A DNA stretch of 64,000 nucleotides from Eggerthella lenta DSM 2243. Lineage in GTDB: Bacteria; Actinomycetota; Coriobacteriia; Coriobacteriales; Eggerthellaceae. Below the pieces are notes generated by a model, which worked only from the letters and a program-made list of their open reading frames with translations, did no database searches and had not been told where the DNA came from. A program made the translations under genes and the position numbers. Each line of letters opens with the position of its first letter. Positions within the stretch are counted from its first letter, which is position 1. The DNA lies in assembly GCF_000024265.1 (NCBI RefSeq), contig NC_013204.1, positions 3,042,501-3,106,500 of the forward strand, in the 5' to 3' direction. Positions 1 to 64,000 of this stretch are shown piece after piece.

Positions 1-66
1 GAAACCGACGAGTGGGGCGACAACTTCGCCCCGCCATGCGAATACGAGGGATGGCAGGAGAAATGA
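1..66 (+). CDS. 3' end of an upstream phage gene (partial)
   Basis: An open frame runs from the first base to a TGA at 64-66 and encodes the last 21 residues of an acidic protein (ends EGWQEK). The next gene's ATG (63-65) overlaps the stop as ATGA, the same coupling seen through this whole phage segment, so the frame is probably real. The product cannot be identified from the tail alone. Confidence 0.5.
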   Translation, partial: ETDEWGDNFAPPCEYEGWQEK

Positions 67-524
67 CCAAGGAGAAAGAGGCGTTCTGCGGAAAAGGCGG
101 CGTTGCCTTTTCGAGCGAGAGGCACTATTGGGAAACGCCGCAAGATCTGTTCGACACGCTCGACAACGAGTTTCACTTCACGCTCGACCCGGCAAGCACG
201 GACGAAAACGCGAAGTGCGAGAAGCATTACACGATAGAAGACGACGGGCTATGCCAGTCATGGGCAGGCGAGCGCGTTTTCTGCAATCCTCCATACGGGA
301 GAGAGCTATCGAAATGGGTGAAAAAAGCCCATGCCGAAGTCGCCCTTAACCCCGGAACCGTCGTCGTCATGCTGATACCAGCCCGCACAGACACAACGTA
401 TTTTCACGACTACATCTATCACAAGGCGGAGGTCCGTTTCATCCGCGGTCGCTTGCGGTTCTGTATTCAAGGCAAAGCCAAGGATGCGGCCCCGTTCCCC
501 TCGATGGTGGTGGTGTTCCGATGA
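63..524 (+). CDS. Phage DNA N-6-adenine methyltransferase (Dam family)
   Basis: A 153-residue protein of the phage Dam family (PF05869 type), which transfers methyl from S-adenosylmethionine to adenine N6, usually to protect phage DNA from host restriction. The early HYWETPQDLFD segment and the catalytic NPPYG motif (preceded by FC) are both visible, and the length suits this single-domain family. I start at ATG 63, which overlaps the upstream stop as ATGA, rather than at the more upstream in-frame ATG at 12, which lies inside the preceding gene. It heads a string of overlapping small accessory genes. No matching restriction enzyme is in the window, so it is probably a solitary protective methylase. 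Confidence 0.88.
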   Translation: MTKEKEAFCGKGGVAFSSERHYWETPQDLFDTLDNEFHFTLDPASTDENAKCEKHYTIEDDGLCQSWAGERVFCNPPYGRELSKWVKKAHAEVALNPGTVVVMLIPARTDTTYFHDYIYHKAEVRFIRGRLRFCIQGKAKDAAPFPSMVVVFR

Positions 525-865
525 CGCGACCCGTGCTGTACGTCTCCGGCCCCGTCACCGGCATGCCCGACGACAACCGCGAGGCGTTCGAGGCCGCAGC
601 CGACGAGCTGGCGGCGTGCGGCTACATCGTCCGCATACCGCACTGGGACGTGCGGCCCGGAGAGAAGTGGCCGGCGGCGATGCGGATCACCCTCATGGCG
701 ATCATCGCGCAGGCCGACGGCCTCGCGATGCTCGACGGATGGGAGCGCAGCGAGGGCGCGCAGCTTGAGGCCCACGTGGCCCGCAGCCTCATGATGCCCG
801 TTAAGACCGTCAGCCAGTGGGCCGCTAGGATGCCAGCGAAGAGAGGACGGAAAACATGCAAGTAG
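521..865 (+). CDS. DUF4406 family protein (deoxyribosyltransferase-like fold)
   Basis: A 114-residue protein opening with YVSGPVTGMPDDN, the signature of DUF4406, which is related to nucleoside 2-deoxyribosyltransferases. The second half has the ADGLAMLDGWERSEGAQLE segment, matching the family's conserved aspartate and the E-A region that binds the sugar in related enzymes. DUF4406 proteins are common in phages and may act on nucleotides, but no substrate is established. It starts inside the last codons of the methylase (ATGA-type overlap) and overlaps the next gene, so it is translated as part of the accessory cluster. Confidence 0.75.
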   Translation: MTRPVLYVSGPVTGMPDDNREAFEAAADELAACGYIVRIPHWDVRPGEKWPAAMRITLMAIIAQADGLAMLDGWERSEGAQLEAHVARSLMMPVKTVSQWAARMPAKRGRKTCK

Positions 866-1131
866 CAACGCCTTGGCAATGGCAGTTCCCGCCGTGCTCG
901 AAATGGATACCGAAGAACGGACGTATGCGGCGCGACCAAGCATTGAAAATCATCGAGGAAGCAGAAGAGGTGATGAAGGCTCAAAGGGTCGGTGATCCCC
1001 TCTACGCAATGGAGCTTATGGACGTCATCAACGCCTGCGAAACCGCGTTGCGAGAAGTGCCGGAAGACACACTCGACAGCATCAAGCGCGCAACCATACG
1101 CAAGAACGAAGAGCGAGGGTACTACGAATGA
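856..1131 (+). CDS. Small phage protein, possibly MazG-like
   Basis: A 91-residue protein with a helical core (ALKIIEEAEEVMKAQ, then a MELMDVINACETALR helix). The spacing of acidic residues recalls the EExxE...ExxD helices of MazG-like nucleotide pyrophosphohydrolases, but the match is partial and I would not assign an activity. It overlaps DUF4406 at its start and the next gene at its end, so it is certainly within the coupled cluster. A nucleotide-pool role would fit its DUF4406 neighbour; this is inference. Confidence 0.5.
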   Translation: MQVATPWQWQFPPCSKWIPKNGRMRRDQALKIIEEAEEVMKAQRVGDPLYAMELMDVINACETALREVPEDTLDSIKRATIRKNEERGYYE

Positions 1132-1331
1132 GCGCGACGTGGCATGACATAGCGAAGGAGGAACCGCCGGCGGGGATCCTCGTGCTTTGCCAAGGCGCGC
1201 ACGGCGAGCTGTTCCTCGGCGTCCACGTCGGCCTCGGATACTTCGCCGTTCCGAACAGCCGAGGCGGACGCATAGCCGTCGCATGGCACGAACTACCCGA
1301 ACCATACTTACCTAAGGAGAAAACGCTATGA
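1128..1331 (+). CDS. DUF551-like small phage protein
   Basis: A 67-residue protein beginning with a WHDIAKEEPPAG segment and ending with AVAWHELPEPYLPKE. This W...P...G opening and W-x-x-LPEP close is the layout of the short DUF551 phage proteins, whose function is unknown. Start and stop both overlap neighbours by four bases (ATGA). Confidence 0.6.
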   Translation: MSATWHDIAKEEPPAGILVLCQGAHGELFLGVHVGLGYFAVPNSRGGRIAVAWHELPEPYLPKEKTL

Positions 1332-2437
1332 ACGATTTGAAGATATACGCGCAAAACCTCGAATCAGCCGCGATGGAGCAGATCGAGACGCTCGCGAACG
1401 CGCCGGCGTTCGAGGGCGCGAAGATTCGCATCATGCCCGATGCTCACGCTGGCGCGGGCTGCGTCATCGGCTTCACGGCAAACCTCGGGGATAAGGTGGT
1501 GCCCAACCTCGTGGGCGTCGATATCGGATGCGGGATGCTGACTTCGCGCATCGAATTCATCGAGGAATGCCACCTCGACGAGTTCGACGAGGTGGTGAAG
1601 AAGAGCGTGCCGTCAGGATTCGCCGTGCACAACGTCCAGACGTGCGACATTGACGCGATGGGGCTTCTATGCCGCAACGAGCTGCAGAACGTCGCACGCC
1701 TTGAGCGCAGCATGGGGACGCTTGGAGGCGGGAACCACTTCGTCGAGATCGACGCCGCCGGCAACGGCGACGCGTACCTCGTCGTGCACTCCGGCTCCCG
1801 AAACCTCGGACTGCAAGTCGCCAACATCTACCAGCGAATGGCCGTCGAGACGTGCAAGGAGCCGACGCCGAAGGGCCTCGAATACCTCACCGGTGAGCTT
1901 CGCGACGCCTACCTCCACGATATGCACCTGTGCGAGCGATGGGCGGGGCTGAACCGAGAGGCGATGATGCACGCAATATACCGCGAGGCTCGATTGGGCG
2001 TCTTGATGGGAGGGACGTTCCACACCGTCCACAACTACATCGGCAACGACGGTATCGTGCGCAAGGGAGCGATCAGCGCGCAGGAGGGCGAACGCGTGCT
2101 CATTCCGCTCAATATGCGCGACGGCTCGGTGCTCGGCATAGGACGCGGCAACGAGGATTGGAACAACTCGGCACCGCACGGGGCCGGCCGCGCCATGAGC
2201 CGCGCCAAGGCGAAGCGCGAGCTGTCCGTCGATGGCTTCCGGGAGCAGATGGCGAACGTCTACTCGTCCACTGTGTGCGAAGGCACGCTCGACGAGGCAC
2301 CCGACGCGTACAAGCCGGCGGAGCAGATCGTCGATGCGCTCTACCCAACCGTCAAGGTGGAGAAGCGCCTGTACCCCGTCTACAACTTCAAGGCCGTGGA
2401 GCAGAAGCGCGAAAGGCGGGCACGTCATGAAGGCTAA
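1328..2437 (+). CDS. rtcB: RtcB-type RNA ligase
   Basis: A 369-residue RtcB-family protein. RtcB joins RNA ends carrying 2',3'-cyclic phosphate or 3'-phosphate to 5'-hydroxyl ends, using GTP and manganese through a covalent histidine-GMP. Conserved blocks appear in order: MPDAHAGAGCVIGFT, VGVDIGCGM (metal cysteine), GTLGGGNHFVEI, HSGSRNLG and SAPHGAGRAMSR, where His284 is the likely guanylated residue. The length is close to short bacterial RtcB2-like proteins. It sits among phage accessory genes (ATGA overlap upstream, 11-base overlap downstream), so it is phage-borne. A plausible job is repair of tRNAs cut by host anticodon nucleases; that role is inference. Confidence 0.92.
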   Translation: MNDLKIYAQNLESAAMEQIETLANAPAFEGAKIRIMPDAHAGAGCVIGFTANLGDKVVPNLVGVDIGCGMLTSRIEFIEECHLDEFDEVVKKSVPSGFAVHNVQTCDIDAMGLLCRNELQNVARLERSMGTLGGGNHFVEIDAAGNGDAYLVVHSGSRNLGLQVANIYQRMAVETCKEPTPKGLEYLTGELRDAYLHDMHLCERWAGLNREAMMHAIYREARLGVLMGGTFHTVHNYIGNDGIVRKGAISAQEGERVLIPLNMRDGSVLGIGRGNEDWNNSAPHGAGRAMSRAKAKRELSVDGFREQMANVYSSTVCEGTLDEAPDAYKPAEQIVDALYPTVKVEKRLYPVYNFKAVEQKRERRARHEG

Positions 2438-2621
2438 CGTTTACAGCATGCTCGAAGAATGCCAGGAAGGATGCAGTCTCGTCGTTCCTTCCGCCGAGGC
2501 GGTGGTGGCGGGGAAACGCAGTGGCGACACGAAGCTGAACGTGATCATCGACTGCGAGCACCGCCCAGTGTGCGAAATGTGGAAGAAGAGGGAAAGCGAA
2601 GAGGAAGGCGCAGGCGAATGA
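2427..2621 (+). CDS. Hypothetical small phage protein
   Basis: A 64-residue protein (starts MKANVYSMLEEC). Start ATG 2427 lies inside the last codons of rtcB and its stop overlaps the next ATG. It contains four cysteines, two in the first third and two near the C-terminus (CEHRPVC), followed by an acidic/basic tail. No family recognised; the C-x(5)-C pair might bind metal but that is speculation. Confidence 0.6.
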   Translation: MKANVYSMLEECQEGCSLVVPSAEAVVAGKRSGDTKLNVIIDCEHRPVCEMWKKRESEEEGAGE

Positions 2622-2863
2622 TCGGAACAGAGCCGATTCCCGGGGTGCCGATGGTCCGCGTGCTGGACGAGGACGGCAACGAGGTATTGCGCGGCTGGTA
2701 CATGCGACACGAGAACAGGCAACCGTGCGTAATTAACGACTGGCTCAAACCGGATGACGTAGACCACATAGTGCTGCACGATTCCATGGCCGATTGGAAC
2801 ATGCCGCGCAGAATCATCCCCACGAAGATAACGCCGCCGCATCGAATCGAGGTCATCGAATGA
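2618..2863 (+). CDS. Hypothetical small phage protein
   Basis: An 81-residue protein beginning MIGTEPIPGVPMVRVLDEDG, a short beta-strand-rich opening. I start at ATG 2618, which overlaps the previous stop as ATGA, instead of an upstream in-frame ATG at 2459 that would add an arginine-rich stretch read through the neighbouring gene. No family recognised. It overlaps the next gene by four bases. Confidence 0.6.
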   Translation: MIGTEPIPGVPMVRVLDEDGNEVLRGWYMRHENRQPCVINDWLKPDDVDHIVLHDSMADWNMPRRIIPTKITPPHRIEVIE

Positions 2864-3066
2864 CCAACTGGAAGAAATACTTCGGCTCGCCGGAGCGGGC
2901 GGCTGAAATGATCGCCGATAGCGAGGTGCGGCAGAAGATAAACGATTCAGTGTTCGCCCGCTTCCCCGGCATAGATGCCGAATGGAAGCACCTCGGCAGC
3001 GACTACAGGAAGTCTTACGCGCTCGAATGGCTGGAAAGCGAGGCCGACGGTGTGCAACTCGGGTGA
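2860..3066 (+). CDS. Hypothetical small phage protein
   Basis: A 68-residue, probably helical protein (opens MTNWKKYFGSPERAAEMIAD, the GSPERAA part resembling short phage proteins that begin with a helix-cap). Start ATG 2860 overlaps the preceding stop. No family or motif that fixes function. Confidence 0.6.
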   Translation: MTNWKKYFGSPERAAEMIADSEVRQKINDSVFARFPGIDAEWKHLGSDYRKSYALEWLESEADGVQLG

Positions 3067-3106
3067 ATGCTTATTCGAGGCAGGAGGCGCAAACGCCGGC
3101 GATTGC

Positions 3107-3268
3107 ATGGTGGGCGACCTCGTTGGGTTCCGCGAGAAGTACGGCGAATACGCCTGCTACGTGGGCGGACTGCCTGACGACGAGGAAAGCGAACAATATA
3201 TCGCAGAGAACGAAGAACGCTTCGACGCGATCTATCGGCGATGGGAGCGGGAAAGGATCAGGCCATGA
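3107..3268 (+). CDS. Hypothetical small acidic phage protein
   Basis: A 53-residue protein (starts MVGDLVGFREKYGEY), strongly acidic in the middle (DDEESEQYIAENEE). ATG 3107 is the only good in-frame start after the previous gene's stop; an AGGAGG at 3082-3087 is further upstream than usual, so the start is not certain. Its stop overlaps the next ATG (ATGA). Confidence 0.5.
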   Translation: MVGDLVGFREKYGEYACYVGGLPDDEESEQYIAENEERFDAIYRRWERERIRP

Positions 3269-3453
3269 GTACGCATTACAAGAACCGCCAGCCGTCAGGC
3301 TGCGCCGGTTTCATGGAGGACGCGGCGCTGGTGCCGCTGCTCCTACTCGTGCTGGCCGCGTTCGTGTTCCTCATTGTGCCGTTCTGTGTAATTGGAAGCC
3401 TCGCTCTATGGGTGAAGGAGGGCATATGTCGGATAGCCTCGAAGATACGGTAA
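3265..3453 (+). CDS. Small single-pass membrane protein of the phage
   Basis: A 62-residue protein with one long hydrophobic segment at about residues 22-45, flanked by a polar N-terminus and a short basic C-terminal tail (KEGICRIASKIR). ATG 3265 overlaps the previous stop. No family recognised. Its place before packaging genes, far from the lysis module, argues against a holin. Confidence 0.6.
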   Translation: MSTHYKNRQPSGCAGFMEDAALVPLLLLVLAAFVFLIVPFCVIGSLALWVKEGICRIASKIR

Positions 3454-3707
3454 GGCGCGTCTCCCAAGCCTCGAAATGCAGCAGCGTCGATATAGCGGCC
3501 TTCGCCGGAGAGCTTGCGCGCATCGGGGAAACGGCGAAGGAGGCGTTCGAGCGCATGGCCGAATCGTTGGCCGAGATTCGCAGGATCGCCGACGAGCAGA
3601 CGAAGCCCGAGGTGTTCGTAGTCGATGGAACGCCAGTGCAGCACGCGCCGAGGGTCCCGCCGAAGCACGTATGCGGAGAGCACACGGATCCCGAAGTGCT
3701 CGCGTGA
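3426..3707 (+). CDS. Hypothetical phage protein
   Basis: A 93-residue protein with a helical N-terminal two thirds (ARIGETAKEAFERMAESLAE) and a proline-rich C-terminus carrying C and H residues. It starts inside the preceding membrane-protein gene and is the last gene of the overlapping accessory cluster; its TGA (3705-3707) is the first base group of the repeated CGCGACRCC element. No function assigned. Confidence 0.55.
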   Translation: MSDSLEDTVRRVSQASKCSSVDIAAFAGELARIGETAKEAFERMAESLAEIRRIADEQTKPEVFVVDGTPVQHAPRVPPKHVCGEHTDPEVLA

Positions 3708-3730
3708 CGCGACACCGCCTAGACAATGCC
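3705..3730 (+). promoter_or_regulatory. CGCGACRCC intergenic element, copy A
   Basis: TGACGCGACACCGCC followed by an A/T-richer stretch (TAGACAAT). The 9-base core CGCGACRCC recurs at 8651, 12492, 23190 and 23488, always on this strand and in gaps between phage gene blocks. This copy opens the gap before the terminase. It may be a phage promoter or a repressor site of the stoperator kind. Confidence 0.5.
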
Positions 3731-3780
3731 AATTGCGCGGGTTCCTCCAATTCTCCTTACCGCGCACCCACCCCCTCCGA

Positions 3781-3807
3781 GAGCGCCGTCCACACCGGGC
3801 GGCGCTC
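3781..3807 (+). terminator. Hairpin upstream of the terminase gene
   Basis: GAGCGCCG at 3781-3788 pairs with CGGCGCTC at 3800-3807, and three more pairs (one G-U) close an ACACC loop, giving an 11-pair stem. Only a weak T-rich tail follows (GTCGTTTATGG), so it may be a weak terminator or an RNA leader structure between the accessory cluster and the packaging genes. Confidence 0.4.
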
Positions 3808-3845
3808 GTCGTTTATGGCGCGACGCCTCCGGGAACATGCTAGGC

Positions 3846-5525
3846 ATGGCCCAGAAGTTGACACAGAACCAAGAGCTGTATTGCCAAGCCCGCGCGAGGG
3901 GCCTGTCGCAGCGCCGCGCCTACAGGTCCGCGTACCCGAAGTGCAATTCGACCGACGCGGCGGTAGACGCGAAGGCGTGCAACCTCGAAAAACAAGCTAA
4001 GGTTTCGGCAAGGTTGCACGAGCTGAACGAGGCCGGGGCGCGCGACGCGAAGCTCACGCGTGGGCGGCTCCTGCGCCGCCTCGACAGCCTAGCTGATACC
4101 GCATGGGCGCGAGTAGCCGAGGACGCCGAAACGGGCCGCAGAATCGACCCTGCGGCCTCGCACGCGCTCGTCGCCGCGTCCCGCGAGCTGTTGCCGTACG
4201 CCGAGGACGACGCCACGGTGCGCCCGCTGTTCGTCGCGGACTTCGGCCTGCTCATATCGCCCGACTTCTGCAAGCCGCACCGCATGATCGCGCGACGCGA
4301 GATAACCGACGTGTGGCTCGGCGGCGGGCGCGGCTCCATGAAGTCGTCCTATGCCTCGCTCGAAGTGGTCAACTACATAGAGCAGAACCCCGAGCAGCAC
4401 GCGCTCGTCTTGATGAAGTACAAGACGGCGATACGCGATGCCGCCTATGCGCAGGTCGTGTGGGCGATCAAGATGCTCGGCCTTGAAGACGAGTACGAAA
4501 TGCCCGATTCCACGCTGCGCATCAAGAAGCGCAGCACGGGCCAGTTGATCATCTTCCGTGGCTGCGACAACGCGCAGAAGATCAAATCCATCAAGGTGCC
4601 GTTCGGCCATATCGGCGTCGCCTGGTACGAGGAAGCCGACATGTTCAAGGGCATGGCGGAAATCCGCAAGGTGAACCAATCGCTCACGCGCGGCGGCAAC
4701 GACTGCATACGCCTCTACACGTACAACCCGCCCCGCTCGGTGCACTCGTGGATCAACGTCGAAATGCAGCGCCGGCGCGATGCGGGCGAACCGGTGTTCA
4801 CGTCGAACTACCTCAACGCCCCGCGCGAATGGCTCGGCGACCAGTTCCACGCAGACGCCGAGGAATTGAAGCGTATCGACCTCAAGGCATATTTGCACGA
4901 GTACATGGGCGAGGCCGTCGGCATGGGCCTCGAGGTGTTCGACCCCGAGAAGGTTGTATTCCGCGAGATAACGGACGAGGAGATCGCCGCCTTCGACAAC
5001 CTCAAGGCAGGCCAGGACTTCGGATGGTACCCGGACCCGTGGGCGTTCACGCTGTCCGAGTGGCGGCAGAACACGCGTACACTGCTCACATTCCGGGAGG
5101 ACGGCGCGAACAAGCTGCACCCCGGCGAGCAGGCGAAGCGCATACGTGCGCTGCTCACGTGGCGCGACACGCCCGACGGCGATCCCGTCTACCACCATAT
5201 CCCCGTGCGGTCGGACGATGCCGCGCCGGAGGCCATAGCGGCGCAGAGGGACGCGGGGATCAACGCACGCGAGGCCGGCAAGGGCAACATGCGCGACGCG
5301 TCGTATCGCTTCGTGCAATCGAGCACGTGGGTCATCGACCCCGTGCGGTGCCCGAAGCTCGCGGCGGAGGTTCGGGCGATGCAGTACGCGGTCAACAAGG
5401 ACGGCGAAGTGCTCAACGAGATACCCGACGGGAACGACCACTGGGTAGACGCCGTGCGCTATTCGCTCATGCCGATAGTGCGCCGCGCGAGGGGCGCATA
5501 CCGCGCGACGCCGGCCGAAGAATAG
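3846..5525 (+). CDS. Phage terminase: small-subunit-like domain fused to large subunit
   Basis: A 559-residue packaging motor. Residues ~1-60 (TQNQELYCQARARG ... RRAYRSAY) look like the helix-turn-helix DNA-recognition domain of terminase small subunits. The rest is a TerL of the Terminase_3/PBSX type: an atypical Walker A GGGRGSMKS (Lys166), Walker B AWYEEAD (Glu262/263), then an RNase H-like nuclease with Asp391 (GQDFGW) and Asp531/Asp535 (DHWVDAV). TerS and TerL are normally separate genes, and no separate TerS is visible nearby. I start at ATG 3846 (MAQKLT); ATG 3837 in the same frame is also possible. It precedes portal by 30 bases, the standard order. Confidence 0.88.
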   Translation: MAQKLTQNQELYCQARARGLSQRRAYRSAYPKCNSTDAAVDAKACNLEKQAKVSARLHELNEAGARDAKLTRGRLLRRLDSLADTAWARVAEDAETGRRIDPAASHALVAASRELLPYAEDDATVRPLFVADFGLLISPDFCKPHRMIARREITDVWLGGGRGSMKSSYASLEVVNYIEQNPEQHALVLMKYKTAIRDAAYAQVVWAIKMLGLEDEYEMPDSTLRIKKRSTGQLIIFRGCDNAQKIKSIKVPFGHIGVAWYEEADMFKGMAEIRKVNQSLTRGGNDCIRLYTYNPPRSVHSWINVEMQRRRDAGEPVFTSNYLNAPREWLGDQFHADAEELKRIDLKAYLHEYMGEAVGMGLEVFDPEKVVFREITDEEIAAFDNLKAGQDFGWYPDPWAFTLSEWRQNTRTLLTFREDGANKLHPGEQAKRIRALLTWRDTPDGDPVYHHIPVRSDDAAPEAIAAQRDAGINAREAGKGNMRDASYRFVQSSTWVIDPVRCPKLAAEVRAMQYAVNKDGEVLNEIPDGNDHWVDAVRYSLMPIVRRARGAYRATPAEE

Positions 5526-5555
5526 GGCGAGCGAACACGGAAGGAAAGGGCGGCA

Positions 5556-6959
5556 ATGGCGCTAGACGAATTCAGTATACCGAGCTGCGTAAAGGATGCC
5601 ATCAGGGAGGCGGGATACACCGCAAACACCTCGATGGAGGGCTTCGTATCGACATGGTGGCAGTGGTACACCGGCACCACGCAGTGGTACGACGAGGGCT
5701 ATACGACCGTGGAGGGCCGCAAGAAGACGCGTCGCCGCATGAGCATCAGGCCGGCACGGCGCGTATGCCGGGAATGGGCATCGCTGATCCTCAACGAGGG
5801 AACCACGATCACCTGCGAGGGGGCGAAGGCCGCTAAATGGCTCGATGGGTTCCTCGACGCCTCGAACTTCTGGGTCAACGGCCAATCGCTCGTAGAGAAG
5901 AGCATGGCGCTCGGCACCGGCGCGTGGGCGCTGTGGTTCGACGTGAGGGGCGACACGGAAACCGCCATGAAGATCCGTCGCTACGACGCGCGAATGGTGG
6001 TGCCGCTGTCGTGGGACGAAGAGGGCATCACCGAGTGCGCGTTCTGCACGAGCGTTTCGCTCAAGGGCAAGCGTGCCTATCAGTTGCAGCTCTACGTGCT
6101 GGACGAAGGCACGTACCACATCAAAACGAAGCTGTTCATGGACGGCCGCGAGGTTGACGCCGAGCGGCACGGCGTGCTCCCCGACTTCGACACGCTGATC
6201 GACCTCCCGCCATTCGGCATCATCAAGCCGGCTATCGAGAACACGTGCGTCGATCTGTCGCCCTACGGCATGAGCGTTTTCGCCGACGGTGTGGACGCGA
6301 TCAAGGCGGTCGATCTGACGTTCGACGCGCTGTGCAACGAAATCGACCTCACCGAGGCCATGGTGTTCATGTCCGACGAGATGATCGACGTGCGCGACGA
6401 CAAGGGGCGGATGGTTCCCGTCGCGCCGCGCGGGCCGAAGGGGCGGTTCTTCCGCAAGATCGCGGGGCAGACGGGCAAAGACTTCTTCGAGGTGTTCAGC
6501 CCGGATATCCGCGTCACCCCGCTCAAGGAGGCGTTCGGCGTTGCCCTCGCAGAGCTGGGCGACATTTGCGGCTTCGGTCAGAACTACTTCGTCCTCGACA
6601 AGGGTGGCGGGCTGAAAACGGCCACCGAGGTATCGAGCGACAATTCGGCGCTTATGCGCAACATCAGGAAGCACGAGAACGTCGTGCGCGCGGCCATCGA
6701 CGACGTTATGCGCGCCGCGCTGCTGTGCGCGCAGCTCCATTGCGGCGCGAAGCTCGGAAAGGTCGGGCTGGTGAGCATCGGCTTCGACGATTCGATCATC
6801 ACAGACACGCAGGCGGAGAAGAGCATGGCCCTCGCGGAGATCGCCGCGCTGGGGGTCCCCCGCCTCAAAGTCGAATACCTCATGAAGTACTACGGCATGA
6901 GCGAAGAGGACGCCGTTGCGGCCGTGCCGGCGGAGCAGATAGTCGATATCGGGTTCTAA
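5556..6959 (+). CDS. Phage portal protein
   Basis: A 467-residue portal of the SPP1 gp6-like class found in Gram-positive phages: it forms the dodecameric ring at one capsid vertex through which DNA passes. Supporting features are position directly after terminase, length, the N-terminal WWQWYTGTTQWYDE aromatic region, the central KEAFGVALAELGDICGFGQNY segment, and a long helical C-terminal part ending in the acidic YYGMSEEDAV. A good GGAAAGG site precedes ATG 5556. Its TAA overlaps the next gene's ATG (TAATG), so portal and minor capsid protein are translationally coupled. Confidence 0.9.
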   Translation: MALDEFSIPSCVKDAIREAGYTANTSMEGFVSTWWQWYTGTTQWYDEGYTTVEGRKKTRRRMSIRPARRVCREWASLILNEGTTITCEGAKAAKWLDGFLDASNFWVNGQSLVEKSMALGTGAWALWFDVRGDTETAMKIRRYDARMVVPLSWDEEGITECAFCTSVSLKGKRAYQLQLYVLDEGTYHIKTKLFMDGREVDAERHGVLPDFDTLIDLPPFGIIKPAIENTCVDLSPYGMSVFADGVDAIKAVDLTFDALCNEIDLTEAMVFMSDEMIDVRDDKGRMVPVAPRGPKGRFFRKIAGQTGKDFFEVFSPDIRVTPLKEAFGVALAELGDICGFGQNYFVLDKGGGLKTATEVSSDNSALMRNIRKHENVVRAAIDDVMRAALLCAQLHCGAKLGKVGLVSIGFDDSIITDTQAEKSMALAEIAALGVPRLKVEYLMKYYGMSEEDAVAAVPAEQIVDIGF

Positions 6960-8380
6960 TGCTCGATCCCGATTACATCGACAAGGCCGGCGACATGGTG
7001 GCCGCTGCCTACACGCAGATCGAGGCGGAAATGCTCGACTACCTCGTGGCGCAGATGCTGCTAGACGAAAAGCTCACCTCGCGCGGTTACACGTCGCTGG
7101 CCATGCTCGCGCAGACGCACGACGGCGCGCTACGCGAGATATTGCGGCGCAATTCCGGCGGAATCGCTGCGGCCGTGATGGCGTCAGTCGAAGACGCGCT
7201 CAAGCGGTCGGACGAGGACGACGTGCGCAGGCTCGGCGGCGGGAGGACCGCCTACCCCCACCAGGTCGCCGCAACCGTCGATGGGATAGCGCGCATCCTC
7301 GAACGCGACAACCTCGACATGATCGACGGCGCGAAGCGGGCTTTTTTGGAGGCATCAACGCGAGCCATCACCAGCGTGAACATAAGCGCGACCACGCCAG
7401 ACAAGGCAATACACGAAGCCGTGCGCCAGCTTGAGCGCGAAGGGATAAGCATCATCAGCTATCGCAACGCAGCCACCGGCCGGCAGACGGTGAAAAACAA
7501 GGTGGACGTTGCCGTGCGCCGCCACGTGCGCACGCAGATCGCGCAGGACGGCGCGCGCATGACGCTCGAGCGCATGAACGAGCTTGACGTGGCGCTCGTG
7601 GAGGTTTCGAGCCATCCGGGAGCGCGCCCCGAACATGCCGAGTGGCAGGGGCGGTGCTACAGCCTCAAAGGCGACGTGACCATAGGCGGCGTGAGGTATC
7701 GCGACTTCTACAGCGCGACTGGCTACGGAACCGTCGAAGGGCTGCTCGGGGCGAACTGCCGCCATTCGTTCGCACCATACATCCACGGCACGCGCCATGC
7801 CTACGCCCACGACCCGAAGCACGCATCGGGCGTGAGGGGCGATGAAGTATACCGGCTCACGCAGAAGCAGCGTTACATTGAGCGCCGCATACGCGAGGCG
7901 AAGCGCGAGCTGCGAGGCGCGCAGGCAGAATACGACGCCGACCGCAGCGCCGAAAAGCTCGCGGAGGTTATGAAGGCGAAGCAAGCGATCAAAAGCCGAC
8001 AGGAAGCCATGCGCAAGTTGCTCGAAGAAGCAAACGCGAAGGCGAAGCCGGGAACATCGGTGCTCCACCGCAACCAGCATCGCGAGTGGGCTGGCGACAT
8101 GCCGAAGACCACGGGACCGGCGAGGACAAAGCACGGGACCGAGCGGATGCGGGAGCGCGGCATAACGGAGAAGGCGGCGGCGAGCGCCATAACGTCGCCG
8201 CTCAAGAGGTTCGAGGCGGTGGCCGACGACAACGGGAGGCGAGCCCAGAAACTTGTCGGCAAAGATGCTACAGTGATAGTCAACCCCGACACCGGGGAGA
8301 TCGTCACCGCGTACAAGACGAAGGCGCGGATAGCACGCAAGTACGAGCGGGAGGCGAAGGAGGCCGAGAATGCTGGATGA
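6959..8380 (+). CDS. Phage minor capsid protein (Phage_min_cap2-like) with extra C-terminal domain
   Basis: A 473-residue head protein. The first ~280 residues fit the minor capsid protein 2 / SPP1 gp7-like family, which docks on the portal and is carried into the head; the HPGARPEHAEWQG and GLLGANCRHSFAPYIHG motifs are characteristic. A coiled-coil region follows (~300-365). The last ~80 residues form a separate small domain with KHGTERMRERGITE and VIVNPDTGEIVTAYKT, the pattern of DUF4258/phage-toxin-like domains. Such C-terminal domains on head proteins may be ejected effectors. ATG 6959 overlaps the portal stop; the stop overlaps the next gene. Confidence 0.83.
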   Translation: MLDPDYIDKAGDMVAAAYTQIEAEMLDYLVAQMLLDEKLTSRGYTSLAMLAQTHDGALREILRRNSGGIAAAVMASVEDALKRSDEDDVRRLGGGRTAYPHQVAATVDGIARILERDNLDMIDGAKRAFLEASTRAITSVNISATTPDKAIHEAVRQLEREGISIISYRNAATGRQTVKNKVDVAVRRHVRTQIAQDGARMTLERMNELDVALVEVSSHPGARPEHAEWQGRCYSLKGDVTIGGVRYRDFYSATGYGTVEGLLGANCRHSFAPYIHGTRHAYAHDPKHASGVRGDEVYRLTQKQRYIERRIREAKRELRGAQAEYDADRSAEKLAEVMKAKQAIKSRQEAMRKLLEEANAKAKPGTSVLHRNQHREWAGDMPKTTGPARTKHGTERMRERGITEKAAASAITSPLKRFEAVADDNGRRAQKLVGKDATVIVNPDTGEIVTAYKTKARIARKYEREAKEAENAG

Positions 8381-8570
8381 CGGACAGAATGGCATGCTGG
8401 CGTCGCTCGGCCTGCCGCAGAGCTTCGACGGCCTCGACGATGACGCGCTCGTGCGCATCGAGGAAACCCTATCGACCGAGCTGCAGCGCCACGGCATCAA
8501 CGCCAAGGGCGACGGCCTCAACGAACACGGCAAGGCATGCCTGCGCCTCATAGAGGCGATACCAGACTAG
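8370..8570 (+). CDS. Hypothetical small phage protein
   Basis: A 66-residue acidic protein (opens MLDDGQNGMLASLGLP) starting inside the end of the minor capsid gene. It contains a DDALVRIEETLSTELQRHGINA helix-rich middle. It closes the first head transcription block, since a strong terminator follows 33 bases later. No family recognised. Confidence 0.6.
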   Translation: MLDDGQNGMLASLGLPQSFDGLDDDALVRIEETLSTELQRHGINAKGDGLNEHGKACLRLIEAIPD

Positions 8571-8602
8571 CCTCCCCGCGCAATCCCATATCCACCGACA
8601 GC

Positions 8603-8627
8603 AGCCGCCCCACGGGGCGGCTTTTTC
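8603..8627 (+). terminator. Rho-independent terminator after portal/minor capsid block
   Basis: AGCCGCCC at 8603-8610 pairs perfectly with GGGCGGCT at 8615-8622 across a CACG loop, and a T run (8622-8626) follows. It separates the terminase-portal block from the scaffold-capsid block. Confidence 0.88.
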
Positions 8628-8646
8628 GTTCCGTCCAGCGCCCGGA

Positions 8647-8674
8647 GCGGCGCGACACCCCGCCGACCATATAG
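8647..8674 (+). promoter_or_regulatory. CGCGACRCC intergenic element, copy B
   Basis: GCGGCGCGACACC followed by CCGCCGACCATATAG. It lies just downstream of the terminator at 8603-8627 and 80 bases before the scaffold gene, so a promoter that restarts transcription is a natural reading. Confidence 0.5.
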
Positions 8675-8753
8675 CCAACGCCAAGCGCCGCGTAAAAAGC
8701 GCACCTAAAGCGCGGAGGGAACCGCGTAAACAACCGCTAGGGAAAGGACAGGC

Positions 8754-9296
8754 ATGGACCCCGAGAACGAGGACAAGGCCGGCGAGGAAGCCGCAGCAGA
8801 GCCGCAGAAAGGAGCGACCGAGGCAACGGAGGCGACCGACCCGAAGCCGGCCGCAGAAGGGGCCGAGGGCGCTGCGGAGGACGGCGAAGAGCTGACCGAC
8901 GAGCACGGCCACCCGGCAATCAGCAAAGGCAAGTACGAGCGCGATATCGCGACGAAGGACGCGAAGATTGCGGAGCTTGAGAAGCAGATCGGCGAAGCCG
9001 CGAAGACCGAGGCGGGCCGCGCCGCGCTTGAGAAGAAGATCGCCGAGCTTAAGGACGACCAGGCGGAAATCCGCACCGACTACGAATTGAAGCTCGCCGG
9101 GTGCACCGACGAGAAGAAGTTCAAGGCCGCGAAGAAGCTCGTAGGCGACTACGAGGGCGACGTGGACAAGCTCAAGGCCGATTACCCCTACCTGTTCGCA
9201 GAAGACAAGAAGAAAGGCTCTACGGGTAAGAAGCCGGAGGGCGCGGGCGGAAGCGATATCGACGACAAGCTCGACCGCGCGTTCGGCCTCAAGTAG
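8754..9296 (+). CDS. Phage capsid scaffolding protein
   Basis: A 180-residue, very charged protein immediately before the major capsid gene, the usual place for a scaffold. The first ~60 residues are acidic and low in complexity (ENEDKAGEEAAAEPQKG), and the middle is a clear coiled coil (AKIAELEKQIGEAAKTEAG). The C-terminus is short, and ends KLDRAFGLK, a basic helix like those that contact the capsid protein. Scaffolds guide assembly of the empty shell and leave before packaging. A GGAAAGGA site precedes ATG 8754. Confidence 0.85.
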   Translation: MDPENEDKAGEEAAAEPQKGATEATEATDPKPAAEGAEGAAEDGEELTDEHGHPAISKGKYERDIATKDAKIAELEKQIGEAAKTEAGRAALEKKIAELKDDQAEIRTDYELKLAGCTDEKKFKAAKKLVGDYEGDVDKLKADYPYLFAEDKKKGSTGKKPEGAGGSDIDDKLDRAFGLK

Positions 9297-9322
9297 GGCG
9301 ACACTAGGAAAGGAACCACAGC

Positions 9323-10216
9323 ATGGCAAACAACCTCGGTAACGCGGTGACGAAGTTCACCACCCGCCTCGACAAGGTGCTCGAGACGGAACCGAAAACG
9401 AGCTTCCTGAACATGAATGGCGACCTCGTGGGCGAGCTTAAGGGCAACGGCGAGGTGAAGATCGCCAAGATCGCGATGGACGGCCTCGGCGACTACGACC
9501 GAGCCGTGGGCTTCCCCGTCGGAAGCGTCACGCTCGACTGGGAAACCGTGAGCCTCAACTACGAGCGCGCCCGCGAGTTCGAGATCGACGTGATGGAGGA
9601 CGAGGAGCACGAGCTTCTCGTCTCCGCGAACCTCATGGCGGAGTTCGCGCGCGCCATGGTCGCGCCGGAGGTCGATGCGATCCGCTTCGCGAAGCTCACG
9701 GAGAAGGCAGGGACCAAGAAGGCCGAGACGTTCACCGACGAGAAGGCGGCGCTCGACGCCGTGCTGCTCGCGGAAGAGGCGTTGCAGGACGCCGGCGCGC
9801 AGCTTTCCTCCTGCAAGCTGTGCCTCACGTCCCACATGAAGACGCTGCTTCGCAAGGCGCAGCCGTGGCGCATCGGCCAGAGCGAGGCCCCGAACGGCAA
9901 CTTCGACACGTTCGACGAAATGCAGCTCATCGTGGTGCCCGGTAACCGTTTCTTGACGGCCATCGACCTGCTCGACGGCAAGACGACCGGCGAAGAGGCC
10001 GGCGGATACAAGCAGGCGGCCGCAGGCGTGCCGATCAACTTCATGGCGATCCACCCGTCAGCCGCCGCAGTGCTGAACAAGCACGAGAAGCTGCGCTACT
10101 TCTCCCCCGACGTGAACCAGGACAAGGAAGCCCACAAGTGGCAGTACCGCCTGTTCCACGACGTTTTCGTTTACGAGAACAAGGCCGGCCTGATCTATTC
10201 GAGCTACAAGGCTTAA
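9323..10216 (+). CDS. Phage major capsid protein
   Basis: A 297-residue protein in the standard capsid position after the scaffold, preceded by a strong AGGAAAGGA site. Features fit the HK97-fold capsid proteins of Gram-positive siphoviruses: an N-terminal beta-hairpin/extended region, a TLDWETVSLNYERAREFEIDVMEDEEHE segment's core (EFEIDVMEDEE), an alpha-rich domain with FARAMVAPEVDAIRFAKL, and a C-terminal domain with a VPINFMAIHPSAA stretch. No protease gene is seen, consistent with a separate scaffold rather than a cleaved delta-domain. Confidence 0.9.
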   Translation: MANNLGNAVTKFTTRLDKVLETEPKTSFLNMNGDLVGELKGNGEVKIAKIAMDGLGDYDRAVGFPVGSVTLDWETVSLNYERAREFEIDVMEDEEHELLVSANLMAEFARAMVAPEVDAIRFAKLTEKAGTKKAETFTDEKAALDAVLLAEEALQDAGAQLSSCKLCLTSHMKTLLRKAQPWRIGQSEAPNGNFDTFDEMQLIVVPGNRFLTAIDLLDGKTTGEEAGGYKQAAAGVPINFMAIHPSAAAVLNKHEKLRYFSPDVNQDKEAHKWQYRLFHDVFVYENKAGLIYSSYKA

Positions 10217-10228
10217 GGAGGGCACCCG

Positions 10229-10375
10229 ATGAAGACCGTAGGTTTCGAGGTCAAGAAGAAGCGCACGCCTCCGAAGAAGGACGCCGGCCAGAAGGGCGAC
10301 GCCCAGAACGCTGGCGCTGACGGCGCGGCGGGCGGCAAGGACGCCGGCCAGAAGGGCGAGGACGATGACGCCTAG
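10229..10375 (+). CDS. Small lysine-rich phage protein
   Basis: A 48-residue frame with a good AAGGAGG site (10214-10220) and ATG at 10229. It opens MKTVGFEVKKKRTPPKK and then carries two nearly identical KDAGQKG units before an acidic end (EDDDA). The basic N-terminus and acidic C-terminus suggest a disordered protein. Its end overlaps the next gene's start by 11 bases. Short Lys-rich proteins in this position occur in related phages as head-associated accessories; no function is known. Confidence 0.65.
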   Translation: MKTVGFEVKKKRTPPKKDAGQKGDAQNAGADGAAGGKDAGQKGEDDDA

Positions 10376-10724
10376 CGTCTCATACGACGAGTACACGGCG
10401 CGCGGCGGCAAACTGGCGAAGGAGGCGTTCGACGCGTCCCTCGCCTCCGCCGTCGCGTCCGTGCGCGAGGTAATGGGCCTCAACGAACCGGACGGCGAGC
10501 AGCAGGCGGCGGCGTACGTCGGCGCGGTGTGCGCCGCCGTCGATGTTGATGCGGCCTACGGCGCATCCGGCGGGATCGGCGAGAACGTCGCCAGCGTGGC
10601 GGTCGGCGCGTTCTCCGCCACGCTGGCGGGAACCGCAGGCGTCAGCGCCTACGACCTCGACATGCGCCGCGCCATCCTCCGCGAGCTGCAAGGCTCGGGG
10701 CTGCTCTATCAGGGAATCGGATAG
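10365..10724 (+). CDS. Head-tail connector-like protein
   Basis: A 119-residue helical, alanine-rich protein directly after the capsid genes, where phages of this type encode the gp6/gp15-like connector that sits under the portal. The sequence itself is low in recognisable motifs (RREILRELQ-type helix near the C-terminus), so the call rests mainly on position and size. Confidence 0.55.
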   Translation: MTPSVSYDEYTARGGKLAKEAFDASLASAVASVREVMGLNEPDGEQQAAAYVGAVCAAVDVDAAYGASGGIGENVASVAVGAFSATLAGTAGVSAYDLDMRRAILRELQGSGLLYQGIG

Positions 10725-10728
10725 CACC

Positions 10729-11058
10729 ATGCTGCAGATACCGAAACGCGCCCTCCCAAGCACCGCAGCCGTGCGCGTGCCGCTTGAAGGCGACTACGGC
10801 GGCGAGTTCGCCGAGCCGGTCGCCATCGGGCACGTGCGCTACGAGAAAGCGGCGGGGATCAGGCGCACCGACTACCAGTTGCAGGACGGCACCACCGGGA
10901 TCGTGTTCATCGACGCCGTGAACAGCGAGGGAGCGTTCGAGGTGCCGGCCAGCTCGATGGTGAGCATCGACGGAGCGCCCGAGGTTTGCGTCAACGCATG
11001 CCACCCCCGCGAGCAGTTCGCGGGGCGCGTCCATCACTGGGAATTGGAGGTGCGCTAG
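10729..11058 (+). CDS. Phage minor capsid protein 1-like (head completion)
   Basis: A 109-residue, beta-rich protein with the arrangement of the Minor_capsid_1 family (PF10665 type): YEKAAGIRRTDYQLQDGTTGIVFIDAVN is the family's central strand region (only part quoted: GTTGIVFIDAVNS). It acts at the head-tail interface as a stopper/completion protein. Start ATG 10729 is five bases after the preceding stop; its TAG abuts the next ATG. Confidence 0.72.
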   Translation: MLQIPKRALPSTAAVRVPLEGDYGGEFAEPVAIGHVRYEKAAGIRRTDYQLQDGTTGIVFIDAVNSEGAFEVPASSMVSIDGAPEVCVNACHPREQFAGRVHHWELEVR

Positions 11059-11391
11059 ATGACCGTTCGCATCGACCTGTCGGCCATGGAGAGCCGCTTC
11101 GGCGACGCGGAGGCGGAGAAGCGCCAAGAGTTGTTCGCGATGAAGGCCGCATCGCTGATACGCAAGTACGTGCCGGTCGAGGAAACGACGCTGCGCTCGT
11201 CGGAGCCGATGAACAGCGACTACAGGGGCGGCGTGCTCGTCTGGGATACGCCTTATGCGGCGAGGCACTTCTACGTGCCCATGAACCACTCGGAGGCCGG
11301 CACGGGCGACCACTGGGACGAGCGGTTGAAGGGCGGCGACATGGGCGCGCTCGAAGACTTCGCCGGCGGGCTGTTCGGGGGCGGCGCATGA
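11059..11391 (+). CDS. Phage minor capsid protein 2-like (Minor_capsid_2)
   Basis: A 110-residue protein resembling the Minor_capsid_2 family (PF11114 type), found directly after Minor_capsid_1 in many Firmicute phages. It has the helix with MKAASLIRKYVPVEETTLRSS and the GVLVWDTPYAARHFYVPMNH segment typical of gp10/HK97-like tail-completion proteins. Start immediately follows the previous stop, and its TGA overlaps the next ATG. Confidence 0.75.
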   Translation: MTVRIDLSAMESRFGDAEAEKRQELFAMKAASLIRKYVPVEETTLRSSEPMNSDYRGGVLVWDTPYAARHFYVPMNHSEAGTGDHWDERLKGGDMGALEDFAGGLFGGGA

Positions 11392-11783
11392 GGTTCGATC
11401 TGCTCGACGTGGTGCGCGAACGCCTGAAAGAGGCCGGCATCGCCGACGTGGTAACCACGCTGCCCGATTCGTCGAAGCACCCCGAGGCCGTCGTCGTGTC
11501 GCTCGGCGTCGCATCGCGCCAGACGCGCTACCACGACGGCGAGGTGGCGACCCCGCTGCGGCTCACCGTCATAGCGAAGCGGAGAAGCGAGCTTGACGCC
11601 ATGGGCGACGCGATGGAGGCCGAGCGTATCTTGCGCACCCGCCCGCTCGATTCGCGGAACGGCTCCTACCGCGTCGCGAGCGTCGAGACGGCGTTCCCCC
11701 GCCCCATCCCGTGGGACGAATCGGGCTTCTTCGTCTGGGCGTTCGACGCGACTATCAACATAACGAGAAAGGACTTCGGTTAA
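11388..11783 (+). CDS. Phage tail terminator / minor capsid C-terminal partner
   Basis: A 131-residue protein between the head-completion genes and the tail-tube gene, the usual position of the tail terminator. It opens with a helix (MRFDLLDVVRERLKEAG) and continues with alternating strands, compatible with the gpU/Gp17-like fold that caps the tail tube. Assignment is by position and predicted fold pattern, not by a diagnostic motif. Its TAA overlaps the next ATG as TAATG. Confidence 0.62.
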   Translation: MRFDLLDVVRERLKEAGIADVVTTLPDSSKHPEAVVVSLGVASRQTRYHDGEVATPLRLTVIAKRRSELDAMGDAMEAERILRTRPLDSRNGSYRVASVETAFPRPIPWDESGFFVWAFDATINITRKDFG

Positions 11784-12487
11784 TGGATATCGGATTCGCA
11801 CCCAACCACACGCACCTTTACGAGCTGGATATCACCCCGTTCGCTGTGAAGCGCACGTTCGCGCGCATCGGCGCGGGCATCGCCACCATCGACGGCGACC
11901 CGTCGGAGGAGATCGACCAGACGGCCTATTTCGACGGCGACGGAAACGCAAGCTCGGACGTCACCGGCGGTCAGGAGATCATCAGCGTTTCGGGGCATCG
12001 CCGCCACGGCGACCCGTACCAGGATTACGTGGCGTCGCTCAAGTTCGTGCGCGGCGAGGCCCGCAAATCCACGCTGCGCATCACCGACCCGGCCGGCGAG
12101 GTGGTCGAATCGAGCGTGACCATCTGCAACATCAAGGCGCTCGGCGCGAATGGCGACGCGAACGGCAAGAACGAGTTCTCGTGCGAACTGCACTTCAACG
12201 GCGCGCCGCGCGTCATCCCATCCGACGCCACCGTGCTGCCGGAATCGGTCACGGCGACCGTCGGGGCCGTGGCCGTCGGGAAGACGGTCGCGGCGTCGGC
12301 AACCGTGACGCCGAGCAGCGCGTCGGACCGCTGCGTGTTCGCCATCGAAAACGACGAGTTCGCCACCGTCGATAGCGAGGGCAACGTCACCGGCGTCAAG
12401 GCCGGCAAGACGCGCCTCTCGGTAAAGTGCGCCGCGAAGCCCAGCGTTTGCGCCGTCGTCGACGTGACGGTGGGGGCATCCGCATAG
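11783..12487 (+). CDS. Major tail (tube) protein with C-terminal Ig-like (BIG2) domain
   Basis: A 234-residue tail-tube protein. Residues 1 to ~145 are the tube domain (MDIGFAPNHTHLYELDITPF opening; SGHRRHGDPYQDYVASLKF centre). The last ~85 residues are a bacterial Ig-like BIG2 domain with TVTPSSASDRCVFAIENDEF and NVTGVKAGKTRLSV. Such domains decorate the outside of siphovirus tail tubes and may bind surface sugars. I start at ATG 11783, which overlaps the upstream TAA and follows an AGAAAGGA site, not at an in-frame ATG 72 bases upstream. Confidence 0.86.
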   Translation: MDIGFAPNHTHLYELDITPFAVKRTFARIGAGIATIDGDPSEEIDQTAYFDGDGNASSDVTGGQEIISVSGHRRHGDPYQDYVASLKFVRGEARKSTLRITDPAGEVVESSVTICNIKALGANGDANGKNEFSCELHFNGAPRVIPSDATVLPESVTATVGAVAVGKTVAASATVTPSSASDRCVFAIENDEFATVDSEGNVTGVKAGKTRLSVKCAAKPSVCAVVDVTVGASA

Positions 12488-12488
12488 A

Positions 12489-12514
12489 GCGGCGCGACAC
12501 CGCAAATACATTAG
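12489..12514 (+). promoter_or_regulatory. CGCGACRCC intergenic element, copy C
   Basis: GCGGCGCGACACCGC followed by AAATACATTAG, two bases after the tail-tube stop. Its 17-base core CGCGACRCCGCAAATAC matches copy E (23488) in all but the R position. Unlike the other copies it is followed within six bases by a terminator-like hairpin. Confidence 0.5.
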
Positions 12515-12519
12515 GCCGA

Positions 12520-12557
12520 GGGCCGAGGCGAACGCGCTGCGCCTCGGCCCTTCCTTT
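12520..12557 (+). terminator. Terminator hairpin after the tail-tube gene
   Basis: GGGCCGAGGCG at 12520-12530 pairs with CGCCTCGGCCC at 12540-12550 (11 pairs, 9-base loop), followed by TTCCTTT. This would lower transcription between the abundant tail-tube gene and the rest of the tail genes. Confidence 0.72.
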
Positions 12558-12586
12558 GCCCACAGCGCGCAAGAAAGGGCGAAGAA

Positions 12587-13045
12587 ATGGCTAAGATCAT
12601 CGCTTTCGGGAAGTTGTTTGAACCGCTCGATATCGAGCTTGGGGACGAGACGGTGCACGCGCGTATCGACCTGCGCGATTCGAGCGTGAACAAGAACTGG
12701 GAACTGCTGCGAAGCTCGCGCGAGAAGATGGAGGCCATACAGGAGGCGGGCAAGGCCCTCGAATCGGCCTGCGGGCCGGAGGCCGACAAGATCGCCAAGG
12801 ACATGGCCGACCTCATGCGCCCCGCGATATGCGGGGCCATCGGCGAGCAATCCTACCTTGAAATCCTCGTGGCATGCGGCGACGGCGAGCCGGTGCAGCC
12901 GGAGGAGGCCAACATGGTCATGGCCCTCGTGTTCAGCGAGATCGAAGTGGCGATCATCGACCGAATCAAGGCTTTCAAGGACCACAAGGCAGCGCATTAC
13001 CTCAAGGAGATCGCCAATGCGCAGCCCGAGCCTCACAAGGCGTAG
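12587..13045 (+). CDS. Phage tail assembly chaperone
   Basis: A 152-residue protein between the tail-tube and tape-measure genes, where siphoviruses encode the chaperone (G) that coats the tape measure during assembly. It opens with a beta-rich FGKLFEPLDIELGDETVHARI segment and then becomes helical, as in the Gram-positive TAC families. The following Gp15-like frame is +1 relative to it and overlaps the chaperone's last 60 codons, so a frameshifted G-T fusion is conceivable but not demonstrated. AAGAAAGGGCGAAG provides the ribosome site. Confidence 0.75.
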   Translation: MAKIIAFGKLFEPLDIELGDETVHARIDLRDSSVNKNWELLRSSREKMEAIQEAGKALESACGPEADKIAKDMADLMRPAICGAIGEQSYLEILVACGDGEPVQPEEANMVMALVFSEIEVAIIDRIKAFKDHKAAHYLKEIANAQPEPHKA

Positions 13046-13064
13046 CGAGCACGCTGGAGGGCGG

Positions 13065-13691
13065 CTGTGCCACTGGTACGACTGGCGCGGCCGCTCGGTG
13101 CTCGTGTGCGATTCCGCCCGGAACATGCTGCTCGTCATCGAGCTATTCGCCGACAAGGAGCTTGAGCCGGAGGACAAATACCAAATTCTTCTCGCAATGC
13201 TGTTCCCCGATCCTGCGGAAGCACTCGGAATGGCCGGCGGCGACATTAACGACCTCATAGCGTGCGTGCTGTGGGACGCGTGCGGCCTCGACGTGACCGG
13301 CACCAAGCCCCACGAGCGCGCCGTCTTCGACTGGGAATCCGACGCGCCGCGCATCCAGGCGTCGCTCATGAGCGCCTACGGGATCACCTGGGACCAAGCG
13401 GCCGACGGGCTGTCGTTCGCGGACGTGTGCGCGCTGCTCGGCGAGCTTGTCGAAGACGACGGCCAAACCCCGTTCGCGCAAGCGATCTACTACCGCACGG
13501 CCAAGCCACCGAAGCGCACGAAGTACAACGGCGAGCAGTGCGACGCATGGAGCGCGCGCCGCAGCCATTTCGCGATCAAGGCCGCCGACGCCTCGCCGGC
13601 CGATGCCATGGAAGAGCAGAACAACCGAAGCCGCGACCTGTTCGCCGCGTTGAAGGCCGTCGCCAAGGGCGCGGAGGTGGGCAATGTCTGA
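13065..13691 (+). CDS. Gp15-family phage protein (second tail chaperone)
   Basis: About 208 residues matching the bacteriophage Gp15 family: a WYDWRGRSVLVCDSARN opening, an LLAMLFPDPAEAL loop, a conserved FDWESDAPRIQASLMSAYGI block and a Q-rich/basic C-terminus. The family sits between chaperone and tape measure in many Firmicute phages. No ATG fits: the first in-frame ATG would remove the conserved opening. A GGAGG at 13056-13060 lies four bases before a CTG at 13065, so CTG initiation is possible; GTGs at 13098 and 13104 or a frameshift from the chaperone are alternatives. The end overlaps the tape-measure start. Confidence 0.72.
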   Translation: MCHWYDWRGRSVLVCDSARNMLLVIELFADKELEPEDKYQILLAMLFPDPAEALGMAGGDINDLIACVLWDACGLDVTGTKPHERAVFDWESDAPRIQASLMSAYGITWDQAADGLSFADVCALLGELVEDDGQTPFAQAIYYRTAKPPKRTKYNGEQCDAWSARRSHFAIKAADASPADAMEEQNNRSRDLFAALKAVAKGAEVGNV

Positions 13692-16101
13692 CGGGCGCGT
13701 GGAGGTAGAAGCGGTACTCAACGAAGCACCGCTCAAAAAGGGCGTCGCGTCGGTCAAGGCCGATATCAAGAGCATCGAGGACGCCGACCGCAAGCTCGAC
13801 TGGTCCGGCCTGCAGAAGGGTGCGGACGCCGCGAAGCAGTTCGGCGACAAGCTGACGAGCGCAGGGCAGGGCCTTACCCTCAAGCTCACGACGCCGGTGC
13901 TCGCGGCAGGCGTCGCATGCGCGACCATGAGCATGAACTTCGACGATGCCATGGCGAAGGTATCGACCATCGCCGACACGACCGAAGTACCGCTCGACGA
14001 CCTGCGCGGCGCGATCCTCAAGCTGTCCGACGACACCGGCGTGGCGGCATCCGATATCGCCGATAACGTCTACAACGCAATATCCGCCGGCCAATCGACC
14101 GGGGACGCCGTTAACTTCGTGAGCAACGCCACGAAGCTGGCAACCGCCGGTTTCACCGATTCGGCGTCGGCGCTTGACCTGCTGTCAACCACCATGAACG
14201 CGTACGGCATGGAGGCCGACCAGGTAAACCGCGTGTCCGACGTGCTGCTGATGACCCAGAACAAGGGCAAGACGACCGTCGGCGAGCTGTCGCAGGCAAT
14301 GGGCAAGGTCATCCCAACCGCGTCGGCCTACGGCGTGAGCCTCGAAAACCTCGCGGCGGCGTATGCGACCACCACGGCCAAGGGCATCGCCACCGCCGAA
14401 TCGACCACGTACCTGTCCGGGATGATCAACGAGCTGGGCGATTCAGGCTCGGACGTTGGAAAGATCGTTAAGAACAAGCTCGGAAAGTCGTTCAAGGAAT
14501 GCATGGCCGAGGGCATGAGCCTCGGCGAAGTGCTCGATGCGTGCCGCCAGTACGCCGACGAGAACGGCGTGAGCCTGAACGAGCTTTTCGGGAGCGCAGA
14601 GGCCGGGAAGGCCGCGCTCGCCATAGCGGGCGACGGGATCGACGGGTTCACCGCGAATCTCGACGCCATGAACAACTCCTCGGGTGCGACCGAGGAAGCG
14701 TTCGGCAAGATGCAGACCGATTCGTGGGACCTGAACAAGGCGATAAACGAGATAAAGAACGTGATGATCGAGTTCGGCGGCACCATCGTCGAAACGCTGC
14801 GCCCCGCCATCCAAGGCTTCATCGACGGCGTGTCGGCGTTCAAGGACTGGTTCCAAAGCATCGGGCCTGCGGGGCAGCAGGCGATCCTCGGCATCGCGGC
14901 CGTGGTCGCGGCCATAGGCCCGCTGCTGATCATCGTCGGGAGCCTCGCCGGAGCCGTCGGCAACATCGGCGCGCTCATTGCTGCGGCCGGAACAGCAGCA
15001 ACCGGCGCGGGCGCTGCTGCGGGAGGCCTTGGCGCATCGCTCGGCGCGCTCCTCGGCCCCGTCGCCCTCGTGGTTGCGGCCGTCGCCGGCGTCGTCGCGA
15101 TAATCGTGTACCTATGGAACACGAGCGATGGCTTCCGCGAGGCCGTCATGGGAGCGTGGGACGCCATTTCGTCGAAGGTCCAAGAGGTGGCGGCGTTCCT
15201 CATGCCCTACATCCAAATGGCGATGACCGCCATACAGCAGAGCATAACGACCGTTTTCGAGGCCGTCATGCCCATTATCGACGCGGCTATCCAGTTTGTC
15301 ATCGCCACCGTTATACCCGTGATAACTAGCCTCATGGACACTGTGGGAAACGTATTCGCGGCGATCCTCGCGACCATTACGGGAGTGATGACCGGTGTAT
15401 CGCAGATCATCAGCGGCGCGCTGTCGGTCATCCAGGGCGTGTTCCAAACGGTTTGCGGCTTCATCCACGGCGTGGTGACCGGCGATTTCTCGCAGATGCA
15501 GGCGGGCGTCGAATCCATCATGAACGGGATATCGAACATCGTCTCCGGCGTGTGGAACACCATTTCGTCCATCTTCTCCGGCGTCATCAACACCATCGTT
15601 TCCGTGGTCGAGGGCGGGTTCAACGCCGCGTCGTCTGCTATTTCAGGCGTGCTCGACGGCATCGCCAACACGATATCGAACGTCATGGGCGGGGCGAAGA
15701 ACACCGTTTCCGACGCGATAAGCGCAATATCCGGGTTCTTCTCCGGCTGCAAGCTCGAACTGCCGCGCATCAGCCTCCCCCACTTCTCGATCAGCGGTTC
15801 TTTCAGCCTCAACCCGCCGAGCATCCCGACCATCGGCGTGGACTGGTACGCCACGGGCGGCATCTTCAACGCCGCGTCGATCATCGGCGTGGGCGAGGCA
15901 GGCCCCGAGGCCGTCATGCCGCTGCGAGGGCGGAACATGCAGCCCTTCGCCGACGCGGTGGCCGCAGGCATCGGCGGCGGCGAGGCGCGCGACGTAGAGG
16001 TGAACATCTACGTCAGCGCAACGGTGAGGGAAGAGGCGGACATAGAAAGGCTATCGCAAGCCATCGCCCGCGAGTTCAAACGGAAGGAGCTGTTCGCGTA
16101 A
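13684..16101 (+). CDS. Phage tail tape measure protein
   Basis: An 805-residue tape measure that fixes tail length and helps DNA cross the membrane. The N-terminal third has the TP901-type core (SMNFDDAMAKVSTIADTTEV and ALDLLSTTMNAYGMEADQVN). A hydrophobic block with several potential membrane segments lies around residues 395-480 (GIAAVVAAIGPLLIIVGSLA), followed by long amphipathic helical repeats rich in I, V and N and a C-terminal glycine-rich part with GVGEAGPEAVMPLRGRNM, the usual tape-measure ending. No muralytic domain is visible. Its TAA overlaps the Dit start by one base. Confidence 0.94.
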   Translation: MSDGRVEVEAVLNEAPLKKGVASVKADIKSIEDADRKLDWSGLQKGADAAKQFGDKLTSAGQGLTLKLTTPVLAAGVACATMSMNFDDAMAKVSTIADTTEVPLDDLRGAILKLSDDTGVAASDIADNVYNAISAGQSTGDAVNFVSNATKLATAGFTDSASALDLLSTTMNAYGMEADQVNRVSDVLLMTQNKGKTTVGELSQAMGKVIPTASAYGVSLENLAAAYATTTAKGIATAESTTYLSGMINELGDSGSDVGKIVKNKLGKSFKECMAEGMSLGEVLDACRQYADENGVSLNELFGSAEAGKAALAIAGDGIDGFTANLDAMNNSSGATEEAFGKMQTDSWDLNKAINEIKNVMIEFGGTIVETLRPAIQGFIDGVSAFKDWFQSIGPAGQQAILGIAAVVAAIGPLLIIVGSLAGAVGNIGALIAAAGTAATGAGAAAGGLGASLGALLGPVALVVAAVAGVVAIIVYLWNTSDGFREAVMGAWDAISSKVQEVAAFLMPYIQMAMTAIQQSITTVFEAVMPIIDAAIQFVIATVIPVITSLMDTVGNVFAAILATITGVMTGVSQIISGALSVIQGVFQTVCGFIHGVVTGDFSQMQAGVESIMNGISNIVSGVWNTISSIFSGVINTIVSVVEGGFNAASSAISGVLDGIANTISNVMGGAKNTVSDAISAISGFFSGCKLELPRISLPHFSISGSFSLNPPSIPTIGVDWYATGGIFNAASIIGVGEAGPEAVMPLRGRNMQPFADAVAAGIGGGEARDVEVNIYVSATVREEADIERLSQAIAREFKRKELFA

Positions 16102-16802
16102 TGATATTCAACGGCTGCGATCTGTCGAAGTGGTTCAGCGCGTCGTTCGAGCGGCGCATATCGCCCGAGCTTGACGTGGCGACGCGCGACGTGCCGGGGC
16201 TTGCCGGCGCGCGCTTCGTCCGCGCGAAGGTGAAGCCGCTCGTGATCCCGGTGAAGCTGCGATGGCGGGCACGCCCAGGGGCCTCCATGGCGCGCCTGCG
16301 CCGCGAGGTCGCCCCGGTGCTCATGGCCTCGGAGCCGAGGCCGCTCGTGCTCGACGACGAGCCGGACATGCACTATATGGCGATCATGACCACGCAGGCC
16401 GCGTTGAGCAATCTGTGGTACACGGGCACGTGCGATATCGAGTTCACCGCGTACGACCCCATAGCCTACGGGCGCGACCGCGAGGCGTCGCTTTCCCCCG
16501 CCGGCACGTTCGAGGTCGGCGGCACATGGCCGACCGAACCCATAGTGACCGCGCGTCCGGGCGGAAGCGTGTCGTTCCTCCGCCTCACCGACAACGCGAC
16601 GGGCAGGTTCGTGCAGGTTACCGCCGCGCTCACGTCCTCGTCGGTGGTCGTGTTCGACATGGCCGCGCCGAATGCCGCCGTCAACGGCGCGAACGCGCCT
16701 GTGACGTTCGAGAGCGACTTCTTCGCGCTCGAACCGGGCGAGGCGTCGCTTCGGCTGTCGAGCGGCACGGGCACGGTCGCGTGGACGGAGAGGTGGCGCT
16801 AG
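16101..16802 (+). CDS. Distal tail protein (Dit-like)
   Basis: A 233-residue protein directly after the tape measure, the place of Dit, which forms the hub ring joining tail tube to baseplate. The N-terminal half shows the Dit/SPP1 gp19.1 pattern (MIFNGCDLSKWFSASFERR; a central LSNLWYTGTCDIEFTAYDPIAYG strand block, only part of which is diagnostic), followed by a galectin-like second half made of strands. Its stop is immediately followed by the next ATG. Confidence 0.82.
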   Translation: MIFNGCDLSKWFSASFERRISPELDVATRDVPGLAGARFVRAKVKPLVIPVKLRWRARPGASMARLRREVAPVLMASEPRPLVLDDEPDMHYMAIMTTQAALSNLWYTGTCDIEFTAYDPIAYGRDREASLSPAGTFEVGGTWPTEPIVTARPGGSVSFLRLTDNATGRFVQVTAALTSSSVVVFDMAAPNAAVNGANAPVTFESDFFALEPGEASLRLSSGTGTVAWTERWR

Positions 16803-18995
16803 ATGCAGCTATTCGTCTGCGACCGCTGGGAGAACTACAAGGGCGCGATCAAGACGCTCGCCTCGTGCATCGACACCCGCGAGCTGAACGGAGAGAACAG
16901 CCTCGAGATCGTCTCGTTCGCGGTGCTCGACAAGGGCGACCGCATCGTTTGGCGCGACCTCAAGGGCCGTTGGCGCGAGAACATCGTCGGAAGCTGCGAC
17001 GAGAGCCACGCCGACACGGGCGTGGAGCGCACGCACTACTGCCCGAATTCCGCCATCGAGCTGCGCGGCGACTACATCGAGGACAAGCGCCCCGGCAACT
17101 GCTCGGCGGCGACCGCGCTCGCCTCGGCGCTATCGTCGTCGCGGTGGACGGTCGGCCAGGTCGATGACCTCGGCACGGCACAGGTCAACTTCTACCACGC
17201 GAGCGCGTGGCAGGCGATACACGACGTGGCCGACGCCTTCGGCGGCGAGCTGCGCTTCGATATCGCGGTTTCCGGCTCGCGCGTCGTATCGCGCCGCGTG
17301 AGCCTGCTCGCGCACGTCGGGGCCGACACGGGCAAGCGGTTCACGTACCGGAAGGACCTATCGGAGTGCAGGCGCACCGTGTCGGAGGACGACGTGTGCA
17401 CGGCGCTCTACGGCTGGGGCGCGTCCCTTGAGACGACCGACGATGACGGCAACCTCACGGGCGGGTACTCCCGCAAGCTATCGTTCGCGGACGCGAACGG
17501 CGGGGTCAAGTGGATCGGAGACGACGCGGCCCGCGAGAGGTGGGGCCGCCCCGACGGCAAGGGAGGCAAGGCCCATGTCTTCGGCGAGGCGACGTTCGAC
17601 AAGTGCGAGGACCCGGCGGAGCTGCTGCGCCTCACGAGGGCGGAGCTTGCCATGCGCAGCGTGCCCAAGGTGAGCTATGCGGCGTCCGTCGCCGCGACCC
17701 GGAACGCAGGCGTCGGGTTCGAGGGGTCAGACGAGGGCGATGCCGTGGCCGTCATCGACGGCGACCTCGGCGTGCGCGTGATGGCCCGCATCACGAAGAT
17801 CAAGGAAGACCAGCTCGAAGAGGAGAACACGACCTACGAGTTCGGAAACTTCGGCGACCTCGCGGACGTGTTCAAGGCCCAGAAGAGCGCGATCCGCGAA
17901 TCATCGGATTCGGTGGCCTCCTACGCGCAGAACGCCGTCAACGCCTCGAACGCGCAGACGAACAGGAACATGGGCGCGCTCGGCGACAGGTTCGAGCAGG
18001 AGGTGAACGAGGCGATCAAGCACGGCGACGACCAGGTGGCCGCGCTCAAGGCCGAAATGGACAAGATACCCTCCGATATCCGTGAACAGCTCATAGACAT
18101 GATCAACGAGGAGGTTAACACGACGGGCGGCTGGGTGTACGAGGAACCCGGCAAGGGCATATTCGTGTACAACTCGCGCCCGGAGAGCGCGACGAAGTGC
18201 GTGAAGATCGGCGGCGGCATCGTGGCCGTGGCGAACAGCAAGTACAGCAGCGGCAATTGGTACTTCAAAACCGCGATGACGGGCGACGGCATCGTGGCCG
18301 ACCGCATCTATACCGGCCGCATAACCGGCGGCAGCTCGTACTTCGACCTCGACAGCGGCACTATCAACATGCGCAACGGCATCATCAACATCACCGACAC
18401 CAACGGGAACACCGTAACGGTGTCGCCGTCGCTCGGGTTCCAAGTGCGCGACAAGAACGGCTCCATGATCGCCGGAACGGTGATAGCGAACGGCAAGGCG
18501 TTCTTCATGAGCCGCGCGGTTGGCGTGTCGTCGTCGCTCTACGTGACGACAGGGACGACAGCGGCGGGGAATCCAGGCGCTTCGTTCGTCAACTCGCAGG
18601 GCAACTACCTCGACGTCGAGGCGCTTCGCGCATCGGCCGACCCGAGCAACAGGACGACGGGTGCGGGCATGGCCTGCTTCAACAAGCCATTCCTGCACAC
18701 GAGCACGTACTACAAGCAGCTATGGCTCCATCCGCCGTATTTCGACGACACGTATATGCAGCAGCCGAACGAGCAGCTATTCCTTCGCTGCGGAGGCAAC
18801 AGCCTCGGCGAATCGCCGCTCGTGAAGCTGCAATACAGCAGTTCGCAAGGGCTGTTCTTCGGGAGCGGGTACGTAACGCTCAAGCTCGACGATTCGCACT
18901 ATGTTCGCATCTCGTCGGACGGCGTGCAATGCCGCTGCGGCTCGAAGGGCTTCGGATGGCTCAATGGCGAGTTCCACCAAACGCTCGTCTGGTAA
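16803..18995 (+). CDS. Tail-associated protein (Tal-like) with distal fibre region
   Basis: A 730-residue protein after Dit. Residues 1 to ~360 fit the Tal/gp27-like hub family (ELNGENSLEIVSFAVLDKGD and FGGELRFDIAVSG), which plugs the tube under Dit. A coiled-coil stretch (~370-440; SDSVASYAQNAVNASNAQ) leads into a beta-structured distal part with repeated G-S-N segments (ITGGSSYFDLDSGTINMRNG resembles phage-fibre beta-helix repeats) and a compact C-terminal tip. No peptidoglycan hydrolase motif is visible. It stands directly upstream of the receptor-binding genes. Confidence 0.8.
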   Translation: MQLFVCDRWENYKGAIKTLASCIDTRELNGENSLEIVSFAVLDKGDRIVWRDLKGRWRENIVGSCDESHADTGVERTHYCPNSAIELRGDYIEDKRPGNCSAATALASALSSSRWTVGQVDDLGTAQVNFYHASAWQAIHDVADAFGGELRFDIAVSGSRVVSRRVSLLAHVGADTGKRFTYRKDLSECRRTVSEDDVCTALYGWGASLETTDDDGNLTGGYSRKLSFADANGGVKWIGDDAARERWGRPDGKGGKAHVFGEATFDKCEDPAELLRLTRAELAMRSVPKVSYAASVAATRNAGVGFEGSDEGDAVAVIDGDLGVRVMARITKIKEDQLEEENTTYEFGNFGDLADVFKAQKSAIRESSDSVASYAQNAVNASNAQTNRNMGALGDRFEQEVNEAIKHGDDQVAALKAEMDKIPSDIREQLIDMINEEVNTTGGWVYEEPGKGIFVYNSRPESATKCVKIGGGIVAVANSKYSSGNWYFKTAMTGDGIVADRIYTGRITGGSSYFDLDSGTINMRNGIINITDTNGNTVTVSPSLGFQVRDKNGSMIAGTVIANGKAFFMSRAVGVSSSLYVTTGTTAAGNPGASFVNSQGNYLDVEALRASADPSNRTTGAGMACFNKPFLHTSTYYKQLWLHPPYFDDTYMQQPNEQLFLRCGGNSLGESPLVKLQYSSSQGLFFGSGYVTLKLDDSHYVRISSDGVQCRCGSKGFGWLNGEFHQTLVW

Positions 18996-19007
18996 GGAGG
19001 CGCACAT

Positions 19008-19196
19008 ATGGAAGAAATATCAGACGGTTCGGTGCCGGCGGCGGTAGGCGCGCTAAATGGCGAGACCGAAGCGAAGCTCGCAACGATTCTCGACCTGCTC
19101 GAAACGTCGATCTTGCCGGCGCTTGAATCGGTCCCGACGAAGGCGGAGCTGGCGGAGGCGATAGGCGAAGTGAAAGGAATGATCAATGGCAATTAG
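19008..19196 (+). CDS. Small phage tail-module protein
   Basis: A 62-residue acidic protein (opens MEEISDGSVPAA) with two short helices (LATILDLLETSILPALE). It is preceded by AAGGAGG and overlaps the next gene by 11 bases. No family recognised; location between Tal and the baseplate gene suggests a minor tail component or chaperone. Confidence 0.6.
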   Translation: MEEISDGSVPAAVGALNGETEAKLATILDLLETSILPALESVPTKAELAEAIGEVKGMINGN

Positions 19197-20181
19197 CGCG
19201 CAATGGTACACGCGCGCCGTCACGCTCGACTGCGCCGACGGCCACGTAGGCGACATGTACGCGAACGAGGGGGACGCCAACGGGCGCGGCATCGACCTGT
19301 CGCTGTTCGACGGCAAGGAACCGGCGAACACGACCGGCATGTCCGTGTACCTCGCATGGGGCCACGAGGCTGGCGGCGAGGGTTTGACGCCGTTCTCCGC
19401 CGTGGACGCGGCGCACGGAAGATGGCGCGTGCTCTACCCCACCGCCATGCAGCGGAGCGGAACCGTGCTGGCGCGAATCATGGTTTACCTGAACGGCAAC
19501 CGCGCCGCGATATCGGGCAGCAAGAACTTCCGGATCTTCGTGGACGTCGATCCGGTGGACGGGAGCGCGGCGCTTTCCGATAACGACTTCTCGGTATTCC
19601 AACAGGCGGTCATCGACCTCAACACGGCGAAGGCGAACGCCGACAAGTCAACGAAGGCGGCGAACGACGCCGCGAAGAAGGCGACCGACGCGGCTGCGGG
19701 CGCGAACGCGGCGGAGAAGAGCGCCGCCAAGGCGACCACTGACGCGAACACGGCGGCTAAGAGCGCGGACGAGCAGGCCGACAGGGCATCGAAGGCGGCG
19801 AACGACGCCGACACGGCGACCGCGAAGGCGAAGGAGGCCACGGGCAACGCCGAGAAGGCGACCACGGACGCCGCAGCGGCCACGAAGTCGGCGACGAGCG
19901 CGGCATCGCAGGCGCAGGGCGCGGCGAGCAACGCGAACGCGGCGGCGAGCAACGCCCTGCAGATCGCGAACAGCATCGCGAGCAACGGAGCGGGCGACGG
20001 CGAGGTGGCCGCGTTGAAAGAGAGCGTGGACAAGCTCGGGAACCTCGCGGCGGAGCTGTCGGGCGGCTACATCGTCATGGACGGCACGCTCTACGCCCCT
20101 TCGGCGAAGGCGACCGCGAGCGGCGGCACCGCGGCCATGAAGAGCGCATCGGTTAGCGGCGAAATGGCATCACTTACCTAG
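19186..20181 (+). CDS. BppU-like baseplate protein with alanine-rich coiled coil
   Basis: A 331-residue protein. The N-terminal ~130 residues match the BppU N-terminal type (TLDCADGHVGDMYANEGDANG, later SGSKNFRIFVDVDPVDG), which attaches receptor-binding proteins to the Dit ring. Residues ~145-270 are a striking A/K/D repeat (units like NAAEKSAAKATTDANTAAKS), a long trimeric coiled coil that extends the fibre. The last ~50 residues form a small glycine-rich tip. Translation is coupled to the preceding gene. It lies 14 bases upstream of the DGR target, so the two proteins probably form one adhesin assembly. Confidence 0.78.
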   Translation: MAISAQWYTRAVTLDCADGHVGDMYANEGDANGRGIDLSLFDGKEPANTTGMSVYLAWGHEAGGEGLTPFSAVDAAHGRWRVLYPTAMQRSGTVLARIMVYLNGNRAAISGSKNFRIFVDVDPVDGSAALSDNDFSVFQQAVIDLNTAKANADKSTKAANDAAKKATDAAAGANAAEKSAAKATTDANTAAKSADEQADRASKAANDADTATAKAKEATGNAEKATTDAAAATKSATSAASQAQGAASNANAAASNALQIANSIASNGAGDGEVAALKESVDKLGNLAAELSGGYIVMDGTLYAPSAKATASGGTAAMKSASVSGEMASLT

Positions 20182-20194
20182 AAAGGAACGGAAC

Positions 20195-21085
20195 ATGACG
20201 GATATCAGCAAACTGGGCGTGGGGGGCACCACGTACACCATCAAGGACGAGAGCGCCCGCACCAGCAGCCAGAACGCCGTGAACGCGTCGGAGTACGCGC
20301 GGCAGATCGACACGGACACCTACGCGGGCCAAAGCCTCGCCGCGCTGTTCGCGGGCGAGATCGCGAATTACGCGAACGTCTGGGCGTGGCTGCGCGCCCG
20401 CGTGCGCGCGGGGAACTTCGCGGGAATGCGGACGAAAGACTACATCGACCTGACGCTCACGAACGGCAACAACGTGCGGTATCGCATCGGCGATTTCGAC
20501 CCGTACCTGTATTGCGGCGATGCGTCGAAGGGCCATCACGTCGTCATGGTGCCGAGCGCGCCGGTCGCCGTGACGGGAGCGGATGCGGTGAACGGCTCCT
20601 ACATCGTATGGAACGAGACGGCGACCAACCAGGGGACGGCGGAAAACGCGCACCCCTACCTGGTGAGCAACCTGCACCGATGGGAAACAGAGGTGTACTA
20701 CCCCATGTTGCCGCAGATCGTCCGCGACTGCATCCTCAACCAGCGCGTTCTGCTCGAAACGCGCTACAGCGCGTCGGGCGCGCTCACGGCCTCCAACAAC
20801 TGGGCGTGGGCCGACCTCGGGCCGGTGTGGTCGCCTTCCGAAATGGAGGTGTACGGCTGCTGCGTCTGGGGGACGCCTGGGTATTCGGTCGGCTTCGACT
20901 GCCAATTTGACATTTTCAAGAAGACGAAGGACCGCATCCAAGGTTCGCGGATCTCTTGGTGGCTTCGCTCTGTGTCCGGGCTTTCCTCGTCCTACGTGTG
21001 CTACGTCGACAGTTACGGGATTGCCTACTACTATACCCCGGCGTACGCCTGGGTCCGGCCCCTGCCCTGCTTCCTCGTAGGCTGA
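20195..21085 (+). CDS. DGR-diversified receptor-binding protein (C-type-lectin-like C-terminus)
   Basis: A 296-residue tail-tip protein. The first ~60 residues are a helical attachment region (SKLGVGGTTYTIKDESARTS). The rest resembles the DUF6273/C-type-lectin fold used by retroelement target proteins, ending in SWWLRSVSG ... WVRPLPCFLVG; W-x-R-P close to the C-terminus is typical of these targets. The last 43 codons are the variable repeat. Residues that differ from the template-encoded version are Ser254, Tyr267, Asp272, Tyr274, Ile276, Tyr278, Tyr280, Tyr284, Ala285 and Cys293; six of the ten are now tyrosine or cysteine, aromatic-rich as expected for a binding face. A good AGAAAGGAACGG site precedes ATG 20195. 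Confidence 0.93.
   Translation: MTDISKLGVGGTTYTIKDESARTSSQNAVNASEYARQIDTDTYAGQSLAALFAGEIANYANVWAWLRARVRAGNFAGMRTKDYIDLTLTNGNNVRYRIGDFDPYLYCGDASKGHHVVMVPSAPVAVTGADAVNGSYIVWNETATNQGTAENAHPYLVSNLHRWETEVYYPMLPQIVRDCILNQRVLLETRYSASGALTASNNWAWADLGPVWSPSEMEVYGCCVWGTPGYSVGFDCQFDIFKKTKDRIQGSRISWWLRSVSGLSSSYVCYVDSYGIAYYYTPAYAWVRPLPCFLVG
20945..21074 (+). repeat. DGR variable repeat (VR)
   Basis: This 130-base segment matches the template repeat at 21675-21804 with a constant 730-base offset. There are 11 mismatches (20954, 20955, 20993, 21008, 21014, 21021, 21026, 21032, 21044, 21047, 21070), and every one is an A in the template. The stretch 20956-20992, where the template has no A, is identical. The G/C-rich end (GGGTCCGGCCCCTGCCCTG, to 21069) is the likely initiation-of-mutagenic-homing site. 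Confidence 0.96.
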
Positions 21086-21148
21086 AAGCCGGTGCTGTAT
21101 ACTTCTCTGCGCCCGCCTTGCGCGGGCGCACTTGCCCGCGAAGCGGGC
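21080..21148 (+). terminator. Hairpins downstream of the variable repeat
   Basis: Three stem-loops follow the target gene. GGCT-GAA-AGCC (21080-21090) begins five bases after the end of VR homology, in the position of the cruciform that aids retrohoming in the Bordetella phage DGR. TGCGCCCGC / GCGGGCGCA (21108-21116 / 21122-21130) is a perfect 9-pair stem. GCCCGC-GAA-GCGGGC (21134-21148) is followed by a T-rich run (21153-21168), so the last pair probably also acts as a terminator before avd. Confidence 0.7.
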
Positions 21149-21181
21149 CGGTTCAAATTTTTATTTTTCGGAGGGTAGAGC

Positions 21182-21652
21182 ATGGGCGGGGTTTACGAGC
21201 GGACCCGCAAGGTGTCCGAATTCGAGTTCTACAACACGGCGATCAGGATACGCGTGGAGGTCAACAGACTCATGGCGTCGCCCGCTGTCGTGCCGAAGGC
21301 TTACCGCCTGCTGAACGCCGTCCCCACGGTCGAGACGGCGCGTGCAATCGTCTACAACATCAACCGCGCCGATCAGTTCTACCCGAACAGCGCGGCCAAC
21401 GTGCTCGAGCGCAGAAAGTACCTGTCGCTCGCGATAGCGGATTGCGAGCAGCTTTGCCAGGACATGCAATGCCTTATCGACATTGGGCTACCCGTCAACG
21501 TCGGAAAGTTCGAGGCCGTCGTCTCGATGATCGAGCAGGAGATAGCATTGCTCAAGGGCGCGCGCAAGAACGTGCGCATCGTCGGAAAGCGCAGCGCCGA
21601 AGAAATGCTAGCCGATGCCGAGGCGGAGGTAGAGAGGATTCGTGCGCTATAA
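21182..21652 (+). CDS. avd: DGR accessory variability determinant (Avd)
   Basis: A 156-residue all-helical protein between variable and template repeats, the standard place for Avd. Avd is a pentameric four-helix-bundle that binds the reverse transcriptase and the template RNA and is needed for cDNA synthesis. The sequence shows the amphipathic helices and basic surface of that family (RTRKVSEFEFYNTAIRIRVE, then LSLAIADCEQLCQDMQ, ending KNVRIVGKRSAEEMLADAEA). The N-terminus has the YNTAIRIRVEVNRLM helix seen in bacterial Avd proteins. Start ATG 21182 has GGAGGG upstream. It ends 22 bases before the template repeat. Confidence 0.86.
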   Translation: MGGVYERTRKVSEFEFYNTAIRIRVEVNRLMASPAVVPKAYRLLNAVPTVETARAIVYNINRADQFYPNSAANVLERRKYLSLAIADCEQLCQDMQCLIDIGLPVNVGKFEAVVSMIEQEIALLKGARKNVRIVGKRSAEEMLADAEAEVERIRAL

Positions 21653-21674
21653 TGGTCGCGCGTTATGCCTTGCA

Positions 21675-21804
21675 TCGCGGATCAATTGGTGGCTTCGCTC
21701 TGTGTCCGGGCTTTCCTCGTCCAACGTGTGCTACGTCAACAGTAACGGGAATGCCAACTACAATACCCCGGCGAACACCTGGGTCCGGCCCCTGCCCTGA
21801 TTCC
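21675..21804 (+). repeat. DGR template repeat (TR) and template RNA region
   Basis: The donor copy for the variable repeat, intergenic between avd (ends 21652) and the reverse transcriptase (starts 22020). In the frame used by the target it encodes eight Asn codons (AAC/AAT) and one ACC at the sites that vary, the usual design because AAY can mutate to 15 amino acids without making a stop. The copy itself ends in TGA. The 215 bases that follow (21805-22019) hold no gene and should be the downstream part of the template RNA that primes cDNA synthesis. Confidence 0.95.
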
Positions 21805-22019
21805 CAGACGGCCAGACCGAGTAGGCGAAAGCCGAAAGCAGCGCCATTGAGGAAGGAAGGCATGACCGTCGGCCGCGAGGCCGTAAATACGCACCCCGCG
21901 AGCGATGGCGGACGCTTCTTGCATGGCCGTGGCCTTAGGCGCTCGACCCGGTTTCATGCCATCGTCTCACGCGGCTGCTGCACGAACGCCATTGAAAAGG
22001 CCGTGCGGGGTGCCCTCCT

Positions 22020-23168
22020 ATGAATTCGGATGAGCGCAGGGCGGCGCGCAGGGCGCGCAGGGAGGCAGAGCGGGCGCGCAGGAAGGCCGAGCGCAACGCG
22101 GGATGCGACCTTGAGGCCGTCGCCGACTTGAACGCGCTTTACAAGGCGGCGAAGCAGGCCGCGCGCGGCGTCGCATGGAAGGCGAGCGTGCAGAGGTACC
22201 AGGCCGACGTGCTGCGCAACGTCATGAAGGCACGCCGCGACTTGTTGGAAGGCCGCGACGTTTGCCGTGGGTTCATCCGCTTCGATCTATGGGAGCGCGG
22301 AAAGCTGCGCCACATAAGCGCCGTACGCTTCTCCGAGCGCGTCATACAGAAGAGCCTAACGCAGAACGCGCTCGTCCCGGCCATAGCGCCGACGCTTACC
22401 TATGACAACTCGGCGAACCTCAAGGGCAAGGGAACCGATTTCGCCATAGCCAGGATGAAGAAGCAGCTCGCGCGCTTCTACAGAAAGCACGGGGCCGATG
22501 GCTACATCCTGCTCGTTGACTTCTCCGACTACTTCGCGCGGATATCGCACGGCCCAGCGAAGGCCATAGTGGCCGGCGCGCTCGAAGACAGGCGGCTCGT
22601 CGCGCTTGAGCACCGCTTCATAGACGCGCAGGGCGATATCGGGCTGGGACTTGGAAGCGAACCGAACCAGATACTCGCCGTGGCGTTCCCATCCTACATC
22701 GACCACTTCGCGGCGGAAATGTGCGGGCTTGAGGCCACGGGGCGCTACATGGACGATAGCTATTACATCCACGAGAGCAAGGCGTACCTCGAAGTGGTGC
22801 TCATGCTCATAGAGCAGAAGTGCGACCAATGCGGGATATCGATCAACCGCAAGAAGACGCGCATAGTGAAACTGTCGCGCGGCTTCACGTTCCTCAAGAA
22901 GAAAATCTCGTTCGGAGAGAACGGGCGCATCGTCGTAAGGCCGTCGCGCGAATCGATCACGCGCGAAAGGCGGAAGCTGAAAAAGCAACGCAAGCTCGTC
23001 GATCTCGGGATGATGACGCCCGAGCAGGTAGAGAGGTCCTACCAATCGTGGAGGGGCGGCATGAAGAAGCTGGACGCGCACCGCACGGTGCTGTCCATGG
23101 ATGCGCTGTACAAGGATTTATTCTCGAACCCCGAAAATGCCTCGCGGGGGGGGGTGTCATTGAAATAG
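22020..23168 (+). CDS. DGR reverse transcriptase
   Basis: A 382-residue retroelement reverse transcriptase that copies the template RNA with errors at adenines. Visible motifs: catalytic Asp167 in ILLVDFSDYF (motif A), GLGLGSEPNQ at 208-217 (the RT4 region, where DGR enzymes replace the QG of other RTs), and the YMDD active site at 243-246 (GRYMDDSYYI). The C-terminal thumb is basic (KKKISFGENGRIVVRP). A very basic R/A-rich N-terminus (~1-30) precedes the fingers. The gene ends with a 9-G run (23146-23154) only four codons before the stop. It is last in the DGR cassette; the start follows the template RNA directly. Confidence 0.96.
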   Translation: MNSDERRAARRARREAERARRKAERNAGCDLEAVADLNALYKAAKQAARGVAWKASVQRYQADVLRNVMKARRDLLEGRDVCRGFIRFDLWERGKLRHISAVRFSERVIQKSLTQNALVPAIAPTLTYDNSANLKGKGTDFAIARMKKQLARFYRKHGADGYILLVDFSDYFARISHGPAKAIVAGALEDRRLVALEHRFIDAQGDIGLGLGSEPNQILAVAFPSYIDHFAAEMCGLEATGRYMDDSYYIHESKAYLEVVLMLIEQKCDQCGISINRKKTRIVKLSRGFTFLKKKISFGENGRIVVRPSRESITRERRKLKKQRKLVDLGMMTPEQVERSYQSWRGGMKKLDAHRTVLSMDALYKDLFSNPENASRGGVSLK

Positions 23169-23185
23169 CACTTCCGCGAGCCGCA

Positions 23186-23208
23186 TGACGCGACGCCGGC
23201 GGGATCAT
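23186..23208 (+). promoter_or_regulatory. CGCGACRCC intergenic element, copy D
   Basis: TGACGCGACGCCGGCGGGATCAT, read here as TGACGCGACGCC plus a GGGATCAT tail, between the reverse transcriptase and the next small gene. It separates the DGR cassette from downstream genes. Confidence 0.45.
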
Positions 23209-23235
23209 CGAGCCACCCGAAGAAAGGATGGCGAA

Positions 23236-23454
23236 ATGGAGCGCACGGAGATCGAAGGCGCGATCAACGCATACAAGAACCTGCTGCAGCAAACCGACTA
23301 CATGGCGATCAAGCACGCCGACGGCGCGCTGACCCCCGAGGAATACGGCCCCATGAGAGCTAAGCGCGAGGAATGGCGCGAGGCGATCAACCAGTGCGAA
23401 GCGCAGCTCGCCACGCTTGACGAGCAGGAGCCGGCAGAGCAAGGCGCGATCTGA
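23236..23454 (+). CDS. Hypothetical small phage protein
   Basis: A 72-residue helical, acidic protein (ERTEIEGAINAYKNLLQQTD) starting at ATG 23236 after AGAAAGGATGG. It has the size and place (between tail fibres and lysis genes) of XkdX-like or tail-chaperone-type small proteins, but no family motif is clear. A strong terminator follows directly. Confidence 0.6.
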   Translation: MERTEIEGAINAYKNLLQQTDYMAIKHADGALTPEEYGPMRAKREEWREAINQCEAQLATLDEQEPAEQGAI

Positions 23455-23458
23455 ACGC

Positions 23459-23483
23459 AAGCACCCGCAAAGGTGCTTTTTTT
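23459..23483 (+). terminator. Rho-independent terminator before the lysis genes
   Basis: AAGCACC (23459-23465) and GGTGCTT (23472-23478) form a 7-pair stem around CGCAAA, followed by seven Ts (23477-23483). Confidence 0.9.
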
Positions 23484-23511
23484 GCGCCGCGACGCCGCAA
23501 ATACCCTTTAG
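23484..23511 (+). promoter_or_regulatory. CGCGACRCC intergenic element, copy E
   Basis: CGCGACGCCGCAAATAC followed by CCTTTAG, directly after the terminator at 23459-23483 and 24 bases before the lysis-module gene. Near-identical to copy C over 17 bases. Position after a terminator favours a promoter or a phage regulatory site. Confidence 0.55.
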
Positions 23512-23534
23512 CAATCCGCTAAAGGAGGTGATCT

Positions 23535-23876
23535 ATGGATGCGTTTCTGAACAGCCCGGAAGCAATGAAAGAACTTGGCTTCTTCTGGACCTTCATCGCA
23601 CTTGTTGTCGCGTCGTGCATCTACTTCGGCCCCGATATCAAGGCGCTCATAAAGGGCATTCCTGCGCGACGGAGCAAAAGCGACCAGATGACCGAGAACA
23701 ACACCGAGGCGCTGCACCTATGCCGCGCAGCCCTCGACAACAACACCGAGGCGCTGCGGTCGAACAAGGAGGACCGCGACACGACCACCGCGATCCTGAT
23801 CGAGCACGACCGAAAGTCGGAGATCAGGTTCGAGCACCAGAACGAAACCCTGGCACGCATAGAAAGCAAACTCTAG
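23535..23876 (+). CDS. Single-pass membrane protein with coiled coil (lysis module)
   Basis: A 113-residue protein with one N-terminal transmembrane segment (~18-36, FFWTFIALVVASCIYFG) and a charged coiled-coil C-terminal half (NNTEALRSNKEDRDTTTAIL). It stands first in the lysis module behind a perfect AAAGGAGGTGAT ribosome site. The layout resembles XhlA-type hemolysin-like or holin-accessory proteins, but the order TM-then-coil differs from XhlA, so I leave it as a probable holin partner. Confidence 0.65.
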   Translation: MDAFLNSPEAMKELGFFWTFIALVVASCIYFGPDIKALIKGIPARRSKSDQMTENNTEALHLCRAALDNNTEALRSNKEDRDTTTAILIEHDRKSEIRFEHQNETLARIESKL

Positions 23877-23885
23877 GAGGCGAAC

Positions 23886-24095
23886 ATGCCCGAATTGATG
23901 AAGTGGTTTTTAAACGACAACTCGCGAGAGGCGAAGCTGGCCAGAACCGTGGCGCAAGGCGTCGTCGGCGTCGCTGCGGCAGCGGTCACCTACTACGCCG
24001 CCATGGCCCCCGAGTTCGTCGCCGTCGTGGTGTGCCCCGCGTCCATGGCCGTGCTTTCGCCGATCATGGACTATCTTGGCGAGCGGATGGCGTGA
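23886..24095 (+). CDS. Putative phage holin
   Basis: A 69-residue protein with two possible membrane segments (TVAQGVVGVAAAAVTYYAA and FVAVVVCPASMAVLSPIM). Its size, membrane content and position between the previous membrane protein and the cell-wall hydrolases fit a small phage holin that releases endolysin. Start ATG 23886 has AGGAGG nearby; its TGA overlaps the next ATG. Confidence 0.68.
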   Translation: MPELMKWFLNDNSREAKLARTVAQGVVGVAAAAVTYYAAMAPEFVAVVVCPASMAVLSPIMDYLGERMA

Positions 24096-24760
24096 TGCGC
24101 AAGACGAGAAACGCCGTTCGCGCCCTTCTCGCGGCCCTTGCGGCCTTGATCGTGGTGTTCGTCGCACTCGTGGCCGCATCGCAGCCAAGCGGGCGCGCAG
24201 AAGAGCCGAGCGAAGTGCTGGAAGCCAGCGAAGACTACATGGTCACCGCAGCCGATATGCAGCTTCCGGAGCTTCCGACCGGCTGCGAGGCGACGGCCAT
24301 AGCGACCCTGCTGCGGCTCAACGGCGTTGACGCGTCGAAAACCGACATTGCCGACGTGATGCCAAAGAGCGATACGGACTTTGTGCATTCGTTTTTGGGC
24401 GACCCCTACAGCAAGAACGGCGGCTGCTGCATGTCGTTGTGCGCAGTCGAGACGATGCGGAAATTCCTAGTCGGCTGCAGCCTGATCGGCTACGAGACGG
24501 AAGGCTACGATCTCGCCGACCTGCCGACGCCGTGCGTCGTGTGGGTAACCATCGACCTGGCAGAGCCGCAGGGGCCGCTCAAGACGCAAGGGGCTTACTC
24601 GATGTTCTATCCCTCGCACTGCTTGACCGTGCTCGGCGTCGATGACGACACGGTGCGCACCATCGACCCTCTTAAAGGATACGAGGAGTACCCCCGCGAC
24701 AAGTTCGAGCACGTTTACAGCGTGCTCGGTAAGCAAGCCGTTTATATCGGGAAGGAATAG
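24095..24760 (+). CDS. Secreted C39-like cysteine peptidase of the phage
   Basis: A 221-residue exported protein. Residues ~1-32 are a signal peptide (basic start, ALLAALAALIVVFVALVAAS core). The rest fits the Peptidase_C39_2 papain-like family: LPTGCEATAIATLLRLNGV with catalytic Cys64, and PSHCLTVLGVDDD with His175, followed by an Asp/Asn-containing IDPLKGYEEY strand. Such proteins occur in Gram-positive prophages and may cut cell-wall peptides or host surface proteins; the target is unknown. It sits between holin and endolysin, coupled to both (ATG overlaps the holin stop), so a lysis or surface-exposed role is likely. The start is ATG 24095, not an earlier frame extension. Confidence 0.78.
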   Translation: MRKTRNAVRALLAALAALIVVFVALVAASQPSGRAEEPSEVLEASEDYMVTAADMQLPELPTGCEATAIATLLRLNGVDASKTDIADVMPKSDTDFVHSFLGDPYSKNGGCCMSLCAVETMRKFLVGCSLIGYETEGYDLADLPTPCVVWVTIDLAEPQGPLKTQGAYSMFYPSHCLTVLGVDDDTVRTIDPLKGYEEYPRDKFEHVYSVLGKQAVYIGKE

Positions 24761-24763
24761 CCC

Positions 24764-24883
24764 ATGGACGAAGAGAAGAAGACCGCCGAGGACGAGGCCA
24801 CCATGCTGCAGAAGGCCGTGGAGGCCGGCCGCACCGACGGCGACGGCCCCGATGACGTGGAGGTGGCAGACGATGGCGAATAG
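24764..24883 (+). CDS. Small acidic phage protein
   Basis: A 39-residue frame (MDEEKKTAEDEATMLQK start; acidic DDVEVADDGE end) with a GAAGGA site eight bases before ATG 24764. It overlaps the endolysin start by 11 bases, which supports it being translated and coupling endolysin expression. No function assigned. Confidence 0.5.
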   Translation: MDEEKKTAEDEATMLQKAVEAGRTDGDGPDDVEVADDGE

Positions 24884-25712
24884 CGCGGCCGACGTTATCA
24901 GGATCGCTGCTGCGGAAGTCGGCTACTCGCGGTGGAGCGACCCCGAGCAGGGCACGAAGTACGGACGCTGGTACGCCGAGAAGACCGGCAGCGGCTACTA
25001 CGGCACCAACGGGGTGCCGTATTGCGCCATGTTCGTGAGCTGGGTCATGGCGCAGGCCGGCGCGAGGTGCGAGGGCATCCCCGGTGCTTACTGCCCGTGG
25101 ATTCTCAACGCCGGTAGGAAGGCGGGGAAGCTCGTATCGGCCGCGAACGCGAAGCCGGGCGACGTGGTGCTGTTCGACTGGGAAGGCGACGGCACAAGCG
25201 ATCACGTGGGCTTCGTGGAGCGCAACAGCGGCGTGCTCCACACCATCGAGGGCAACACCAACAACGGCGCGGTGGCGCGCCGCACGCGCTCGTACGGAAC
25301 CGTGTGCGGCGTCATCCGCCCGGACTACGATGGCACGACCGCGAGCGCCCCAGAGAACGGCGTCGGTGCGCTTGAAGTCGATGGCGTGTGGGGTCCCGCC
25401 ACGACGCGGGCCGTGCAAGCTGCGCTCGGCACCACGCAAGACGGCATCGTGAGCGACCAGTACGCCGGATACCGCGCGGGCAACCCCGGATTGAGTTCCG
25501 CGTCGTGGGAATGGCACAGCCGCACGTCCCTTGGCAGCGACATGGTGCGCGCGCTGCAACGCAAGATCGGCGCAACGGTCGATGGTGTCGCAGGCCCTAA
25601 GACGTTCCGCGCCCTGCAAACCTGCCTCGGAACCACGCAGGATGGGCGTATCAGCAACCCAAGCACGTGCGTTAAAGCCCTGCAGCAACGTCTGAATGCG
25701 GGCACGTTTTAG
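24873..25712 (+). CDS. CHAP-domain endolysin with two peptidoglycan-binding repeats
   Basis: A 279-residue lysin. Residues ~1-150 are a CHAP amidase/endopeptidase domain: catalytic Cys51 in GVPYCAMFVSWVM, His111 in GTSDHVGFVER and an Asn/Glu in IEGNTNNGAVA. Two PG_binding_1-like modules follow, each with a DGVWGPATTRAVQAAL or DGVAGPKTFRALQTCL pattern. No signal peptide, consistent with holin-dependent release. GGAGGTGGCAGACG precedes ATG 24873. It is the last phage gene before the tRNA, so the lysis cassette ends here. Confidence 0.92.
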   Translation: MANSAADVIRIAAAEVGYSRWSDPEQGTKYGRWYAEKTGSGYYGTNGVPYCAMFVSWVMAQAGARCEGIPGAYCPWILNAGRKAGKLVSAANAKPGDVVLFDWEGDGTSDHVGFVERNSGVLHTIEGNTNNGAVARRTRSYGTVCGVIRPDYDGTTASAPENGVGALEVDGVWGPATTRAVQAALGTTQDGIVSDQYAGYRAGNPGLSSASWEWHSRTSLGSDMVRALQRKIGATVDGVAGPKTFRALQTCLGTTQDGRISNPSTCVKALQQRLNAGTF

Positions 25713-25725
25713 AGTTCGAAAAGGG

Positions 25726-25751
25726 AAAAGCCCCTAGTGATAGGGGCTTTT
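25726..25751 (+). terminator. Bidirectional terminator after the endolysin
   Basis: AAAAGCCCCTA (25726-25736) and TAGGGGCTTTT (25741-25751) form a perfect 11-pair stem around GTGA, with A-rich and T-rich flanks. It closes the prophage's late transcript and may mark the phage/host boundary. Confidence 0.9.
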
Positions 25752-25795
25752 CTCGTACTTGCCCACTATGACGAATCCACGCCACAGTGCATAAA

Positions 25796-25820
25796 ATCCG
25801 AACGTTTGTTGTGTTCGGAT
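25796..25820 (-). terminator. Terminator of the tRNA-Ala gene
   Basis: ATCCGAAC and GTTCGGAT (25796-25803 / 25813-25820) pair around a 9-base loop; on the minus strand the stem is followed by TTTT. It lies 11 bases beyond the tRNA 3' end. Confidence 0.75.
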
Positions 25821-25830
25821 ATTGGTTCCG

Positions 25831-25906
25831 TGGTGGAGATGATGGGATTCGAACCCACGACCCCCACGTTGCGAACGTGATGCTCTCCCAACTGAGCTAC
25901 ATCCCC
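25831..25906 (-). tRNA. tRNA-Ala (anticodon CGC)
   Basis: A 76-base leftward tRNA with encoded CCA. On the minus strand it starts GGGGATG, has an AGCTCAGTTGGGAGAGC D arm, the anticodon loop TTCGCAA (anticodon CGC) and a T arm with GGTTCGAATCC. The acceptor stem contains the G3-U70 wobble pair that defines alanine tRNAs. Its 3' end faces the prophage, the orientation used by many tRNA-integrating phages, so 25831-25906 is the probable right attachment region. Confidence 0.95.
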
Positions 25907-26007
25907 ACGGGTAGTGCGCTTATCGCGCGGGGCAATATTCTGCCTGTCTTGGAGGCATTTGTCAAATGGCAATTGCAGACGATCTGCAAAATGCACACGA
26001 ACGGGAT

Positions 26008-26256
26008 TTACAGCTCGGCATTCTCGTCGATGAACATGGCATTCGCCTCGTCGGCGGAGACGTGTTTGAGGATATCTCCCGGCTGACATTTGAGCACCTC
26101 GCACAGCATGTCGAGCGTGCTGAAACGGACGGCCCTGATTTTGCCTGTCTTGATGCGCGAGAGATTGACGTTGGTGATTCCCACCTTGTCAGCAAGCTCG
26201 TTCAGCGAGATATGCCGATCCGCCATGATCTCGTCAAGATGAAGAACGATAGGCAT
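26008..26256 (-). CDS. XRE/YozG-type transcriptional regulator
   Basis: An 82-residue helix-turn-helix protein of the HTH_26/YozG kind: MADRHISLNELADKVGITNVNLSRIKTGK holds the DNA-binding helices (only the core LNELADKVGI and NLSRIKTG are diagnostic). I start at ATG 26256, with AGGTGGG four bases upstream; an in-frame GTG at 26265 would add three residues. It directly follows the DUF2975 membrane protein; this pair is a recurrent two-gene unit in which the regulator probably controls the pair. Cytoplasmic. Confidence 0.82.
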   Translation of the reverse strand: MPIVLHLDEIMADRHISLNELADKVGITNVNLSRIKTGKIRAVRFSTLDMLCEVLKCQPGDILKHVSADEANAMFIDENAEL

Positions 26257-26265
26257 CGAACCCAC

Positions 26266-26793
26266 CTACAAGGTTTCGTCCGAAAGCTTTTGCAGAAGTA
26301 TGCCGTATTTGAACACAAAGGAGAAGGCGAAGACAACCGCCGCTGCCACTAAAGGAAAGAAGTTCAGAGTTGGAGAGACGCTACCCGCAGAAGAACCCGC
26401 CCATCCTTGATTCATAAAAGCCGCACTGCACGTCATTACAAACTCAAGAACGCCATAGGCCAGCAACGAGATCGCAATCAGCCTAAGCCTTTTAACTTGC
26501 AGCATAGTAAAGGGAGAATGGCCTTTTGAAGTATCGGAGAATATTTTAATAAGAGTGATGCATATCGCAGCCATAGCGATACCACACAACACATAGTTAA
26601 CTAACGTAAACCCATTAACAGGGTTATCTGAGAAACCGGGATCGAACAAAGAACAAACCATTACCCCACTTGATGCCAGCCACCAAATGCAAAGGAAGAC
26701 AAAGACGACAATCATGGCGAGACCGATAAGACGACATATCTTGCGAGTTTTAACAAGTAAACGTTCCGTTGTTTCCACATCCGTGTCAGGCAT
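26266..26793 (-). CDS. DUF2975 membrane protein
   Basis: A 175-residue protein with four predicted membrane segments (at about 21-42, 58-80, 104-124, 143-165) and the DUF2975 size and layout. Its gene is followed three bases later by the XRE regulator, the typical partner. Function of DUF2975 is unknown; the pairing suggests a membrane sensor or a peptide-linked module. GGAGAAGGAGACGTA precedes ATG 26793. It is the first host gene to the right of the tRNA. Confidence 0.8.
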   Translation of the reverse strand: MPDTDVETTERLLVKTRKICRLIGLAMIVVFVFLCIWWLASSGVMVCSLFDPGFSDNPVNGFTLVNYVLCGIAMAAICITLIKIFSDTSKGHSPFTMLQVKRLRLIAISLLAYGVLEFVMTCSAAFMNQGWAGSSAGSVSPTLNFFPLVAAAVVFAFSFVFKYGILLQKLSDETL

Positions 26794-26841
26794 TACGTCT
26801 CCTTCTCCCAGAGCACCTTACAAATAAAAGCTATAGTATCG

Positions 26842-26879
26842 CAAAGACCTCTTTCATTACCTAATGAAAGAGGTCTTTG
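26842..26879. terminator. 38-bp perfect palindrome
   Basis: An 18-base arm (26842-26859; ends CTTTCATTA) is the exact reverse complement of 26862-26879, with only CC between. It lies 31 bases downstream of the small peptide gene and 49 bases upstream of the DUF2975 start. It could terminate the radical SAM/peptide transcript, serve as an operator for the DUF2975 gene, or both. The T run expected of a strong terminator is missing. Confidence 0.7.
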
Positions 26880-26909
26880 ATAAATACATCGATGGGGTTT
26901 ACTGTTTAC

Positions 26910-26993
26910 TCAGAAACCCACCGCAAAACAGGAACCGTTAAACCCGATGGGATAGCACACAGACAAAGGTTCCGCGTCGCTATAGAACAGCAT
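26910..26993 (-). CDS. 27-residue Cys-containing peptide, candidate RiPP precursor
   Basis: A 27-codon frame directly downstream of the radical SAM gene. The last codons of that gene contain AAAGGAGGTGA, a perfect Shine-Dalgarno site, four bases before this ATG (26991-26993). The peptide begins MLFYSDAEPLSV and has Cys13 and Cys22 in CYPIGFNGSCF, with aromatic residues around them and an AVGF end. Short peptides with spaced Cys and aromatics beside a SPASM radical SAM enzyme are typical precursors of crosslinked peptides (thioether or similar). No known precursor family recognised. Cross-check with homologues is the deciding test. Confidence 0.6.
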   Translation of the reverse strand: MLFYSDAEPLSVCYPIGFNGSCFAVGF

Positions 26994-26997
26994 TCTT

Positions 26998-28245
26998 TCA
27001 CCTCCTTTGTTGTAGTGATTCTGACATGGCTTTTCCCAGGACGTCGTAGAATTCCTGGGTCATCAGGCAGTAGGAGTCCTTCGACTCCAAATTGCCCGAT
27101 TCGAACAGCGAGCGGGCTCGGCAGCCTCCCCCGCAGATTCGCAGATACCGACACGTTCCGCAGTCCTCGAACTTTTCGGCGTCGAGCGTTTGGAACGTGC
27201 GAGACACATCCGTCTGCAGCGCATCGAGCACGGCGTCCGTGAACGCGTTGCCCATGGCAAGCTCCGGGCGATGCAGCATGTGGCACGGGTAGATGGTGCC
27301 GTCGGCGTCCACGCTGAGCGACTTGCAGCCGGCGCCGCAGTTGCGTTTCACCGTGAGGTTCACGCCTACGGGCGCGTCCATCGCGGGAAGGGGCTTGCCG
27401 TTGTCAAGCGTCAGCAGCGCGCGGCCCAGCATGCGCAGCTCGTCCGCGCCGGGCAGCAGACCTCCCAACACCTCGTCATCCGGTTCGCAGGTAAGCAGGC
27501 TGAAGTTCAGCGACGCGCCCAAATCGCGCGACAGCTGCACGTACGAGGCCAGGTCGCCCACGTTCTTCGCATGCACCGTGGGAATGATGTGCGCCGAAAT
27601 CCCCGCACGCTGCACCATGCGCACGGCTTCCACCAGCTCGTCGAAGCGCTGCTCGCTCCTGATGTACGCCGGCGCGCCAGCCGAGCAGCCGTCGAACGAC
27701 ACCGACACGCAATCGACGTTCGGCGCAAGCTGCTCAAGCGCTTCCTCGGTCATGCGCGTGCCGTTCGACAGCACGGTGACCGACGCGATGCCGCAGGCGC
27801 GCTTCGCGTGCTCCACGATGTCGGGAAGGTCCTCGCGCAAGAACGGCTCGCCGCCCGAGATGATCAGCTGCGACAATCCGGCGGCGGCAAGCCCTTCCAC
27901 CGCGCGCTTCATGTCGGCCAAAGGCGCGTCGGCCAGACGGTTGCGATGCTCGTCCAGCGAGTAGCAGCCCGCACATGCGAGGTTGCAGCGCTGTGTGACG
28001 TGCAGGTACGCCGAAAGCACGCGCGGCTCGGCAACGACCCGCTGGAAGAAGCCGCCGCGCGCAAGATGTTCCAGCAACGCCGGATCCACCGCGGTCACAT
28101 CGTCCTCGGGAACATCCTCCTCGAGCATGCGCGCGCAAACCGCAGCGCCCTGCTCGGTCAAACCGATCGCATATCCGGTATCGAGGCAGCCCACCATCGG
28201 GATTCCCGCGAAGTCGAACAGAACTACCTCTTCGGTAAACCTCAT
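26998..28245 (-). CDS. Radical SAM-SPASM peptide-modifying enzyme
   Basis: A 415-residue enzyme. The radical SAM cluster is Cys87-x3-Cys91-x2-Cys94 (RCNLACAGC), followed by SGGEPFLREDLP (SAM-binding GGE). The SPASM region with two auxiliary cluster sites begins at NCGAGCKSLSVDADG and continues through CGTCRYLRICGGGC. SPASM enzymes of this layout modify ribosomal peptides. The N-terminal ~75 residues resemble a precursor-recognition region. I start at ATG 28245 because GAGGGG lies eight bases upstream; an upstream start would add 22 residues. Its 3' end provides the ribosome site for the small peptide at 26910. Confidence 0.85.
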   Translation of the reverse strand: MRFTEEVVLFDFAGIPMVGCLDTGYAIGLTEQGAAVCARMLEEDVPEDDVTAVDPALLEHLARGGFFQRVVAEPRVLSAYLHVTQRCNLACAGCYSLDEHRNRLADAPLADMKRAVEGLAAAGLSQLIISGGEPFLREDLPDIVEHAKRACGIASVTVLSNGTRMTEEALEQLAPNVDCVSVSFDGCSAGAPAYIRSEQRFDELVEAVRMVQRAGISAHIIPTVHAKNVGDLASYVQLSRDLGASLNFSLLTCEPDDEVLGGLLPGADELRMLGRALLTLDNGKPLPAMDAPVGVNLTVKRNCGAGCKSLSVDADGTIYPCHMLHRPELAMGNAFTDAVLDALQTDVSRTFQTLDAEKFEDCGTCRYLRICGGGCRARSLFESGNLESKDSYCLMTQEFYDVLGKAMSESLQQRR

Positions 28246-28685
28246 ACACCCAGCCCCTCGTCGTACGATCGATGCATCCCGAACAAACATGGCGCAAAAC
28301 CGTCTCTCCACGCTTACAAAAGCATACTAGCATTCAATGAAACCTTGCTGCTAGGGGGCTTCTGAAATACCGGTGCGACAAGTTGCGTAATCCGATGATT
28401 ACAATTAGGAATTTTGCAGTCCATCTGGGCATTCAGTCGGAACAAAACGGCGAAGCCACCATCACAGATTTAATGTTTTATGATAAATTGTCTGACGTTA
28501 AGATTACTGCAGAGCCACGATCATCGGAAAAGAGCCGCCGTCATGAATATCAGCCGATCGGAGCATATCGTGACCGCCGGACGCAATGGAAGCCTCTCAT
28601 GCCATTGCACGCATAAACGCGATCTTCAACGATCGCACTAGATGATACCACGAGCGAACCACCGGACTTGAAAGGGATGACGCTG
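28246..28685. other. Gene-poor region upstream of the radical SAM gene
   Basis: This 440-base gap is visibly less GC-rich (28320-28560) than the surroundings. A 77-codon rightward frame (28383-28616; starts from TTG) has no ribosome site and no family resemblance, so I do not call it a gene. The gap should hold the leftward promoter of the radical SAM gene, for example TAGTAT at 28324-28329 read leftward, but no confident -35 is visible. Confidence 0.4.
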
Positions 28686-28874
28686 ATGAACACTCCCGCA
28701 GATCGTGAACTGAACAAGCGGCTCATCGACATCTCCAAAGCTTTGACTACGCTTCTTTGCGGAACCTCTACCGTAGACGATTCCGCCTACATCCGCGACG
28801 AGGCGCTTCGCGCCGTTGCGGAGCAATCGGAGCTGGCTCGGCTGAAGCTCTCGCGCGCCGCCTCGGGAAAGTAG
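28686..28874 (+). CDS. Small hypothetical protein
   Basis: A 62-residue, mostly helical charged protein (MNTPADRELNKRLIDISKAL start). I choose ATG 28686 with an AAAGGGATGA stretch upstream; TTG 28668 is an alternative. No family recognised. It converges on the flavoprotein reductase gene, and an imperfect GAAGG...CCTTC hairpin (28887-28921) lies between them. Confidence 0.5.
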   Translation: MNTPADRELNKRLIDISKALTTLLCGTSTVDDSAYIRDEALRAVAEQSELARLKLSRAASGK

Positions 28875-28965
28875 CGCCGAACGGGAGAAGGCCGACGCCC
28901 TTGCACGGACGCCGACCTTCTTGACCGCAGACGCGAAACGCAGAGCGTAGTCGAAACGCCGCCGC

Positions 28966-30861
28966 TTAGGCGTTCGCCACCGCCGAGGCTCCGGCGATGC
29001 GGCCGAACACGATGAGGTCGGTGAACGAGTTGCCGCCCAGACGGTTGCCGCCCTGGACGCCGCCGGTGACTTCGCCGCACGCGAACAGGTTGGGGATGGG
29101 TTCGCCCGCCTCGGTGCACACCTGCGCGTCGGTAGTGATGCACAAGCCGCCCATAGTGTAGTGGATGGTGGGGATGCGCTTGGAGGCGTAATACGCGGGA
29201 TCGGACAGCTCGGTGCCCAGCAGCTCCTTGCCTGGGGCGATCTGCGTGTCGACGCCGGCCTTCACGCAGGCGTTGTAGCCCTCCACCGTCTCGGCCAGCG
29301 CATCAGCCGGGACGCCGATCTGGTTCGCCAGATCTTCGATGTCGTCGGCCTTGAAGCTATGGCCCTTCTCCACCAGCTCGGCGATCTGGTCGGCGCGGTC
29401 GGCCGCGATGTCGGTGGAGTCCACGAGCAGCCACATCTCGTCGTTGGGCTGTTCGAGGATGGCGTCGGCGATGGTGTCGCGGCGCTCGTCCTCGCGGATG
29501 AATCGCTTGCCCTCGTCGTTGACCATCACGTAGTCCTCGACGCCCAGCCAGTTGCCCACGAACGTGGCCACGCCGCCGTTCTGCGGGTCGCCCAGCGGGT
29601 GGATCTGCACCAGCTCCATGTTGCGCAGACCCGCGCCCACGCCTTCGCCCAATCCCAGGCCGTCACCGGTAGACGAGCACACATTCGACGAGGGCATGTC
29701 CTTCGTCACGCGCTTGTCGTACTCCATGGCCAGCTCGGCGTTGCGGGAGTAGCCACCCGTGGCCAACACCACGGACTTCGCGCGCACGGCAATGGAAGCG
29801 CCGCTCGAAGGACGGGTTCCGGCGACGCCCGTCACCTTGCCGCCTTCCTCGACAAGCTGTTCGACCTTCGCGTCGGTGTACAGCGTGACCTTGCCGGTCT
29901 TGTCGGCGCTGTCCTTCAGGCACGACACGTAGTAGCTGCCGCCCTGCTCGCCCTTCTTCTCCACCTCGACGGCGTGACCGCGCTGCCATAGGCCGCCGAT
30001 GGCCGTGAACGGTTCCTTCTCGTACACCAGGCCGTGGTCCTCCATCCAGTGCACGGCGTCCAGCGCGTTGTCGGCCAGGATGCGCACGAGCGCGGGATCG
30101 CCCAACTCGTCGCCGCCTTCGAACGTCTGCTGGTAGAACAGGTCAGGCGAATCCTCGATGCCGAGGGGCTCTTGACGCTCGGGGTCGGGCGCGTTGAGCG
30201 TGCCCTCGCCGGCGTTCGTGTTGCCGCCGTAGATGTCCATCTTCTCCAGCATGACCACCGTCTTGCCGGCCTCCGCCGCGGTGACGGCCGCCGCGAACGC
30301 CGCGCCGCCGGAGCCCACGACGCACACGTCGCAGTCTTCGTCGATAGCGGCCGCGGGCTCGATGCCCGTGTCGGCCTTCTTGAGGGCCTTCACGTCGCCG
30401 CCCGCCTGGTCGACGCACTCGGCCACGGCCGTGGCGAAGGCCATGGACGACAGCGAAGCGCCCGTGACGGTGTCGAAGTTGAGGCTTTGCGACTGGAGAT
30501 ACTTGTCCTTGAGGATATCGATGGCGGCATCGCCGATGTTGCGGCTTTCCTCGTGCTCGACATCGATGGCGTCGATAGCGTCGTCGGTGAACGTGACCTT
30601 CACGTTGACGGCGCCGTTGCGGCCCTCGGCGCTGGCCTCGTAGGTGCCGGCTTTGTACGCCTGCGAGCCCACGCCGCCGTTCGCGTCGGCCTTCGGCGAG
30701 CAGCCGGCCAGGCCGAGCATGGCCAACGCCATGGTTGCGGCGCTGCCGCAGACGAACTGGCGGCGGTTCATCTGCAGGCGCGTGCGCACGTTCGCCTCGA
30801 TGCGACTCATGGCTTCTTCCATACGCTGGCGGGCGGCGATTTCGTTCGGGTTCTGGATCAT
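28966..30861 (-). CDS. Tat-exported flavoprotein reductase (fumarate/urocanate reductase-like)
   Basis: A 631-residue extracytoplasmic reductase typical of Eggerthella-type anaerobes. The N-terminal MNRRQFVCGSAATMALAMLG carries a twin-arginine signal (NRRQF) ending at a GCS lipobox-like cysteine. An FMN_bind domain follows (~75-150) with FDTVTGASLSSMAF, where the conserved Thr/Ser is normally linked to FMN by ApbE. Then a fumarate-reductase-type FAD domain (CVVGSGGAAFAAAVTAAEAG) and the catalytic core with GGYSRNAELAMEY and the GGNSFTDLIVFGR C-terminal FAD contact. Its substrate is not deducible: fumarate, urocanate and drug-like acceptors are all known in the family. ATG 30861 has AAGGAGGA. 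Confidence 0.88.
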   Translation of the reverse strand: MIQNPNEIAARQRMEEAMSRIEANVRTRLQMNRRQFVCGSAATMALAMLGLAGCSPKADANGGVGSQAYKAGTYEASAEGRNGAVNVKVTFTDDAIDAIDVEHEESRNIGDAAIDILKDKYLQSQSLNFDTVTGASLSSMAFATAVAECVDQAGGDVKALKKADTGIEPAAAIDEDCDVCVVGSGGAAFAAAVTAAEAGKTVVMLEKMDIYGGNTNAGEGTLNAPDPERQEPLGIEDSPDLFYQQTFEGGDELGDPALVRILADNALDAVHWMEDHGLVYEKEPFTAIGGLWQRGHAVEVEKKGEQGGSYYVSCLKDSADKTGKVTLYTDAKVEQLVEEGGKVTGVAGTRPSSGASIAVRAKSVVLATGGYSRNAELAMEYDKRVTKDMPSSNVCSSTGDGLGLGEGVGAGLRNMELVQIHPLGDPQNGGVATFVGNWLGVEDYVMVNDEGKRFIREDERRDTIADAILEQPNDEMWLLVDSTDIAADRADQIAELVEKGHSFKADDIEDLANQIGVPADALAETVEGYNACVKAGVDTQIAPGKELLGTELSDPAYYASKRIPTIHYTMGGLCITTDAQVCTEAGEPIPNLFACGEVTGGVQGGNRLGGNSFTDLIVFGRIAGASAVANA

Positions 30862-31049
30862 GGCTCCTCCTTGGTTGTGTCTGCTTCCCTCACCGTCGCG
30901 GCGCGACCCTTCGCTCAGCCGCTGCCGGATCGCGATCGGCTGACGAGCGGGAAGATCAGGGAGGGAATGCCCGCCGGTCGATCACGATGGGTTCATGATG
31001 CGGCGCAAACGGGTGGCGCAACAGTACACGGACGGGGTGTTTTCGCAGG

Positions 31050-31080
31050 TTGTGCCATGACACGAACCGGGTGATATACT
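31050..31080 (+). promoter_or_regulatory. Promoter of apbE (leaderless)
   Basis: TTGTGC (31050-31055) and TATACT (31075-31080) are separated by 19 bases. The ATG (31088) begins seven bases past the -10, so the transcript would start at the start codon itself, a leaderless mRNA. No Shine-Dalgarno sequence precedes the ATG. Confidence 0.55.
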
Positions 31081-31087
31081 GTGCGGC

Positions 31088-32068
31088 ATGGAATATCGCG
31101 ACGCATACGACCCCATCCCGCTGGAAGACGTGCACGAAACGCACGGGCCCAACGACGCGGGCATGATGACGCACCAGTTCTACGCGTTCAACACGATCAT
31201 CACCCTGCAAGCCTACGCCGATGCCGCGCAGTGCGCCCCCGCGTTCGACGCGGCCCGCGGCGCGAGTCGCGCGTTCGAGCGGCGGCTTTCGCGCACGCTG
31301 CCGCACTCCGACATCTCGCGGCTGAACGCGGCTGCAGGCAAGCGCGTGGCCGTCCACGACGACACGGCCGAGCTGCTGCGCGCGGCCATCGGGTACTGCG
31401 CCGACAGCGAGGGCCTGTTCGACGTCACCGTGGGCTCGGCGGTGCGGCTGTGGAACTTCCACGAGGGCACGGTGCCCGAGCGCGCCGACGTGGAGCGCGC
31501 GCTGACGCACGTGGATTGGCGCGCGCTGCGCGTAAGCGAGGCCGGAGAGCCCGGCGGGTCCTGGGCGCAGCTGGCCGACCCGCAGGCGGCCGTGGATGTA
31601 GGCGGCATCGCGAAGGGATGGATCGCCGACCGGCTTTCCGCGGTGCTAGCCGAGCACGGGCTGGACTCGTTCGTGGTGAACCTGGGCGGCAACGTGATGG
31701 CGCACGGGCAGAAGCCAGACGGCAGCCCATGGCGCGTAGGCTTGCAGGATCCGCGCGACAAGGGCTCCATCGTGGGCGCCGTGACCGTGCGCGACGCCTC
31801 GGCCGTGACCAGCGGCGTGTACGAGCGCTGCTTCGAGCGAGATGGCGTGTTCTACCACCACATCCTCGACCCGAAGACGGGCTTCCCCGTCGAGACGGAT
31901 GCCGCGGGAGCCACCGTGGTGGCGCGCCGTTCGATCGATGCGGAGGGCTACTCGACCACCCTGCTGGCATTGGGGATCGAACGCGGCCTGGCGTTCGCCC
32001 GCGAGCGCGATGCGATCCTGGGCGCGTATTTCGTGGACCGGGACGGCAAGGTGGCAGGGATCGCCTAG
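31088..32068 (+). CDS. apbE: FAD:protein FMN transferase
   Basis: A 326-residue ApbE-family enzyme that transfers FMN from FAD to a Thr/Ser in target proteins. Family blocks are visible: FYAFNTIITLQAYADAA at the start, DVGGIAKGWIAD (flavin-binding), VNLGGNVMAHG, a YERCFERDG segment, and HHILDPKTGFPVE near the C-terminus (metal site). It is divergent from the flavoprotein reductase at 28966-30861, which carries an FMN_bind domain, so this enzyme likely loads it. No signal peptide or lipobox is obvious, unusual because the target is exported. It converges on the LuxR gene and shares a CTAG stop. Confidence 0.93.
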   Translation: MEYRDAYDPIPLEDVHETHGPNDAGMMTHQFYAFNTIITLQAYADAAQCAPAFDAARGASRAFERRLSRTLPHSDISRLNAAAGKRVAVHDDTAELLRAAIGYCADSEGLFDVTVGSAVRLWNFHEGTVPERADVERALTHVDWRALRVSEAGEPGGSWAQLADPQAAVDVGGIAKGWIADRLSAVLAEHGLDSFVVNLGGNVMAHGQKPDGSPWRVGLQDPRDKGSIVGAVTVRDASAVTSGVYERCFERDGVFYHHILDPKTGFPVETDAAGATVVARRSIDAEGYSTTLLALGIERGLAFARERDAILGAYFVDRDGKVAGIA

Positions 32069-33477
32069 CCCTGCGCGATCAGGTCCAAGATCTCCTGCTT
32101 CGAATGGACGTCGAGCTTCGCGTAGATGTGCTTCGAGTGGGACCGCACGGTGTTCTCGCTGATGAACAGGCTTTCTGCAATATAGCTTTTCGAGCGGCCC
32201 TTGCACAACAGCTGCAGCACCTCCACTTCGCGCGCGGTGAGGCCCCGCTGGGACCCCAAGCGCTCGCAGCCCTCGTCGATGCTCGCGAACATGGAGCGTT
32301 CGGGCGCGGGGCCTTCCAAATCGGCGAAGATGCGGCGCTGCGAGAAGTTCGCCTCGTTGAGCGCGAACACCGCGGCGATGGTCAGCAGGTAGGCCAACGC
32401 CAACAGCACCGCGGATCCCGCGCCGTGCAGCCCTTCCGCTTTGCCCGCCAGCTCGCCCAACGCGAACGGCAGCGAGTAGGCGATCCAGCCCGAGCCGAAG
32501 ATGACGTAAGGCGACGTGCGCGAATGATGCGCCACGTCGGCCAGCATCGTCCAGAACAGCATGACCACGAGCGTCTGCGCGATGGAGATGAGCACGAGCG
32601 CCCAGCCCGCCCACGCCGAGCCGATGACGGGCAGGAAGAACAGCCCCGTGGCCGTGAACAGCAGGATCGCGCGCCACAGGCTGGAAAAGCGCAGCAGGCC
32701 GCCCTTCGCGAACACCCACCACAGCACGCACAGAGCCACCGCGATCTCGGCCCCGTGGTGCGCGGACGTCATCATCCAGAACGGGGTGTAGTCGGCTTGG
32801 ATGGGCATGCCCTGGATCACGCCGATGATCAGGCTGTACGCAGCTACGCCGAACAGGATCTTCCACGGGATGGACATGGGGTTCTGGTCGTAGAACATCC
32901 GCGGCTCGCGCTCCGTCGGCGGCTGCTTGCGTTGCGCGCGGCGCGCCAGCGCGGCCGAGGCGAACGGCAGCGCCATGAGCACGACGGCCGCCGGAACGGG
33001 CGGCAGCAGGTCGATGGGCACCTTGAGCGCGGAGCCTACGGCCATGGCGCAGAAGATGCACGCGATGGCCTCGCGAACGTCGAGCTTCGCGTAGAACGGC
33101 GCCCATTGCAGGTACAGCCATGCCACGCCGATGCCCGCCGCCACCGCGGCCGCCGTGGCGCTGGCGGCCCCCGTCAGGGGCAACGGCACCACCAGCAGCA
33201 GGGTCGCAGCCGCCTGCAACGCGGCCAGCGGCCAATCCAGCTTGGGCGCCACGCGCTGCGCCTTGCCCTTCCAGGCCAGCAGCATCACCGCCAGCATGAA
33301 CGCCGACAGCGCGATGTACAGCGGGATGCCGATGACCACGCCGCCGAAGTCGAGCCCCGCGCGGTGCGCCACGCAGTATATCCAAACATGCGGTGCGCAG
33401 ATGCCCAGGTACGACACGTCGAAATGCCGCAGCACGTACGGCAAACGCACGCCTTCCTTTGCCCGATCTTGCGCCAC
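32065..33477 (-). CDS. LuxR-type regulator with N-terminal membrane domain
   Basis: A 470-residue regulator. Residues ~30-375 hold about ten hydrophobic membrane segments in an MFS-like arrangement; the last ~65 residues are a LuxR-type helix-turn-helix (GLTAREVEVLQLLCKGRSKSYI then NTVRSHSKHIYAKL). This class is abundant in Eggerthella next to respiratory reductase genes and is thought to sense substrates at the membrane. I start at GTG 33477, seven bases after AGGAGGG, instead of an upstream ATG at 33516 with no ribosome site. It ends tail to tail with apbE, the two stops sharing CTAG (32065-32068). Confidence 0.87.
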   Translation of the reverse strand: MAQDRAKEGVRLPYVLRHFDVSYLGICAPHVWIYCVAHRAGLDFGGVVIGIPLYIALSAFMLAVMLLAWKGKAQRVAPKLDWPLAALQAAATLLLVVPLPLTGAASATAAAVAAGIGVAWLYLQWAPFYAKLDVREAIACIFCAMAVGSALKVPIDLLPPVPAAVVLMALPFASAALARRAQRKQPPTEREPRMFYDQNPMSIPWKILFGVAAYSLIIGVIQGMPIQADYTPFWMMTSAHHGAEIAVALCVLWWVFAKGGLLRFSSLWRAILLFTATGLFFLPVIGSAWAGWALVLISIAQTLVVMLFWTMLADVAHHSRTSPYVIFGSGWIAYSLPFALGELAGKAEGLHGAGSAVLLALAYLLTIAAVFALNEANFSQRRIFADLEGPAPERSMFASIDEGCERLGSQRGLTAREVEVLQLLCKGRSKSYIAESLFISENTVRSHSKHIYAKLDVHSKQEILDLIAQG

Positions 33478-33572
33478 GGTCCCTCCTCTTGCGTCGATCC
33501 CCGACCCGCTTTCCACCCCGCTATTCTATACGCTGACCTCGCTGCACGACAGAAGAAACAAGGCCGGAAACG

Positions 33573-33602
33573 CAAAACGGGTGCCGCGCTTGCGACACCC
33601 GT
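33573..33602 (-). terminator. Terminator of veg (leftward)
   Basis: ACGGGTG and CACCCGT (33577-33583 / 33596-33602) with an extra 3-pair inner stem form a strong hairpin. On the minus strand the stem ends CGTTTTGCG, giving a T run, so it ends leftward transcripts from veg. Confidence 0.7.
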
Positions 33603-33629
33603 CGGTTTGCCGGAACCAGCCCTGAGCCG

Positions 33630-33974
33630 TTAGGACAGGACCTTCTCCTCTTCCTGCTCGTCCATAAGATCCGCGGCGGGCGCACCGTCGGCCGACTCGG
33701 GCACGAAGGGCTCGAACAGCGGCTCGCCGTTCTGGGACAGCTCCACCATGCCCGTCAGCACGTCGACGTACTGGTAGGACTGGCGGGAGGTGCGGCCGCG
33801 CTTGCGATCCACCTCGAGGATGAACAGCTGCGGGTGCACCTGCATGAGAACGCCTTCGCTCTCGACGATTTTCGACCGACCCATATTGGCCCGAACTTTC
33901 AGGCGTTGACCTACGAAGTCGTGTAACGTATCATGAATGGAGTCGACGATTTTGGCTTGTTTCGCTAAATCCAT
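33630..33974 (-). CDS. veg: Veg-family protein
   Basis: A 114-residue protein of the Veg family: DFVGQRLKVRANMGRSKIVESEGVL and SYQYVDVLTGMVELS match the short Bacillus Veg core. Veg stimulates biofilm matrix expression in Bacillus; its molecular action is unsettled. The C-terminal ~35 acidic residues extend beyond the usual Veg. In Bacillus veg sits near the ksgA/rsmA region close to the origin, the same neighbourhood as here. I start at ATG 33974; a GTG at 33980 is possible. A minus-strand -10 TATAAT lies at 34022-34027. Confidence 0.86.
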   Translation of the reverse strand: MDLAKQAKIVDSIHDTLHDFVGQRLKVRANMGRSKIVESEGVLMQVHPQLFILEVDRKRGRTSRQSYQYVDVLTGMVELSQNGEPLFEPFVPESADGAPAADLMDEQEEEKVLS

Positions 33975-34021
33975 GCTCACTCTTTCTCGCGTATGCCAGT
34001 GTGCAGAAATGACAGCCTCAA

Positions 34022-34050
34022 ATTATACCACCTGAGTCAATACTCTACAG
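34022..34050 (-). promoter_or_regulatory. Promoter of veg
   Basis: On the minus strand, a perfect -10 TATAAT (34027 down to 34022) with a weak -35 CTGTAG (34050-34045) 17 bases upstream. The veg start is 48 bases downstream. Confidence 0.6.
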
Positions 34051-34183
34051 AATCTGCACGGATTGTCCCCAAGTCCATAACAATTCAAACCTCGCGCCTC
34101 GTCACGTGAAACCCCCGTGGAAGCGGGCGCCGTGCGAGCGCTGCCGTCCGCGGAGGCTTCGAGCTCCTCACGGACGCACATGC

Positions 34184-34189
34184 TAGAAT
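34184..34189 (+). promoter_or_regulatory. Extended -10 upstream of the small Lys-rich gene
   Basis: TGCTAGAATG contains TAGAAT with the TG of an extended -10. The same hexamer appears before metG (minus, 39464-39469) and the GDPD gene (54664-54669). Confidence 0.5.
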
Positions 34190-34218
34190 GGCCGCGAACA
34201 TAGTGCGAAAGGATCCAC

Positions 34219-34395
34219 GTGAGCTCGAAGAAAGACAAGAAGAAGAAACCGGACAAGAAGAAGGCGGAAGCGAAAAAGACGGCATCGGTGCTCGACGGAC
34301 GCGTGTGCCCCTGCTGCAAGAAGCACTGCCCGCTTGCGAAGCCCAAGTGCAGCAAAGGCAAGGCCGTGCGCGCCAAAGCGCTGAAGGACGCCTAG
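34219..34395 (+). CDS. Small Lys-rich protein with Cys/His cluster
   Basis: A 58-residue frame starting at GTG 34219 behind GAAAGGATCC. Residues 4-20 are almost all lysine, aspartate and proline (KKDKKKKPDKKK), and the second half has CPCCKKHCPLAKPKC, a tight Cys/His cluster suggesting a zinc-binding module. This layout resembles small nucleic-acid-associated proteins. No family recognised. The TAGAAT promoter lies 30 bases upstream. Confidence 0.6.
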   Translation: MSSKKDKKKKPDKKKAEAKKTASVLDGRVCPCCKKHCPLAKPKCSKGKAVRAKALKDA

Positions 34396-34461
34396 CCCGC
34401 GACCGAGACTCGCGAAGGCGCACCGCCCCGTTCGGTCCACGGGTGCACCGATTCGCACGGT

Positions 34462-34634
34462 TCCGCTGTTAAACCAATATTGACATAGCCGGGCCGGGCC
34501 GTCCCGCGAGGACTCGCCGGCGGCTCGGAGGCCCTCTTCGGCCGTCGGCCGGGCGCCCGTCCCGCTCGATCGCCGGCTCCCCGACAGAGGAGGCGGCGCA
34601 CGGCGGCGCATGTCAATATTGGTTTAACAGCGGA
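34462..34634. repeat. 173-bp inverted-repeat element (MITE-like) 1
   Basis: A 25-base arm (34462-34486; begins TCCGCTGTTAAACC) is the perfect reverse complement of 34610-34634. The arms are A/T-rich, the 123-base centre is very GC-rich and non-coding. CGCACGG occurs at 34454-34460 and at 34635-34641, next to the two ends, and could be a 7-base target duplication. The element fits a miniature inverted-repeat transposon; no transposase is present. Confidence 0.7.
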
Positions 34635-34639
34635 CGCAC

Positions 34640-34804
34640 GGCGATGTGCAGCAAAAACGAGGTTTTGGCAGTCGGAACCTCATTCGGCCGTCGCGGGAAG
34701 CTCTTTTGCGGGCAGCGCGACGAAGAAACCCCAGGTCGCGTTTCGCTCTATGCGCCGGCGAGGTGGCTCGCGCTGCCAAAACCTCGTTTTTGCTGCACAT
34801 CGCC
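34640..34804. repeat. 165-bp inverted-repeat element 2
   Basis: A 32-base arm (34640-34671; contains GCAAAAACGAGGTTTTGG) is the exact reverse complement of 34773-34804. The centre (34672-34772) is GC-rich, with no gene. It begins six bases after element 1, so two inverted-repeat elements stand in tandem. 34805-34888, up to the rsmA stop, holds nothing further I can identify. Confidence 0.7.
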
Positions 34805-34888
34805 CGCGGATTTGCGACGCGAGGGGGGCCGCGAGCTGCTCGGCGGCAAGCCCCTCGGCAGACGAGCCCTCTTCAGCGACCGAACCGT

Positions 34889-35932
34889 TCAAGCGATCTG
34901 CTGGAAGGCGCAGCCGAGGCGGACGAACTCGGGGAGGTCGAGGGTCTCGCCGCGGAGGCGGGGATCGATGCCGGCGCGCTCGAACAACTGCGGGAGCCGG
35001 GCGATGACGGCGGCCCCTTGCGGGCCTCGTCCGGCGAAGTAGGTTTTGCAGGAGTTCGACAGCGTTTTGCGGCGCGTGGCGAACGCGGCCTCGGCCATGG
35101 TGCAGGCGGCGGCGATCGCATCGGCATCGAGCGGCACGCCTTGGTCGTCGAAGACCGGGCGGCGGTTCAGGCGCAGCACGGCGCTCTCCACCCGCGGCGG
35201 CGGGAAGAAGTTGCCCGGCCCTACGGCGAAGCGCCCGGCCGGCTCGGCGTACAGGCGCAGCTTCACCGTGTAGGCGCCGTAGTTCTTCGTGCCCGGGCTG
35301 GCGGCCATGCGGTCGGCCACTTCCTTCTGCACCATGACGGTGGCGCTTTCCAGCGACGCGAACCGCTCGAAGTAGTCGAGCACCACGGTGGCGGCCACGG
35401 CGTAGGGCAGGTTCGCCACCAGCTTGTTGGGTAAAAGCCTCATGGGTCCAGCTACGTCAGCGAGGGTTTCCGTGGTGCCCGAGATCGTGGGGAGGGCGAA
35501 GGCGCTGCGTACTTCGGTACGCGAGCCTTGGGCCTCGCCGCGAGATCGGGCACCACGGGAAGCCGCAGCGTCGAGTGGTTCCGCTGATTGGAAATCAGCG
35601 GAACATAAATCAAGCGCGTCTTTGTTGAGCAGGGCGAATCGGTCGGCCCAGGGGGACAGCGTCTCGGCCAGCACGGCGGGCAGGTCGGGGTCGCGCTCCA
35701 CCGACAGCACGCGTCCGACGCTCTTCAGCAGCGCGACGGTGAGCGTGCCGATGCCCGGCCCCACCTCCAGCACGTAATCGTCGGGCACAAGATCGGCCAG
35801 GGCGACGATTTTCTGCAAGATGGCGTCGTTGATGAGGAAGTTCTGGCCGAGCGAGTACTTGGTCGAAAGCCCGTGCGCTTCCAGGACGGCACGCGTCTCG
35901 GACACGCTGGCCAGCGGCGACAGCTTCGTCAT
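34889..35932 (-). CDS. rsmA: 16S rRNA dimethyladenosine transferase with repeat-derived insertion
   Basis: A 347-residue RsmA/KsgA enzyme that dimethylates two adenines in the 16S rRNA 3' helix. Motifs are intact: LGQNFLIND, VLEVGPGIGTLT (SAM site) and VANLPYAVAAT (catalytic NLPY). About 53 residues (~109-162; SADFQSAEPLDAA start) are inserted between DALDL and NKLVANLPY; they are encoded exactly by the 160-base hairpin repeat at 35445-35604, read in frame. Without it the length would match the usual ~290. ATG 35932 overlaps the upstream gene's TGA, and the gene closes the metG-tatD-reductase-rsmA block. Confidence 0.92.
   Translation of the reverse strand: MTKLSPLASVSETRAVLEAHGLSTKYSLGQNFLINDAILQKIVALADLVPDDYVLEVGPGIGTLTVALLKSVGRVLSVERDPDLPAVLAETLSPWADRFALLNKDALDLCSADFQSAEPLDAAASRGARSRGEAQGSRTEVRSAFALPTISGTTETLADVAGPMRLLPNKLVANLPYAVAATVVLDYFERFASLESATVMVQKEVADRMAASPGTKNYGAYTVKLRLYAEPAGRFAVGPGNFFPPPRVESAVLRLNRRPVFDDQGVPLDADAIAAACTMAEAAFATRRKTLSNSCKTYFAGRGPQGAAVIARLPQLFERAGIDPRLRGETLDLPEFVRLGCAFQQIA
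35445..35604. repeat. 160-bp structured repeat, copy 1 (inside rsmA)
   Basis: Same length and plan as 37572-37731: GGTCCA start, CAGCGAGG, a long imperfect hairpin of ~45 pairs with a shared GCGTAC/GGTACGCGAG apex, GCCGCAGCGTCG, and a closing hairpin GTTCCGC...GCGGAAC (35578-35589 / 35593-35604, 12 pairs). The stems differ in sequence between copies yet stay paired. Here it lies within the rsmA frame. Confidence 0.85.
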
Positions 35933-36549
35933 CAGACCTGCCCCACCGCGCGTGGAAACGTGCCTTCGGGACCAGTGCACGTGTAGGCCGAAGCCGGATG
36001 TACGCGGCCGCCCTCCAGCACGTCGGAGCCCGAAGGGAGCGCGCCGTCCGCGCTGACGAGGCCCACCCAGTCGTGCACGGATTCCAGCGCGAAGCCCGCC
36101 ACGGCCAACGCCGAGCGCGCCTCGCCCACAAGCGGGCCGAACCCGTGCGGGTCGCCCCCCTCGCCCACCACGTACAGGCTTGCCGGTCGCTTCGGCTTGG
36201 CGCGCCAGTTGGCGTAGAAGTACGGCTGCAGGCGGTCGAGGAACGCCTTGAGCTGGGACGGCGCGCCCGCGAAGTACACCGGCGACACCACCGTCAGCTG
36301 ATCGCAAGCGTTCAGCATCTCGCGCACGCGCAGCATGTCGTCCGAGATGATGCAGTACAGCTCGTTGCGCCCTGTGGTGCGCGCGCACGTCTCGCATCCC
36401 GTGCAGGGCGAGATGCGCACGTCCGCGAGCGACACGAGCCGCACGTCGTCGTCGGCGCAGGCGTCCTCGAACGCGAAGCGCACGGCCTCCGCGACGCCCG
36501 CGCTGCGCCCCCGCGCCCGAGGGGAACCGCTGATGATGAGTCGCTTCAC
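35932..36549 (-). CDS. NADPH-dependent FMN reductase-like flavodoxin-fold protein
   Basis: A 205-residue flavodoxin-fold protein: VKRLIISGSPRARGRS gives the phosphate-binding loop (GSPRARG), VVSPVYFAGAPSQLKAFLDR is the FMN_red active region (SPVYF), and CTGCETC near residue 60 resembles a metal or cluster site of iron-sulfur flavoproteins. I start at GTG 36549, ten bases after AAGGAG; GTG 36558 would leave the ribosome site too close. It overlaps rsmA (TGATG) and probably shares its transcript with tatD and metG. Confidence 0.8.
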   Translation of the reverse strand: MKRLIISGSPRARGRSAGVAEAVRFAFEDACADDDVRLVSLADVRISPCTGCETCARTTGRNELYCIISDDMLRVREMLNACDQLTVVSPVYFAGAPSQLKAFLDRLQPYFYANWRAKPKRPASLYVVGEGGDPHGFGPLVGEARSALAVAGFALESVHDWVGLVSADGALPSGSDVLEGGRVHPASAYTCTGPEGTFPRAVGQV

Positions 36550-36554
36550 AAGCG

Positions 36555-37529
36555 TCACGCTCCTTTGTTCTTCTGCCAAGCGGTGGCCGGGCGATCCAGC
36601 AGTTCGCGCGCATTGTCCATGAGCCGAGCGAGGAACTCCTCGCGCTGGGCCCCGGGCGCCCGCCCGCACGCCTCGGCCAGCCGTTCCGCCGTGAACAGCA
36701 CGTGGTCGGGCAGGCAGGTCATGCCGCGCATGGGCTCGGGCGTCATGTACGGCGCATCCGTCTCGGTGAGCAGGCGGTTCACCGGCACGCGGGCCGCGGC
36801 CTCGCGCGTGTCGTCGGCGTTCTTGAACGTGAGCGCCCCGCCGAAGGCCACGTAGCACCCTTCCTCGACCCACGGCTCCAGCGTGGCCCAGTCCAGGTTG
36901 AAGCAGTGCAACAGCGTGCCCGCCTCGGGGAAGCCCTCTTCGCGCATGATGGCCAGCGCCTCGTCATGCGCCTCGCGCAGGTGCAGCGCGACAGGCAGCC
37001 CCGCTTCCTTCGCCAGGCGGAGCTGGCGGCGAAACGCCTCGCGCTGGTCGTCGCGCGGCGAGAAATGGTAGTGGTAGTCCAGGCCGATCTCACCGAGCGC
37101 GGCCACGCGCGGGTCCTTGAGCATGCGCCGCAGGTCGGCCTCCAGGCCGTTGTCGTAGAACTTCGCGTTGTGGGGATGGCACCCGACGGCGATCCGAACC
37201 CGCGGCACGCGCGGGAAGGGATCGCTTCAAGTCCAGCCGACGAAGCGCTTGGCGGCCGCGGCGGCCTCGAACCGCCACGAGTTCAGCCGGTCGAACGTGG
37301 CGGTTCCGTCTTCGAACGCGTCCACGATGGTGCAGACGAACTCGACCTTATGAGCCGCGCAACGCGCGAGCGCGTACGACGGATCGGGCAGAAGCTGCAG
37401 GTGGGCATGCGTGTCGGCCACCGACCCCTCGAGCTGGGGAGCGTCCACCACGCGGTAACGGCCGTGCTTGCGCTTCTGCCGGAACTGCGGATCGTCGAAG
37501 ACGGGTTCCGCGCTCTGTTCGTCGACCAT
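36555..37529 (-). CDS. tatD: TatD-family hydrolase interrupted by an in-frame TGA
   Basis: A TatD metal-dependent hydrolase in one continuous frame, with a single in-frame TGA at codon 101 (37229-37227). Upstream, residues 1-100 hold the metal motif DTHAHLQ; downstream come VAVGCHPHNAKF-like IAVGCHPHNAKF, ALGEIGLDYHYHFSP, ALHLREAHDEAL, LLHCFNLDW and LLTETDAPYMTPEP. The stop lies in a poorly conserved linker before the GCHPH strand. A hairpin with bacterial SECIS geometry follows it (37226-37189). It may be selenocysteine, a recent nonsense mutation, or a sequencing error; a restart at GTG 37208 has no ribosome site. AAAGGAC precedes ATG 37529. Confidence 0.82.
37189..37229 (-). promoter_or_regulatory. 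SECIS-like hairpin at the tatD in-frame TGA
   Basis: After TGA (37229-37227) and one A, GCGATCC pairs with GGATCGC (7 pairs), CTT faces TTC as a small internal loop, and CCCGCG pairs with CGCGGG (6 pairs) under the apical loop CGTGC. The loop begins 17 bases after the TGA and its second base is G, inside the usual bacterial SECIS limits. Confidence 0.45.
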
Positions 37530-37571
37530 GGTCGCGTCCTTTCTTGCTCGCAGGTTGTTCGAGTCGTCGCC

Positions 37572-37731
37572 GGTCCAACAAAGCCAGCGAGGGGCGTCCT
37601 CGGATGCGAGATTCGCGGGATCGCGGAGGCGAAGCGTACCGCGGTACGCGAGGCTCCGGGATCGCACGAAGATCGCTTGCGAGGACGCGCCGCAGCGTCG
37701 GCCGTTCCGCCGGCCGGCAGGCCGGCGGAAC
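37572..37731. repeat. 160-bp structured repeat, copy 2 (between metG and tatD)
   Basis: Partner of the copy at 35445-35604: same start GGTCCA, CAGCGAGG, apex GCGTAC..GGTACGCGAG, GCCGCAGCGTCG and a closing hairpin GTTCCGCCGGCC / GGCCGGCGGAAC (37704-37715 / 37720-37731). The paired arms differ from copy 1 but remain self-complementary. It ends five bases before the metG stop and fills most of the 206-base gap. Confidence 0.85.
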
Positions 37732-37735
37732 CGTT

Positions 37736-39325
37736 CTACTCCATGCTCAGGTCGATGGCGTCCATGTCCAGGCGCGGGAACAGGGGGTCGCCGATTTCCA
37801 CCGGGTTGCCGGCGGGCAGCTGGCCCCAGGCCGTCGCGGCCTCGATGTCGGTCACGGCCTCGATGTCGCCCAGCGACAGGCGACGGAACACCTCGGCCGA
37901 CGTGTTCGGCATGAACGGCGCCATGTACAGCGCGATGATGCGGATGGCCTCGAGCGCGTTGTAGATGACCTCGGCCAGCTCGCCGGCGGTCTCCTCGCTC
38001 TTCGCGAGGTTCCACGGGGCGCTCTCCTCCACGTAGAGGTTCACGCGGCCGGCCAGCTTCTGCACGGCGGCCGCGGCGGCCGTGAAGTCGACGGCGCCCA
38101 GGGCGGCGTCGTACTCGGCGTACAGCTCGTCCGAGATGGCGCGCAGCGGGTTCTCCTTCGCGAGAACCCCGGCGGACACCTCCGGAACCTGGCCGTCGAA
38201 GTACTTCTTCGTCATGTTGAACACGCGGCTGCACAGGTTGCCCCAGGTGTTCGCCAAATCGGCGTTGTAGACCTGCACCATGCGCTCCATGGAGATGGAG
38301 CCGTCGGCGCCGAACTGCACGTCGCTCATGAAGTAGTAGCGGTACGCGTCCACGCCGAACACCTTGCAGAGGTCCGCGGGCTTCAGCGCGTTGCCCTTCG
38401 ACTTCGACATCTTCTCGCCCTTGGTGAGCAGGAAGCCGTGGCCGAACACCGTGTGCGTGATGGGCAGCCCGGCCGCCATCAGCATGGCGGGCCAGATGAC
38501 GCAGTGAAAACGCGTGATGTCTTTGCCCACGAAGTGGTACTGCATGGGCCAGCGGGCGTCGAACTCGCCGGCGCGCTCGCCCTCGTCGCCGTAGCCGATG
38601 CCGGTGAGGTAGGCCAGCAGCGCGTCGGCCCACACGTAGGCCACGTGACCCTCGTCGAACGGCAGCGGCACGCCCCAGTCGAACGTGCTGCGCGAGATGG
38701 ACAGATCCTTCAGACCGCTCTTCACGAACGACACGATCTCGTTCTTGCGCGTCTCGGGACGGATGAAGTCGGGGTTCTCCTCGTAGAACGCCAGCAGCTT
38801 GTCGCCGAACTCGGACAGCTTGAAGAACCAGTTCTCCTCGCCGCCCGCCTTCTGCACGGGGCGCTTGCAGTCGGGGCACACCAATTCGCCCTCGTCGTTC
38901 TTCTCGAGGTCGCTCTCGGCGTAGTAGGTTTCCTCGTGCACGCAGTACCAGCCTTCGTAGCTGCCCTTGTAGCACCAGCCCTTGTCGTAGAGGTCCTGCC
39001 AGAACTTCTGCACGGTAACGGCGTGGCGCGGCTCGGTGGTGCGCACGAAGTCGGTGTAGGTGATGCCCAGCATATCCCATGCGTCGCGGAATGCGGGCTC
39101 CATGGAATCGCACCAATCCTGCGGGGTCATACCCTTGTCGGCAGCGGTGTCGGCCACCTTCTGGCCGTGCTCGTCCATGCCCGTCACGAACGCCACGTCG
39201 TAGCCGTTCATGCGCTGGTAGCGCGCCACGGTGTCGGCGGCGATGGTGGTGTACGCGGTGCCGAGGTGCGGGGCCGCGTTGACGTAGTAGATGGGGGTGG
39301 TGAACGAGTAGGTTCCCTTTGACAT
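37736..39325 (-). CDS. metG: Methionyl-tRNA synthetase
   Basis: A 529-residue class I synthetase that charges tRNA-Met. TPIYYVNAAPHLGTAYTT carries the HIGH-type motif (HLGT), MDEHGQKVADTA follows, a CPDCKRP knuckle lies near 150, and KMSKSKGNALKP is the KMSKS loop. A shorter C-terminus without the tRNA-binding extension is common in actinobacteria. ATG 39325 is the start; the upstream region 39326-39697 carries a minus-strand TAGAAT promoter and a 7-pair leader hairpin (39443-39461). It heads the tatD/rsmA group. Confidence 0.97.
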   Translation of the reverse strand: MSKGTYSFTTPIYYVNAAPHLGTAYTTIAADTVARYQRMNGYDVAFVTGMDEHGQKVADTAADKGMTPQDWCDSMEPAFRDAWDMLGITYTDFVRTTEPRHAVTVQKFWQDLYDKGWCYKGSYEGWYCVHEETYYAESDLEKNDEGELVCPDCKRPVQKAGGEENWFFKLSEFGDKLLAFYEENPDFIRPETRKNEIVSFVKSGLKDLSISRSTFDWGVPLPFDEGHVAYVWADALLAYLTGIGYGDEGERAGEFDARWPMQYHFVGKDITRFHCVIWPAMLMAAGLPITHTVFGHGFLLTKGEKMSKSKGNALKPADLCKVFGVDAYRYYFMSDVQFGADGSISMERMVQVYNADLANTWGNLCSRVFNMTKKYFDGQVPEVSAGVLAKENPLRAISDELYAEYDAALGAVDFTAAAAAVQKLAGRVNLYVEESAPWNLAKSEETAGELAEVIYNALEAIRIIALYMAPFMPNTSAEVFRRLSLGDIEAVTDIEAATAWGQLPAGNPVEIGDPLFPRLDMDAIDLSME

Positions 39326-39697
39326 GGTGCTTCCTCACATTTCGGGGCCGCGCGGCGCATGATGCCTCGTCAGCCGGCTTTCGAGCGCCGCCGCTCATGA
39401 TGCGGCGCGCTTGGACGACGCGCGCCAACCAGCATTCGTTCGCCAGTTGGCAAGCAACTGGATATTCTAGCACGAGGAAACGCTTCGACCCCTCGTCCCC
39501 GCAGATCGCACGCGAATGTTTCACGCCCGCGATGCAAAGGAATCCCGAACCTTGCCGCAACGTGCCCCAAACCTTAAGAAATGCTTACAGCACGCTTAAG
39601 TTTCACTTGCGTTGCGCCAGCACCGGTAACCGCGGCGGCACGACACCGTATACTGGCCGAAACGAAGGAAGCACTCACCGATGGCGAAGGAGGACCG
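39326..39697. other. Divergent control region between metG and the lipase gene
   Basis: No gene is visible in this 372-base gap. It holds an extended -10 TAGAAT on the minus strand (39469-39464) with a CCAGTTG-GCAAG-CAACTGG hairpin in the metG leader (39443-39461). Rightward, a TATACT at 39648-39653 precedes the lipase, with no clear -35. Confidence 0.55.
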
Positions 39698-41011
39698 ATG
39701 CAGACGAACCCCGCGCGACGCTTCGCGTCGGCTGTCGCTTCCCTGCTCGGCTGCCTCCTTCTCATCGCGCTGTTCATGGTACAGCTCCGGTACACGGGCT
39801 ACGAATCGGGGCTCGTTCCCGTCGCGCACGCCAATGGAAACGCGGTCGTCGCGCACGTCCCCGCTTCCCCGCGCACCACCGTCACCGCCGAATACTGCAG
39901 CGAGGTGGTGGCCGCCCTCGACCCAAACAACCCGTCAGGACGAACATCCACGCAGCTGACGTTCGACGACTCCTGGTTCTTCCACGACGCCCGCACCTAC
40001 CAGCACGATCTGGCCACGGCCTGTTCCGTGTTGGCGGCGGTGTGCAATTCCGAATCCCAGTACTACGACGGCGTGGCCGGTTCGCTGCCCTACGCCGAGC
40101 GGACGCTTGGCGCGCTGGGATTCCACGACGTGCGCACCGAGTCGTACGCGATGCGCAGCAGCGTCCTCGACGAGGTCAGCTCACTGTTGGTGGGATCGAG
40201 CGACGTGGCCGCGTACACGTTGGCCAGCAAGACCATCGCTTCGGACGGCGACGGGAAGCCCGTCACGCTTCTGTTCGTGGGCATCCGCGGCACGTACGGC
40301 GCAGAGTGGCTCAGCAACTTCAACTTCCTGGGCGCCGGCTCCGACGATGCCGACCACCGCGGGTTCAAAGCGGCCGAGGAAGAGGTCGAGAAAGCAGTGC
40401 GCTCCTACGCGAGCGATCTGGGCATCGACCCCGCTCACACGCGCATTCTCATCACAGGGCACAGCCGCGGCGGGGCCATCGCGAACCTGCTGGCCGCCGA
40501 CCTCGGCGACCCGGACGACGACGCGTCGGCGCTGGCGCCCTCGTCCGGCATCTACGCTTACACGTTCGCCGCCCCGTGCGCCACGCGCGCTGACGACCGG
40601 CACGATCCGAGGTTCGGCAACATCTTCAACGTGGTGAACGAGGCGGACATCGTCACGCAGCTGCCGCTTTCCTCCTGGGGTTTCGGACGCTACGGCTCCA
40701 CCATCACGCTGCCCAGCACCGTAAGCGTCGACTTCGACGATTCGTACGCCATCGTGCAGACCGCCTACCAGCGCAACACCGGCTACGCGTTAGGATGCGA
40801 CGAGGACGACTTCGCCACGCTGAGCACGTTCGGCTCCACGGCATCCACCCGCGTGCCCACGCTCGACGCGCTGGTCAGCCCATTGGGCATCGTCGGTGCC
40901 GTGCAGTCGCTCCTCGGCCTCGACCTTTCGGCCGCGCTGACCGCCCACTACCCCGACACGTACATCGCCTGGATGCAGGCCGGCGCGGCCGATCAGCCGG
41001 CTTCGGCCTGA
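39698..41011 (+). CDS. Membrane-anchored class 3 lipase-like hydrolase
   Basis: A 437-residue protein. Residues ~10-32 are a signal anchor (LLGCLLLIALFMVQL). The Lipase_3 core has the nucleophile elbow ILITGHSRGGAIAN (catalytic Ser), preceded by a LLFVGIRGTYGAEWLSNF oxyanion strand, and acidic and His residues downstream (VNEADIVTQLPL). It is probably exported and acts on lipid or ester substrates outside the cell. I start at ATG 39698 with GAAGGAGGACCG; an upstream ATG at 39581 lacks a site and the anchor fits the shorter form. Confidence 0.78.
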   Translation: MQTNPARRFASAVASLLGCLLLIALFMVQLRYTGYESGLVPVAHANGNAVVAHVPASPRTTVTAEYCSEVVAALDPNNPSGRTSTQLTFDDSWFFHDARTYQHDLATACSVLAAVCNSESQYYDGVAGSLPYAERTLGALGFHDVRTESYAMRSSVLDEVSSLLVGSSDVAAYTLASKTIASDGDGKPVTLLFVGIRGTYGAEWLSNFNFLGAGSDDADHRGFKAAEEEVEKAVRSYASDLGIDPAHTRILITGHSRGGAIANLLAADLGDPDDDASALAPSSGIYAYTFAAPCATRADDRHDPRFGNIFNVVNEADIVTQLPLSSWGFGRYGSTITLPSTVSVDFDDSYAIVQTAYQRNTGYALGCDEDDFATLSTFGSTASTRVPTLDALVSPLGIVGAVQSLLGLDLSAALTAHYPDTYIAWMQAGAADQPASA

Positions 41012-41109
41012 TTGAGGGCACGGAGCGCCGCGAGCGAGGGCAACGGTCGACGTTCCGTAGATTGCGCGCCCGGACGGCATGCGGTACCGTGGACGACGAG
41101 GTGATACGC

Positions 41110-41454
41110 ATGCAAACCGACCGACGCAAGGAATTGCGAGACGCATACAAGAGCCGCCGCCCCGACATGGGCGTGGTTGAACTGCGCTGCACTGCCACGG
41201 GCCAGCACTTTCTGGGCATCACGCGCGACGCGGCGAAGGAGCTCAACAGCCTGCGGGCGAAGCTGAACGGAGGCGGGCACCCGAACCGTCCGCTGCAGCA
41301 GCTGTGGAGCGAGCACGGCGAGAACGGCTTCGACTTTCACGTGGCGGACACGCTGGAGTACGAGAACCCCGAAGACGTCTCGGCCGACGACCTGCAAGCC
41401 CTACGCGACCTGCTGCTGGCCGAAGACCCCGAAGCCTGCAAGATCTGGAAGTGA
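41110..41454 (+). CDS. GIY-YIG-like small protein, active site degraded
   Basis: A 114-residue protein with the outline of the GIY-YIG nuclease fold: a VVELRCTATGQHFLGIT strand pair where GIY/YIG should stand as VEL/FLG, a KLNGGGHPNRPLQQLWSEHG helix, and GFDFHVADTLE. The key Tyr and Arg positions are not clearly present, so catalysis is doubtful. ATG 41110 has GAGGTGAT upstream. It follows the lipase by 98 bases, probably as a separate or weakly linked gene. Confidence 0.65.
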   Translation: MQTDRRKELRDAYKSRRPDMGVVELRCTATGQHFLGITRDAAKELNSLRAKLNGGGHPNRPLQQLWSEHGENGFDFHVADTLEYENPEDVSADDLQALRDLLLAEDPEACKIWK

Positions 41455-41497
41455 GCCAGGCGCGTCCGTCGATCCTAGACGCGCCCTTGCACGCGCC

Positions 41498-41749
41498 TCA
41501 CTCGAAGTAGAACAGATCCTCGAACTTCTTGTCGAGCGCGATGCAGAGGACGAGGGCCAGCTTTGCCGTAGGGTTGAACAGGCCCGTCTCGATGGACGAG
41601 ATGGTCTGGCGCGAGACGCCCACGAGCCCCGCGAGCTCTGCCTGCGAAAGCCCCGCCTCGGCGCGCGCCGCCTTCAGCCGGTTGCAGAGTTCGAGCTCGC
41701 CGTCGTTGTCATGCACATCGTCGAATCCGAGAGACGGTAGCTTGATCAT
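41498..41749 (-). CDS. XRE-family transcriptional regulator
   Basis: An 83-residue helix-turn-helix protein: ARAEAGLSQAELAGLVGVSRQTISSIETGL holds the HTH (core LSQAELAGLVGVSRQTIS). The C-terminus ends LDKKFEDLFYFE, the usual DNA-gyrase-inhibitor-like tail of small XRE regulators. It follows the membrane protein gene by nine bases, so both are made together. Confidence 0.85.
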   Translation of the reverse strand: MIKLPSLGFDDVHDNDGELELCNRLKAARAEAGLSQAELAGLVGVSRQTISSIETGLFNPTAKLALVLCIALDKKFEDLFYFE

Positions 41750-41758
41750 GAAGTGCCC

Positions 41759-42073
41759 CTACATCGTCGCGAATATATGGTGGACGACGACGCTGATGAC
41801 CGCGACCGTCACCAAAACGCCCGCACCCAACGCGGTTTTGTAACGAAACTGGTAGAACTGGTAGAAGTTCATGGCGGCTATGCCCGACATGACAATGGCG
41901 AACGACACATCCGTGCTCTGACCATGAAGCGAATCCCACAAGAACAACAACGCCCATACCACCATCATCACGGAGAGCATAAGGTAGCTCGCACGCCATT
42001 GCATCAGCTTGAACCGCTCGTCCATTCCGTCGTTGTCCCGACGGCTCTTCTCCAGAATCTCGTCCTTGTTCAT
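41759..42073 (-). CDS. Small membrane protein paired with XRE regulator (DUF6442-like)
   Basis: A 104-residue protein with a charged N-terminal helix (MNKDEILEKSRRDN) and three membrane segments (~29-49, 56-76, 85-104). This layout matches the DUF6442-type proteins found next to XRE regulators in Gram-positives. ATG 42073 has AAGGAGGCAGCC, which is why I prefer it to an upstream start at 42136. The parS-like palindrome at 42110-42125 lies just upstream. Confidence 0.72.
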   Translation of the reverse strand: MNKDEILEKSRRDNDGMDERFKLMQWRASYLMLSVMMVVWALLFLWDSLHGQSTDVSFAIVMSGIAAMNFYQFYQFRYKTALGAGVLVTVAVISVVVHHIFATM

Positions 42074-42109
42074 GGCTGCCTCCTTCTGCATCGCCCGTTC
42101 GCTTCCGGA

Positions 42110-42125
42110 TGTTTCACGTGAAACA
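42110..42125. promoter_or_regulatory. parS site (ParB-binding), copy 1
   Basis: TGTTTCACGTGAAACA, a perfect 16-base parS palindrome as bound by ParB/Spo0J. Further sites at 57856 (one mismatch) and 59304 (perfect) indicate an origin-proximal region. Confidence 0.9.
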
Positions 42126-42167
42126 TTTGTACTCATGCCTCACCAAGCACGCAAAAAGCTTCTCGGT

Positions 42168-42327
42168 GGCGAAAAACCTCCGAATTCGGAAGTTTGAATC
42201 CCTGATCGCAGCGATACGCGGCTACCCACTCTGCAAAATACCTGGTCGCGAGCCGACATCCTCAATCACGTTGGACTTGCCACCGAATCGGACCGCGCTC
42301 ACCTTCCGAATTCGATTGCTTTTTGCC
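42168..42327. repeat. 160-bp inverted-repeat element, family X copy 1
   Basis: Begins GGCGAAAAACC, with CGAATTCGGAAG at 42181-42192, and ends with its inverted counterpart CTTCCGAATTCG (42303-42314) plus CTTTTTGCC. The arms are near-perfect, the centre non-coding. It shares arm sequence and length with 57556-57716. It fills most of the gap between the DUF6442-like gene and the next hydrolase. Confidence 0.7.
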
Positions 42328-42472
42328 AACTGGGCATCCTCGTACGGCATCCCAAGGTTTTCATTGGTTCATTCTGCCAAGTTTTCTTATCACAATGTCA
42401 AGTATACTTATCACGAAGAGGAAATGCAAGGCAAGCGTTGCAGATCCGGAACCGCGCATGGCACTCTTTTGC

Positions 42473-42478
42473 TACCAT
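42473..42478 (+). promoter_or_regulatory. -10 element of the alpha/beta hydrolase (leaderless)
   Basis: TGCTACCAT (hexamer TACCAT at 42473-42478) is seven bases from ATG 42486, so the transcript should begin at the start codon. Confidence 0.45.
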
Positions 42479-42485
42479 GCTCGTC

Positions 42486-43319
42486 ATGGAAACGAACGAA
42501 CCCACACCCACGACGGAAGCGGCCGAAAGCGGCACGCCCGTCGCCGCGCGCCGCAAGCCGCGCAAGCTCGTCGTCGCGCTGACGGCCCTCGCCATCCTGC
42601 TGTGCGTGCTGGCAGCCGCGTTCTTCGCGTACGCGAGCGACTCGTACCACGACCTCGACGCGAACCATCGCAACCTCGTGTCGACCGAGACGCTGCCCGT
42701 TCAGCAGGGAGACAACTACCTTGCGTTCGGCGACCCGAACGCAGCCGTCGGCCTCGTGTTCTACCCCGGCGCGAAGGTGGAATACAGCGCGTACGCGCCG
42801 CTCATGCGCGATCTGGCCGAGCGCGGCTACCTGGCCGTAGTGGTCCAGATGCCGTTCAACTTCGCGTTCTTCGACATCAACGCAGCCGACCGCGTGCGCG
42901 CGGACTTCCCCGACGTGGGCACCTGGTGGGTGGGCGGCCACTCGCTGGGCGGCTCGATGGCGGCGCAGTACGCGGTCGACCATGCCGGCGACGGCACGCT
43001 CGACGGCCTCGTGCTGTTGGGATCCTACTCCGCCAGCGACCTGTCGAGCACGAACCTGGGCGCCATCTCCCTGTACGGCTCGAACGACCAGATGCTCAAC
43101 CGCGCCAAGCTCGAGGACAACGCCGACCTGCTGCCCAAGGGAGCCGAAACCGTGGAGATCGAAGGCGGCAACCATGCCGGCTTCGGCGCCTACGGCCCGC
43201 AAAGCGGCGATGGCGAAGCCAGCATCACCCCCGCGGAACAGCAGAGCCAAACCGCCGACGCCATCGACCGCTACATCAGGGCCCGCTACGCCGAGCCGTC
43301 CCTGGCAGCCGCAGCATAG
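42486..43319 (+). CDS. Alpha/beta hydrolase with N-terminal membrane anchor
   Basis: A 277-residue hydrolase. A basic R/K-rich head and a hydrophobic segment (~28-47, VVALTALAILLCVLAAAFF) form an anchor. The catalytic fold is the carboxymethylenebutenolidase-like alpha/beta type: GLVFYPGAKVEYSAYAPLMR (oxyanion), GGHSLGGSMAAQ with catalytic Ser, an acidic residue in ISLYGSNDQML and His in IEGGNHAGFG. I start at ATG 42486; ATG 42477 three codons upstream has no better site. Substrate not deducible. Confidence 0.82.
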   Translation: METNEPTPTTEAAESGTPVAARRKPRKLVVALTALAILLCVLAAAFFAYASDSYHDLDANHRNLVSTETLPVQQGDNYLAFGDPNAAVGLVFYPGAKVEYSAYAPLMRDLAERGYLAVVVQMPFNFAFFDINAADRVRADFPDVGTWWVGGHSLGGSMAAQYAVDHAGDGTLDGLVLLGSYSASDLSSTNLGAISLYGSNDQMLNRAKLEDNADLLPKGAETVEIEGGNHAGFGAYGPQSGDGEASITPAEQQSQTADAIDRYIRARYAEPSLAAAA

Positions 43320-43346
43320 CGCGAACCACGCTCAGCCGAGCCGCCT

Positions 43347-44804
43347 CTAGCGCGTTTTCCGCTGCGGGCGCGGCAGAAACGCCATGCCCACGACGAAGCC
43401 CACGACGATGACGGCCGCCTGCACTTCGAAGCTTAAAGCGAAACCGCCGACGTCGATGCCTAGCTCGTTGGAAGATGCGAGCGCCATAACCGTGATAAGC
43501 GCCGACGACGAGAGCGCACCGAAGATCTGGCGAAACGACGTGATGATGGCCGTGCCTTGCGCGATGTCTTCAAGAGACAGCGCCGCGCAAGCGTGAGCGG
43601 TCATCGGCATCATGAGGCATGCGACCCCCACCGTGCGCACGCCGTACAACACGGTTATCGCCCACTCGGGCGTACCCGCGTCGCACGCCGCGAACGCCAG
43701 CGTGCCCGCAGCCAGCACCGCGCATCCCACCGCAACGAGCGGCCTTGGACCGTAACGGTCGAGCAGGCGTCCCGTCACCGGGTTCAAGAACCCTAGCAGC
43801 ACCGCGCCCGGCAGGATAGTCAGCCCCGACACCGTGGCGCTGCCGCCCTGCACGTCCTGTACGAACAACGGCACCATGATGGAACCGACCATGAACGCCA
43901 TCTGGGACATCATCACCAGCACAGTGGCTATCGCGAACGTGCGGTTGCGAAAGCACGACAGTTTGAGCAGCGACTGCTCGATGCGCGCCTGGCGCCTCGC
44001 GAACACGAAGAGCGCAAGCGCGCCGCCTGCGAGCGCCGCCAAAGACACAGGATCGAACGCAGCGTCCGACTCCATAACCGTGGTCCCCAGCATGATGCCG
44101 CAGAAGCCAAGCGTGTACAAAAGCCCCGAAGGCACGTCGAACCGCTCGCGCGACCCTTCGCGCTTCACCACGTCGGACAGCACGAATAACGACAGCACCA
44201 CAACCACCGCCGACACCGCGCCCAAGATGACGAACACCGAGCGCCAACCCCAGAAGTCGATGAGGAAGCCGGATACGGTGGGCCCGATGGCCGGCGCGAA
44301 GCCGATGATGAGGCCCACCAGACCCATCGCACGGCCGTACTCGCTTTTGGGGTACACTGACAGCGCCACCACCTGGATAAGCGGCAGCGCGATGCCCGCG
44401 CCGCCGGCTTGCAGCAGGCGCGATGCCAACAGCAGCGGATAATTCGGTGCGACGAGCGCGGCCGCGCAACCTGCGACGAAGCACACCATGGCTGCGATGA
44501 ACAGCTTCTTCGAATCAACGCGATGCACCAGATAGGCGGTCATAGCCGAGATGAGGCCAAGCGTGAAGATGTAGGACGTGGTGAGAAGCTGGCCGAGCGA
44601 GGCGCTCACGGAGTACTCGTGCATGATGGTGGGAAGCGCGGCTATCATCATGCTCTGCGAGATGCACGCGGCGGTGGTGCCCGACATCATGACCGCAAGC
44701 ACGATGGTGCGCTGTCTCTTCGGCAAGCCGTCGGATACCCCTTGCGCGGTATCACCCGCGCTGCCATAGTTCCGTTCTCGCTCTATCGCCTGTGCGCTTT
44801 CCAT
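43347..44804 (-). CDS. MFS efflux transporter (DHA2/EmrB type)
   Basis: A 485-residue transporter with 14 hydrophobic segments, as in DHA2 drug:H+ antiporters. Motifs: TTSYIFTLGLISAMTAYLVHRVDSK (motif A-type loop; part) and RLLQAGGAGIALPLIQVVAL in TM5 region, and GFLIDFWGWRSVF. It probably exports drugs or small organic compounds. I start at ATG 44804, which is six bases after a minus-strand TATCAT -10 (44816-44811), another leaderless start; a farther upstream ATG is unlikely. Confidence 0.87.
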   Translation of the reverse strand: MESAQAIERERNYGSAGDTAQGVSDGLPKRQRTIVLAVMMSGTTAACISQSMMIAALPTIMHEYSVSASLGQLLTTSYIFTLGLISAMTAYLVHRVDSKKLFIAAMVCFVAGCAAALVAPNYPLLLASRLLQAGGAGIALPLIQVVALSVYPKSEYGRAMGLVGLIIGFAPAIGPTVSGFLIDFWGWRSVFVILGAVSAVVVVLSLFVLSDVVKREGSRERFDVPSGLLYTLGFCGIMLGTTVMESDAAFDPVSLAALAGGALALFVFARRQARIEQSLLKLSCFRNRTFAIATVLVMMSQMAFMVGSIMVPLFVQDVQGGSATVSGLTILPGAVLLGFLNPVTGRLLDRYGPRPLVAVGCAVLAAGTLAFAACDAGTPEWAITVLYGVRTVGVACLMMPMTAHACAALSLEDIAQGTAIITSFRQIFGALSSSALITVMALASSNELGIDVGGFALSFEVQAAVIVVGFVVGMAFLPRPQRKTR

Positions 44805-44810
44805 AGTTCC

Positions 44811-44816
44811 ATGATA
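44811..44816 (-). promoter_or_regulatory. -10 element of the MFS gene (leaderless)
   Basis: TATCAT on the minus strand (44816-44811), six bases before ATG 44804, with no ribosome site in between. Confidence 0.45.
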
Positions 44817-45287
44817 GCAGCGTGCGCAAGCGGTTTGCGAAGGATGCACACATTCCGCGATCAGGCCTGGGCAAGGCCAGTCGCGCCCGCGCCCTGGACG
44901 CTCGCCCGCGCCCGACGGTGACCGCCGTGCCGGACGCTCGCCTGCGCCCGACGGAACCTCACCGTGCCGGACGCTCGCCCGCAGCTGCGAGGCCGACCTG
45001 GGCGCAAAACACCCCCACCGTTCCGTTTTTACCGCGGAAGCCCGAACGTCCCGTCAAGCGGCCCGCCGGCCACGCGCAGAAGGGCATCGGGAACGCGCTC
45101 GGACGAACGCAGGGCACGACCTGCGGCTTTCATACGGTGCACGCGGGCGTATCGAGATCGACCCGCGCATTCCGAGCCGGCGCGTAATGCGCGCCGCGCA
45201 CGGACGCGACCCGCGCCCTTCGGGGTGGCGCTCAGCACTCGGTGCTCGCCACGCTTGGGCGCCTACGGGCGCGGCGCTACCAAGGCC
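44817..45287. other. Gene-free region between MFS and YgjP-like genes
   Basis: This 471-base GC-rich stretch holds a tandem repeat (44896-44982) and no convincing gene. A rightward 121-codon frame (44822-45187) is rich in Arg and Pro and lacks a ribosome site, so I read it as chance. Confidence 0.5.
44896..44982 (+). repeat. 36/37-bp tandem repeat, about 2.4 copies
   Basis: GGACGCTCGCC recurs at 44896, 44932 and 44969 (spacing 36 and 37) with GCGCCCGACGG after the first two. No gene spans it. It may be a slippage product or protein-binding array. Confidence 0.6.
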
Positions 45288-45896
45288 CTAGCGCAGCTTC
45301 GCGCGCCGATCTCGCCAGTCGGGCATGAAGGCGTCCATGAGCGCTTTGAAGCGGGAGCCGTGGCCGCGTTCCAGCAGGTGGCACAGCTCGTGCACCACCA
45401 CGTACTCCAAGCACTCGGGCGGATAGAGCGCCAAACGCACGTTGATGCAGATGCGGCCCGTGGCGGGTTGGCAGCTGCCCCAGCGGCTGGTCATGTTGCG
45501 GTACGCCAGCTTGCCCGCCTTCACGCCCATGATAGGCTCCCACGCCTCCACCAGCGCGGGCACGCACGCCTCCACCACGGCGCGCCACGCCGCCACCTCC
45601 TCGGGCCCCGCCTCGGCCGCCACGGCGGCGGGCGAGGCGGCAACCTGCGCGAGCTTCGCGTCGATCCACGGGCGCTTCTCGCGGACGAACCTCTCGATGT
45701 CGCGATCGCGCACGTACGCCGGCGCCGACACCTCTACGAACCCGCCGCCGCGATGCACGCGCAGGTTGAGGTTCTTGATGCGCTTGCGTGTGAGCCGCAC
45801 GACCAGGCCGTCCACCACGAGTTCGACGGGCTCGACGGGCGCAACGGGACGCGAGGCCGAAGCCCGCCCCCGCGCCGCACGCTGCCGCGGGCTCAC
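45288..45896 (-). CDS. YgjP-like metal-dependent hydrolase (DUF45)
   Basis: A 202-residue protein of the DUF45/YgjP-like metallopeptidase family. The zinc site is VVVHELCHLLERGHGSRF (HExxH then a downstream His), after a long linker with NMTSRWGSCQPATGRICINVRL, the family's conserved block (only the RWGSC part is diagnostic). Function is unknown. Start GTG 45896 overlaps the MATE stop as GTGA. The last gene of a leftward group with the MATE and rsmI genes. Confidence 0.82.
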   Translation of the reverse strand: MSPRQRAARGRASASRPVAPVEPVELVVDGLVVRLTRKRIKNLNLRVHRGGGFVEVSAPAYVRDRDIERFVREKRPWIDAKLAQVAASPAAVAAEAGPEEVAAWRAVVEACVPALVEAWEPIMGVKAGKLAYRNMTSRWGSCQPATGRICINVRLALYPPECLEYVVVHELCHLLERGHGSRFKALMDAFMPDWRDRRAKLR

Positions 45897-47251
45897 GCGA
45901 CCACCTCCCGATCGCGCCGGCGCGGCCCGTGCACGAACCGCACGAGAAGCACGGCGGTCAGCGCGAACGTGGCCGCCTCGGCCGCGGGGAACGTGGCCCA
46001 CACGCCCGCCATGCCGAACAGCGCCGCCAGCACGGCCGCGAACGCGAGCATGGCCGGAAGACCGCGCACGATGGAGATAGCCAGGCCATACGCCGGCTTC
46101 TCCACCGCGCTGAAGAACGCCGCCGCCACGATGTTCGCCCCCGCGAAGAAGTACCCGAGGAAGTACACGCGCATGCCGTCCACGGCAAGCGCCGTGAGCT
46201 GCGGATCGTTGTCTCGATTGAACGCGAGCGCAAGCGGCTCGGCGGCGAGCGCCACCGCAGCGTACGTCGTCGTCGCGATGACGAGAGCCGTCAGCAGCGC
46301 CAGGCGCAGCACCGCGCGCACGTCGCGGTCGCTGCCACGCGCGTACGCGTTGCTGGCCAGCGGCTGGATGCCCTGCGCGATGCCCACGAACAGGGCGCTC
46401 GCCACGAACGCGAAGTTCGCGACCACCCCGTAGGCCGCCACGCCGATGGTTCCCTCGAACGCAAGGATCACCAAGTTCAGCACCAGCAAAACCAGCCCGC
46501 CCGACAGCTCTACCACGAACGACGAGAACCCGAGCGCCGCGATATGCCCCACGAGCCGCGCGCGCAGATGCAAGCGCACCGGCCGAAACGTGTTGCGCTT
46601 CCTGAGGAAATGGATCAACAGCACCGCCATGCTCATGAGCGGAGCAAACCCCGTGGCGAACGCCGCGCCGAACATGCCCCACCCGAACCCGAATATGAAC
46701 AACGCGTCGAGCGCGATGTTCCCGAAGCTTCCCACCAGCATGGCGACCATGGCCAGCTGCGGGCTACTGTCGTTGCGCACGAACGGCAGCAGCACGTTGT
46801 TCAACAAGAACAGCGGCGCGAACGCGAAGATGGTGCGCAGGTACGTCACGGTCAGCGGAAGCGTGGCCTCGTCCGCTCCCAAAAGCGACGCCAACGGCGT
46901 CGCGAACGCCTCCACGACCGCAAGCAGCACCGCGGCCGCGCAGCCCGCCATGACGAGCGCCGTGGTGAACACCCGGTTCGCCCCCGTGCGGTCGCCCCTC
47001 GCCGAGCACACCTGGAACTCGGTTGCCGCGCCGATGCCCAGCATGAGGCCCGTAGCCTGCAGCACCGTGTACAGCACGATGGAGAAGTTAAGCGCCGCGA
47101 GGCCGTCCGACCCCACCCCGTTCGCAATGAAGAACGTGTCGGCCAGTATGTACACCGACACGCCTACCATGCCCAGCACGTTGAACGACACGTACCGCGC
47201 GAACGGACGCGCCATCGACGACGAGCCGGCCATGCCGGCACCGCGTGCCAT
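45893..47251 (-). CDS. MATE-family multidrug efflux transporter
   Basis: A 452-residue MATE transporter with 12 membrane segments in two halves (VSVYILADTFFIANGVGSDG near the first, GIAQGIQPLASNAYARGSDR in the second). It exchanges cations for organic compounds across the membrane. ATG 47251 is the first start after rsmI; further in-frame ATGs at 47233 and 47215 are possible. The gene is 11 bases after rsmI and overlaps the next gene. Confidence 0.88.
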   Translation of the reverse strand: MARGAGMAGSSSMARPFARYVSFNVLGMVGVSVYILADTFFIANGVGSDGLAALNFSIVLYTVLQATGLMLGIGAATEFQVCSARGDRTGANRVFTTALVMAGCAAAVLLAVVEAFATPLASLLGADEATLPLTVTYLRTIFAFAPLFLLNNVLLPFVRNDSSPQLAMVAMLVGSFGNIALDALFIFGFGWGMFGAAFATGFAPLMSMAVLLIHFLRKRNTFRPVRLHLRARLVGHIAALGFSSFVVELSGGLVLLVLNLVILAFEGTIGVAAYGVVANFAFVASALFVGIAQGIQPLASNAYARGSDRDVRAVLRLALLTALVIATTTYAAVALAAEPLALAFNRDNDPQLTALAVDGMRVYFLGYFFAGANIVAAAFFSAVEKPAYGLAISIVRGLPAMLAFAAVLAALFGMAGVWATFPAAEAATFALTAVLLVRFVHGPRRRDREVVA

Positions 47252-47262
47252 CGCGCGCCGCC

Positions 47263-48114
47263 TCACGCCTCGAGCGAGATGTCGTATGCCGCGTTGCGCG
47301 CGATGCCGAACTCTTCGGCTATCGCGCGGGCGACGTCCTTGCTGCGCACGCCGGCGGCCTTCAGCTCGGCGGCGCGGGCGCGGGCTGCGACTTCGGCGTC
47401 CTGCTCGGCGGCGGCGTCCTCGGCCTCGCTCGGACCGTCGATCACCAGCACGATCTCGCCCTTGATGCCCGCGCCCTCCCGCTCGCGCGCGGCGAACGCG
47501 TCGCGCACCTCGGGCAGCGGGCCCCGCACCACTTCCTCGTGCAGCTTCGTCAGCTCGCGGCACACGGCGATCTCGCGGTGCGGAACCGTTTCCGCCAGCG
47601 AGGTCAAGGCCGCCACCAGGCGGTTCGGGCTCTCGTAGAACAGCAGCGCCGCATCGAGCGCGCGCAGGCTCTCCACCACGGCGCGGCGTTCGGCGTCCTT
47701 GCGCGGGAAGAAGCCACCGAAATAGAAGCGCGGGTTCGCACTGCCGCTGGCCACGTACGCCGTGGCCACGGCCGTGGCGCCCGGCAGCACCTCCACCGGC
47801 ACGCCCGCCTCGCGGGCGGCGCGCACGAGGCGCAGCCCCGGATCGGACACGCCCGGCATGCCGGCGTCCGAGCAGTACGCGATCACTTCGCCTGCCGCCA
47901 CGCGCTCAACCAACGACGACGCGCGCTCGCCGATGAGCGCCTCGTCCAGCCGCTCGATGCGCTTCTCGATGCGGAATGCCGCTAGCAGCTTGCCTGTGAC
48001 ACGCGTGTCCTCGGCGCACACCGCGTCGGCCGACCGCAGCGCCTCGAGCGCGCGCTCGGTCATGTCGCCCAAGTTGCCGATGGGCGTAGGACATATGATG
48101 AGCTTGCCGGCCAT
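47263..48114 (-). CDS. rsmI: 16S rRNA 2'-O-ribose C1402 methyltransferase
   Basis: A 283-residue RsmI enzyme that methylates C1402 in the ribosomal P site. Motifs: MAGKLIICPTPIGNLGDMTERA at the start (PIGNLGD), AEDTRVTGKLL, SDAGMPGVSDPG (SAM site) and FYFGGFFPRKDAERR. The C-terminal ~60 residues are a helix-turn-helix-like extension (VRSKDVARAIAEEFGIARN). ATG 48114 has GGAAGGAAGC; an upstream start at 48192 lacks one. The gene leads a leftward group with MATE and the YgjP-like gene. Confidence 0.93.
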   Translation of the reverse strand: MAGKLIICPTPIGNLGDMTERALEALRSADAVCAEDTRVTGKLLAAFRIEKRIERLDEALIGERASSLVERVAAGEVIAYCSDAGMPGVSDPGLRLVRAAREAGVPVEVLPGATAVATAYVASGSANPRFYFGGFFPRKDAERRAVVESLRALDAALLFYESPNRLVAALTSLAETVPHREIAVCRELTKLHEEVVRGPLPEVRDAFAAREREGAGIKGEIVLVIDGPSEAEDAAAEQDAEVAARARAAELKAAGVRSKDVARAIAEEFGIARNAAYDISLEA

Positions 48115-48521
48115 GTGCTTCCTTCCATTGCTGCGCGCGCCGCGCCGTTCTTCGTTGTCGTCCATTGTCGGGCAAACGGGCAACCTTGGCAAACGCGCAG
48201 GATGGAAAGCACGCGAGCAGCCGGGTCGGGTCAGCCCTTTTTGGCGCGGGGATAGGGCGCAAGCCCTTCTCTGGCGCGGAGTGGGATTTGGGACTTAGGT
48301 GTCAGCGGCCGCGCCGGTCGCACGCCGCGCCCGCCACGAATCGGCGCGGAACGCGCCCACCCGCTCGCAAGCGCCACCCCGCGCCCAGAAGAGCGGGCCC
48401 CACCCGAGGCCACCTTCCCCGCCTCCCCCGCCTCCTCTCCTCTTCCTCCCCTGCCCTCCATACCCGCGCGTCAACGCGCTACAATAGCTCCAGCTTATCG
48501 ACCCGAGAGAAGGGAACGCGC
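48115..48521. other. Gene-free divergent region
   Basis: This 407-base gap between rsmI and the rightward hydrolase is GC-rich with scattered partial repeats (GGCGCGG at 48245 and 48274). A rightward -10 TACAAT (48480-48485) precedes the hydrolase. No gene or structured element is convincing. Confidence 0.5.
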
Positions 48522-49334
48522 ATGCAGCAGCAACTCACGAAACAGACCCCCGAGGGCTTCCTGCTGGTCGGACGCATCGACGCGCCGGAGCAGCCGAAGG
48601 CGGCAGTCGTCATCGTCCACGGGCTGTGCGAGCACTTCGGCCGCTACGACTACGTGACGCAGCGGCTGCTGGAAGCCGGGTACGCCGTCGTGCGCTTCGA
48701 TCATCGCGGGCACGGGCGCTCCATGGGCAAGAAGGTGTGGTACGACGACCGCACGCAGATCGTATCCGATACCGACCTGTTCGTCGAAGAAGCCCGCGCG
48801 CAGTTCCCCGACCTGCCGGTGTTCATGATCGGACACTCTATGGGCGGCTTCGGCGCCGCCAGCTACGGCACGGCCCATCCCGGCAAGCTGGACGGCTACG
48901 TGCTGTCGGGCGCTTGGACGCGCGACCACGCGAGCCTGGCCTCGGGCGCCGTCGAGCAGGGGCTCGACCCCGAGACGTACATCCCCAACGAGCTGGGCGA
49001 CGGCGTGTGCTCCGACCCCGCCGTGGGAGAGGCCTACCTGGCCGACCCCTTCGTCATCAAGGAGTTCTCGGTGGCGCTGCTGCGCGCCGTGCACGACGGC
49101 CACCTCTGGCTGCGCGCGCAGGCCGCCGATTTCGCCGACCCGGTGCTTCTGCTGCACGGCGGAGACGACGGCCTGGTCAGCCCGCAGGACAGCATCGACA
49201 TGTTCCGCGAAGCGTCGTCGGCTGACAAGTCGCTGCGCATTTACGCGGGCCTCTACCACGAGATATTCAACGAGTTCAAAAAGGACCGCGTCATCCGCGA
49301 TGCCATCGAATGGCTCGACGACCACGTGAGGTAA
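48522..49334 (+). CDS. Alpha/beta hydrolase, monoacylglycerol lipase-like
   Basis: A 270-residue serine hydrolase of the Hydrolase_4/monoglyceride lipase type. VIVHGLCEHFGRYDYVTQRL is the family's HG..EH..RY oxyanion motif, MIGHSMGGFGAASYG holds the catalytic Ser, LLHGGDDGLVSPQDS the Asp, and GLYHEIFNE the His. Unlike the hydrolase at 42486 it has no signal or anchor, so it is cytosolic. AGAGAAGGGAACGC precedes ATG 48522. A strong stem-loop follows the gene. Confidence 0.9.
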   Translation: MQQQLTKQTPEGFLLVGRIDAPEQPKAAVVIVHGLCEHFGRYDYVTQRLLEAGYAVVRFDHRGHGRSMGKKVWYDDRTQIVSDTDLFVEEARAQFPDLPVFMIGHSMGGFGAASYGTAHPGKLDGYVLSGAWTRDHASLASGAVEQGLDPETYIPNELGDGVCSDPAVGEAYLADPFVIKEFSVALLRAVHDGHLWLRAQAADFADPVLLLHGGDDGLVSPQDSIDMFREASSADKSLRIYAGLYHEIFNEFKKDRVIRDAIEWLDDHVR

Positions 49335-49376
49335 GCTGCACTGGCCAAGGCCGAACATCGCCACGCCAACGGGGAA

Positions 49377-49414
49377 AAGCGCCTGCGTCATAAGAAGGAT
49401 CGACGCAGGCGCTT
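49377..49414. terminator. Terminator-like hairpin after the hydrolase
   Basis: AAGCGCCTGCGTC (49377-49389) and GACGCAGGCGCTT (49402-49414) form a perfect 13-pair stem with a 12-base loop. There is no T run on the plus strand; on the minus strand four Ts follow. Confidence 0.6.
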
Positions 49415-49515
49415 GCACGAGGGCAAAGCCCCCTCGCGGCCGGACAGCCGTCTGCGTAGCCGAGCCCGGCATGCGCCGCATCCTGCCGCAACAGGAAAAA
49501 ACGCATAAAAATGCA

Positions 49516-49530
49516 CCCCCCCCCCCCCCC
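49516..49530 (+). repeat. 15-C homopolymer upstream of the chemosensory operon
   Basis: Fifteen consecutive C residues, about 45 bases upstream of the predicted -10 (TATTCT 49562-49567) of the cheR operon. Tracts of this length tend to vary by slippage and could tune promoter strength. Confidence 0.8.
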
Positions 49531-49576
49531 GCTCATCCCCGGATCGAGCCCCTATCAATGGTATTCTGTAGCCATC

Positions 49577-49621
49577 ATGAACATCCATCGACGAAGCGGT
49601 GCGCGTGGAACATATGACTGA
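49577..49621 (+). CDS. 14-residue leader ORF overlapping cheR
   Basis: ATG 49577 lies 10 bases after a TATTCT -10, near the expected transcript start, and encodes 14 codons ([14 protein letters not shown]) ending at TGA 49619-49621. The stop overlaps the cheR start region (ATG 49614), so translation of this short frame would deliver ribosomes to cheR, which has only a weak site of its own. I cannot show it is translated. Confidence 0.4.
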   Translation: MNIHRRSGARGTYD

Positions 49622-50423
49622 CAGCGAATTCGAGCAGGTACGCTCGTTTCTTGCCCAGACGTACGGTCTGGACATGGATTCGAAGCGCACCCTGCTAGAA
49701 TGCCGCCTCGCGCGCGAGCGCGATCGTTTGCAGCTGCCGTCGTTTTCGGCGTACTTCGACCTCGTGGAGTCAGGGCGAAACCAGCAGGAGCGAAACCGGT
49801 TCGTCAACCTCGTCACCACCCATTACACCTACTTCCTGCGCGAAAGCGCGCAGTTCAAGTTCCTCTTCGCCACGGCTTTCCCGGAATTGCTGGCCAAGCG
49901 GCCGAACCGCCCGTGGAACATACTGTGCGCCGGCTGCTCCACGGGAGAAGAATGCTACAGCGTCTCGATGCTGGTCGAGGACTACGCGCGAACCCACCCG
50001 ATCCCCTCCGTTCGCATCACCGGCATCGACCTGTCGCAACCTGCGATCGAAGAGGCGCGTACGGCCGCCTATCCCGAATCGCGCATCAACAGGGTGCCCC
50101 GTCGCTGGCGCAATGCGTACTTCGTTCGGAACGGTCAGCTGTACACCGTTGCCGAGCGCATCCGCTCGCGCGTCTTTCTGGCGCAGGGCAACCTCTGCGA
50201 CGACGAAGTCCTGCGCAGGACGTACGACCTCATCATGTGCCGAAACGTCATCATCTACCTCAAAGCCGAAGTTCGCAACCGGGTGATCGCGACATTGCAC
50301 CGCCACCTCGCCCCATCGAGCTACCTCATGCTGGGGCACGCCGAGATCATCCGCGAACGTACGCTGTTCGAATACCAGGGGAACTCCGTTTATCGAAGAC
50401 AAGCGAAAGCGACCAACGTATGA
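49614..50423 (+). CDS. CheR-type protein-glutamate methyltransferase
   Basis: A 269-residue CheR-family enzyme that methylates glutamates of chemoreceptors using SAM. The N-terminal helical domain is followed by the SAM fold with [33 protein letters not shown] and [10 protein letters not shown]. It is first in an overlapping five-gene group with an MCP, GGDEF, CheA-like and CheW genes (ATGA overlaps throughout). Compare WspC in the Wsp system. No CheB demethylase is present in the window. ATG 49614 is preferred; a GTG at 49599 would add five residues. Confidence 0.87.
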
Positions 50424-51994
50424 GCATGAAACCGAGCAACATCAGCATAAGCCGCATCTTGATGATATCCTACGGCATCGTCATCGCCCTGTTCGCCCTT
50501 TCGATCGCAGTGGCGCTCTACGGCGTCCACGCGAACGCCTCCATGACCAAAGAGTTCTACAACCGGCCGTACATGGTTTCGAAAAGCGCCGTGGCGCTTC
50601 GCTTCACGATCGAGGAGATGTCGACGTACGTCGAGCAGCTGCTTAACGCAGAAAACGACGCGGCGAAACAGAAAGCGCTGGTGGCCATCGAGGATCTCAC
50701 TGAACAACGCATGAACGAGCTGAACGTCGTCCGGTCGCTGTTCAAAGCCGATCCCGATCTTCTAGAACGCTTCTCGAACGCCTGCGACGAGCTGGGCGCG
50801 CGCCGCAACGCCGTGATCGGTGCAGCCGAAGCGGGAGACATCAACCGCGCCATCGACCTGTACTCGAACGAGTACCTCGCGCAAAAGGAAGTGACCGTCA
50901 ACCTGTCCACCGAGGTCGTGAACACCGCAGAGCACGTAGCGCAGGCCTTCGTCAAAGACTCGTTCAGCGTCGAGGTCGGAACCTCGCTGGCCATCGGGCT
51001 TCTAGGGACGGCGGCCATCGTGCTCGTCATCGTTATGTGGAGGCGCATCACGCACAGCATCGCCGCGCCCATTCAGGAGATCGACCGCATAGCGAAGCGG
51101 TTGGCCGACGGCGATCTGACGGTGCGCTCATCCTGCACGTCCGGCAACGAGCTGGGCTCGCTCGCTTCGTCCATGAACGAAACGGTAGCTTCGCTGCGCT
51201 TCGCCACCGAGCAGCTCAGCGAAACAGCCGAGCAGGTGGCTCGCTCGTCATCGCAGATGTCGGACAGCTCCCAAGCCGTCGCGCAAGGCTCCGCCGAGCA
51301 AGCCACCGCCATCGAAGAGCTTGCCGCCAACGTTCAGAGCATCACGCACGTGGTGGGAGAGAACACCGAAAGCGTCCTGACCGTGAATTCCAACACCTCC
51401 GATGTACTGGGCGCGGTCGAGGAAAGCAGCGACTCGATAGCCCGCACCGTGTGCGCCATCGAGGAGATCAAAGACAACGCCCAGAGCATCTCGCAGCTGG
51501 CCAACTCCATCGAAGACATCTCGTTCCAGACGAACATCCTCGCGCTGAACGCCTCCGTCGAAGCCGCGCGCGCAGGCGATGCCGGACGCGGCTTCGCCAT
51601 TGTGGCCGAGGAGATCCGCCGCCTCGCCTCGCAGGTGAGCGAAGCGTCGCGTGCGGCTGACGAACTCGCCGGGCGCGCCATCGAAAACGTCGAGGCCGGA
51701 AGCGAGCTGATCGGCTCCGCATCTTCGAACATGGAGGAAGCCGTTACCTCTATCGAAGACATCAAGACGGCGATGTCCTCCATCGCTCACGCCTCCGAGC
51801 AGCAGCTCGAAGCGGTTGCCCAGATACAGGAGAGCATGGACAGCCTCTCCCAGGTCGTGCAGGAGAACTCGGCCGCCTCCGAGGAAAGCGCGGTCATCGG
51901 AGAGGAGCTTGCGGATCGCGCGAACGAACTCAAGCACCTGATCGGCCGCTTCAAAATCGATGCAGATCCGCACGAAAGCGAAGCTGGGGCATGA
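50420..51994 (+). CDS. Methyl-accepting chemotaxis protein
   Basis: A 524-residue receptor: membrane segments at ~11-35 and ~188-214 enclose a ~150-residue helical sensor domain (four-helix-bundle type), followed by a HAMP region ([19 protein letters not shown]) and a signalling coiled coil whose hairpin tip reads [21 protein letters not shown] and [12 protein letters not shown]. Sensor-domain ligand unknown. It is coupled to CheR by ATGA and to the GGDEF gene by ATGA. Cytoplasmic signalling domain would bind CheW and CheA-like partners. Confidence 0.93.
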
Positions 51995-52635
51995 CGCGAT
52001 TCCGAACCGAAACAGGCAGCGCGCCGAGCGGATCGGAAGGCATCCGAGAAGACCGCGAACGCCTGCGCGCCGACAACGCCGCCCTGAAGCAGCAGCTGGA
52101 CGTCATGCGGGCGCTCGCATTCCGCGACCAGCTGACCGGCTTGTTCAGCCGCCACTATTTAACCGACTACCTGGAGCAAGAGATCGAACGCATGAGCGGC
52201 GAAGCGAACATCGTGCTCGCCCTGTGCGATATCGACGACTTCAAGCTCATCAACGACGTGCGCGGCCATCAGGCCGGCGACATCGCCATCGTCTGCATCG
52301 CCGACATCCTCGACGACCTCTCCGGCAACCATCCGGTCATCCGATGGGGCGGCGAGGAACTGCTGCTCGTGCTGTTCTCCACGCCCGACCACGAGGCCTT
52401 GCGTCTGTGCAACCAGATGCGTGAGGAAGTGGCCAGCTATCCCATCAGCGACGACTTAGGCGATTTTTCGTGCACGCTCACGTTCGGTCTGAGCGCCTAC
52501 GATCCGGAACTCACGTTCGGCGAGAACTTCGCATCGGCCGACCGCGCGCTGTACCACGGCAAGGAGACGGGCAAGAACCGTTGCGTGTTCGCGCAATCGA
52601 ACCAGATAGAGCGCGACGGAGGGAACCGGTCGTGA
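51991..52635 (+). CDS. GGDEF diguanylate cyclase without receiver domain
   Basis: A 214-residue protein: ~40 residues of coiled coil ([20 protein letters not shown]), then a GGDEF domain with [14 protein letters not shown], metal Asp in [16 protein letters not shown] and the active loop [10 protein letters not shown]. The GGEEL form retains the catalytic residues for making cyclic-di-GMP. No RxxD inhibitory site five residues upstream. In Wsp systems the cyclase (WspR) has a receiver domain; here it is absent, so control may be through its coiled coil. Overlaps the MCP and the CheA-like gene (ATGA, GTGA). Confidence 0.88.
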
Positions 52636-54191
52636 AACGCGAGGAGATCACCGTGCAGGCGAAGCTCAAGCCCAATTGCGGGCTCGAGAACACGCGCGCT
52701 TCGCTCGTCATGCGCCGCATCGCGCCGTTGTGCGACTCGGCAACATGCCATCCGCACGCGATCAAGAGCAGTCGAGAGACGATTCCCTACCTGCGCGACC
52801 ACGGCTTGTTCGTCACCTTCGTCTCGCGCACGCCCGAGCGGGTGCTCGCAGCCATCAGCGGTGCGTTCTTCGTGGACAGCTGCACCATCGTGGAGGATCC
52901 CGAAGGCATCCCGCCGTTCGAGATGCCTTCCGCACCCCAGGAAGACGATGCAGAAAACGGAGGGATCGAAGCGATTTCTTCGTTCGCCGATCGCGATGCG
53001 CGCAGCGAGCGAGACGAAAAGCTGTCGAACCTGATCGCGCAGCTGGAGGAGACGAACCGGTCTTTGCGAGCGCACGCCGAAAGCCTTCCGAACGACCGCG
53101 TGCTCAGCGATATCGCGTTCTCGTACGCGCAGACCCTCGACCACCTGCGATCCACCGTCGCCCTTTCGCGCATCGAAGCGTTCGACCGCATCGCCCCATC
53201 GCTTCATAAGCTCGTCGAGGACTACGGGCGCCAGTTCGGCGTTCCCGTCGATCTGGAGCTCGAGCAAGGACGCATGGATCTGGATCGTTCGGTGCTCGCA
53301 TCCATCGAGGAAACGCTCAGACGCGCCCTTCGATCATGTATCCGCGACGGCATCGAAAGCGCCGAGGAACGCGCCGACCTGGGAAAACCGGAACGCGCAA
53401 CCATACGCTTGCGCCTGGAAAACGAAGGCTCGGATGTCGTTTGCCGCATCGAGCACGACGGCAGGCCCTTCGACGCGCACCGTATCGCCACGATAGCGTC
53501 GAAACGCGGCCTTCTCGCCCGTCCGCTGGACGCGTATTCCGACGAGGAGATAGGCGCGTTCATCCTTCTGCCGCAATTCTTCTTGCCGAGCGCCGCCAGC
53601 GATGGCAACGCCTTCGCAGAACTGAACGAGATAGGCTGCATGCTGCAGCGCATCGGCGGGCGCGGCACGATGCGCAACACCGAACGCGGCACGTTGGAGA
53701 TCGTCCTACGCTTTCCCGTGCCGTTCACCGTGTTCGAAGCCGCCCTGCTGCGCACCGGAGGCGTCCGCTTCGCAGTTCCCGCACAGCAGATCGTGCGCTT
53801 CGAGGCGTTCGACCCCGCCCGCGTCCAGCGCGGCGGCGCAGCGGGAGAAGGGTCGAAAGCAACCTCAACCTGGTACGAGGACGAACACGGCGCGCATATT
53901 GAGATGCTCAACCAAGGTGCCAAGCCCTTTCCGCTTGACGCGGCGCACCCCGCATATACCGTCCTGCTTGAAGCTCTGGGGGAACGATACGCTTTGGCCG
54001 CAGACGACGTTGAGGGCTACGAGCGGATCTCGATGCTGCAGCTTCCGGCACTGCTCGACCGCCGGTGCATGCACGAACTGAGCTACATCGGATACGCCAT
54101 CCTGCAAGACGGTTCACCCTGCATCGTGATAAGCGTACGGCGCTTTCTGAACGACGCGGCGAAGGACAGGGGAACCCATGCGCGACCGTAG
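52632..54191 (+). CDS. CheA-like protein lacking phosphotransfer domain, with degraded ATPase
   Basis: A 519-residue CheA relative starting directly at the P2-like domain (KLKPNCGLENTRASLVMRRI), without the N-terminal His phosphotransfer (P1) domain. It continues with a P3-like dimerisation region and a P4 ATPase-like region where the N box reads LRSCIRDGIESAEERADLGKP: the motif NxxDHG is lost (S and R replace N and H). The G1-type stretch reads IEHDGRPFD, G2 is also off. A P5/CheW-like end follows (LLRTGGVRFAVPAQQIVRFEAF). Start GTG 52632 overlaps the GGDEF stop. It looks like a structural adaptor, not a kinase. Confidence 0.85.
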   Translation: MKREEITVQAKLKPNCGLENTRASLVMRRIAPLCDSATCHPHAIKSSRETIPYLRDHGLFVTFVSRTPERVLAAISGAFFVDSCTIVEDPEGIPPFEMPSAPQEDDAENGGIEAISSFADRDARSERDEKLSNLIAQLEETNRSLRAHAESLPNDRVLSDIAFSYAQTLDHLRSTVALSRIEAFDRIAPSLHKLVEDYGRQFGVPVDLELEQGRMDLDRSVLASIEETLRRALRSCIRDGIESAEERADLGKPERATIRLRLENEGSDVVCRIEHDGRPFDAHRIATIASKRGLLARPLDAYSDEEIGAFILLPQFFLPSAASDGNAFAELNEIGCMLQRIGGRGTMRNTERGTLEIVLRFPVPFTVFEAALLRTGGVRFAVPAQQIVRFEAFDPARVQRGGAAGEGSKATSTWYEDEHGAHIEMLNQGAKPFPLDAAHPAYTVLLEALGERYALAADDVEGYERISMLQLPALLDRRCMHELSYIGYAILQDGSPCIVISVRRFLNDAAKDRGTHARP

Positions 54192-54627
54192 CCAACGTCT
54201 GCACTGGATTGAAACGCTCATCGGCAAGGACCGCCAAGAGGCTCGGCGGAATAACGCGCTGGTCATCCCCACCGATGACGGAGACATGGCCATCGCGTTC
54301 TCATCCATCGTCGAAGTGGTCGCCGCCAGCCGCGTGCAGCCCCTTGCCCTCTTGCCCGAGCAGTTCTGCGGCGTGCTGTTCCGCGGCAACGAGCTGGCTC
54401 CCATCGTCGACACGAGAGCCCCCGACACTGGACCGGGGCACGTCGTGCTCGTCGAAGGGGAAGGATGCCTGTTGGGGCTGCAGTTCTACGGCACGCCCTA
54501 CGTCGTCGACCTCGACGAAACCGAACATGCCCTCTTGGCCATCGAGCGCCGTCCGAGCTTCCCGTCGGGAACGCTTCCCCTGCTGGATATCGACGCCGTA
54601 GCGAAAGCGCTGCTCGCCCTCGATTAA
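54178..54627 (+). CDS. CheW-like coupling protein
   Basis: A 149-residue single CheW domain (ALVIPTDDGDMAIAFSSIVEVV; CGVLFRGNELAPIVDTRA is the family's LNLRG...P.iDL segment, modified). CheW bridges receptors and CheA. It overlaps the CheA-like gene by 14 bases and ends the operon. No CheY, CheB or flagellar genes follow. Confidence 0.85.
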   Translation: MRDRSQRLHWIETLIGKDRQEARRNNALVIPTDDGDMAIAFSSIVEVVAASRVQPLALLPEQFCGVLFRGNELAPIVDTRAPDTGPGHVVLVEGEGCLLGLQFYGTPYVVDLDETEHALLAIERRPSFPSGTLPLLDIDAVAKALLALD

Positions 54628-54663
54628 CGCCGCAGTGCGCGAGCTCCCAACCAGCGCATCAGG

Positions 54664-54669
54664 TAGAAT
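54664..54669 (+). promoter_or_regulatory. -10 element of the GDPD gene
   Basis: TAGAAT, with AGG before it, 45 bases upstream of ATG 54714. Same hexamer as the metG and 34219 promoters. Confidence 0.45.
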
Positions 54670-54713
54670 GGCTCGAACAACCAGCCACCGCATCCGACGA
54701 AAGGACGCATGCC

Positions 54714-56498
54714 ATGGAGTTCGCACGCAGCACATGGAGGCTGTTCGCCGCCAATGCGCGAACCGCTATCCTGTTCGAATTCGGTTTCCGATTCTTGTTC
54801 GCCATCCTGTTCGTACCGGCATGTTTCGGCATGGTGGATCTCGCGATGGAAGCGGCCGGACTTGCCTACTTGGCCGACACGAACATGACGACTCTATTCG
54901 CGAATCCGCTGGCGTGGGTGTTTTTGCTCGTGGCCGCGCTTGTGCTAGCCCTCGGAGCCCTTTTCGAGATGTGCGCCCTCGTCGTTGTCATGCAGGCGGG
55001 AAAGACGGGTCGGCGCATCGGAGTGTTCGAAACGAGCCGGCTCGCATTCTCTTCCGCCCGGCGCATCGCACGCCCATCGAACTGGCTTCTTGCGCTGTTC
55101 GTGCTGCTGCTGGTTCCGCTCACGAACCTGACCGTCACTTCCTCGGCGCTCACCGGCGTGCGGCTTCCCGAGTTCATTATGGACTTCATCTGGGAAAACG
55201 GCGCGCTGACCGCGGTGTTCGTCATCGTGATGGCCGCACTGTACCTGCATGCGTTTTTTCTGGCGTTCGGCATTCACTTCTTCACGCTGTGCGACGAATC
55301 CTGGATGCAGGCACGCATCTCGAGCAGGAGCCTGCTGCGCGGCAACGCCTGGCGGCTGGCGCGCCGTCTGCTGGCCTTGTTCGCCGTGTTCGCGTCGGGA
55401 GCGGTCGCGGCCATAGTCGTCGGCGTCCTCATCTTGGCCGCCATCCTAGAAGGCGGCCTGCCGTTCGGAGTCTCCTTCGCGCTCACGCTCGTGATGTTCG
55501 CGTTCACTATCGTGGTCGACTGCGTGTTCGCGCCGCTGAGCTATGCCGCCCTCAGCGCCACGTTCTACGAATTCTCGCAGGAGCGGGGCATCGACATCCC
55601 TTACCGCATCGACGAGCCCTCGCGTACGTGCAGGACGAGGCTCGCGCGCGCAGCGGTCGGCTCCTTTCTCGCCATGCTCGGACTCGTTTCGTTGCTGTCC
55701 TACGACCCTTTGCACGGGGTATTCGAATCCGAAAGCCAGCGAGAGCCCGCGCCGGATTTCGCGATCACCGCGCATCGGGGCGGCGCGCGCGAGGCTCCCG
55801 AGAACACCTTGGCTGCATTCCAGAACGCTATCGACCAAGGCGCGGATTGGGTGGAGCTTGACGTGCAGCAGACGGCCGACGGCGTGCTCGTGGTGATGCA
55901 CGATGCCAACCTCAAGCGCACGACGGGTCTGGATAAAGAGTTCTGGCAGGTCACGTACGACGAGATCAAAGACCTCGACAACGGCAGCTGGTTCGATCCC
56001 GCATTCGCAGACCAGCGGATATGCACGCTGGAAGAGGCGCTTGCGTTGTGCAAAGGCAAGATCAAGTTGAATATCGAGGTGAAGCCGGACGGCCACGGCG
56101 TCGACCTCGAGCGAAAGACGGTCGACCTCATCAACGCCTACGATATGAGAGACCAGGTGGCCGTCGCGAGCATCTCCTACGAGTCGCTCGCGAAGGTGAA
56201 GGAGATCGACCCCTCCATGCCCACCATGTACGACATGACGTTGGCTTACGGCTCCATCTCGAGCATCGAGCATGTCGATTATTTCAGCGTCGACGACTTC
56301 TTCGTCACCCAGGAACTCGTCGACGAAGTGCAAGGGGCGGGGAAGATCATATACGCTTGGACCGTCAACGACCCCGCCAACATGTCGCGCCTCATCGATT
56401 ATGGCATCGACGGTCTGGTCACCGACGACATCGCACAAGCTCGCGAGCTGTACGAAGCCGCGCTGAACGAGGGGCACGAGTACTTCGCCGCCATCTGA
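54714..56498 (+). CDS. Membrane glycerophosphodiester phosphodiesterase
   Basis: A 594-residue protein. The first ~330 residues have about seven membrane segments (an uncharacterised N-terminal domain seen in Gram-positive membrane GDPDs). From ~345 the GDPD domain: ITAHRGGAREAPENTLAAF, WVELDVQQTADGVLVVMHD (metal Glu/Asp and catalytic His), INLIEVKPDG-like LNIEVKPDG, and the C-terminal WTVNDPANMSRLIDYGIDGLVTDD. It hydrolyses glycerophosphodiesters, so it may trim lipoteichoic-acid or phospholipid products outside the cell. ATG 54714 has AAGGA eight bases upstream. No neighbours act with it. Confidence 0.9.
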   Translation: MEFARSTWRLFAANARTAILFEFGFRFLFAILFVPACFGMVDLAMEAAGLAYLADTNMTTLFANPLAWVFLLVAALVLALGALFEMCALVVVMQAGKTGRRIGVFETSRLAFSSARRIARPSNWLLALFVLLLVPLTNLTVTSSALTGVRLPEFIMDFIWENGALTAVFVIVMAALYLHAFFLAFGIHFFTLCDESWMQARISSRSLLRGNAWRLARRLLALFAVFASGAVAAIVVGVLILAAILEGGLPFGVSFALTLVMFAFTIVVDCVFAPLSYAALSATFYEFSQERGIDIPYRIDEPSRTCRTRLARAAVGSFLAMLGLVSLLSYDPLHGVFESESQREPAPDFAITAHRGGAREAPENTLAAFQNAIDQGADWVELDVQQTADGVLVVMHDANLKRTTGLDKEFWQVTYDEIKDLDNGSWFDPAFADQRICTLEEALALCKGKIKLNIEVKPDGHGVDLERKTVDLINAYDMRDQVAVASISYESLAKVKEIDPSMPTMYDMTLAYGSISSIEHVDYFSVDDFFVTQELVDEVQGAGKIIYAWTVNDPANMSRLIDYGIDGLVTDDIAQARELYEAALNEGHEYFAAI

Positions 56499-56664
56499 TC
56501 GACGGCGGCGAACGCTTGCGAGGTGTTGGCGCGCCCGAGAGCCCGCATGGGCGCCACCCGCAAGGCGACTCGTTGCCCCGCGCTTCGATATCGACGTCGT
56601 GATGGAAACGCCGCTCGCCCTCGACCAACGCCTCGATGGCCGAAAAAGCCGCCGTCGGACGAGG

Positions 56665-57771
56665 CTACTTAGCCGATGCGACCGATGCCGCCCGGTCGAC
56701 GGCGTCCGCGAACGTTTTCGGACGCTCGTAGTGGATGTCGTGGCCCGATTCGACGACGACGGTTTCGCAGACAGCCACGAGCTGCTGCACGCGTGCGGCG
56801 TCCTCGTCGGAGTTGGCGGCGAGCAATGTACCATCCTCGCCGTAGTTCGTCTTCGCTTTCAGGTACACGGCAGGACAGGTTATGCAGCGCAGAAGGTCGG
56901 CCTGGTCGATGCCGTCGAACCACGTGCCGTCATAGAACGTCTCGCTGAACCGCACGTCGAAGTCGTCGTAGAAGTACAGGCCACGCACCCAGTCGTGCGG
57001 CACCCAGGCCAGCGTGAGATGCGCGTCGGGGTTCGCTGATCGCTCCTGCGCCGTCCACTCCGCGATTTTAGGCTGCAGTCCTCCGAACAGGCTGAACAGG
57101 TAGCTGTGCTGCGCGTAGTACACGGTCGGGTCGGCAACGTCGCCCTGCCGGAGGAACGCGTGCGTCACCATGAAGCCGTCTTTCCATGCGAAGCAGCCCG
57201 GTTCCTGCTGCATCTCGACCGGCGTGACGCGGAAGAAGGGCGGATCCTCCAGCACGCATGCCGATACCCGCTCGGCGTCGTTGGCGGCCAGCCACGCGGC
57301 GATGATGCCGCCCGACGAATGGCCCGACACGAGATAGCACGCGCCGATCTTTTGCGCAGCGAAGGACTTGAGCGCCCGCCCGATGGCCTCGCATGAGTAA
57401 AGCGCCGGATCGTGGCTCGATTCGCCGTGACCGAAGCAGTCGACGGCGAACACGTGGTAGCGCTGCGCGAGATCGGGCAGCACGTGGGCATAGTCCTCCC
57501 ACTGCACGCCCTGGCCGTGCACGAAGTATCCCGTGCGGCCGACGGCGCACTTGATGGCGAAAAAGCATCGAATTCGGAAGTCTCCATCCAGTGCGCAAGA
57601 GCACCGGGAATCCTCCTCCTCGCATAACACCAGGTCACAGGATGGCTCGCTTCCGGCACCATGCATCGAGCTCGTCCGAGGCTCGCGATTTCTTCCGAAT
57701 TCGATGCCTTTGTGCCATTTCGAGGGCGACTGGCCGCACGGAGGGGCAACGCGTCCCGATTCGCGATGCAA
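56665..57771 (-). CDS. Alpha/beta hydrolase, 5' end rebuilt by a repeat insertion
   Basis: A 368-residue frame. From ~80 it is a clear alpha/beta hydrolase: GYFVHGQGVQWEDYAHVLPDL, VDCFGHGESSHDP, SGHSSGGIIAAW (catalytic Ser) and VVVESGHDIHYERP (His). Residues ~20-72 are encoded by the repeat element at 57556-57716 and do not look like native protein (for example CEEEDSRCSCALDGDF). The gene has lost its native N-terminus, so it may be inactive or use a new start. ATG 57771 and ATG 57664 are candidates. Probable host gene damaged by transposition. Confidence 0.72.
   Translation of the reverse strand: MHRESGRVAPPCGQSPSKWHKGIEFGRNREPRTSSMHGAGSEPSCDLVLCEEEDSRCSCALDGDFRIRCFFAIKCAVGRTGYFVHGQGVQWEDYAHVLPDLAQRYHVFAVDCFGHGESSHDPALYSCEAIGRALKSFAAQKIGACYLVSGHSSGGIIAAWLAANDAERVSACVLEDPPFFRVTPVEMQQEPGCFAWKDGFMVTHAFLRQGDVADPTVYYAQHSYLFSLFGGLQPKIAEWTAQERSANPDAHLTLAWVPHDWVRGLYFYDDFDVRFSETFYDGTWFDGIDQADLLRCITCPAVYLKAKTNYGEDGTLLAANSDEDAARVQQLVAVCETVVVESGHDIHYERPKTFADAVDRAASVASAK
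57556..57716. repeat. 161-bp inverted-repeat element, family X copy 2
   Basis: GGCGAAAAAGCATCG opens it, GCATCGAATTCGGAAG (57565-57580) is exactly complementary to CTTCCGAATTCGATGC (57692-57707), and it ends with CCTTTGTGCC. Same ends, length and structure as the element at 42168-42327. It overlaps the 5' part of the hydrolase gene. Confidence 0.75.
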
Positions 57772-57973
57772 GAAGACCTCCGCTGGGCGCGAACCCAGAA
57801 CAACCCTTAGGCGAGCATCTCGGCCGATGCTCTCCCAGTGGCAAATCCGTACAAATGCTTCACGTGAAACACTCGGACGCGCACAAAAAACGCCGCATCA
57901 CTATGGATGCGGCGGCCAGGTTCGCGGGTTCGCGCTTCATGCGCTTGCGCGAGATAGGTGCGATCCGAAAAGG
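57772..57973. other. Gap between hydrolase and glutathione peroxidase genes
   Basis: This 202-base gap holds a parS-like site (57856-57871) and no gene. A GCGTTTTTTG stretch on the minus strand around 57885 may help end the peroxidase transcript. Confidence 0.4.
57856..57871. promoter_or_regulatory. parS-like site, copy 2 (one mismatch)
   Basis: TGCTTCACGTGAAACA differs from the perfect parS only in its third base. Same strand-symmetric core as at 42110 and 59304. Confidence 0.75.
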
Positions 57974-58528
57974 CTACAGCAGCTCCTCCACGGCGGGCGC
58001 CACGACATCGGGGATGGACGCGGTGGGCTCGAAACGGCGCACGACGTTGCCCTCGCGGTCGACGAGGAACTTCGTGAAGTTCCACTTGATGTCCGGCTTG
58101 CCGGCGTAGTCGGGGTCGTCCTTCGACAGCAGGTCTTCCAGAATGGGCGTCAACTCGTGGCCGTCGTCGAAGCCCTCGAAGCCCTTCTGCTGCTGCAGGT
58201 AGGTGAACAGCGGGTCGGCTCCCTCGCCGTTGACCTCGATTTTCGCGAATTGCGGGAACGTCACGCCGAACCGCGACGTGCAGAACTGCGCGATCTCCTC
58301 GTTCGTGCCGGGCGCCTGGTGGCCGAACTGGTCGCACGGGAAGTCGAGGATGTCCAGGCCTCGCTCATGCAACGCGGTGTACAGCTCCTGGAGCTGGGCG
58401 TACGTGGGCGTGAAGCCGCACTCAGTGGCGGTGTTCACCACCAGCAGCACGCGACCCCGGTAGTCGGCGAGCGACACGTCGTTGCCCTGCTGATCCTTTA
58501 CGGTAAAGTCATAGATGCTGGAAGCCAT
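57974..58528 (-). CDS. Glutathione peroxidase-family thiol peroxidase
   Basis: A 184-residue GPx-fold peroxidase. NTATECGFTPTY carries the peroxidatic Cys37 (Cys, not Sec), with DFPCDQFGHQAPGTNEEI (the Gln/second loop) and WNFTKFLVDREGNVV (Trp/Asn). Bacterial Cys-type GPx proteins use thioredoxin to reduce hydroperoxides. ATG 58528 has GAAGGA; an upstream in-frame start at 58543 lacks it. A minus-strand TATCAT lies near 58590. Helps an anaerobe survive oxygen or peroxide exposure. Confidence 0.93.
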   Translation of the reverse strand: MASSIYDFTVKDQQGNDVSLADYRGRVLLVVNTATECGFTPTYAQLQELYTALHERGLDILDFPCDQFGHQAPGTNEEIAQFCTSRFGVTFPQFAKIEVNGEGADPLFTYLQQQKGFEGFDDGHELTPILEDLLSKDDPDYAGKPDIKWNFTKFLVDREGNVVRRFEPTASIPDVVAPAVEELL

Positions 58529-58621
58529 GGGTCCTTCTTTCAACGAGGGGTTGTTCTTCGTCTGTGATCGTACCTATGATACCGCCAAATGATACTTTGT
58601 TGATAACATTTTACGGAACGG

Positions 58622-59194
58622 TCATACTTGCGCACCCTGCGGCGCGAAGCCGCCAACCGAAGGATCGCCCACCAAAACAAGGATGTCGTAATCCTCGCTC
58701 CATCCTCCCGACTGATCGCTGTCGTAGCAGTACACGCTCCCCGGCCCGACCACCTTCAACAGCTCGGCCAGCTCCTCCGCTTCCGCGCTGTTTTCCTTGT
58801 GGTAGTACGACACGCGCGTCAACGCAGCGTTGAAGTAGGTCGCGTTGTCCACCGTCACGTTCTCGAACCCCGCGCCGCGCACCTTCTCGGCCACCTCGGC
58901 AGCTGCGCCCTCGACGCCGCAGCCGTTGAGCACGAGCACCGTCACCTGGTCCTTGCCGATGCGCACGGATCCAGCAGCATCGACCGCAGCCGAAGCCGGC
59001 TCTGGCACGGAAGCCGCACGGGATAGAACGTTTCCTTCAGCCGACGCAGCCGTCTCGTACGCCGACTGGTTCGCTGACTCCTGCGCGGAAGGCTGGCCGG
59101 TCGAGCACGAACCGAGCAGTATCCCCGACGCCCCGCATAATACGAGTGCGCTCGCGAGAAGAGCCCCATGCGCCGTCTTCGCGTTCACGCTCAT
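58622..59194 (-). CDS. LytR_C-domain lipoprotein
   Basis: A 190-residue exported protein. The N-terminus has a hydrophobic run ending LLGSC, a lipobox, so it is probably a lipoprotein. After a low-complexity linker (~30-75), the last ~110 residues are a LytR_C domain (VLNGCGVEGAAAEVAEKV and FENVTVDNATYFNAALTRVSYYHKE, part). LytR_C domains occur at the end of LytR-CpsA-Psr wall ligases or alone; a standalone form may be a wall-associated regulator. ATG 59194 has GGTGAT; an upstream GTG at 59203 is possible. Confidence 0.78.
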   Translation of the reverse strand: MSVNAKTAHGALLASALVLCGASGILLGSCSTGQPSAQESANQSAYETAASAEGNVLSRAASVPEPASAAVDAAGSVRIGKDQVTVLVLNGCGVEGAAAEVAEKVRGAGFENVTVDNATYFNAALTRVSYYHKENSAEAEELAELLKVVGPGSVYCYDSDQSGGWSEDYDILVLVGDPSVGGFAPQGAQV

Positions 59195-59244
59195 CGCAAT
59201 CACCGCCTATCGTGCTCGAACATGCCGTCTCAGAAAAGAGTATA

Positions 59245-59254
59245 CCCCCCCCCC
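59245..59254 (+). repeat. 10-C tract
   Basis: Ten consecutive C residues upstream of the LytR_C gene (reading leftward, G10 at ~50 bases before its start). Like the 15-C tract at 49516 it could vary in length. Confidence 0.7.
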
Positions 59255-59303
59255 TGACGCGCCGCCGCAAGTTTGCAGCAACGCGAAGGTTTGTCCTGCG
59301 GAG

Positions 59304-59319
59304 TGTTTCACGTGAAACA
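59304..59319. promoter_or_regulatory. parS site, copy 3
   Basis: TGTTTCACGTGAAACA, a perfect parS, 64 bases downstream (right) of the DUF2628 gene's stop side and between it and the LytR_C gene. Confidence 0.9.
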
Positions 59320-59382
59320 TTTGTGCGCTATGCAGGGTGGCGGCCCCGACCCGCCTCAGCGGCCGACGCGCACGCCGCGCGC

Positions 59383-59877
59383 TTAGATGCCCGCCAGCAC
59401 TTCCACCACGGCGAGCGCGAACACCACTGCGAAACCCACGCCCACGGCCGCGAAGCTGGTGCCGCCACAACGCCGCACGTAGGCGAGCGCCTCCCGCACG
59501 TTCGTCGCGCCCTGTTCGAACGCGCGGTCCATCGCGCGCTCGGCGCTGACGCGGTACAGCGAGTAGAACGCCATGCCGAACACGAGGCTCGCCAGGAAGA
59601 AGAGCATCCCCACCACCGTCGAAAGGGACTTCGACAGGAAATCGGCGCCGAAGCTCACGGCGATCCAGCAGCCAGCCGCGAGGTACTGCTTGCGGTACAG
59701 CAGGTACAGAGGTGTCAGCAACAGCGCGAGCCAGCTGAACCCCCACCCGCGCATCTTCCGCACCATCTGGGGTTTCGGACTGCCTCCCTCGCCTTCCGCA
59801 TAAGCCGCGTACAAATTGCAAAGCTCGTACGGCTCTCCCGCGGGCGTCCTCGCCATGAACCGGGCATCGTCGTCCAT
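59383..59877 (-). CDS. DUF2628 membrane protein
   Basis: A 164-residue protein with a charged N-terminus, two or three membrane segments (FSWLALLLTPLYLLYRKQYL; LVFGMAFYSLYRVSA; FAVVFALAVVEVLAGI) and the DUF2628 pattern (W...P..YLLYRKQY). Function unknown. AAGGAGGTTGGGCG precedes ATG 59877. Confidence 0.78.
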   Translation of the reverse strand: MDDDARFMARTPAGEPYELCNLYAAYAEGEGGSPKPQMVRKMRGWGFSWLALLLTPLYLLYRKQYLAAGCWIAVSFGADFLSKSLSTVVGMLFFLASLVFGMAFYSLYRVSAERAMDRAFEQGATNVREALAYVRRCGGTSFAAVGVGFAVVFALAVVEVLAGI

Positions 59878-59949
59878 CGCCCAACCTCCTTCCGAAAGCA
59901 ACGGGGCGAGCCGCTCCGGCCCGCCCCGCGTCAACTCGCTCGTCGTTCG

Positions 59950-62900
59950 CTATGCCCGCTCCGTCTCGATTTCCAGCGCGCCGGCTTCTTCTTGGACGGC
60001 CTGGGGGCGGCCGGCGTCCACGAACCGGTCGCGCGCCTTCTTCGCCTCGGCCTCCTTGTCGGCAAGGTTCGCCTTCGCCACGCTGATCATCAGCTTGATG
60101 CGGTTGAGCTGGTTCACCTCGGACGCGCCGGGGTCGTAGTCCACCGCCACGATGTTGCTTTCCGGGTAGCGGCGACGCAGCTCTTTGATGACCGCCTTGC
60201 CCACCACGTGGTTCGGCAGGCACGCGAAGGGCTGCGTGCATACCACGTTCGGCGCACCGGTTTTGATGAGCTCCACCATCTCGGCGGTCAGCAGCCAACC
60301 CTCGCCCATCGAGTTGCACAAGGACAGGATCTCGCTCGCGTACTCGGCCAGCTCGTAGATGTCGGCCGGCGGCTCGAAGCGGCTGGAGTCCTGCAGCGCC
60401 TTCGTGACGGGCGCCCGCATCTTCGCGATGGCCCACAGCCCGATGCGGGAACCCAGCGCGCCCTTCGCCGAACGACCGAGCGGGTCCTTCTGGAAGATGC
60501 CGCCGGCGATGCCGAACAGGAAGAACTCGGCCAAGCCCGGCACCACGGCCTCGCAGCCCTCGCGTTCGATGACGTCGACGATCTGGTTGTTCGCAGTGGG
60601 ATGGAACTTCACCAGGATCTCGCCCACCACACCCACACGCGGCTTCAACCCCTCGCCGGCCAGCGGCAGCGTATCGAAGTCTTCCACGATGCGGCGCACC
60701 GTCTTCTTGAACTCGCCGCGCTTCAAGCCACTGCGCAGCTGCGCCTTGCACGTCGTCATCCAGTGGTCGAACAGGCGGTTCGCGCTGCCCTCCTCGACCT
60801 CGTACGGACGCGTGCGGTACAGCGCCATCATCAGCAGGTCGCCGTAGAAGATGGCGTATGCGGCCTGCAGCAGCATGGACGGCGTCACCTTGAAGCCGGG
60901 GTTGCTCTCGCCCAGATCCTTGAACGACAGCGCGATGACGGGAATATGCGGCAGCCCCACCGAGGCCAGCGCCTTGCGGATAAGCGAGATATAGTTCGTG
61001 GCGCGGCAGCCGCCGCCTGTCTGCGTGATGATGACCGCCAGCTTGTCGGTATCGTAGCGGCCGGACATGACGGCCTCCATGATCTGACCGGTGACCAGCA
61101 CCGACGGATAGCAGATGTCGTTGTTCACGTACTTGAGGCCCGCGTCCACCGCGCCGTGGTCGACCGACGGCAACAGCTCGAAGTTGTAGCCGTTGCGCTT
61201 GAAGATGTCCACGAGCAGGTCGAAGTGGATGGGTGCCATCTGCGGGCAGAGGATCGTGTAGCCCGCATCCTTCATCTCCTGCGTGAACACCGCGCGCGGG
61301 AACTCGGTGGTGGCGCCTTCGCGCTGGCGGAAGCGCTCGGCAACCTCGGGCGCCGCCTTCTGGGTGAACGTCTCGGGGGTGGCGCCGGTCAGCTTCGCCG
61401 CGATGGCGGCCTCGGTCTGGCCCGTCTTCGCGTCGATGGCCGCCTCGGGCGTGGCCTCGAACGTGTCGGGATCGAAGCTGACGGCGGGGCAGCCGCGCGG
61501 CATGCGTTCGGCGTCGGCCTTCTCGTCGGCCTGGTCCTTGAGCGCCGCCAGCAGCGAGCGCACGCGGATGCGCGCCGCGCCCAGGTTCGACACCTCGTCG
61601 ATCTTGAGCACGGTGTACACCTTGCCCGCCGCCTCGAGGATCTCCTGCACCTGGTCGGTGGTCAGCGCGTCGAGGCCGCAGCCGAAGCTGTTGAGCTGGA
61701 TGAGGTCGAGGTCGGCTCGCTCGGTGGCCACCTTCGCCGCCGCGTACAGGCGGGTGTGGTACATCCACTGGTCCACGAGGCGGATGGGGCGCTCGAGCGT
61801 GCCGAGGTGCGCGATGGAGTCCTCGGTGAGCACGGCCAGGCCGAAGCTGGTCAGCAGCTCGGGAATGGCGTGGTTGATCTCGGGGTCGTTGTGGTAGGGA
61901 CGGCCCGCCAGCACGATGCCGTGCGTGCCCGTGGCCTCCATCCAGGCGAGCGTCTCCTCCCCTTTCGCGCGGATGTCGCGCTTGAAGGCCTCGTCCTCGG
62001 CCCACGCGGCGTCCACGGCGGCGTCCACCTCGGCCTGCGTCGGCGCGGCGACCGAGCCCATGAGCTCGGGGTGCGCCTCGACCAGCTCTACGAACAGGCG
62101 CTTCTTGAGGTGCTCCTTCTGGTCGTAGGGCAGCCACGGGGTGAGCAGATTCACGTCGGACGTGCGCAGCTCGTCGATGTTGAGGCGCAGCGCCTCGGGG
62201 TAGCTGGCCACGATGGGACAGTTGAAGTGGTTGCCCGCGCCCTCGTCCTCCTGGCGCTCCCACTTGCTGCACGGGAACCAGATGAAGTCGGGGGCTTTGT
62301 CCAGCAGGTTCATGATATGGCCGTGGCTGAGCTTCGCCGGGTAGCACACCGACTCGGACGGCATGGACTCGATGCCCGCCTCGTAGGTCTTCTTCGTGGA
62401 CGGGTCGGACAGCACCACGCGCCAGCCGAGCTTCGTGAAGAAAGTGAACCAGAACGGGTAGTTCTCGTACTGGTTGAGCGCGCGCGGGATGCCCACGCTG
62501 CCGCGCGGGGCGTTCTCGGGCGCGAGGGGCTCGTAATCGAACAGGCGGCTGCTCTTGTATTCGTAGAGGTTCGGCACGTTCTTGCTCTCGTCGAGCGTGC
62601 CCGCGCCCTTCTCGCAGCGGTTGCCCGTGATGAAGCGGCGGTGCTTGCCCGTGGTCTCGTCCACGCCGAAGTCGTTGACGGTGAGCAGGCAGTGGTTCGA
62701 GCACGCCTTGCAACGCACGGTCTTGTGCGTGGGCGACAGCGCCGCCAGCTGCTCGAGCGACAGCAGGCTCGAGCCCACCGCGACGGGCGCGGCTAGCTGC
62801 TCGCTCTCGGAGCTCCACGCGGCGCCGGCCTCGGCCTTGCGCGCCTCGAGCGCCACGGCGGAGTGGTAGCGGTCGCGCGCGAGCAGCGCGGCGCCGAACG

Positions 62901-64000
62901 CGCCCATGTTGCCGGCGATGTCGGGGCGCACGGCCTGGACCTCGGACAGCTGCTCGAACGCGCGCAGCACGGCGTCGTTCAGGAACGTGCCGCCCTGCAC
63001 GATGACCTTCGTGCCCACATCGTGCGGGTCGCGGATCTTGATGACCTTGAACAGCGCGTTCTTGATGACGGAGATGGCCAGGCCCGCGGCGATGTCGCCC
63101 ACGGTGGCGCCTTCCTTCTGCGCCTGCTTCACGCGGCTGTTCATGAACACGGTGCAGCGGCTGCCCAGGTCGACGGGACGCTCGGCCTTGATGGCGGTCT
63201 GCGCGAACTCGGCCACGTCCAGGTTGAGGCCCGTGGCGAAGCTCTCGATGAAGCTGCCGCAGCCCGAGCTGCACGCCTCGTTGAGCATGATGTGGTCGAT
63301 GACGCCGTCCTTGACGCGCAGGCACTTCATGTCCTGGCCGCCGATGTCGAGGATGAACTCGACGCCCGGCAGCATCTCCTGCGCGCCGCGCAGGTGCGCC
63401 ACCGTCTCGATCTCGCCGGAGTCCACGCGCAGCGCCTCCAGCAACAGATGCTCGCCGTAGCCCGTCACCGTGGCGTGGCCGATGTGCACGAGCGGCTCGC
63501 CCGTGTCGGCGTCCACCGGCATCTCGTTGTACAGGTTGCTCAGCGCGGTGCGCGCGCAGCCCAGCACGTCGCCCTTGTTGCTGGCGTAGTGCGACCACAG
63601 AAGCGCGCCGTCCTCGCCGATGAGCGCGGCTTTGAACGTGGTGGAGCCGGCATCGATGCCGAGGTAGGCCGTGCCCTCATAGGACATGAGGTCGCCGCGG
63701 CGCACGCATTCGCCGTCATGGCGGTCCTTGAACTGGGCGTACTCGTCCTCGCTGGCGAACAGCGGGGGCAGGCGCACCACTTCGGAGCCCTGGATGTCGC
63801 CGAGGTTCTTCAGGCGGTCGAGCACGTCGTCCAGCAGCTCGGCCTTCACCGTCTCGCTGGCCGCGCCCGCGATGGCGCAGCCGCTGGCCACGAACAGGTG
63901 GGCGTTCTCGGGCACGATGATGTGCTCGTCGTCCAGCTCCAGCGTCTCGTAGAAGCGCTTGCGCAGCTCGGGGAGGTACTGCAGCGGGCCGCCGAGGAAA
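59950..64000 (-). CDS. 2-hydroxyacyl-CoA dehydratase activase, giant fused form (partial)
   Basis: A leftward frame of at least 1349 residues that is open to the window edge (its start lies beyond 64000). The first part is BadF/BcrD-type ATPase: [45 protein letters not shown] and [11 protein letters not shown] (cluster cysteines). A DUF2229 and two-subunit dehydratase-like regions follow ([37 protein letters not shown]). Such fused proteins activate radical dehydratases of amino acid or aromatic fermentation, or act in related reductions. No dehydratase partner gene is in the window. Confidence 0.88.

Follow-up and report, generated by a model that had tools for sequence, protein, structure and literature searches.

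A complete diversity-generating retroelement with an RT-2 spacer RNA in prophage DSM2243phi4 of Eggerthella lenta

The window analyzed here is a 64,000-nucleotide stretch of the Eggerthella lenta DSM 2243 genome (contig NC_013204.1, positions 3,042,501 to 3,106,500 of the forward strand). Its positions 20195-23168 harbor a diversity-generating retroelement (DGR) consisting of a target gene with a variable repeat (VR), an avd-like gene, a template repeat (TR), a spacer RNA and a reverse transcriptase (RT) gene. The features of the locus are listed below in window coordinates.

19186-20181, plus strand: gene for a BppU-like baseplate protein, upstream neighbor of the target gene and outside the DGR (BppU_N, E 4.7e-5, 23.6 bits, cut-off 23.1)
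20195-21085, plus strand: target gene of the DGR, called mtd by Buttimer et al., coding for a likely receptor-binding protein of 296 aa with DUF6273 (E 7.8e-8); carries the VR
20945-21074, plus strand: VR with the IMH at its 3′ end and the fixed mark at 21070 (C)
21108-21130, plus strand: candidate hairpin or cruciform 3′ of the VR, 9-bp stem, loop CTTGC
21182-21652, plus strand: avd-like accessory gene; product sharing 28% identity with the Avd annotated in phage Shimadzu, with a helical model to which S23-family folds are closest
21675-21804, plus strand: TR with the fixed mark at 21800 (A) and the IMH* at 21801-21804 (UUCC)
21807-22033, plus strand: RT-2 RNA (Rfam RF03077), the DGR spacer RNA, its 3′ end extending into the start of the RT gene
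21851-21854, plus strand: GGAA pairing with the IMH*, its adenine A21854 being a candidate for the cDNA primer
22020-23168, plus strand: DGR RT gene (ert), YMDD at residues 243-246 (RVT_1 E 1.6e-10; PHROG 1423 E 3.5e-63; PDB 8ub7_A E 2e-10)
25826-25838, plus strand: 13-mer at the 3′ end of a tRNA-Ala gene, probably the prophage's right attachment core

A preliminary description of this DNA had placed a complete DGR in the same interval. Every part that it named was found intact, the mapped coordinates of all the parts bear out the BPP-1-type order target-VR-avd-TR-RT, and the RT motifs are located exactly where they had been put, with YMDD at 243-246 and the aspartate at 167. The BppU-like protein proposed to precede the target does match BppU_N, but only marginally, its score lying half a bit above the cut-off. 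The coriobacterial prophage setting was also correct, as the DGR-bearing part of the window falls in DSM2243phi4, a clade 4 prophage that encloses the DGR and spans NC_013204 3,031,719-3,068,586 according to excerpts of Buttimer et al. 2022 (PMC8778435). The attachment 13-mer occurs in exactly two copies in the genome, one at each prophage end, and the tRNA-Ala gene is located at 25831-25906 on the minus strand. The RT-2 spacer RNA, the hairpin 3′ of the VR and the mark that distinguishes IMH from IMH* had no place in the preliminary description.

The DGR cassette itself is already known, having been published by Buttimer et al. 2022 (PMC8778435), whose excerpted text describes the 130-bp TR/VR, mtd, a putative avd and ert, and reports in section 3.5 VR substitutions at 10 sites among DSM2243 chemostat isolates, the VR changes being shown there without an RT knockout. 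The same excerpts mention neither a spacer RNA nor the IMH mark nor the hairpin. The present analysis adds the identity of the spacer as RT-2, the IMH*-GGAA helix, the A/C mark and the comparison of VRs between related phages.

The VR and the TR, located 730 bp apart, differ at 11 positions in 130 bp, and all 11 mismatches fall on TR adenines, of which there are 23 (hypergeometric p 4.7e-10). One of them, at 21070/21800, is a fixed boundary mark and not a mutation, leaving 10. A search of the whole genome with the TR returned only the TR itself and one VR. IMH and IMH* are not identical at their 3′ ends, where a shared GC-rich stretch is followed by the single A/C difference before TTCC. If all the TR adenines before the mark are counted, about 10^13 protein variants are possible, compared to the approximately 10^6 variants from 10 sites given in the excerpts of Buttimer et al. 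2022 (PMC8778435).

Directly 5′ of the target gene are two genes, one for the BppU-like protein and one for a protein of the prophage tail endopeptidase type (Prophage_tail, E 4.1e-38), and in relatives the target adjoins tail genes as well. The region behind tail endopeptidase-type and baseplate genes is the usual place of receptor-binding proteins. The target is most likely such a protein of the baseplate region, and the DGR may then act on host recognition and host range. It is unlikely that the DGR works on some other virion protein or on a cell-surface protein instead, given the tail genes directly upstream and the retention of the target next to tail genes in relatives, although DUF6273, found in all six aligned target homologues, is a domain of unknown function and no fold match was obtained. 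The structure prediction, made from 6 sequences only, is too poor (pLDDT 47) to show a C-type lectin or Ig fold, a fold search with this model gave no meaningful match, and a search of solved-structure sequences with the target alignment yielded nothing useful. In the excerpts of Buttimer et al. (PMC8778435), the role of the protein could not be proven either.

The preliminary description had proposed to look for A-to-N variation against a constant template, and adenine-specific variation was indeed found in relatives, both among Collinsella VRs and between near-identical phages. In pairwise comparisons of five Collinsella VRs, differences occurred at 100 of the 207 shared TR-adenine sites versus 9 of the 921 other sites. 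Three phage pairs with overall identities of 99.6%, 99.5% and 98.1% have VRs differing at 12/33, 15/32 and 25/31 TR-adenine sites, respectively, and at one other site each. Within five groups of viral contigs the VRs are identical. The only near-identical record of the prophage itself, L003/L080 (IMGVR_UViG_644736358), shows no difference across its 9693 bases, the VR included, and such an RT is absent from the three same-genus genomes listed. Both of these observations would suit a DGR relic, with the parts still present but the VR frozen and no mutation any more. We consider this highly improbable, since the identical record most likely derives from this same strain, all the ORFs are intact, the RNA scores far over its threshold, and VR changes are reported for the three published chemostat isolates (JAJQIW, JAJQIX, JAJQKW; excerpts of PMC8778435), which at TR adenines would be incompatible with a frozen VR.

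The RT could be aligned with the BPP-1 RT, and its YMDD agrees with the YxDD expected of DGR RTs. It is the only RVT_1 match in the genome, and the solved chain closest to it is PDB 8ub7_A, which we take to be the BPP-1 enzyme. That it belongs to another element (a group II intron, a retron or a defence RT) lying beside unrelated repeats is a reading of negligible probability, refuted by the adenine bias (rounded, p 5e-10), by the 8ub7_A match and by the RT, RT-2 RNA and TR being found together repeatedly in relatives, while the best NCBIfam match, a group II intron RT model, scores 50 bits where the cut-off is 300 and all four NCBIfam matches are far under their cut-offs. Related loci were collected with a comparatively narrow RT alignment.

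The avd-like ORF had no match in Pfam, PHROG or NCBIfam at the thresholds used, and a family search up to E 1 gave only weak matches to families of unknown function; a search of solved-structure sequences with the Avd alignment gave nothing useful. It is homologous to the annotated Avd of the Roseburia phage Shimadzu, a good sequence match at 28% identity. The nearest folds to its helical model belong to the S23 family, a weak support with 4dwl at rank 45 and no match at E 0.001.

The spacer between the TR and the RT gene matches the Rfam RT-2 model over its full length (positions 1-222 of 222) with an E value of 4e-30 and 126.9 bits versus a gathering score of 40. The sampled Coriobacteriia yielded 22 RT-2 RNAs, 21 of which begin 1-14 nt downstream of an adenine-biased TR, a placement that makes RT-2 the DGR spacer of this lineage. 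Of 40 genomes with the RT, only 19 were found to contain the RNA. The spacer alignment of 25 sequences, from which the structure was also taken, contains a covarying helix in which the last TR bases (IMH*, UUCC) pair with GGAA in RT-2. The Rfam model begins just after the TR and is thus without the IMH* strand of this first helix. The covarying helix suggests that A21854 may be the cDNA primer; in BPP-1 the priming nucleotides are A56 and G117. The Rfam description line of RF03077 reads "RT-2 RNA" and does not mention DGRs. A literature search, Weinberg 2017 (NAR gkx699) lying outside it, revealed no paper tying RT-2 to DGRs and the family itself only as an entry in a table of revised families.

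BPP-1 (NC_005357) shares with the E. lenta DGR the order target-VR-avd-TR-spacer-RT, adenine-specific TR/VR differences, a homologous RT and a spacer strand facing the TR end. Its RT is 22% identical, its spacer belongs to Rfam RF03022 (Phage_DGR) instead of RT-2, and there are 5 differences between its IMH and IMH* instead of one. The BPP-1 system has been rebuilt in laboratory E. coli (PMC12875486). The Roseburia phage Shimadzu (LR596903) has an RT 53% identical, an RT-2 spacer, an annotated Avd, a target adjoining tail genes and the same A/C mark, but it comes from another host group, has a tail module with baseplate J and P2-like genes, and its Avd shows the low identity given above.

The adenine-only TR/VR mismatches, the intact YMDD RT, the Avd homologue and the RT-2 spacer, together with the same layout and adenine-specific VR differences in relatives, the covarying spacer structure and the VR substitutions in the chemostat isolates (excerpts of PMC8778435), make it almost certain that the element is a complete, working DGR of prophage DSM2243phi4. 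In the favored account of its action, the RT and Avd bind a transcript of the TR plus the RT-2 spacer, a spacer adenine primes cDNA synthesis at the TR 3′ end, and the RT misreads template adenines. The C-terminal domain of the target thereby acquires new residues at eight AAY codons and at a few further codons.

Next to the TR-end helix, a fixed A in the TR and C in the VR occur in 52 of 63 TR clusters (49 A/C and 3 mixed), the others being C/C (7) or having none (4); in L037, one of the C/C clusters, the mark is located one codon upstream. Coding as the sole cause of the mark was rejected, as the difference is synonymous (GGA/GGC) in five Collinsella relatives and yet kept. The hairpin lies 33 nt 3′ of the VR and has a 5-nt loop. 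Stems of at least 8 bp were found behind the VR in 18 of 21 DGRs versus 31 of 1000 random window stretches. The stem fits the phage DGR consensus of a 7-10 bp GC-rich stem with a 4-nt GRNA loop (PMC3240598), whereas the loop CTTGC does not, which also sets the element apart from BPP-1.

It is tentatively suggested that RT-2 is the spacer of a large non-BPP-1 DGR lineage, that the GGAA/IMH* helix sets A21854 (spacer position 50) as the primer, and that the adjoining A (TR)/C (VR) serves as a directional signal by which the TR stays unchanged and only the VR is rewritten. This joint reading, which we hold to be possible but rather doubtful, is weakened by the 7 of 63 clusters in which the mark is missing and by the RT-bearing genomes in which RT-2 was not found.

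The cassette behaves as a DGR should, and what makes it of interest is that it mutates a gene of a phage lying dormant in a common gut bacterium. With a catalogued RNA family as the spacer of this DGR lineage, such DGRs can be found by RNA search, and the pairing of RT-2 with the TR end makes priming and one-way copying testable outside BPP-1.

The diversity-generating retroelement (DGR) at 20195-23168 runs in the order target, variable repeat (VR), avd, template repeat (TR), spacer and reverse transcriptase (RT), with the following components:

20195-21085, forward strand: intact target open reading frame (ORF) with a DUF6273 domain
20945-21074, forward strand: VR, from repeat search and adenine-biased mismatches
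21182-21652, forward strand: intact Avd-like ORF
21675-21804, forward strand: TR, from repeat search and adenine-biased mismatches
21807-22033, forward strand: RT-2 RNA (Rfam RF03077, E 4.1e-30, all 222 model positions)
22020-23168, forward strand: intact RT ORF with YMDD at residues 243-246 and Asp167

The preliminary description of a complete DGR is borne out, as target, VR, Avd-like ORF, TR and RT are all present with their ORFs intact, and both the YMDD motif and Asp167 are where it placed them. A repeat search gave two 130-nt direct repeats with 92% identity (20945-21074 and 21675-21804), with 11 mismatches between them. Every mismatch coincides with an adenine of the second copy, where adenine makes up 23 of the 130 bases (p 4.7e-10), identifying this copy as TR and the first as VR. 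The VR lies at the 3' end of the 891-base target ORF and is, besides the TR itself, the only match to the TR in the whole genome. The RT matches RVT_1 (E 1.6e-10, the only such match in the genome) and the PHROG reverse transcriptase family (E 3.5e-63), and its nearest solved structure is 8ub7_A (E 2e-10), which we take to be the enzyme of the Bordetella phage BPP-1. Close to the TR 3' end (IMH*) lies a fixed one-base difference, A in the TR (21800) and C in the VR (21070), hereafter the mark. Up to the mark, the TR read in the target frame contains eight AAY codons plus six more that include adenine; adenine changes can turn none of them into a stop codon, and the potential repertoire is about 10^13 proteins.

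The window spans positions 3,042,501-3,106,500 of the 3,632,260-bp chromosome. The DGR corresponds to chromosome positions 3,062,695-3,065,668, within the published bounds of prophage DSM2243phi4 (NC_013204, 3,031,719-3,068,586; Buttimer et al. 2022, PMC8778435). For these prophages the paper reports mtd, a putative avd, a 130-bp TR/VR and ert, and for DSM2243phi4 substitutions at 10 VR sites in isolates from a chemostat, attP circularisation, and prophage coverage 26-fold above the host in DNase-treated supernatant; its authors inferred DGR activity in the lysogen, and no RT knockout was found in the available text. Since the prophage, the cassette parts and the VR substitutions are all covered there, the DGR is already known, and its earlier interpretation as a prophage DGR is right; the DGR may also affect host range.

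The genome has exactly two copies of a 13-bp sequence, the probable attachment core of the prophage, at 3,031,716 and 3,068,326. The copy on the right overlaps a tRNA-Ala gene (window 25831-25906) at the gene's 3' end. Table 2 of PMC8778435 gives tRNA-Ala for DSM2243phi4, while the text of that paper calls the attP amplicon uninformative on attB. The left copy lies among the final codons of a gene for a serine recombinase (Resolvase, E 9.3e-24), which abuts the left prophage end outside the window (chromosome 3,031,711-3,033,183; 9211-10683 of locus L046), whereas the available text of Buttimer et al. reports that 7 of 10 clades have integrases, every one of tyrosine type. By our own arithmetic on the published figures, the published size of 36,618 bp would place the right end close to 3,068,336, and the printed 3,068,586 is probably an error.

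Among 138 genomes of the family, 14 have an RT relative, as do 40 of 396 genomes sampled from the class (E. lenta DSM 2243 being counted in both); RT relatives were also detected in 48 phage records and in 154 stretches of viral contigs, 80 of which were kept. A script seeking repeats that differ mostly at the adenines of one copy found a TR/VR pair in 22 of 24 first sources and 68 of the 80 viral contigs. In 21 of its pairs, 273 of 612 TR adenines are changed versus 11 of 2038 other bases (mark excluded), totals which are not independent evidence because the script itself selects for adenine bias; VR-to-VR comparisons are better evidence. Pairwise comparison of the VRs of five Collinsella DGRs (10 pairs) gave differences at 100 of 207 shared TR-adenine sites versus 9 of 921 others, with 431 differences in 4500 positions over the 450 nt upstream of the VR. 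Viral-contig pairs with 99.6%, 99.5% and 98.1% identity differ at 12 of 33, 15 of 32 and 25 of 31 TR-adenine sites, respectively, and at one other site each, and the 40 pairs whose TRs are 95% or more identical differ in total at 215 of 1160 such sites versus 9 of 3980 others. The VR difference is zero in 25 of the listed pairs, 18 of which look like one genome or record present twice; the remainder fall into five groups, each made up of contigs that share one VR but come from different metagenomes, which argues against constant change.

Several relatives have unusual arrangements. In L036 (G116:C13, 11850-12980) the middle of the RT (residues ~186-265, including YMDD) is on the opposite strand to the rest, reflecting either an inversion or an assembly error; no inverted repeats of at least 8 bp were found at the segment edges, and the source genome has 220 contigs and 9% contamination. 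The Collinsella contig L005 (G278:C6) carries two DGR RTs facing each other about 6 kb apart (42396-43415, forward; 49025-50044, reverse), each with its own RT-2 RNA, and genome G304 also has two. In Faecalibacterium phage FP_Brigit (L160) the TR is at 4630 and the VR at 6695, behind the RT and within a gene annotated as Hoc-like head decoration protein.

All 21 first pairs have A in the TR and C in the VR at their last adenine difference, in a GA/GC context followed by T, while of the 273 adenine changes elsewhere in them 57 are to C. A wider set comprised 111 pairs from 132 loci, with many duplicates among them; of its 63 TR clusters 49 are A/C, three mixed A/C and none, seven C/C and four none. 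Coding was rejected as the sole explanation because the change is synonymous in the Collinsella relatives. The mark would fit a role like that of the five-base difference between the VR and TR 3' ends (IMH/IMH*) of BPP-1, which sets copying direction (PMC3240598). As far as the available texts go, a few differing positions are reported for Treponema (PMC4891356), IMH and IMH* are identical in a crAss-like phage (PMC7290462), IMH is mentioned without such a mark in PMC6642488 and PMC3521204, and no passage on it was found in PMC8144416 or PMC6199706.

A stem of at least 8 bp occurs within 110 nt past the VR in 18 of 21 DGRs versus 31 of 1000 random window stretches. The window hairpin (9-bp stem, 33 nt from the VR) agrees in stem length and distance with the published phage pattern (7-10 bp, 4-34 bp, GRNA loop; PMC3240598) but not in the loop, which is CTTGC in 10 of 21 DGRs. 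A second hairpin behind the VR (21134-21148) contains GCGAAGC, and its stem and GAA loop recur in related loci L005, L006, L008 and L009. GCGAAGC is an unusually stable DNA mini-hairpin.

The Avd-like ORF has no match in Pfam, PHROG or NCBIfam, and its product is 28% identical to the annotated Avd of Roseburia phage Shimadzu. Its predicted model is helical (pLDDT 73), and a fold search with it returned S23-family proteins as top matches and Bordetella Avd (4dwl) at rank 45, none passing E 0.001.

The RT-2 RNA starts 3 nt past the TR and overlaps the beginning of the RT gene. In BPP-1 its place is taken by RF03022 (Phage_DGR). RT-2 was found in 10 of 13 relatives in one set and 5 of 8 in another; neither family matched in FP_Brigit, L021, L040, L041 or L044. 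Searching 396 Coriobacteriia genomes for RT-2 itself, under filters by which weak matches are lost, yielded 22 RNAs in 19 genomes, all 22 adjoining an RT match when the RT and RT-2 tables were compared by eye. With the same filters, no RT-2 match was obtained in 21 of the 40 genomes that carry an RT, which implies other or unrecognised spacers in more distant DGRs. Since 21 of the 22 RNAs begin 1-14 nt after an adenine-biased TR, RT-2 in Coriobacteriia is a DGR spacer; the 22nd has a repeat lacking the bias. Such a pair is seen in L032 (G057:C4, about 8831-9540), a DGR with RT and RT-2, where both copies look altered at positions at which relatives have adenines, as though rewriting had affected the template too.

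The predicted fold of an alignment of 25 sequences including the TR end (A5) has 47 pairs, 30 of which show double changes, and 93.6% of cells pair; none of 500 shuffles reaches any of five measures, for a structure derived from the alignment on which it was tested and with related sequences able to beat shuffles by descent alone. The predicted first helix, invisible in the Rfam model because that model starts after the TR, pairs UUCC at the TR end (21801-21804) and three more bases with a strand including GGAA (21851-21854). This helix alone has 23 double-change cells versus 8.1 in shuffles (reached by 0 of 500), but for two of the five measures 13 and 45 of the 500 shuffles do as well, and its three variable pairs fail to form in 5, 7 and 6 of the 25 sequences. 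The register could be different, as a second GGAA directly follows the first. In 46 of 57 TR clusters with a locatable mark, the exact complement of the cluster's own four bases occurs 25-75 nt downstream, versus 20.4 expected from shuffles.

The BPP-1 spacer has a strand that ends at A56 and faces the TR from U118, seven of the first eight positions pairing, one as G-U; A56 is presumably the primer and G117 the first template base. A spacer adenine is described as priming within IMH* (PMC12875486). By analogy, A21854 (spacer position 50) is a candidate cDNA primer. Unlike in BPP-1, the mark adenine here separates the helix from the G before it and would itself serve as first template base, which calls for caution with this analogy. 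The RT-2-DGR link and the IMH*-spacer helix were not found in the literature searched, the original RT-2 description lying outside it, and are candidate additions to the published account of an element that is, as a DGR, ordinary.
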